Below the pieces are notes generated by a model. That model had not been told where the DNA came from. It did not search any database and saw nothing but the letters and a program-made list of their open reading frames with translations. A program made the translations under genes and the position numbers. This document shows, one piece after another, positions 1 to 22,129 of a stretch of DNA of 22,129 nucleotides (its first letter is position 1; the number at the start of each line of letters is the position of its first letter). Origin of the DNA: a virus; the IMG/VR virus record IMGVR_UViG_3300007276_000345, positions 1 through 22,129 of that record. One strand, 5' to 3'.

Positions 1-86
1 ACTTCTAGTTTGCCGCCCCCCTTACATTCTGGACATTCGCTAGAACGCTCCTGCAAGCCGACAACATAATTGCCTATTTTACTCAT
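1..86 (-). CDS. DnaJ-type zinc-finger protein, second copy (partial, runs off left edge)
   Basis: The minus strand from ATG at 86 down to base 1 encodes 28 residues, all identical to the start of the gene at 201-368 (first residues MSKIGNYVVG, then a CPECKGGG zinc knuckle). The DNA of the two copies differs at only two positions in 86, both synonymous third bases (AGT/AGC and GGC/GGA). A Shine-Dalgarno-like AAAAGG lies 7 bases before the ATG (complement of 94-99). The gene continues past the window edge, so its full length is unknown. It is either a real divergent paralogue or the result of an assembly joining two strain variants. The silent pattern of the differences favours real coding sequence. 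Confidence 0.6.
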   Translation of the reverse strand, partial: MSKIGNYVVGLQERSSECPECKGGGKLE

Positions 87-286
87 GATATTTCCTTTTC
101 TTTGCTAGATGTCTTAGGGTAACATTTCTTATTTTACCCATTGACCCAATACATAATAAATGTTACCTGTTAGTCCTAGCAAAGAAAAGGACTTATTATT
201 ATGAGCAAAATAGGAAATTATGTTGTCGGCTTGCAGGAGCGTTCTAGCGAATGTCCAGAATGTAAGGGGGGCGGCAAACTAGAAGT
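1..286. repeat. large imperfect inverted repeat spanning two divergent gene starts
   Basis: Arms 1-86 and 201-286 are reverse complements with two mismatches. The symmetry continues inward, with small spacing shifts: 94-108 pairs with 176-190 (15 of 15, CTAGCAAAGAAAAGG on the gene-sense side), and 119-127 pairs with 158-166 (9 of 9, AAATGTTAC). The duplication therefore includes the leader, ribosome binding site and first 28 codons of both genes. Only about 30 bases in the middle (128-157) lack clear symmetry. I found no convincing sigma70 promoter there, although a TTGACC lies at 141-146. Confidence 0.85.
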
Positions 287-368
287 CACTGTGGAAGTTG
301 ATTCTTTCCGCGATATAGATTGCGATATGTGCAATGGAACTGGTAAATTGGAGGAAGACGATGAGTGA
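201..368 (+). CDS. small DnaJ-type zinc-finger protein (55 aa)
   Basis: This 55-residue acidic protein has two knuckles of the CxxCxGxG kind that make up the DnaJ central zinc domain: CPECKGGG at residues 18-25 and CDMCNGTG at 41-48. Together the four cysteines (18, 21, 41, 44) could hold one zinc ion. There is no J domain or any other part of DnaJ, so it is not a full co-chaperone. A free zinc-binding adaptor that touches a host or phage protein is possible, but that is inference. An AAAAGGA ribosome binding site lies 9 bases before the ATG. It is first in the rightward operon, and its last codons overlap the next small ORF. A second copy of its start faces the other way at 1-86. Confidence 0.8.
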   Translation: MSKIGNYVVGLQERSSECPECKGGGKLEVTVEVDSFRDIDCDMCNGTGKLEEDDE

Positions 369-429
369 GCGCGACATGGATAAGTTATTAGACGAGGTAT
401 TTGCAAAAGTATTTGGGGAGCTATGGTGA
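361..429 (+). CDS. 22-residue peptide, unknown
   Basis: A short ORF (MSERDMDKLLDEVFAKVFGELW) starts at ATG 361 inside the end of the zinc-finger gene. GGAGG at 350-354 is 6 bases upstream, an excellent ribosome binding site. Its TGA stop (427-429) overlaps the ATG of the next gene as TGATG, a typical translational coupling junction. The peptide is predicted to form one amphipathic helix. It could be a real microprotein or a leader whose translation feeds ribosomes to the helix-turn-helix gene. No homologue is recognised. Confidence 0.5.
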   Translation: MSERDMDKLLDEVFAKVFGELW

Positions 430-761
430 TGGCTAAATGGGATTTAGGAAAACTAAAGGTTAGTGATGATGCAGGAAGCGTAAGTGACCGACCTACATTC
501 CGGTACTTGCTTGATCGATTAGGCGAGGTAAAGACACAGCCCGACTTAGAGGACTTAAAGGACGAGGTTCAAGGGTATTTGCCTCTGGATCAGTACGAAG
601 AGAATTACGATGTCCATTCTGCCATTAACGATGTTAAGCGTGATTACGTCAACAGGGCTATTGCAAAGAGCAAGAACCTAAATAACGCGGCTAATCTGTT
701 GGGCTTGAAAAGTTATCAGGTTCTACAGAATTGGATGTATAAGCTGGACATTGAAAAGTGA
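429..761 (+). CDS. Fis-type helix-turn-helix protein (110 aa)
   Basis: The last 40 residues (about 71-107) read like the DNA-binding domain of Fis and NtrC-type regulators (HTH_8): a helix DYVNRAIAKSKN, then NNAANLLGLKSYQVLQNWM, matching the family pattern of an AA.LLG core followed by a recognition helix. The first 60 residues are charged and not recognised; there is no sigma54 AAA domain. It probably binds DNA as a small phage regulator. I start it at ATG 429 rather than ATG 423 because the GGGGAG at 415-420 is 8 bases from 429 but only 2 from 423. Its end overlaps the hydrolase gene as GTGA. Confidence 0.75.
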   Translation: MAKWDLGKLKVSDDAGSVSDRPTFRYLLDRLGEVKTQPDLEDLKDEVQGYLPLDQYEENYDVHSAINDVKRDYVNRAIAKSKNLNNAANLLGLKSYQVLQNWMYKLDIEK

Positions 762-1180
762 TAGCAGCAGCGGCGTGCCTTAGTCTCGCTTTGTATCATG
801 AGGCACGCGGGGAACCCTATGTTGGTCAGTTGATGGTGGCTAAGGTGATTGTTAATCGCATGGAGTCACCGCGCTGGCCTTCTTCTATGTGCAATGTTAT
901 TACGCAAGATCGTCAGTTTTCGTTCTATCGCAAGGGCAAAACCCAGAAACCTAGAGATGAAATAGCTTGGGCCAAGGCTCAAGCGCTTGCGGTTAAGATT
1001 ATAAATAACCCTGACATCTTGCCTTATACCGATGCAGATCACTATCATACGGTAAATGTTAGGCCCGTGTGGCGTGGGAAGCTCTACAGAATTGTTCGTG
1101 TTGGACGGCATATCTTTTACAGTTATAAAAGAACAAAACCTGTGATGGTCAGCATTAGGCCGAAACTACGGGAGGATTAA
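758..1180 (+). CDS. SleB-type cell-wall hydrolase (probable endolysin)
   Basis: The 140-residue protein matches the Hydrolase_2/SleB family of peptidoglycan lytic enzymes. The ALYHEARGEP signature is at residues 11-20, where the first glutamate (Glu15) corresponds to the proposed catalytic acid. It is followed by the family's GQLMVAKVIVNR helix (23-34) and a QFSFY segment (53-57). The domain starts almost at the first residue, so no signal peptide or cell-wall-binding domain is present. Export would need a holin, which I do not see, or the enzyme acts in lysis after membrane damage. It starts at GTG 758, overlapping the previous stop, with no strong ribosome binding site, so coupled translation is likely. 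This is the only lysis-type gene in the window. Confidence 0.85.
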   Translation: MIAAAACLSLALYHEARGEPYVGQLMVAKVIVNRMESPRWPSSMCNVITQDRQFSFYRKGKTQKPRDEIAWAKAQALAVKIINNPDILPYTDADHYHTVNVRPVWRGKLYRIVRVGRHIFYSYKRTKPVMVSIRPKLRED

Positions 1181-1184
1181 GCTA

Positions 1185-1412
1185 ATGGCTTTGAACAAAG
1201 AACGATTAAGTCCAGAAAGAATAGAGGTAATTATTTCGGGTGTCTTGCAAGAGATGCCCGAAAGTTTTTCTATGCCTGAGATGCGAAACTTAGTAGTTGA
1301 ACTTTTGTTCGGGTTAGGTTTGCATCCGAATGATCTGCCGTTTTTCATGATGATGGTTGTTGACGCTTACATGGGAGACAGACATATTGACAAAGCCAGA
1401 GAAGGTAATTGA
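1185..1412 (+). CDS. hypothetical protein (75 aa)
   Basis: An unrecognised small protein with a GGGAGGA ribosome binding site at 1170-1176, 8 bases before ATG 1185. It is predicted to be mostly helical. A charged first half is followed by a hydrophobic LVVELLFGLGLHP segment and a DLPFFMMMVVDAYMG segment (about residues 34-65). The hydrophobic stretches are short and interrupted, so it is more likely a small helical soluble or membrane-surface protein than a classic two-span holin. Because it directly follows the hydrolase gene, a role in lysis should be kept in mind, but nothing in the sequence proves it. Confidence 0.65.
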   Translation: MALNKERLSPERIEVIISGVLQEMPESFSMPEMRNLVVELLFGLGLHPNDLPFFMMMVVDAYMGDRHIDKAREGN

Positions 1413-1461
1413 TTTGTTCGGGTTATCATGATATGTTTCGTTTGAGTTTAGGAGATTTTGC

Positions 1462-2637
1462 ATGAGTACAGTACGACAGCCAATTTTTAATCCACCGCCC
1501 GGATTTCAACAAGTTTCAACTACTGAGTTTCAGCAGCCTATGCAACAACCTAGAGGTCTGGGTTCAATGGGACAACCTACGCAACAACCAATGGTAGTTC
1601 CTTCGATGGGTGGTCAACCGATTCCACGCGCATCATCTACCAACACTACTATGGCCTCTGATATTACGGGAATGATGCAGCAGCCTATGCAACAGCCCAT
1701 GCGACAGCCTCTTTTTGAGATGATGCAGACTGCGCAACAAACTATGGGCCAACCTCGTGAAGGCACAGCACAACAGCCCATGCGACAGCCCATGAATATT
1801 ATGGGTCAGCCCATGCAACAACCTCAGCCATACAAAACTCCTTCACTTAACGATCAACCTCAAGCCAATGCTCAACGGAGATTAAGAGATTTATTAGAAA
1901 GCGGAGTTTTTGGAGGTGGAAGAAGTACCCCTAATATTCCTAGAATTGGGGGGGTTAACCCTCCTCCTACTCCTTCTTCCAGAACAGGTATTCGCGGAGA
2001 CGGAAGGTCTGCTAATGACCTACAGCGTATGTTAAATCGCCAAACTGTAGCCAAGGATGAAGTCGCTGGTGTTAAGGCCGATATACAATCTTTAGAGCGT
2101 GACAGAGCAATAAACAGGATGGCTAGACAGATGGCAAATAATCAGCCTCAGCGTCCTACGGCTCCAGTTCAAGCCCCGCCAGAGCGTGATTTACCAAGGC
2201 CACCTAATCCTTTTTTAGACCGGATAAGGCAAGCAGACGTACAACCACAGTTAGGTATGGGCATAGGTGCTGCTAGTCCTGATGGTATGGAGCCAAGGGG
2301 CCAACTTCCCTTTTCAGGGGGTTTAGGGCCAAACATCAATAACATGGGTAGCCCGAATGGAATTATGGGTGGTTTTAATCCTATGCAGCAGCCACAGCAA
2401 TTTGCAGGCGGCTATGGTCAACAGCCACAGCAAACGCCTTATCAACAGTATGGATTAAGTGGTGGTGGATACCAGCAAAACCCGTATCAGGCGGCTCAAC
2501 CGCAACCACAGCAATATGGTGGTTACGGCCCGAACCAGAGTTACGGGGGATACGGAGGATCACAAGGGGTTCCTAATCCGTATGCGCCACAACAGGTAGG
2601 CCAAATGGCAAGCCAAATAGCGCAACCTATGTATTAA
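1462..2637 (+). CDS. Q/P/M/G-rich low-complexity protein (391 aa)
   Basis: Residues about 12-130 are built from irregular repeats of QQPM, RQPM and GQPM. The middle has two short charged helical stretches: one near residue 136 (QRRLRDLLESGVF), and one from about 183 to 228. The last 100 residues are rich in glutamine, tyrosine and glycine (YGQQPQQTPYQQYG-like). The whole protein is likely disordered, resembling prion-like or sticky low-complexity proteins. TAGGAG at 1449-1454 precedes ATG 1462. It is the last gene of the rightward operon, and its end overlaps a convergent gene by 11 bases. Disordered Q/P-rich proteins occur in phage virions, but I do not recognise the family and give no function. 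Confidence 0.8.
   Translation: MSTVRQPIFNPPPGFQQVSTTEFQQPMQQPRGLGSMGQPTQQPMVVPSMGGQPIPRASSTNTTMASDITGMMQQPMQQPMRQPLFEMMQTAQQTMGQPREGTAQQPMRQPMNIMGQPMQQPQPYKTPSLNDQPQANAQRRLRDLLESGVFGGGRSTPNIPRIGGVNPPPTPSSRTGIRGDGRSANDLQRMLNRQTVAKDEVAGVKADIQSLERDRAINRMARQMANNQPQRPTAPVQAPPERDLPRPPNPFLDRIRQADVQPQLGMGIGAASPDGMEPRGQLPFSGGLGPNINNMGSPNGIMGGFNPMQQPQQFAGGYGQQPQQTPYQQYGLSGGGYQQNPYQAAQPQPQQYGGYGPNQSYGGYGGSQGVPNPYAPQQVGQMASQIAQPMY
1690..1790 (+). repeat. 20-bp direct repeat within the QQPM region
   Basis: CAACAGCCCATGCGACAGCC occurs exactly at 1690-1709 and 1771-1790, both in the same reading frame (…QQPMRQP…). Shorter partial copies (CAGCCTATGCAACA and similar) lie around them. This is consistent with growth of the repeat by slippage or unequal recombination. 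Confidence 0.85.
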
Positions 2638-2920
2638 GACATTCTTTTATTGGCAGATTATAGAAGTATTGTATCTGTATAATAGAATTCTTACTTTTAC
2701 CCAGACTTTGAGCTATATCATTTTGCGTCCAACCTTTACGCAACATTTTGTTTACTAACTTAGCCTGTTTTGTTAGGGCAATTTTTTTATCTTTTTTCTT
2801 AAAATCATTTAATGCCCACCTGTTTTTGTTTATTTCGCGAAACCTTACGTTTTCCAACTCGTCTTTTTTTATTTGTGCTTGAAAAAGTTTAGCGTAAGTT
2901 TCTTCATATTGAGTATTCAT
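2627..2920 (-). CDS. helix-turn-helix-like small protein (97 aa)
   Basis: A basic, helical protein. Residues about 57-84 (KMLRKGWTQNDIAQSLGKSK and the following NSIIQIQYF) fit a helix-turn-helix in which the second helix is NDIAQSLG and the third starts at SKNSIIQIQ, as in sigma70 region-4-like or Trp-repressor-like folds. The first half is lysine-rich and could add DNA contact. Its ATG overlaps the stop of the upstream 60-residue gene as ATGA, so the two are translated together. The 3' end overlaps the convergent Q-rich gene by 11 bases. It may be a small regulator of the early region; the target is unknown. Confidence 0.65.
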   Translation of the reverse strand: MNTQYEETYAKLFQAQIKKDELENVRFREINKNRWALNDFKKKDKKIALTKQAKLVNKMLRKGWTQNDIAQSLGKSKNSIIQIQYFYNLPIKECLNT

Positions 2921-3099
2921 ATTAGTTTTCCCGCCCCTCTTAAATTTTCAACAAAATTAGTTAGCTCCTGACGAGCCTCAAAGAAATCATTCTCTGCTCT
3001 AGGATTACCTTTTGTCCAACGCTCTTCTTGAAAGCGATCAACTTGTTGTCTTAAAAATTTTAATTGTGACAGTTGAAACGGCGTTAATTCATCATCCAT
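2917..3099 (-). CDS. hypothetical protein (60 aa)
   Basis: A short charged, helical protein of unknown function, with a heptad-like run LSQLKFLRQQVDRFQEE (residues about 10-26). A perfect AGGAGG (complement of 3106-3111) lies 6 bases before the ATG at 3099. It is first in a two-gene unit with the helix-turn-helix gene. A candidate promoter carrying the phage's CCCACTT box lies just upstream, at 3124-3153. Confidence 0.7.
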   Translation of the reverse strand: MDDELTPFQLSQLKFLRQQVDRFQEERWTKGNPRAENDFFEARQELTNFVENLRGAGKLI

Positions 3100-3123
3100 T
3101 TTATTCCTCCTATTAATATGGTA

Positions 3124-3153
3124 TTATTACCACATACTCCCACTTAGTGTCAA
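3124..3153 (-). promoter_or_regulatory. candidate leftward promoter with CCCACTT box
   Basis: On the minus strand a perfect TTGACA (-35) lies at 3153-3148, overlapping the stop codon of the primase gene. TAATAAT at 3129-3123 is 18-19 bases further on and is an imperfect -10 with a long spacer. The octamer AAGTGGGA (plus strand TCCCACTT, 3138-3145) sits inside the spacer, where a bound repressor would block polymerase. The same octamer occurs at the 10.7 kb divergent promoters. The promoter would serve the 60- and 97-residue genes. Confidence 0.55.
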
Positions 3154-5348
3154 ATGTTATCTCTACCTGTTTGACGCTCGTATTCGCCACGAGAGAATGG
3201 CCCGTCCATAGTTCCGAGCCATCTTTCTGATCCTCCTGTGGTCATTGTGTACTTGCGAATTAAACCAAGTCTACATGCCTCTGTTATTGCGTCTCCCATA
3301 GTTGATGATTTTCCTGCGTTCTTGAGATAGATAACGCATGGCTCACCAGAGTTTGATTCTTTCACAGCATTGTATAATCCATCGCTTCCACCATGAGCGA
3401 CTGCACGACATTCGTCGTCACGCATACGCACAAATACTGCAATATGTTGCAGGCGATCACGAATTGTGGAGGACATAGGTAATGAGCGAATATCCATAGA
3501 GCGATCTTCTAACAATCCTGTGTCTGGGTTACGAATGAAGTGCCTAATCTCACGATTAGCTGGCCCGTTTGATTTAACAACCGCACCATCGAATACAGCG
3601 TTCCTTGCGTAATCCAATTGCAGATCACGACACCGCTGACGCCCTGTGCCTTCATCTACAGACCAGACGGCAAACGCAGAGCGCACGCCATCAACAATAG
3701 CAGATGTACCGCGAATAAGATTACGCGCCTGTTCTGGAGTTGTGACGGGATCGTTATCTCTAATCTTTGCCATGTGGTGATTGACCATGACAGTAGCGCC
3801 TGTTTCGGTTGCCATCTGTGCTAGTAGGCTCATAAACGCGGCACCCGCCGCTGGATCAGCGTTTACATCTGCGTGAACAAACGATGCCATAGGATCAATT
3901 ATGATCAGCTTTAACGTGTTCATTTCTAGCATCTGATCGTATATGCGAGAGAACTCTTCGCCCATTAAGTACGAGTTATCAAATTTCTGCATGATAGGAA
4001 ATACACCGCCGAGGTTTGGCAATGGTAGAATACGCAGTTTATGCTCATAGCTTTCGCGGTATTTACTAGGATCAAGCCTAGAGATACGCCTGTGCATTTC
4101 GTCTTTGTCATCTTCCGCAGTGATTAGGATTACGTCACCATGCTCTGCAACTAGACCACCGAACGAGCTTTGCATTGATGCGCCAGATGCTACCTTCATG
4201 GCAAGATCGAGTGTCATCATGCCTTTACCACTATCACCCGCCGCTGCAAAAACACATGGCACGCCAAGAGGTATTGTATCGCCAATAAGAAACTTCTGTT
4301 CTGGAGCTTTACCAACAAAGTATTTGTCGATCAAAAGCGTATCATCTAGCAGAGATATTTGCTTTTTAATTTTGTTTTCGTTCGACTTAATCATCTTATC
4401 AATGTCAAAATCTTCGTCTACAGCGTCAGCCGCATCCCATTTATCTGACTTTGTTGATGGTATCTTTAACATCAAAGTTGATTTGACGCCTGCCTGCTTG
4501 GCTTGAGCTTCAACAATTTGTGCCAGTTTCTTCCCAGCTTCATCATTGTCAGGCCACAGTATAAGTTCTTTGCCTGATAGCGGAGTAAAGTCAAACTTGT
4601 AAGCTGTGTTCTCAGAGAGCATCCCTGCACCGCCAATAGTGCATGTTGCTACATATCCTAGCTCATTAAGAGCGTCAGCGCATTTTTCGCCTTCAACCCA
4701 TATAACTTTGTCAGCTTCTAAAATGTTCGGGATATTATACAATGGCCTTGGCTCTGGTATTCCTTGCCTACCATTCATGAACTGACGGAATTGTTTCTTA
4801 GGTTTGCCAGAGCTATCCCTAACAATTCCTCCAGTTGTATCCTGTTCGTAGTATTTTCTTACCGAAACTAGAACTACGCCATTGCTGTCAGTATATATGT
4901 ATTCGCTTTGAAATGGGGTATTCGGGCCGATCTGTACCTTTTGCTCTATAGGCACAACTTTGTCCTGTTCCGGTGTGGGTAAACTGTTCGGCTTAACAAT
5001 GTTTTCTGGAGGTGGAGCGTAGTCTTGTGTAACGTAATCTGAAAGTAAATCTACGGCTTCTTGTACGGACAGACCCCTTCCTTCTTTCAGAATTTTAAGA
5101 ATACCACCAACACCGTCACCTGACTCAAAGTCTTTGCCGTTAAGAAACCAAGGACTGCTTGGATCAATGTTAATTCGTAAAGATTTCCCAGCTTCTCCTC
5201 GCAACGATCCTATGAAGAATTCCTTTCCACGAACCACGCCTTCTGGGTATGTATCTATCAATATTTGCAACTGCACGCTTCTAGGAACATCCCTAGAAAT
5301 ACGGTCTGCAATGTCTTTTGAAGACTTGCCAAAACTTAAAACATTCAT
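3150..5348 (-). CDS. Toprim primase with RecA-like hexameric helicase domain
   Basis: The 732-residue protein joins a primase and a replicative helicase. Residues about 38-90 resemble the N-terminal primase segment (SLRIN...PWFLNGKD...GVGGILKIL) but lack the cysteines of a CHC2 zinc finger. A Toprim domain follows: WVEGEKCADAL (217-227, catalytic Glu219), then LWPDNDEAGK (264-273, metal-binding aspartates 267 and 269). From about 350 a RepA/AAA_25-type RecA fold starts, with Walker A AAGDSGKG (369-376), Walker B LIIIDP (481-486, Asp485) and a VNHH sensor (522-525). Walker A ends in GKG instead of the usual GKT/S, a variant I recall in this group. AGGGG lies 7 bases before ATG 5348. It would unwind and prime phage DNA; no polymerase is in the window. 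Confidence 0.9.
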   Translation of the reverse strand: MNVLSFGKSSKDIADRISRDVPRSVQLQILIDTYPEGVVRGKEFFIGSLRGEAGKSLRINIDPSSPWFLNGKDFESGDGVGGILKILKEGRGLSVQEAVDLLSDYVTQDYAPPPENIVKPNSLPTPEQDKVVPIEQKVQIGPNTPFQSEYIYTDSNGVVLVSVRKYYEQDTTGGIVRDSSGKPKKQFRQFMNGRQGIPEPRPLYNIPNILEADKVIWVEGEKCADALNELGYVATCTIGGAGMLSENTAYKFDFTPLSGKELILWPDNDEAGKKLAQIVEAQAKQAGVKSTLMLKIPSTKSDKWDAADAVDEDFDIDKMIKSNENKIKKQISLLDDTLLIDKYFVGKAPEQKFLIGDTIPLGVPCVFAAAGDSGKGMMTLDLAMKVASGASMQSSFGGLVAEHGDVILITAEDDKDEMHRRISRLDPSKYRESYEHKLRILPLPNLGGVFPIMQKFDNSYLMGEEFSRIYDQMLEMNTLKLIIIDPMASFVHADVNADPAAGAAFMSLLAQMATETGATVMVNHHMAKIRDNDPVTTPEQARNLIRGTSAIVDGVRSAFAVWSVDEGTGRQRCRDLQLDYARNAVFDGAVVKSNGPANREIRHFIRNPDTGLLEDRSMDIRSLPMSSTIRDRLQHIAVFVRMRDDECRAVAHGGSDGLYNAVKESNSGEPCVIYLKNAGKSSTMGDAITEACRLGLIRKYTMTTGGSERWLGTMDGPFSRGEYERQTGRDNI

Positions 5349-5382
5349 TAGTTTACCCCTATCTACCCTGTCCTGCTCGTTT

Positions 5383-5424
5383 AATGTGAGGTGCCGCCGA
5401 CCAAGCGCACCTCACATTTTTTTT
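5383..5424 (+). terminator. strong intrinsic terminator reading rightward
   Basis: A perfect 12-bp stem (AATGTGAGGTGC at 5383-5394 with GCACCTCACATT at 5407-5418) and a 12-base loop are followed by eight T (5417-5424). This is a textbook rho-independent terminator on the plus strand. Every gene within more than 2 kb on either side is on the minus strand. For leftward RNA the stem lies just after the nuclease stop codon and is preceded by A8 with no U-tract after it, so it should not end leftward transcription efficiently. Confidence 0.85.
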
Positions 5425-6205
5425 ATGACTTCCAGCAAGTCTCCCTAAACTCACAAAACTTACACAAAAAGAAATCTTTGCTCTGAGCAATACGCGGTAG
5501 AATGTCACCAGCTTTTGCCGCCGTCAATATGTTTACTGCTTTATCGCTCGCCGCTTGAGCAAGATTACCGTTATACGGCACAAGCTCATAATAAACTTCT
5601 GACGTATTTTTATTTACAACTGTGAACAACGCAGGGTTCTCATGAAGATCCATATAGGTCTGATATAGAGCTAATTGAGTAGCGTAAGTTAGATTTGCTT
5701 TGGTAACACCGTGACGAACAAAAGCTTTAAACTTGCTGTCATTGGCTGATTTGCATTCCCATAGGCTAGGATAATCCATAGCCACAGGCCCATCGCAAAT
5801 AACTCCATCTATGTGTCCTTTGATTTCTCCGTCAGCGATTGAGAAGCCAAACTGCTTTCCGTCCTTATCTTCTGTTCTAAGGTCAAAACCAGCGTCTCTA
5901 AGCCACTTAGCGGTGTAATCCTCAATCTCATGCCCAAACTGAAAGATACGCAATGTGCGTGCCGTAAAGGCTTTGTCTGGGTCAATAGGATAGTTGAGAT
6001 AACGATACTGTATTTTGCGAGAACATTCATCGCCAATACTTGAGGCACCAATGTAGGCGCGTCTTTCTCTCTTTGTCTCGTTCGCAACTATTGCTTGATC
6101 TACTGCTTCCTTAATATGATCCGCTACCGGATCAGTTTTAGAATGGGATTGAAGTAGAGGGCCAAGTGCCTGTTGACTTAAAGTAGGTGTCTTCGAGTTT
6201 TCCAA
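5423..6205 (-). CDS. Cas4-like PD-(D/E)XK exonuclease with Fe-S cysteines
   Basis: A protein of about 260 residues from the RecB/Cas4-like nuclease family. Numbered from the chosen start, GHIDG carries Asp133, and WECKS holds Glu150 and Lys152; these are the D...ExK metal and catalytic residues. Gln177 in YATQLALYQ matches the downstream QxxxY motif. One early cysteine (Cys61, GDECSR) and three late ones (248, 251, 257; CKFCEFRETC) have the spacing of the 4Fe-4S cluster in Cas4 and AddB. It probably resects DNA ends for recombination with the Sak4 and SSB proteins. I start it at TTG 6205, 7 bases after GGAG (complement of 6213-6216). TTG 6211 is also in frame but only 1 base from that site. 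It overlaps the upstream small gene by about 70 bases. Confidence 0.85.
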   Translation of the reverse strand: MENSKTPTLSQQALGPLLQSHSKTDPVADHIKEAVDQAIVANETKRERRAYIGASSIGDECSRKIQYRYLNYPIDPDKAFTARTLRIFQFGHEIEDYTAKWLRDAGFDLRTEDKDGKQFGFSIADGEIKGHIDGVICDGPVAMDYPSLWECKSANDSKFKAFVRHGVTKANLTYATQLALYQTYMDLHENPALFTVVNKNTSEVYYELVPYNGNLAQAASDKAVNILTAAKAGDILPRIAQSKDFFLCKFCEFRETCWKS

Positions 6206-6365
6206 TGTCAATCTCCGCTGCTAGACTTTTTGATTCTTGTATGCCAAATATTAGTGTCTGCACTTGTTCTTCTGAAAGGTCAGAAAATCTTGTATTCCAC
6301 CCAAATTTACTAAGTATGTGGGCCAACTCCTTCATGGGCTTTGGCGCTGTTGGTATATCGTTCAA
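6138..6365 (-). CDS. hypothetical protein (75 aa)
   Basis: A small unrecognised protein that starts at TTG 6365, overlapping the upstream stop as TTGA, with GAGGAG about 8 bases before it. The middle (LSEEQVQTLIFGIQESKSL) is a likely helix pair. The last 22-24 codons overlap the start of the nuclease gene in another frame, a long overlap by the standards of this region. The ribosome binding site and the fact that it fills an otherwise empty 150-base gap support it as real, but it could be shorter-lived or weakly expressed. Confidence 0.6.
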   Translation of the reverse strand: MNDIPTAPKPMKELAHILSKFGWNTRFSDLSEEQVQTLIFGIQESKSLAAEIDIGKLEDTYFKSTGTWPSTSIPF

Positions 6366-6667
6366 TGTATTGTCTCCTCGTTTAGCTCGAATAAATCTAA
6401 AATTTTATTCACATCTTCTGGGTCTGCGTTACTGTTCTTAAACCCAATACTCATAACCTCTTCGGATTCTATTATTACGCTTGCACTTCCAAACAGAATT
6501 TCTCGTTTTGTGTTTTCTATTTGTTGATTAATAATGTCGTTGGCAGTTGTTTGAACCTCTTCAAAGTCATTCAAATCTTTTACCCAACACATTACTTCAT
6601 ACTCGAAACTCTCAAAATTTTCTTTATCCTTCTCTGCAATCATTATGTTCATTTTAAATTGTGGCAT
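6362..6667 (-). CDS. hypothetical protein (101 aa)
   Basis: An acidic protein of unknown function with alternating strand-like and helical parts. It begins MPQFKMNIMIAEKDKENF, followed by FESFEYEVMCWVKDLNDF, and ends in DPEDVNKILDLFELNEE. No motif is recognised. ATG 6667 lies 7 bases downstream of the DUF6378-like stop. The ribosome binding site is weak, so it may depend on coupling to the gene before it. Confidence 0.65.
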   Translation of the reverse strand: MPQFKMNIMIAEKDKENFESFEYEVMCWVKDLNDFEEVQTTANDIINQQIENTKREILFGSASVIIESEEVMSIGFKNSNADPEDVNKILDLFELNEETIH

Positions 6668-6673
6668 CAGTCT

Positions 6674-6991
6674 TCATACGTTGCCGCCTTGGAACTTAAC
6701 GACAGGCTCTGGTTCTGTCTTATGTGCCGATAGCTCCCCAGCGCAGGCTGAATATCCTGCAAGATCCAGATAATTCTCTGCGTTTTTTGGGTTGGATTTT
6801 TGACGTGCTATTTTTAACAGGCACATCATAATTGCAACGTCAGACGGATGGACGTGACGATCTAAGTAAATGCCCCACAGTTCTCCAATAGTGGTGAGAT
6901 TATCCTCCATATCTCCATGCTCTGATGCTCGGTCAACATTTACCAATTGCTTGGCAGTATCTAAAATTTCTGTGCGTGTGTATTTAGTCAT
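6674..6991 (-). CDS. DUF6378-like phage protein (105 aa)
   Basis: The pattern ILDTAKQLV..DRASEHGD...NLTTIGELWGIYL.....PSDVAIMMCLLKIARQKSNP...NYLDLAGYSAC (residues about 9-84) is a common phage all-helical family that I remember as DUF6378. The usual features are the R..xxGD..NF.. start, KIAR in the middle and a D.AGY near the end. Its biochemical role is unknown. The fold resembles all-alpha NTP pyrophosphatases (MazG/dUTPase-like), but the acidic metal-binding clusters of those enzymes are not obvious here, so I do not call it one. GGGAG is 6 bases before ATG 6991, and the start overlaps the end of the helicase gene by 8 bases. Confidence 0.75.
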   Translation of the reverse strand: MTKYTRTEILDTAKQLVNVDRASEHGDMEDNLTTIGELWGIYLDRHVHPSDVAIMMCLLKIARQKSNPKNAENYLDLAGYSACAGELSAHKTEPEPVVKFQGGNV

Positions 6992-8672
6992 TTGCTTCTC
7001 CCTTTATTTTCTTTGCTTGTTTCATAATTAAATCGTCAATTGCTTCTCTGTTCCAGTAATAACTTAAACTGCAAGTGGCTTTGTACTTTGTCCAAGAGAA
7101 ATCCATCATGTTAATTTGTACGCCTTTACTCGCCAAATGTTGCTTTTGAATTTCTGACGCTGGCTGATTTAACCAACGCTTAGTTTTGTTTGCTGCACTG
7201 CTGTCCTCTATCTCACGAAGAAAATCGTCTCCAGCGGCCATTGCTTGTACCTTACTGCCAATGGAAACTAATCTAACTTTTTTATTCTTAGCTTTTACCA
7301 TAGCTATCCAGTATTCTCCAACCTGACCAACTAATGTAAATCCACTAAATCCTGTAGCCATCATTGCGTTTCCCTGACCAAATGGGTCAATCCACATAAA
7401 CGGAGACATCTTCATAAGATCATACTCAGTCATAACGAATGTGTCTAATTCTTCCTTAACCCTCTTGCGGAACTCATGTTCGCAAATTGGGCAGATACGA
7501 ATACTAGACGGAACTTCGCTTCCACAATCCGGGCATATTTTGGTAGGAGCTTCGCCAGCTTCTGACTTTTCCTTACCGTCTAGGTTAGCTGTTTCGTCTA
7601 ACCCACCATGCGTGATTATTGACGTACCAAAGTCCATAACAACGCAATCGGTCTTAATAATGTTTGGGTATAGCTCAGGGTCAAGAATGCGTAGTCCGCG
7701 CCCAATCATCTGAACCATTGTTCCCTTCTGGGAGCATGGCCTTGTTAGGATTATGCAAGACACAGGTGGCGCATCAAAACCTTCAGTTAGGACTGCCACG
7801 TTTACGATAACTTGCAGATCACCAAACTCAAGATCGTGAAGCATATCCGCACGCTCTATTTTGTCTGTCTCACCCGTCAGATAGTTAGCTCTAACGCCGC
7901 CCATAATAAAAGCTGCGCAAACGTGTTCTGCGTGCGCTACAGTAGAACAAAACACAACGGTCTTGCGATCCCCTGCCTTTTCCTTCCACTCAGTAACAAT
8001 GCGATCATTAATGACCTGACGATCCATGATGGCCGCGACTTCTTCCATGTCGTATTCTTTGCCGCGCTTTGTGACTTTATCGAGTTGTTCCCCTACGCCC
8101 AGATCAATGACGTAGCTTTTAGGACGTACTAAGAAGCCTTCGCGGATCAGAGTAGCCAAATCAATTTGATGTGCGCAGTTGTTGAAAATACCGCTTAGAC
8201 CTTTACCATCGCCTCTGTTTGGCGTTGCGGTAAATCCTACGATCTCAGCCTTGTCGTTGTCTTTCAGAACAGCGTTGATTACCTTTGTGTATGTAGGTGC
8301 CGCCGCATGGTGTCCTTCGTCAATCACAACCATATCGAACTTAGGGCGATCTCGTAGGTTCTTGTCACGCGACATGGTTTGAATCATTGAGAATACAGCT
8401 TCGCCATCCCAATGTTTAACTGTTCCGTTAACAATGCTGGTTGTGATGTACGGGTTTACTTTTTGAAACTTATCTTTGTTTTGAGCAACCAGTTCATCAC
8501 GATGCTGTATGATTAGAACACGCTTGCCTTCTTCGTGGCGTTTGCCAACTAAAGCAGAAAGCATGATTGTTTTGCCAGCGCCCGTAGGAGCTACGACTAA
8601 TGTGTTGCTGTGTTTGTCTAACGCATTACAGGCGTCAGATACAGCTACCTCTTGGTAGGGACGTAATAACAT
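6984..8672 (-). CDS. RadD-like superfamily 2 DEAH-type helicase with zinc ribbon
   Basis: All SF2 helicase motifs are visible in this 562-residue protein: RPYQ (Q-motif-like, 4-7), Walker A APTGAGKT (28-35), QHRDEL (56-61), DEGH (118-121), TATP (148-151), TEGFDAP (296-302) and QMIGRGLR (321-328). A zinc ribbon follows, with cysteines 380, 383, 394 and 397 (CPDC...CPIC). The helicase core plus following zinc ribbon is the arrangement of RadD (YejH), which helps recombination and branch processing. The last 150 residues are not recognised. ATG 8672 has only a weak AGG. An unusual structured RNA segment (8703-8769) lies in the leader between this gene and the SSB gene and may control it. Confidence 0.9.
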   Translation of the reverse strand: MLLRPYQEVAVSDACNALDKHSNTLVVAPTGAGKTIMLSALVGKRHEEGKRVLIIQHRDELVAQNKDKFQKVNPYITTSIVNGTVKHWDGEAVFSMIQTMSRDKNLRDRPKFDMVVIDEGHHAAAPTYTKVINAVLKDNDKAEIVGFTATPNRGDGKGLSGIFNNCAHQIDLATLIREGFLVRPKSYVIDLGVGEQLDKVTKRGKEYDMEEVAAIMDRQVINDRIVTEWKEKAGDRKTVVFCSTVAHAEHVCAAFIMGGVRANYLTGETDKIERADMLHDLEFGDLQVIVNVAVLTEGFDAPPVSCIILTRPCSQKGTMVQMIGRGLRILDPELYPNIIKTDCVVMDFGTSIITHGGLDETANLDGKEKSEAGEAPTKICPDCGSEVPSSIRICPICEHEFRKRVKEELDTFVMTEYDLMKMSPFMWIDPFGQGNAMMATGFSGFTLVGQVGEYWIAMVKAKNKKVRLVSIGSKVQAMAAGDDFLREIEDSSAANKTKRWLNQPASEIQKQHLASKGVQINMMDFSWTKYKATCSLSYYWNREAIDDLIMKQAKKIKGEAND

Positions 8673-8702
8673 AATAAAACCTATTTGCTAGAATAGTAAG
8701 TT

Positions 8703-8737
8703 GGGGGGTTCGCGGCCCAAGGCCCCCCTATCCTTGG
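8703..8737 (-). promoter_or_regulatory. predicted H-type RNA pseudoknot upstream of helicase gene
   Basis: Read on the minus strand the order is CCAAGG, ATA, GGGGGG, CCTTGG, GCCGCGAA, CCCCCC. CCAAGG (8737-8732) pairs with CCTTGG (8722-8717), and GGGGGG (8728-8723) pairs with CCCCCC (8708-8703). The two 6-bp stems interlock and stack with no bases between them. A 3-base loop crosses the deep groove and an 8-base loop the shallow groove, which are the proportions of classic H-type pseudoknots. It ends 30 bases before the helicase start codon. It was found by eye and has not been folded. Confidence 0.55.
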
Positions 8738-8769
8738 TCTAGCAGGCGCAGAATGGCCCTGCCGCTAGA
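8738..8769 (-). promoter_or_regulatory. hairpin directly after the SSB stop codon
   Basis: TCTAGC at 8738-8743 pairs with GCTAGA at 8764-8769. GGC (8745-8747) with GCC (8761-8763) extends the stem past a single bulged A. It begins at the base next to the stop codon of the SSB gene and abuts the pseudoknot, so the whole of 8703-8769 is structured. There is no U-tract, so it is not an intrinsic terminator. It may protect the 3' end of the SSB message or organise the pseudoknot. Confidence 0.55.
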
Positions 8770-9393
8770 TTATTGTTGCGCCCAAGAAGGTACTGCACCA
8801 GAGGCGGGTGGAGCCGCTTGTTGCTGTTGTCCTTGCTGCATCCCAGCCGCAGGAGTAGTCTGCGCTGGAATATTGCCTTGGGGCAAGAATTCTTTATTTT
8901 CAGGCGTTAGTGCGGCCATAAGCTGATTACTATCAGAATAACCGTTTGTGCCTTTCTTGATACCAATTTTCGCACAAATCTCCAATCCATTCAAGTCCAT
9001 CATACCAGAGATATTACGATTTTGTTGGGCTTGTGGAGTTACGTCAGTAGCGCTGATATTTCGTGCGCTCTCAACGATTGACTTCAAGGTGCGAAGACCA
9101 ATCTCTTTTGCAAGAGGCATACCGCTTGGCCCTTGCTTGTCTCCATCGACAAACACGCTGTGCCAGAATTTGCGGCGATCATAGCTACCACCAATGATTG
9201 TGAACTCAAGGTTCATCCACTTAGCAGATGTACTCATGGATTTCTTAAACCATTGGCCTTGACCAAACTCAGGAACTTCGATGTCCCCCTGTTGAACTAG
9301 AACAACCGCACGAACCACAGAACCTTTAGGGATTAGTGTGAACTCTTGGTTTGGTGCGCTATCGTCTTTCGGTACATTATTTAAATTAAGCAT
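8770..9393 (-). CDS. probable single-stranded DNA-binding protein
   Basis: The 207-residue protein has a beta-rich front (FTLIPKGSVVRAVVLVQ, WMNLEFTIIGGSYDRRKFWHSVF at about residues 18-82), as in phage SSBs of the DUF669-like type. The tail from about 170 is low-complexity and rich in Q, A, P and G. It ends in PSWAQQ, a short terminal segment like those with which SSBs recruit partners. It lies between the Sak4 ATPase and helicase genes, where phage SSBs usually sit. The assignment is from memory of family shape and context. AAGGAG precedes ATG 9393, which overlaps the upstream stop as TAATG. Confidence 0.7.
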   Translation of the reverse strand: MLNLNNVPKDDSAPNQEFTLIPKGSVVRAVVLVQQGDIEVPEFGQGQWFKKSMSTSAKWMNLEFTIIGGSYDRRKFWHSVFVDGDKQGPSGMPLAKEIGLRTLKSIVESARNISATDVTPQAQQNRNISGMMDLNGLEICAKIGIKKGTNGYSDSNQLMAALTPENKEFLPQGNIPAQTTPAAGMQQGQQQQAAPPASGAVPSWAQQ

Positions 9394-10256
9394 TATACTT
9401 CTCCTTCGCCAGAAGTTTGAGTTGTCGGATTAACAAAGACTAATTCTTTGTCAGTTTTATTTGAGCCACTGCTCATCTTATCAATTAACTTTCCTAAGTG
9501 TGGCTCTTCTAGTGTGTCTAGTCTGCCAGAACGGTCTTTAGCTGGATAGCCCCATTCGTTCAGAGGTTGACATACAAAGGCACGATACTGTCCGTGATCC
9601 CCTGTTAATACTGACATTGTGATTACCTCGTCAACAATTCCGGGCAATTCACGGCCAGTTTTACTACCCTCAATTTGAAGGGAGTATTGCTTGCGTCCGT
9701 ACTCGTCAGTAATCTCGTCAAGAATTCCAACAAAGATTACGTTCTTAGAACGGATGTGCTGAATGTGGGTTAGCCATGACATCATCTCACGACCATGCAA
9801 ACCATACGCCGCACGAGTGTCTAGCTTACCAGAGCGATCAGAACGAACCTCTGGCTGCTGTAAGCACCACTGGAAGCACAAACGGCCTGCCACGGTGATT
9901 GAGTCCACAAACAACGTATCGTACTTCTGCCATACGTCTGAGCTATCCCCATACATCTGCGCCACATAATTGTAATGTGATTCGCTGTATGGCTGATCTT
10001 CTGCCAACGATGGGTTTGCTCCACCTAAGAAGCAAGCAAGGTCACGACACTCTGCCCATGTACGAGGACGAACGACATCAATAGGATGTCCCTCAATAGC
10101 TGTATCCCCTGCTTCCAAGTCCATGAACAAAGTTGTTGATGGATTAAGAGTGCGAGCAAGTGTGGTTTTACCCACACCGCTTGCGCCACAGACTACGATC
10201 TTGTGGCCTTTCTTTTCAGCGATACGTTCATCTGCTGTTATAATTTGTAGTGCCAT
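9393..10256 (-). CDS. Sak4-like RecA-fold ATPase (recombinase)
   Basis: A 287-residue single-domain P-loop ATPase. Walker A is GASGVGKTT (24-32), LFMDLEAGD (43-51) follows it, and Walker B is LFVDS (115-119). The 'kivvcGasGvGKTTLA' start and overall size fit the AAA_24/Sak4 group, phage RecA/RAD51-core proteins that promote single-strand annealing with a partner SSB. The partner is probably the next gene, which overlaps this one by a single base. The last 25 residues are polar and likely disordered. The upstream gene ends one base before its start codon, so all three genes form one transcription unit from the 10.7 kb promoter. Confidence 0.85.
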   Translation of the reverse strand: MALQIITADERIAEKKGHKIVVCGASGVGKTTLARTLNPSTTLFMDLEAGDTAIEGHPIDVVRPRTWAECRDLACFLGGANPSLAEDQPYSESHYNYVAQMYGDSSDVWQKYDTLFVDSITVAGRLCFQWCLQQPEVRSDRSGKLDTRAAYGLHGREMMSWLTHIQHIRSKNVIFVGILDEITDEYGRKQYSLQIEGSKTGRELPGIVDEVITMSVLTGDHGQYRAFVCQPLNEWGYPAKDRSGRLDTLEEPHLGKLIDKMSSGSNKTDKELVFVNPTTQTSGEGEV

Positions 10257-10257
10257 T

Positions 10258-10656
10258 TTATGAATCCAATTCTACTTTGAAGCTACCAACTTCTGTGGTG
10301 CGGCAATCTTCTAACATCCGCTTTATTGCAGGAGGTGCGGCTGTGAACTTACGTTCCTCAACAGCAAAGGTAAGCTTGCCGTAATGCCTTGCGTCCTCCT
10401 CAGACAGTTTAGACAAAGCCTCACGAAGAAGCTCTTGGTCCCATGTTACTTTCTTGGAGACAACTGCTTTGATTATGTCGTTGCCATGAGAGATATTTAC
10501 GGTACCAAAGTCTTCACCATTATAGCCAAGTAACTCTTTGGCTTTTGGTAGATATGTAGATGAGAGCTTCTCTTCTACTTCTTTTAACTGATCCTTGAGA
10601 TCAGCCATAGATGCTTTTAGAACTTTTCTAACTTCAAATAAATCACGACTTTCCAT
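10258..10656 (-). CDS. conserved-looking phage protein of recombination block (132 aa)
   Basis: A mostly helical start (coiled-coil-like VRKVLKASMADLKDQLKEVEEKL, residues about 9-31) is followed by a strand-rich part containing VVSKKVTWDQELLREAL (about 65-81) and a lysine-, phenylalanine- and proline-containing end (EERKFTAAPPAIKRML). I have seen the KKVTWDQ...L pattern in small proteins beside Sak4-type genes in other phages, but no function is known to me. AAAGGA sits about 6 bases before ATG 10656. It is the first gene of the leftward early operon. Confidence 0.7.
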   Translation of the reverse strand: MESRDLFEVRKVLKASMADLKDQLKEVEEKLSSTYLPKAKELLGYNGEDFGTVNISHGNDIIKAVVSKKVTWDQELLREALSKLSEEDARHYGKLTFAVEERKFTAAPPAIKRMLEDCRTTEVGSFKVELDS

Positions 10657-10690
10657 GTCGTTTCCTTTCTGCTTGCTACTAGAGTCCCAC

Positions 10691-10720
10691 TTAAAAGCAT
10701 ACAGTGTGGGGTAGTGTCAA
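10691..10720 (-). promoter_or_regulatory. leftward early promoter (candidate)
   Basis: On the minus strand TTGACA is at 10720-10715. With an 18-base spacer a weak TTTTAA lies at 10696-10691. The -35 shares its first TT with one CCCACTT box, and the -10 region overlaps the inverted copy. It would transcribe the 132-residue protein, the Sak4 ATPase and the rest of the replication block. The poor -10 suggests that an activator is needed or that my -10 choice is wrong. Confidence 0.5.
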
Positions 10721-10725
10721 GTGGG

Positions 10726-10770
10726 TTTTTTTAAAAATATTTTTTTATTTAGATAATTTTTTTTATTTTA
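10726..10770. other. AT-rich tract between divergent promoters
   Basis: These 45 bases contain a single G/C pair, with T7, A5, T7 and T8 runs. The tract separates the two TTGACA promoters and is flanked by CCCACTT boxes. It could act as an UP element for the rightward promoter, which lies just after it, as a bent or easily melted segment, or as part of a replication origin. Confidence 0.7.
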
Positions 10771-10774
10771 GGTG

Positions 10775-10803
10775 TTGACATCCCACTTGGTATGGGATAT
10801 AGT
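10775..10803 (+). promoter_or_regulatory. rightward sigma70 promoter, near-consensus
   Basis: TTGACA at 10775-10780, a 17-base spacer and TATAGT at 10798-10803 make this the best bacterial promoter in the window. The spacer itself reads TCCCACTTGGTATGGGA, a CCCACTT box with an imperfect inverted half, placed where a bound repressor would block polymerase. It drives the 144-residue gene at 10830. Confidence 0.85.
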
Positions 10804-10829
10804 GGTATTAACAAGGAAAGGATTACTAA

Positions 10830-11264
10830 ATGAAAAGCGTTACATTCAAACTAACTAAAACTGAGTGGTCTATTCATGAGGATAGACTAACACTCGCAGA
10901 TCATTTTGTAGAGGTCTATGAGGGATTTGAAGAATTTATTTCCCACCCTGATCCAGCACTGGCAATCATGGAAACGACACAAAAAGCAATGAACGAAGTT
11001 TTTGAAGTAAATGAAAACGGATCATGCACAGTGACAATTAACTTGAATGACAAATGGCATATTGAGATGTTTCATGAAAGCATCGATGGAAGCACCTACC
11101 CACATCACATAAACGATGAATTAGACACTCATTGCTATCATGATGACCTAGAGGGCATTAAAAGGCAAAAGGCTTGTAGAGCGACCATACAACATATGAG
11201 GAATATTAATAAAAAGCTCGATGCCCTTGGGTGCAGAGAAATAACATCTAGGTGGCCGTTTTAA
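10830..11264 (+). CDS. hypothetical protein under strong promoter (144 aa)
   Basis: An unrecognised, acidic and histidine-rich protein. It begins MKSVTFKLTKTEWSIHEDRL, and the middle (CTVTINLNDKWHIEMFHES, about residues 66-84) looks strand-rich. A patch HHINDELDTHCYHDDLEG (about 92-109) holds several histidines, a cysteine and aspartates that could bind metal; that is only a suggestion. AAGGAAAGGA is 7-8 bases before the ATG. It is alone on its strand, has a near-consensus repressible promoter and lies opposite the early replication operon. This is the usual setting for an early host-takeover protein or a switch regulator, but no DNA-binding motif is visible. Confidence 0.75.
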   Translation: MKSVTFKLTKTEWSIHEDRLTLADHFVEVYEGFEEFISHPDPALAIMETTQKAMNEVFEVNENGSCTVTINLNDKWHIEMFHESIDGSTYPHHINDELDTHCYHDDLEGIKRQKACRATIQHMRNINKKLDALGCREITSRWPF

Positions 11265-11273
11265 CCAATCAAA

Positions 11274-11288
11274 GGGGGCCTAGCCCCC
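11274..11288. terminator. short GC-rich hairpin between convergent genes
   Basis: GGGGGC (11274-11279) and GCCCCC (11283-11288) form a 6-bp stem around a 3-base CTA loop that contains most of the stop codon of the DUF1064 gene. It is followed by CTTCTT rightward and by TTTG leftward, so the U-tract is poor on both sides. It may work as a weak two-way terminator between the genes that meet here. Confidence 0.5.
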
Positions 11289-11654
11289 CTTCTTCGACAA
11301 CAGAATATCAATCCCCAGACAAGCCTTCATCAACTTCTTCTTCAGCTTAAACTCAGGCGTCTCAACACCCTTGGCATCGTCAACAATATAATGCCACACG
11401 CCATCCTTGTCTTCCCTGTTATAACAGAAGTCAGCAACGTAAGCACATATCTTTTGATCGTTAACCATCAGGTTGAACCGGACTTGTAGCTCAAGGTCTG
11501 TGACTACCCCAGCGCGTTCGAGAGACTTGAGATATAAGTAACGCTGGCTCTCCCATTTAGAATCAAACTTAATTCCGTTAACGGTTGTTTTTTTATTTCC
11601 GTATTTGGGTCTTGACCCACGCCGCTTGGGATTATATACATTAGGGAAAGTCAT
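11280..11654 (-). CDS. DUF1064 endonuclease-like protein
   Basis: The 124-residue protein matches the phage DUF1064 family: KYGNKKTTVNGIKFDSKWES (17-36), then RYLYLKSLERAG, LELQVRF, and a late VADFCYN...VDDAKGVETPEFKLKKKL (about 73-109). The ordered Glu, Asp and DxK-type residues resemble a PD-(D/E)XK or VRR-NUC nuclease core, and the family is usually taken to be nuclease or Holliday-junction related. Activity is inferred, not shown. The start at 11654 has no good ribosome binding site. It lies on the minus strand between two plus-strand genes and could be read from a promoter within or beyond the ribbon-helix-helix gene. Its 5' end carries the candidate promoter of that divergent gene. Confidence 0.8.
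   Translation of the reverse strand: MTFPNVYNPKRRGSRPKYGNKKTTVNGIKFDSKWESQRYLYLKSLERAGVVTDLELQVRFNLMVNDQKICAYVADFCYNREDKDGVWHYIVDDAKGVETPEFKLKKKLMKACLGIDILLSKKGG
11612..11640 (+). promoter_or_regulatory. candidate promoter of the ribbon-helix-helix gene
   Basis: TTGACC at 11612-11617, a 17-base spacer and TATACA at 11635-11640 lie 33 bases before ATG 11673. It is placed inside the first codons of the divergent DUF1064 gene. No CCCACTT box is present. Confidence 0.55.
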
Positions 11655-11672
11655 TTATGGGAAGGAATCTCC

Positions 11673-11894
11673 ATGCCAAACCCCGGAAAATATAAGTCCG
11701 TAGGTGTTTCTATAGAAGCCTATGATAAGCTGATTGTTATAGCTGAACACGAAGATCGTGCTATTGGCCGTCAGCTTGCTCGTATGATAGATGAAACATA
11801 TGAGGACATTAAAGTTCGTGTCAAGCCCAAGCAAACATACATAACTCCCACCTCAGTTGGCATTGGTGGCCTGACATCTGTCTTAGAAGACTAG
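11673..11894 (+). CDS. ribbon-helix-helix DNA-binding protein (Arc/CopG type)
   Basis: A 73-residue protein whose residues about 7-45 fit the ribbon-helix-helix fold: a short strand YKSVGVSIE, helix AYDKLIVIAEHED, a turn, and helix AIGRQLARMIDETYE. Such proteins bind DNA as dimers through the strand and commonly act as small phage or plasmid repressors. The tail (residues 50-73) is not recognised. AAGGA lies about 6-8 bases before the ATG. It is the nearest DNA-binding gene to the CCCACTT boxes and so the best candidate for their repressor, by position only. Its stop codon overlaps that of the convergent 962-residue gene in a CTAG palindrome (11891-11894). Confidence 0.75.
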   Translation: MPNPGKYKSVGVSIEAYDKLIVIAEHEDRAIGRQLARMIDETYEDIKVRVKPKQTYITPTSVGIGGLTSVLED

Positions 11895-14779
11895 AGGAAG
11901 GCTGAGTTACCCAACCCACCCAAAAGTATAGAGGCTAGTTGTGGGTCATCTTGTGCGCGTTTTCTAACTGAGGTTGGCGGTTGTAGTGATGCGGATTGAT
12001 TTTGTGAAGTGTCAAATACTGGAGACACTTCTGGAATTGGAATGTTAGTTTGATTTGAACTTACAGGCTTTGGGTTTGAGGCTTTGGTTTTATCAAACTC
12101 ATCTATTAAAGTTGTTGCTTGATCTACCGCTGATGTGGCGGCTTCATCAAAACTTTGTAAAGAACCCTGAGCAATTAATGACGATAGACTATCCTTTAAT
12201 AACTCTCCAGCTATTTGGCCTCTAGTTTTAACATTTTCACCGCTAGAAAGTTTTTTGTATTTATTAGTAAATGCTTTATAAAATCTAGGGGATGAAAACA
12301 ATTGGCCTATAATGCTAAGTTTAGCAATAGTGCCTAAGTTTTCTAAAGGACTTGCAGCTATGTTTGCGGCTACAAGATCACCGCCGCTTGTAGACTCCCC
12401 TAACAACTTCATTATTTTGCCAAAGTCATCCATTTCAGCAGCCATCTCTTTGCCATAGATGACTTGTATTTTTGCTTTATTTTTTAAAAGTCTATCACCA
12501 AATTTAGCAAATTGAGTTTTATCAGTTAAGAAATTCTTTTCAAAATCTCCTATTAAATTATCCATGTAATAGGTTTGAATTTTACCTATTGCGTCTGCAT
12601 CATTTTCAAAAAACTTTCTTAGTGATGTTATGTCTTCTGCACGCATAGAGCCATCAGCAATAAACTCAGCGGCTTCTGTAGCAGTCAAATCTCCACTAGC
12701 TAGTTTTTTATTTATTCTGTTTCTGTTAAATTTAGCTTGATCGTCTTGCGCTTTTGCTAAATTGCGCAATAAATTTATACCTGTATCATCAGCACCAGCC
12801 GCCGCAAAATCTTCAATAACCTTTTGGTCGATGTTTCTTAGAGATAAAGCGTTTAATTGTTCGGCTAGTTTTTTAACTTCTTTTACGTTAGTGCCAAAAA
12901 GTTCATCCGCAGTTGAGCCTATTTCGTCTAATTTTTGTTTAAACTTGTAACCTGAAAAACTACCAGTTTTGGTATTTGTAGATTTACTTAATGTGTCTCT
13001 TAGCCATTCAGATGCCAAACGCTCTTTCAAGAGTGCAAACGATCCTGCACCTTTAAATTCATCTATAGTTTTTTCTGCGTCTTGCAATAACTTTGGGTTA
13101 TTCTTGCGAATAAGCGATCTCATGACTTGTTGAGGGTTTATCTCTGCATCATTGCGAACAGCGTTTATTAAAGATTTTTTACTTATAGCGCTGTTTACAC
13201 TTTCAAATTTTTTATTACCTCTTTTGTAAAAACTACGAGCTTTATCAAGATCTTTAGATGCTTCTCTAATTAATTTTAGACTTGCTGCATTTTCAGGACC
13301 TTTAAGCAAAGGAGCAACAAACTCGTCTATGCTATTAATGTTAAGTAAATTATCTATTTGAGGTAAAAAGTCATCTACGACACCACCGATTGTATCAGAT
13401 GTTATGTTAAACATTCCTGTGTCACGCAAACTTTTACGAGCGTAATACAACTGACCAAACGAAGCTTTCTTCCCTAGCTGTGCAATTTCTTTTAAAACCA
13501 AGCCAGCTTTATGTGGGTTGGTTCCAACTTGAGCATTGTCAAAACGCTTCGACATTTGAAGCGCATCCTTAGAAATAGTTCCAGTATTAAATATTGCTGC
13601 ATCTCCAACAGTATCATCAATGGCGTTGTTAATTTTTAAAAATTGAGTCTCAACCAAATCATCGAATGCTTTGTAGGATTGTTGAAAGGCTGCAAACAAA
13701 TCATCTGTTATAGCTACATCTTGATCAGCAGCGCGACCAAGATTATTCGCTATGTCTTCCATGTGAGTTAAAAGTTTCTTTTCTTGAACTCTGGAAGCGG
13801 AAGATAATTTAGTATCCCCTATCTTAGCAGCAGATGTAAGAGCGTCTGCTGCACCTTGAACATCTACTTCACCATCAGCGCCACGCAACCACTTTAAATC
13901 TTCCATAATTTTTGCATGGTTATTACGAAGGCGTTTAGAAGTACCAAGTGCTTTTTCAGCGATTGCTTGTTGTCTAGCAGCTAAAGATGGCGCACCTATA
14001 GTGCCTAAAGAAAGCATATAACCTTTGTCATCTGCTGTTAAAATATCTTTAACTCTTTCTTCAGGAACTCCTTTACCAACTCGACTTGTTCCAGAAGCAA
14101 GTTTAAACACTTTCCCAGCTATACCAAATATTCCCTCACCAGCACCAGATATTAATCCCTCTTTAATTATATCTTTAGTTATTTCAGATCCAGTTTGTGC
14201 TTGAACTCCTTGGAAAGCTTCGATTCCTTCTTCAGCCGCTTTACCTGCGCCACCACCAATCGTGGCACCTATAACGGCACCTAAGATTGGAACTGGAATA
14301 GCAGCTTGACCTATTAGCGCACCGCTTACACCACCAACTAATGTTGTTCCAAGACCAGACAAATCTGATAAATCCTGACGAGTAAAACCTCTCTCATCAA
14401 TTAAAACAGGTTTTTCAGTTTCCACTCCAAACTTTAATGCGCCTTCTGGAGTTAAAGCAAGATTGCCAAGATTGTCTCTAGTGTACTCAGTTTCTAAAAG
14501 GTCAAAGCCTTCTCGCAATACTTTTTCTTGATCTGCTTTTGAATCAGCGCGACCAAGCATAGCGCGTAATTTAGTGTCTTGAATGCCTGTTTCGTAATCA
14601 AAATCTAAGCTTTGACCCTTTTGTGTTTTTTCGTAATTAGCAATATCTTCTTTTGAAAAATAAGATTCTTTATCCACTAAAACATCTTGTATTTTTAATT
14701 GCTCTGTTGCAGAAGGTGTATCTCCTTTTATAGAAAAATTAAGAGGACCATACTTTGTATCTACAGAAACTACGCCCAT
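11891..14779 (-). CDS. large internal virion / ejection-type protein (962 aa)
   Basis: A long, mostly helical protein of the virion module. The start (VDTKYGPLNFSIKGDTPSATE, residues 6-26) resembles a short N-terminal motif seen in large proteins of marine podovirus-like phages, from memory. Residues about 142-180 form a glycine- and alanine-rich hydrophobic region with glycine-zipper spacing (GGVSGALIGQ...GAVIGATIGGGAG), as in proteins that enter or cross membranes during DNA ejection. The remainder (about 230-830) is charged helix, and the tail is polar and low in complexity. No lytic transglycosylase or peptidase motif was found. It is the last gene of the leftward structural operon. Confidence 0.7.
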   Translation of the reverse strand: MGVVSVDTKYGPLNFSIKGDTPSATEQLKIQDVLVDKESYFSKEDIANYEKTQKGQSLDFDYETGIQDTKLRAMLGRADSKADQEKVLREGFDLLETEYTRDNLGNLALTPEGALKFGVETEKPVLIDERGFTRQDLSDLSGLGTTLVGGVSGALIGQAAIPVPILGAVIGATIGGGAGKAAEEGIEAFQGVQAQTGSEITKDIIKEGLISGAGEGIFGIAGKVFKLASGTSRVGKGVPEERVKDILTADDKGYMLSLGTIGAPSLAARQQAIAEKALGTSKRLRNNHAKIMEDLKWLRGADGEVDVQGAADALTSAAKIGDTKLSSASRVQEKKLLTHMEDIANNLGRAADQDVAITDDLFAAFQQSYKAFDDLVETQFLKINNAIDDTVGDAAIFNTGTISKDALQMSKRFDNAQVGTNPHKAGLVLKEIAQLGKKASFGQLYYARKSLRDTGMFNITSDTIGGVVDDFLPQIDNLLNINSIDEFVAPLLKGPENAASLKLIREASKDLDKARSFYKRGNKKFESVNSAISKKSLINAVRNDAEINPQQVMRSLIRKNNPKLLQDAEKTIDEFKGAGSFALLKERLASEWLRDTLSKSTNTKTGSFSGYKFKQKLDEIGSTADELFGTNVKEVKKLAEQLNALSLRNIDQKVIEDFAAAGADDTGINLLRNLAKAQDDQAKFNRNRINKKLASGDLTATEAAEFIADGSMRAEDITSLRKFFENDADAIGKIQTYYMDNLIGDFEKNFLTDKTQFAKFGDRLLKNKAKIQVIYGKEMAAEMDDFGKIMKLLGESTSGGDLVAANIAASPLENLGTIAKLSIIGQLFSSPRFYKAFTNKYKKLSSGENVKTRGQIAGELLKDSLSSLIAQGSLQSFDEAATSAVDQATTLIDEFDKTKASNPKPVSSNQTNIPIPEVSPVFDTSQNQSASLQPPTSVRKRAQDDPQLASILLGGLGNSAFL

Positions 14780-14780
14780 T

Positions 14781-16574
14781 TTATTGGTCCTTCACATCAA
14801 TTACAGATGAACTTCCATTATTACTTACTGAATACTGCATACTTCCTTGTATTAAAGAAGGATAAAGCTCCATATTTTTATCGTACTCAGATTTAGTTGG
14901 ATAGTTATCGGGGTCTTGAAGTTCATCAAGAACTCCTCTTATAGCATTTCTTTTGCCAGCAAATAAAGTTTTAATTTCTTTTAATCTTAAAATTGATTCT
15001 TCAGGATTTCCTAATAAATCAATGTTTCCTAACATTACTCTAACATTTTCTACATCTGATTTTGAAATTCCATTACCAGTTTCTTGAGTCAACATTCTTT
15101 TAAATTGAGTAATTATAGAGTCTTGAAGTAACCTTACTTGTTGTCTTTTACCTACTTTAGATTCATCAAATACAACATTAGCATCTTTAAAACCAGCACC
15201 TACTAATGCAGTGTTAACGCTATCTGCTATTAATTGAAAGGTTGGGCTGTCTTCACTGTTTATTTGAGTTAACAATTCAGTCATTTGATCAACTGTTGCT
15301 AAAGCTCCATTTACAGACCTTAAAGCTCCCGAAGAATCTCTTAAAGCATCCATTGGGAAAGCAAAAACTGGACCAGTTGAGCTTCTGCCACGTTGAACTT
15401 CTAATCCGTTTATTACTTTATCGACTTTAACATTTTTTATTTCACCAACTTTTGCACCAGCTTTAATTTTTTCTTTTTCAATACCTGCTTCAGTATCATA
15501 AATTTTTAATAATCTTTCTCTTTGGAAAGCTAACTCAGCAGCAGCTATTGCAGATGCAGAAGACCTACCCGCATTAATTTGATCTAAAGCATACTTGCCA
15601 GACGCCATTTTTGCGGCTTTCGCATTTGTAAGAGCTTTATCTAAGAATGGCATTGCCTCTTCAGTGGCTTCTGCGCCTGCGTCAATCATTTTACTAATAT
15701 TAAATTTTTTGCCAGCTTTGTTTTGCATAAGGTTAAGACCTAAAGCCATAAGGAAACGGCTTTTATCTGGTTTCCCACTAACATCCAGACCTGTAGCTTC
15801 TGCAAACTCTTTATTGTAACGCTCTATAGCTTCAGATTTGCTTTCGTTAGAAGTAGTTGGTTCTTTTTCAGCACCTGAAAGCAAATCTTTCATTGCTGCT
15901 AAATATCCATTTTCAACAATATTAGTGCCTGTATCTATTTCAGGCTCAGGTTTATCTTTTGCTATAGGAACAAAGTTTGGTCCTTGTAGATTTAATTTAT
16001 CAGCAACTTTAGCAGCGGCTTGTTCTTTTTCTTGTTTTTCTACATCAAATTGCGTAACATCAATAAAGCCAAGGTCTGAAAGTTCATCAGCATTGTCTAG
16101 TAGTTCTTGATAACCACCGATAGGGGGTTCCAATCCTTCTATTGACAACCTTCTTTGATTTTCAATTTCATTTTCTTTTGCAGCTTCTTCCAAACGAAGA
16201 TCACTAGGGCTTTGAAGGAATTCAATTCCCTCTTCTAATTTTCGACCCGGAAGTTCAAGAACATCAAGTGTTGTTTCACCAACGCCCCTAAATTTTTCTA
16301 AAATGTTTTTAAGTATTTGCTCTCCTTGAGTATCTGAATCACTAGACATAAAATTTTCTGTTTTAAGATTTAAATTGTTAAGATAATCAGATACGGCATT
16401 ACCTTCATAGTCATCAGATGTGTTTAATGACCCCGGACCCACCAAAGCGCCCATAATACCTTGTGGAAAAATATTGTCATAACTAAATTGTTCACCAATG
16501 CCTTGTATAGCTGGATTGTTTTTTAAACTTAACAGGGATTTTAACTGTCTCTGCAATAATGATTCTTCTGCCAT
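14781..16574 (-). CDS. virion-module helical protein (597 aa)
   Basis: An unrecognised protein, one base upstream of the 962-residue gene. The first 220 residues are acidic and rich in polar residues. From about 250 there is long helix with alanine-rich runs (RFLMALGLNLMQ, then SKMIDAGAEATEEAM and AIAAAELAFQRE). The pattern of a short MALGLNLMQ segment followed by an alanine-rich helix recurs in virion proteins of similar phages. A role as an internal or tail-associated protein is inferred from position and composition. It codes with noticeably more A+T than the 534-residue gene upstream. Confidence 0.65.
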   Translation of the reverse strand: MAEESLLQRQLKSLLSLKNNPAIQGIGEQFSYDNIFPQGIMGALVGPGSLNTSDDYEGNAVSDYLNNLNLKTENFMSSDSDTQGEQILKNILEKFRGVGETTLDVLELPGRKLEEGIEFLQSPSDLRLEEAAKENEIENQRRLSIEGLEPPIGGYQELLDNADELSDLGFIDVTQFDVEKQEKEQAAAKVADKLNLQGPNFVPIAKDKPEPEIDTGTNIVENGYLAAMKDLLSGAEKEPTTSNESKSEAIERYNKEFAEATGLDVSGKPDKSRFLMALGLNLMQNKAGKKFNISKMIDAGAEATEEAMPFLDKALTNAKAAKMASGKYALDQINAGRSSASAIAAAELAFQRERLLKIYDTEAGIEKEKIKAGAKVGEIKNVKVDKVINGLEVQRGRSSTGPVFAFPMDALRDSSGALRSVNGALATVDQMTELLTQINSEDSPTFQLIADSVNTALVGAGFKDANVVFDESKVGKRQQVRLLQDSIITQFKRMLTQETGNGISKSDVENVRVMLGNIDLLGNPEESILRLKEIKTLFAGKRNAIRGVLDELQDPDNYPTKSEYDKNMELYPSLIQGSMQYSVSNNGSSSVIDVKDQ

Positions 16575-16583
16575 GATAACCTC

Positions 16584-18188
16584 TTATTGATTCATACCTT
16601 GGTATGTTGCGTAAGCGCCCACACCTTGAAGGAAAGGATTAGGAGCAGTGCTTGGTCCTGCTGTGTAAGTGCCGTACATAGAGGCAGAAGGCGCACCAGT
16701 TAAGAAATTCTGACCATAGCTATAAGGAGCTAGTGCAGTTGTGGTTTTAAGATTCTCATTTGCACGCTTATAATCTTCAGCTTGCTGATCGTACTGACGC
16801 TCAGTGCCACCAAGATTATACATGAAGTTCATATCTCTAGGAGCCATACCAGCATATGTGTTGCCAATATTAGCAGCAACATTACCCATTGTTCCGTAAG
16901 CCTTACCAATATCGGCTTGAGTTCCACCCACGCCAGCTAAAGACGATCCAAGGCCACCTACAAGACGCCCTGTCTCAAGGTTGCGTTTCTTTTCGTCTTC
17001 TCCTGCACGAGCCTGCGCCTCAGCGCTTGATAGGCCCATGCTGCGATACATATCAGCAGCTTTAAGTATGCGGCCTTCAGCGCCTTCAAATGTCTTAGCC
17101 TCTGTACTAAGCTGACCTGTAGCAAAGGAGCCAAGTTGTTGACCACCAGCTATGCCACGCTTTGCTGCGTCTTCATAAGCCTTCTGTTCAGCGGCAGTCC
17201 CGCTAATGCCAATCTGACCAGCGAGTCCAGATGCCTTTAACGCACGCCCACGAGCCGCTTCATCAGCCGCAGCGGATGCGGTTAAAGACTGCTGATACCC
17301 TTTAGACATCATGTCTGCTATAGTATTCTGCTTTGTCTCTTGAATGTTTCTTTCTGTCTCTGCGGCTTGAACAGCGCTACGAGAGCCACCAAACGCGCCA
17401 ACGCGCCTAGCGCTATCTGCGTTCGCAATCTGTGCTTTGCGGCCTTCACGGTCAATCTTAGCTATAGCTGCGTCCATTACCTTTTCTTGGTAAGGATTCA
17501 TAAAACTATCAACAGACTTTGATGGGTCGAATGCCCCCAAGCCTTGCTCTGATAGTGTGGTTGCGCGACCTGTTCTTCTGTCGAAAGACTCTTTAGCGTC
17601 AAAGTCTCCAAGACCACCTTTTACTGCGCTACGAGCATCGCCAAATAAGGTATCTGCTCGTGCTTGTGCATCGTATGACTGAGTGCCTTCATCTGCTCTT
17701 GTTTTAGCAGTTCCTAGCTCAGTGTCGTATATGTCTTTAGCACCAACAATTCCTGTGCCTTGACCTAAATATGTTTTGGCATCAGGGAAGTAATCCTCAA
17801 CAGCACTTGCAACAGTTGCTGCGCCACCCTCTAGTTGCTCTCCAGCTTCAGGTAAGTAACGTGGAGTTCCTTCAGCGTCTGTAAAATACGGAGTTGCTCG
17901 ATCCATAAAGTCTTGACGTTCAGCGGCTGTATCAAGCCCCCCTGTAACAGCGCTTTGTAGATCGTCTTTTTCTGCCTGAACGTAATCTAGTTGGTTAAAA
18001 AGTTCAGGATCGTCTATAAGACCGCCTGAAAATTCAAGTACAGGGTTTCCATCAGCATCAAGAACCGGATTACCTTCTGCATCTAGTTGAGGTGTTTCAC
18101 CACCAAAGACACGCTGTAACAGAGCTTCATCATAACCTTGAATATACGCTGGTCTTTGATTGATTACTGTTTGGGTAACATCTGACAT
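16584..18188 (-). CDS. virion protein with NPY/GAFGGSR motif (534 aa)
   Basis: Residues about 228-275 read SFMNPYQEKVMDAAIAKIDR and later RRVGAFGGSRSAVQAAE, a segment I recall from conserved structural proteins of marine podovirus-like phages. Most of the rest is alanine- and glycine-rich helix. A short tandem repeat, DAEGNPVLDADGNPVLEF, occupies residues 36-53. The C-terminal 60 residues are rich in glycine, tyrosine and proline. It probably belongs to the internal core or tail, but the exact position in the particle is unknown. Its start overlaps the upstream stop by one base, so it is co-translated with the tape-measure-like gene. Confidence 0.75.
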   Translation of the reverse strand: MSDVTQTVINQRPAYIQGYDEALLQRVFGGETPQLDAEGNPVLDADGNPVLEFSGGLIDDPELFNQLDYVQAEKDDLQSAVTGGLDTAAERQDFMDRATPYFTDAEGTPRYLPEAGEQLEGGAATVASAVEDYFPDAKTYLGQGTGIVGAKDIYDTELGTAKTRADEGTQSYDAQARADTLFGDARSAVKGGLGDFDAKESFDRRTGRATTLSEQGLGAFDPSKSVDSFMNPYQEKVMDAAIAKIDREGRKAQIANADSARRVGAFGGSRSAVQAAETERNIQETKQNTIADMMSKGYQQSLTASAAADEAARGRALKASGLAGQIGISGTAAEQKAYEDAAKRGIAGGQQLGSFATGQLSTEAKTFEGAEGRILKAADMYRSMGLSSAEAQARAGEDEKKRNLETGRLVGGLGSSLAGVGGTQADIGKAYGTMGNVAANIGNTYAGMAPRDMNFMYNLGGTERQYDQQAEDYKRANENLKTTTALAPYSYGQNFLTGAPSASMYGTYTAGPSTAPNPFLQGVGAYATYQGMNQ

Positions 18189-19213
18189 TACGCTGTCCTC
18201 TCTAGGCTATCCATCATGCCATACATTTTATTAATACCTTGGTTTAAATCACCATTCCCTGCGCCTTTTACAGCGTCACGGGTCATTACAAACTCACCAG
18301 CGGTTAGCATAGCTGGAACATCGTCTTCTGTTCCAGAACCTTCGCTTGGCATTATGCCGCCATTCCTACGAGGAAAGTAAGCTGGACCGCCTTCGTTTGC
18401 ATAAAGCATCTCACTTTCCCTATTTCTCTCACGAGGTCTAAAGGTTACGGGAGCATTTCCAGAACCACGGTTAAATCTTGCTAGATTACCACCCGGATCA
18501 GGGTCTTCATCTTTGCTAAACAGAGTATCAATTAGCTGAGTGCCAAGTCCCATTGTTAATGCTTCACCAAATTTATTGTTTAACATACGCCCAATGGTAC
18601 TGTTTGGGTCTGTGCCAAAAAACTCACCAATTCCCAAAAGACCTTCTGCACGCGCCACATCAGAACCCATATTTTTCTTTAAAAGTTTGGTAACTGAATC
18701 ATCAACTACTGACCCCCCCGGATCAGTCGAGAACATAGAAACAGGTGCTTTACTTACAGCTTGTGTTAAAGCGCTATCGCTATCTAAATTTAACCCCAAC
18801 AAGCTATCAAGGCCACTCATGCCAGTGCCTCTACCAGTGAATCCACCAATGGTAGCACCGCCTACACCGCCAAGCAAAAGGTCACGAAGGCCAACATCTT
18901 TACCTTGTAGCTTTCTTAACGCAGCATTGCCAAAAGCGCCTTGAACCATAGGATTTGAGGCGGCTTTTGTTAAGAAAGGAATTAATTTGTCTAAGAAAAA
19001 CTCAGGTTGCCCTGTCATTGGGTTCATGCTGTTTTGACCTGATCCCACCACATAACGGCTTGGATCAGCGCCTACATCTTGGAACGCACGACCAAGGCCA
19101 CGGGCCACTTGAGGGTTTTGCTGTAAGACTGCTTGAGGAACAACTGTTTCACCCGGAGTAAGGTGCGCCATCGCTGTATCGCCGTTTCTTCCGTAACTTG
19201 CCATGTTCTGCAT
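18188..19213 (-). CDS. tape-measure-like virion protein (341 aa)
   Basis: The C-terminal part contains GTEDDVPAMLTAGEFVMTRDAV (about residues 297-318), a motif well known in phage tape-measure and internal virion proteins (G.xD.xPAML..GEFV). A weaker copy, AMAHLTPGETVVPQAVL, lies at residues 14-30, so the motif appears twice. The centre has glycine-rich hydrophobic stretches (LLLGGVGGATIGGFTG, about 111-126). At 341 residues it is far too short to be a long-tail ruler, so a short-tailed phage or an internal protein fits better. GAGG lies about 10 bases before ATG 19213. Confidence 0.75.
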   Translation of the reverse strand: MQNMASYGRNGDTAMAHLTPGETVVPQAVLQQNPQVARGLGRAFQDVGADPSRYVVGSGQNSMNPMTGQPEFFLDKLIPFLTKAASNPMVQGAFGNAALRKLQGKDVGLRDLLLGGVGGATIGGFTGRGTGMSGLDSLLGLNLDSDSALTQAVSKAPVSMFSTDPGGSVVDDSVTKLLKKNMGSDVARAEGLLGIGEFFGTDPNSTIGRMLNNKFGEALTMGLGTQLIDTLFSKDEDPDPGGNLARFNRGSGNAPVTFRPRERNRESEMLYANEGGPAYFPRRNGGIMPSEGSGTEDDVPAMLTAGEFVMTRDAVKGAGNGDLNQGINKMYGMMDSLERTA

Positions 19214-19266
19214 TATACTAACCTCGTGACCACTTAATTTAAGTTACCAAATGTTCCTTTAAAATA

Positions 19267-19497
19267 CTAGAGCGTTGATCCAGAAATCGGATCAGGAGCC
19301 GTAACCCGAATATTTGTACTTCTTGACTCTGATCCTGTCCAGTTTTCACCGCAATCTGGGCAGTTTCCATCTGGATAGGACGCAATTTCTTGAGGTGTAT
19401 CTACCTCATTTTCACAGTTTACGCAAGAAACAGTATCTCTACTGTTGGAAGGACGCCATTTAGAGCCGTCATTCATCGTAATAATTGTATCTGTCAT
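19267..19497 (-). CDS. zinc-ribbon protein (76 aa)
   Basis: Two CxxC pairs (cysteines 25 and 28 in SCVNCEN, 46 and 49 in NCPDCGENW) form a likely zinc ribbon. Both ends are polar, and the last 20 residues are serine- and threonine-rich. It sits inside the virion module, overlapping the preceding gene as ATGA, so it may be a small virion or assembly protein. No relative of known function is recognised. Confidence 0.7.
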   Translation of the reverse strand: MTDTIITMNDGSKWRPSNSRDTVSCVNCENEVDTPQEIASYPDGNCPDCGENWTGSESRSTNIRVTAPDPISGSTL

Positions 19498-19808
19498 GAT
19501 ATTGTCACCGTTACGGCTCCTACTCCACTTGTGGCTGTATTGCCCCTTAAATTAGAAATATCTGCTACTGCAATCTTTACAAATCCCATCATTCCAGAGG
19601 CATCCCTATAATTAAACAACTCACCGGGAGCTAGTCCTTGATCGTCTGTTTGCAAGTTTGTAAGGGTTAATTCTGTGTGGCGTCCTTCTCCGGGGTTTTG
19701 AACTTGATTCAAGTACACAGCAAATGATCTCATTATTTCTGCCATATATTCTTGGCTATACTCCTCTGGGGGTATAGGGAAGAAAGGTAGAACTAAGTTT
19801 CTTGACAT
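19494..19808 (-). CDS. small conserved virion-module protein (104 aa)
   Basis: The start, NLVLPFFPIPPEEYSQEYM followed by a helix IMRSFAVYLNQVQNPG, is a segment I remember from small proteins next to tail genes in marine phages. The second half is strand-rich (ELFNYRDASGMMGFVKIAVADIS). It joins the upstream tail gene by a one-base TAATG overlap. The exact role in the particle is unknown. Confidence 0.7.
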   Translation of the reverse strand: MSRNLVLPFFPIPPEEYSQEYMAEIMRSFAVYLNQVQNPGEGRHTELTLTNLQTDDQGLAPGELFNYRDASGMMGFVKIAVADISNLRGNTATSGVGAVTVTIS

Positions 19809-21922
19809 TAACGCCTCCCGTCAGGTCTTATATCAACCCGTGGCGAACCTAATCTCCATGCAACTCCAGTGTCCTCGCTCTCAATTCTAAAAGCAAATGA
19901 TCTGCCCCTAAGCCGAACAAATACCTGTTCTGTAAACTGTTCAACAGGAATACTTGCTGTTTTAGATACCGAACTGGCATCAGACTTTAAGTAATCACCT
20001 CCGGGGAAGTTCCTAACTTTAAGAGTCATAGTTGCGCTGGGAACAGACGCAGTAGAATTTCTAAACGTCATGTCAGGAATTAAACGGCGCATAAAGGCAA
20101 ATTGTTCGCCTTCTCCCAAGTCCATTTGACTGCTTTCTATATATGACGTTATAGCTGTGGCTGGACTTGTGCTTCCATCGTCAAAGCCAATCTCATGACT
20201 ATACAAGTAATGGTCTGGCGCAGCAGCGGTAGGATCTGCGTTAACACCACGATCCAGCCACACAGTGCGAGCTAGAAGCCCATAATACCATATCTTCTGA
20301 TCGTAGTTGTATGTAACGTAGCTATCGTTTTCGCTACTAGAAGCTGATGGATAAAACCAAGTAACCTCAGAGAAAGCAGAGTTAACGCCAGCAGTAACTT
20401 TTTCTAGTTGATCTACATTAATATCAGAGAATACATAGTCTCTTACAGAACAAGGAAGGCGTTGCACCGTTCCTCCATAAGCATAAAACTCTTCTGCGCC
20501 CATCCAGAATACGTTGTCTTCTACCGCAATGGCTGAGAGTGGACTTGCAATGGTTATACCTTCAGAAATTGAGTTTATTCCAAAAGTAAACGGCGATCCA
20601 AGAAACTGCATCGCGTGCAGAGAAACATCTGTAAAGACAAGGATTTGCTGCCTTGTTTCTACAGCGGTTACGATTTTAGAACCTGAGCCAATTCGAAGTT
20701 CACCAGCCGTATTGGTTGCAAGTGATTGCCATTCAGTAACATTTTCTGAGTCTGAGAAACGAATTAACAAGGGGTCTTGAGTTCCCTCTACGCTTTCAGA
20801 GTCACAGCCGAAGGCTATAACGTGCCTGTCTTCAGATACCATAATTTGCTTTGCTACGGTTGGAACTTTGTTAGCCCCAGCAAGTTCAGAAAGTTCTATT
20901 GCCCGTGTCTCAAGGCCATTTGTTTTATCCCAATAGAAGATGTTGGAATCCCTTATATTCATCACTAGGTCTTCACCAAAATTGTCATGGGACCAAATTC
21001 TAAGAGTTTGTCCAGAAGCGCTCAAATCAGTACCAGAACCCCAAGTGCCACGGCTCCACCCACCAGCGCCCCATCCGTTTCCAATGATAGTGGTATCAAG
21101 ACCTGTATTGAACTGGTAAGCCCCTACAATTGAACTACCACCTGTTCCTGTATCCGAAGATGTTGCGAACACATAAGAAGGGTTTAAACCACTTGTAGTT
21201 GTAATGCTTGCAATAGTGCTTAATGCACGAGCCTCTATTTGGTAGCTGTTATCGCCTATTATTGCAGTTACTTGGTATTCTTGGTTTAAAATGTTTGCAA
21301 CTATAACGCCCCCAAGCGTTGCCGCCCCAGAAAACGTAACAAAGTCATTTTCCAAAACACCGTTGTTTGTATCTGTTACAATTAGTGTAGCGCAATTTAC
21401 AGCCGCACCTGATGAATGTGCTGCGGCTACTGTGTCGTTTACGCCCCTAACGCACCCAATTAAATTATTTGACGTAACGCCAGCGTATGTAATGATTTCA
21501 CTGTCAATCTTTATCCTACCAGAAGCAGGGAAGTTAGAAGCTGACGTTAAGGGAATGCTTGTAAGAACGGCTGAAATATTAGCAGAAATCGTGTTTGCAA
21601 TAGCATCAATGGAAGCTACTCCACCAGCGGCTGTTGTAGCTCTAATTGGCGTGACATCGTTATATTGCCCACCTTCGTTAATGTAATACTTTAGGTTAGT
21701 ACCAACGCCTAAGTAGTTAGTGCCATCTAAAGCAACCCAAGGGTGAAGAGCGCGACAAGTTCCAAGGAAAGAATTAATTGATGTTTTTATCCAACCTCCA
21801 ATTTTTTCAGGGTAGCCAAAGCGAAACCTGACCTTATCCATATCAAACCAACCGCCCTCATTGCTATAAGACGTAGTTTCACGGTTGATACCGGGACGGA
21901 ATTGAAGTTTTTGTAGCGGCAT
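19808..21922 (-). CDS. large tail-type virion protein (704 aa)
   Basis: The protein begins MPLQKLQFRPGINRETTSYS, then GGWFDMDKVRFRFGYPEKIGGW, a start conserved among structural proteins of marine podovirus-like phages. The remainder is almost entirely beta-strand with many short loops, suggesting a propeller or tail-hub/tubular fold. Residues about 140-250 hold alanine-, threonine- and serine-rich strands with repeated 'ITYAGV', 'VTFSGA' style segments. I choose ATG 21922 because AGGAGG (complement of 21929-21934) sits 6 bases upstream; an ATG 30 bases earlier (21952) lacks this. It is most likely a tail component, and the exact type is not certain. Confidence 0.75.
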   Translation of the reverse strand: MPLQKLQFRPGINRETTSYSNEGGWFDMDKVRFRFGYPEKIGGWIKTSINSFLGTCRALHPWVALDGTNYLGVGTNLKYYINEGGQYNDVTPIRATTAAGGVASIDAIANTISANISAVLTSIPLTSASNFPASGRIKIDSEIITYAGVTSNNLIGCVRGVNDTVAAAHSSGAAVNCATLIVTDTNNGVLENDFVTFSGAATLGGVIVANILNQEYQVTAIIGDNSYQIEARALSTIASITTTSGLNPSYVFATSSDTGTGGSSIVGAYQFNTGLDTTIIGNGWGAGGWSRGTWGSGTDLSASGQTLRIWSHDNFGEDLVMNIRDSNIFYWDKTNGLETRAIELSELAGANKVPTVAKQIMVSEDRHVIAFGCDSESVEGTQDPLLIRFSDSENVTEWQSLATNTAGELRIGSGSKIVTAVETRQQILVFTDVSLHAMQFLGSPFTFGINSISEGITIASPLSAIAVEDNVFWMGAEEFYAYGGTVQRLPCSVRDYVFSDINVDQLEKVTAGVNSAFSEVTWFYPSASSSENDSYVTYNYDQKIWYYGLLARTVWLDRGVNADPTAAAPDHYLYSHEIGFDDGSTSPATAITSYIESSQMDLGEGEQFAFMRRLIPDMTFRNSTASVPSATMTLKVRNFPGGDYLKSDASSVSKTASIPVEQFTEQVFVRLRGRSFAFRIESEDTGVAWRLGSPRVDIRPDGRR

Positions 21923-21980
21923 CAGAAACCTCCTGTTGGGAAGATTATACACATTTGTTCGATTTATACTAGACTTAGGT

Positions 21981-22129
21981 TTAAACCATTAGCTCAAAAT
22001 GTGGCCCGTCAATGAATGGCCTACGTCCTTGAGTCCTTCTTGTATCAACATACTCGTTCATGGCATCTTCCATAGTGCCTTCAAACTGAGCTATGTTTGA
22101 TATGTGCCATGCCGCGCCCCAACGAATAG
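21981..22129 (-). CDS. C-terminus of an upstream virion-module gene (partial)
   Basis: The minus strand is open from the right edge to a TAA at 21981-21983. It encodes at least 48 residues ending IDGPHFELMV, preceded by WHISNIAQFEGTMEDAMNEY and a basic DTRRTQGRR stretch. The start lies outside the window. The frame, the lack of stops and the 58-base spacing to the next gene support a real gene, but the family cannot be identified from this piece. Confidence 0.65.
   Translation of the reverse strand, partial: IRWGAAWHISNIAQFEGTMEDAMNEYVDTRRTQGRRPFIDGPHFELMV

Follow-up and report, generated by a model that had tools for sequence, protein, structure and literature searches.

What kind of RNA, if any, lies in the short interval between a gene for a single-stranded DNA-binding protein (ssb) and a helicase gene of an uncultured phage, and to which of the two genes does it belong? 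The question is raised by the IMG/VR virus contig IMGVR_UViG_3300007276_000345, whose 22,129 bases form the window analysed here. An earlier note on this DNA had described two neighbouring structures on the minus strand, an H-type pseudoknot and a bulged hairpin, had placed them in the leader of the helicase gene, and had proposed that SSB or a ligand might control helicase expression through them.

Results

A single knotted RNA behind ssb

Read directly, the minus strand from 8769 to 8703 is TCTAGCGGCAGGGCCATTCTGCGCCTGCTAGA CCAAGG ATA GGGGGG CCTTGG GCCGCGAA CCCCCC and stands immediately 3' of the stop of a 207-aa ORF. Both of the structures described earlier are there. The 9-bp bulged hairpin (minus strand 8769-8738, TCTAG[CGG]CAGG...CCTG-CTAGA) has its 5' edge against the ssb stop codon (TAA, 8772-8770), as had been claimed, and adjoins a pseudoknot with the order CCAAGG-ATA-GGGGGG-CCTTGG-GCCGCGAA-CCCCCC (8737-8703) and loops of 3, 0 and 8 nt. 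What does not hold is their separation into two neighbours: the hairpin bulge, GCGGC (8765-8761), pairs with GCCGC (8716-8712) of the 8-nt loop 3 of the pseudoknot, so that the two join in a three-way junction that contains two crossing helices. The region is a single cis-encoded RNA of about 67 nt, larger than had been supposed. Comparison with relatives shows the predicted architecture to be a three-way junction of stems A, I and B locked by the crossing helices C, in which the loop of hairpin B pairs with the tail, and O, in which the 5' end pairs with the junction strand (Table 1). The only invariant unpaired positions, A 8760 and G 8743, both lie in the junction, and the loop of hairpin I shows no conservation. 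The R1 covariance model matches the window once only (8773-8696, 93.2 bits); E-values from the covariance models are rough.

Table 1. Features of the ssb-helicase interval, with pairing in the 74-row alignment and stem variants among relatives
Feature	Position	Strand	Description or partner	Evidence	Variants
ssb-like gene, 207 aa	8770..9393	-	predicted OB fold, disordered Q/P-rich tail, conserved C-terminal P-x-W-A		
Whole structured RNA	8703..8769	-	5'-3' order O5 A5 I5 I3 O3 B5 C5 B3 A3 C3	covariation	
O5 (UCUA)	8766..8769	-	8741-8738; crosses A	94.4% of cells paired; both-sided change at 2 pairs	CTAACG/CGTTAG (L431), TTTGGCG/CGTCAAA (L439), TAGCA/TGCTA (L312), CTAGC/GCTAG, TAACG/CGTTA
O3 (UAGA)	8738..8741	-	O5	as O5	
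A5 (GCGGC)	8761..8765	-	GCCGC, 8716-8712	92.8% paired; both-sided change at 4/5 pairs	GCGGC/GCCGC, GTGGC/GCCAC, GCGAC/GTCGC, GCCTC/GAGGC, GCGTC/GACGC, CGC/GCG
Unpaired A	8760	-	between A5 and I5	invariant, 74/74 sequences	
Hairpin I	8745..8758	-	GGC 8758-8756 / GCC 8747-8745	99.1% paired; both-sided change at 3/3 pairs	
Unpaired G	8743	-	before O3	invariant, 74/74 sequences	
B5 (CCAAGG)	8732..8737	-	8722-8717; 5' side of stem 1 in the earlier reading	98.1% paired; both-sided change at 6/6 pairs	CCAAGG/CCTTGG, CACGG/CCGTG, CTCGC/GCGAG, CCTCTG/CAGAGG, CTATGT/ACATAG, GTCGGT/ACCGAT, ACTCGT/ACGAGT, AGTCGT/ACGACT
C5 (GGGGGG)	8723..8728	-	8708-8703; 5' side of stem 2 in the earlier reading	99.3% paired; both-sided change at 5/6 pairs	GGGGGG/CCCCCC, GGGGGAG/CTCCCCC, GGGTAGC/GCTACCC, GGGCGGC/GCCGCCC, GGGGGAC/GTCCCCC, GAGGAGG/CCTCCTC
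B3 (CCUUGG)	8717..8722	-	B5	as B5	
A3 (GCCGC)	8712..8716	-	A5	as A5	
C3 (CCCCCC)	8703..8708	-	C5	as C5	
Tail	8673..8702	-	third CTAG (UCUAGC) and AGG, Shine-Dalgarno-like site of helicase gene	clade-specific, outside universal core	
Helicase gene	6984..8672	-	SF2, RadD/ResIII-type	phrog_16 DNA helicase, E 4e-97; ResIII and Helicase_C	

Compensatory change in all stems

Relatives were collected by protein and pattern scans of IMG/VR and GTDB genomes, which gave several hundred loci, all on metagenomic contigs; per-locus counts include overlapping loci from the same contigs, and the 172 non-redundant flank sets represent distinct sequences, not independent lineages. The same fold, written in very different letters, recurs 3' of ssb across these relatives. 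With 42 sequences aligned by MAFFT, pairing is kept in 94.5% of cells and both-sided changes number 120, against 24 in shuffles. In an alignment of 74 rows, made with a covariance model of stems A, I and B only, 96.8% of cells are paired and 239 are both-sided, compared with 50 in shuffles and 21-52 for slid partners; stems C and O, absent from the fitted model, still pair in 99.3% and 94.4% of cells, and stem C, after correction of its register, contains 440 Watson-Crick and 2 GU pairs in 444 cells. Because kinship inflates counts of both-sided changes, the changes were placed on a tree of the ssb protein. Over its 50 tips there are 66 both-sided changes from one standard pair to another (B 31, C 16, A 9, I 8, O 2), as opposed to 0-3 for slid partners. 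The two stems that had been proposed originally, B and C, are thus among the best-supported helices, and both keep pairing by compensatory change, as interlocked helices of an H-type pseudoknot, rather than breaking on one side. Sequence comparison in this way shows the RNA to be under selection as a structure.

A pseudoknot-aware descriptor of the whole motif gives 310 matches at a score of at least 27 in 2.9 Mb of relatives and 1 in a Markov shuffle, and 189 and 0, respectively, at a score of at least 28; the relatives were scanned on both strands with redundant loci and the shuffle on one strand, and the figures are counts, not a probability, because the loci were picked as relatives and overlap. 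Nested-only folding shows no excess stability (MFE -30.8 kcal/mol, z = 0.10 against shuffles) because pseudoknots fall outside that model.

The conserved structure might reside in single-stranded DNA, as an origin, priming or annealing site, instead of in RNA; its location in a replication and recombination module and the palindromic nature of the CTAG copies would suit such a role. However, departures from Watson-Crick pairing in stems B, I and C are GU in 18 cases and AC in 3, as expected for RNA of the transcribed strand, though the balance over all stems, 26 to 18, is indecisive; the element lies in sense orientation behind ssb without exception. We consider a DNA element highly improbable.

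The upstream protein and the changing downstream gene

The product of the upstream gene belongs to phrog_2300, a group of function not known, and had no Pfam match. Its AlphaFold2 model (mean pLDDT 80.6) predicts an OB-type core and a disordered tail, the conserved P-x-W-A tip being derived from the family alignment, and the best Foldseek match of the model is PrgE of pCF10 (E 4e-5, probability 1.0), an atypical OB-fold ssDNA-binding protein (PMC11137577). The gene adjoins that of a Sak4-like annealing protein. Predicted fold and neighbours make SSB, the name given to this protein from the start, a reasonable one.

The RNA starts 0-18 nt behind the ssb stop in 168 of the 172 flank sets, most often at 0-2 nt, and in one relative (L312) the UAG stop codon itself lies within O5. 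The next gene encodes a helicase in 130 flank sets, a PD-(D/E)XK nuclease (PF24579) in 17 and various other products in the rest; at least eight kinds of following gene occur, these two and at least six others, which include ORFs for a 251-aa protein (phrog_4652), cell-wall-hydrolase-like, HTH-like, MIESIMC-type and MDDILFAN-type proteins, and small ORFs. Since the following gene varies while the RNA stays 3' of ssb, the RNA belongs to ssb or to the intercistronic site, and its assignment to the helicase gene as a leader was rejected. The same conclusion is reached from one clade in which the RNA sits inside the start of a different ORF, of about 95 aa, on the plus strand (L400:3139-3420, L419:3112-3426, L439:3118-3411). 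This ORF has a weak HTH match, and L400 and L439 read the RNA part in different frames, so it is the RNA, not a peptide, that is conserved. No conserved slippery site or downstream extension was seen by eye, and a frameshift or readthrough element behind the stop was rejected; a promoter and terminator scan found nothing above chance at the element.

The interval between ssb and helicase is an insertion hot spot on either side of the RNA. Between ssb and the RNA, L405 carries a further, full ORF (around 3100-3968) and L409 a short one (around 3090-3470). Between the RNA and the helicase gene, in L009, L017, L096, L070 and others, nearly identical flanks occur with or without a gene for a 138-139-aa PD-(D/E)XK phage endonuclease (PF24579, E 8e-40), a pattern like that of a free-standing mobile endonuclease. 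Elsewhere in the window, the plus strand encodes a cell-wall hydrolase (758-1180, PF07486), with an N-terminus similar to that of ORFs after the RNA in L410 and L414, and a protein very rich in Q, P and M with repeated QQPMQQP units (1462-2637).

Distribution and novelty of the family

The carriers are a large clade of uncultured marine phages, with one copy of the element per record in records of 32-59 kb. Under strict filters, no copy was found in 292 other genomes belonging to the same order as the metagenome-assembled genome (MAG) that carries L311, and a host-chromosomal origin was rejected on that count. On the ssb protein tree the RNA is present in 54 rows and missing from one nested clade of eight; the phages WO, AcaML1 and Megaira phage, with distantly homologous ssb genes, have no such element. 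One origin in the clade followed by one loss would be the simplest reading, and the element is not essential, because one clade has lost it. In RNA-less members (L393, L401, L403, L413) an ORF similar to the 95-aa type begins directly behind ssb.

Named phages showed no DNA similarity to the sequence. Rfam gave no match at gathering thresholds and only chance-level matches at permissive ones, and no known riboswitch aptamer class was matched in that search. The fold fits no catalogued RNA family and constitutes a well-supported family new to RNA libraries, in agreement with the first impression that an element of this kind had not been described.

Discussion

A probable role of the RNA is to set for how long, or at what level, this part of the message is used. 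Its stems and topology are kept while loops and stem letters are free, a pattern that suits a mechanical or architectural fold better than a metabolite pocket. A ligand-binding riboswitch or a self-cleaving ribozyme would find common design features here, namely a three-way junction with pseudoknots and two invariant junction nucleotides, but no Rfam family was matched even at permissive thresholds, no pocket-sized set of unpaired bases is conserved, the following genes share no pathway, and the strand order is unlike that of the established HDV-like fold. Such a function appears very unlikely.

Intercistronic elements that stabilize mRNA, such as the Rhodobacter puf hairpins and REP elements, are simple hairpins. 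Like them, the phage RNA is a stable structure that directly follows a gene within a polycistronic message; unlike them, it has a specific knotted topology, conserved across ssb proteins of about 40% identity. In T4, the 5' leader of gene 32 contains a simple H-type pseudoknot, on which gp32 acts in its own message. As in T4, a pseudoknotted RNA is tied to the gene of a phage ssDNA-binding protein, which makes T4-like control by SSB possible: the OB-fold protein could nucleate on the knot and spread along the mRNA, repressing ssb, the next gene or both. The persistent linkage to ssb and the conserved C-terminal tip of the putative OB-fold SSB speak for autogenous control of this sort. Unlike the T4 operator, however, the element is a three-way junction with two crossing helices and is placed 3' of ssb, outside its leader; its loops are not conserved and no conserved single-stranded landing stretch adjoins it; and ssb persists without the RNA in the clade that lost it and, as a distant homologue, in WO, AcaML1 and Megaira phage. 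We regard autogenous control as conceivable but rather unlikely.

The proximity to the ssb stop also suggests a switch in translational coupling, in which a ribosome at the stop would cover O5 and A5, freeing O3 (GCUAGA) to pair with the third CUAG near the next Shine-Dalgarno site and so change initiation. The short distance of 0-2 nt between stop and O5 in most members, and the stop within O5 in L312, fit this idea, and the nested MFE of the window does pair O3 with the third CTAG of the tail. The tail (8673-8702) is a possible alternative partner of GCUAGA (8743-8738) and CCU. Of 104 distinct sequences, 76 have a third CTAG within 35 nt; all of them are among the 93 in which O3 is GCTAGA, and none among the other 11. 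Yet it is absent from the L312, L431, L400/L419/L439 and L405-L420 groups and lost in L126, so that a universal switch was rejected, and no compensatory change was seen between O3 and the third copy; a coupling switch seems decidedly unlikely. The clade of the window also keeps a small CTATT/AATAG hairpin in the equivalents of 8673-8702, which is longer in L126 (CTATTTT/AAAATAG).

Our tentative preference, held with somewhat less than even confidence, is that a mechanically stable knot limits mRNA decay at the ssb boundary. Sequence comparison shows the structure of the element, its covariation, its position and its lineage, whereas transcription within the operon and every functional step are inferred. 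The RNA would be transcribed as a boundary between ssb and the next gene of the replication operon, whichever that is. It would work mechanically: compact, rich in GC and sited where translating ribosomes stop, the knot would block processive ribonucleases, either 5'-3' enzymes of the RNase J type or 3'-5' ones. The pieces of the polycistronic message on either side could then decay independently, and expression of ssb could be uncoupled from that of its neighbours. A 5'-3' block that shields the downstream piece would be favoured by the location of the 5' end within the junction, and shielding of ssb by the tie to that gene. The position behind ssb (0-18 nt, 168/172), ahead of at least eight kinds of following gene, and the single copy per record count in favour of a decay barrier. 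Against it, in L400, L419 and L439 ribosomes would unfold the element, which is part of a translated ORF there; one clade has lost it; the first pseudoknot is wired unlike that of flaviviral exonuclease-resistant RNA (xrRNA); and an ordinary GC hairpin would be enough to stop 3'-5' nucleases, which leaves so elaborate a fold unexplained there.

Among published folds, the closest is the class-1 xrRNA of flaviviruses, a cofactor-independent block to RNase J1 and Xrn1 alike (PMC5760640). Both have a three-way junction closed by a stem of about 5 bp. In each, one of the two hairpins has a free loop, the loop of the other pairs with tail sequence immediately 3' of the closing stem (PK2), and the 5' end is paired into the junction; in the phage family the corresponding junction and PK2 helices, A, I, B and C, covary. 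In ZIKV xrRNA1, however, the partner of the 5' end is the strand joining P3 to P1 (U2G3:C43/44), so that PK2 is crossed (PMC7603331), whereas the phage 5' end has its partner, O3, between I and B in 74/74 sequences, does not cross C and pairs over a longer stretch of 4-6 bp. A strand order identical to that of the flaviviral RNA was rejected after comparison with the ZIKV pair list (PMC7603331), and because its first pseudoknot differs we do not file the phage RNA as an xrRNA. It also differs in lacking any sequence or Rfam match and in its setting, intercistronic in a DNA phage.

In each of the two carrier MAGs, the putative hosts from binning, there are full-length RNase J-family beta-CASP proteins, which score 370-391 bits, slightly below the curated cut-off; TIGR00649 also matches in E. 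coli and archaea, and the search therefore shows only that a beta-CASP enzyme is present. The more specific proposal that a DNA phage independently evolved a knotted RNA that mechanically stops the host 5'-3' exoribonuclease (RNase J) in its replication operon is, in our judgement, unlikely. No report of a phage exonuclease-blocking RNA was found in the open-licence literature, a scope that makes this weak evidence. If the proposal were true, the bacterial world would have its first natural RNA of this design that blocks an exonuclease, one with a wiring of its own.

The RNA family is carried by abundant uncultured marine phages, and its natural variants already provide a mutational series in which compensation is full and the element has been lost cleanly once. 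They make it testable whether phages use knotted RNAs to steer mRNA decay, or whether an SSB may regulate its operon through a 3' element.
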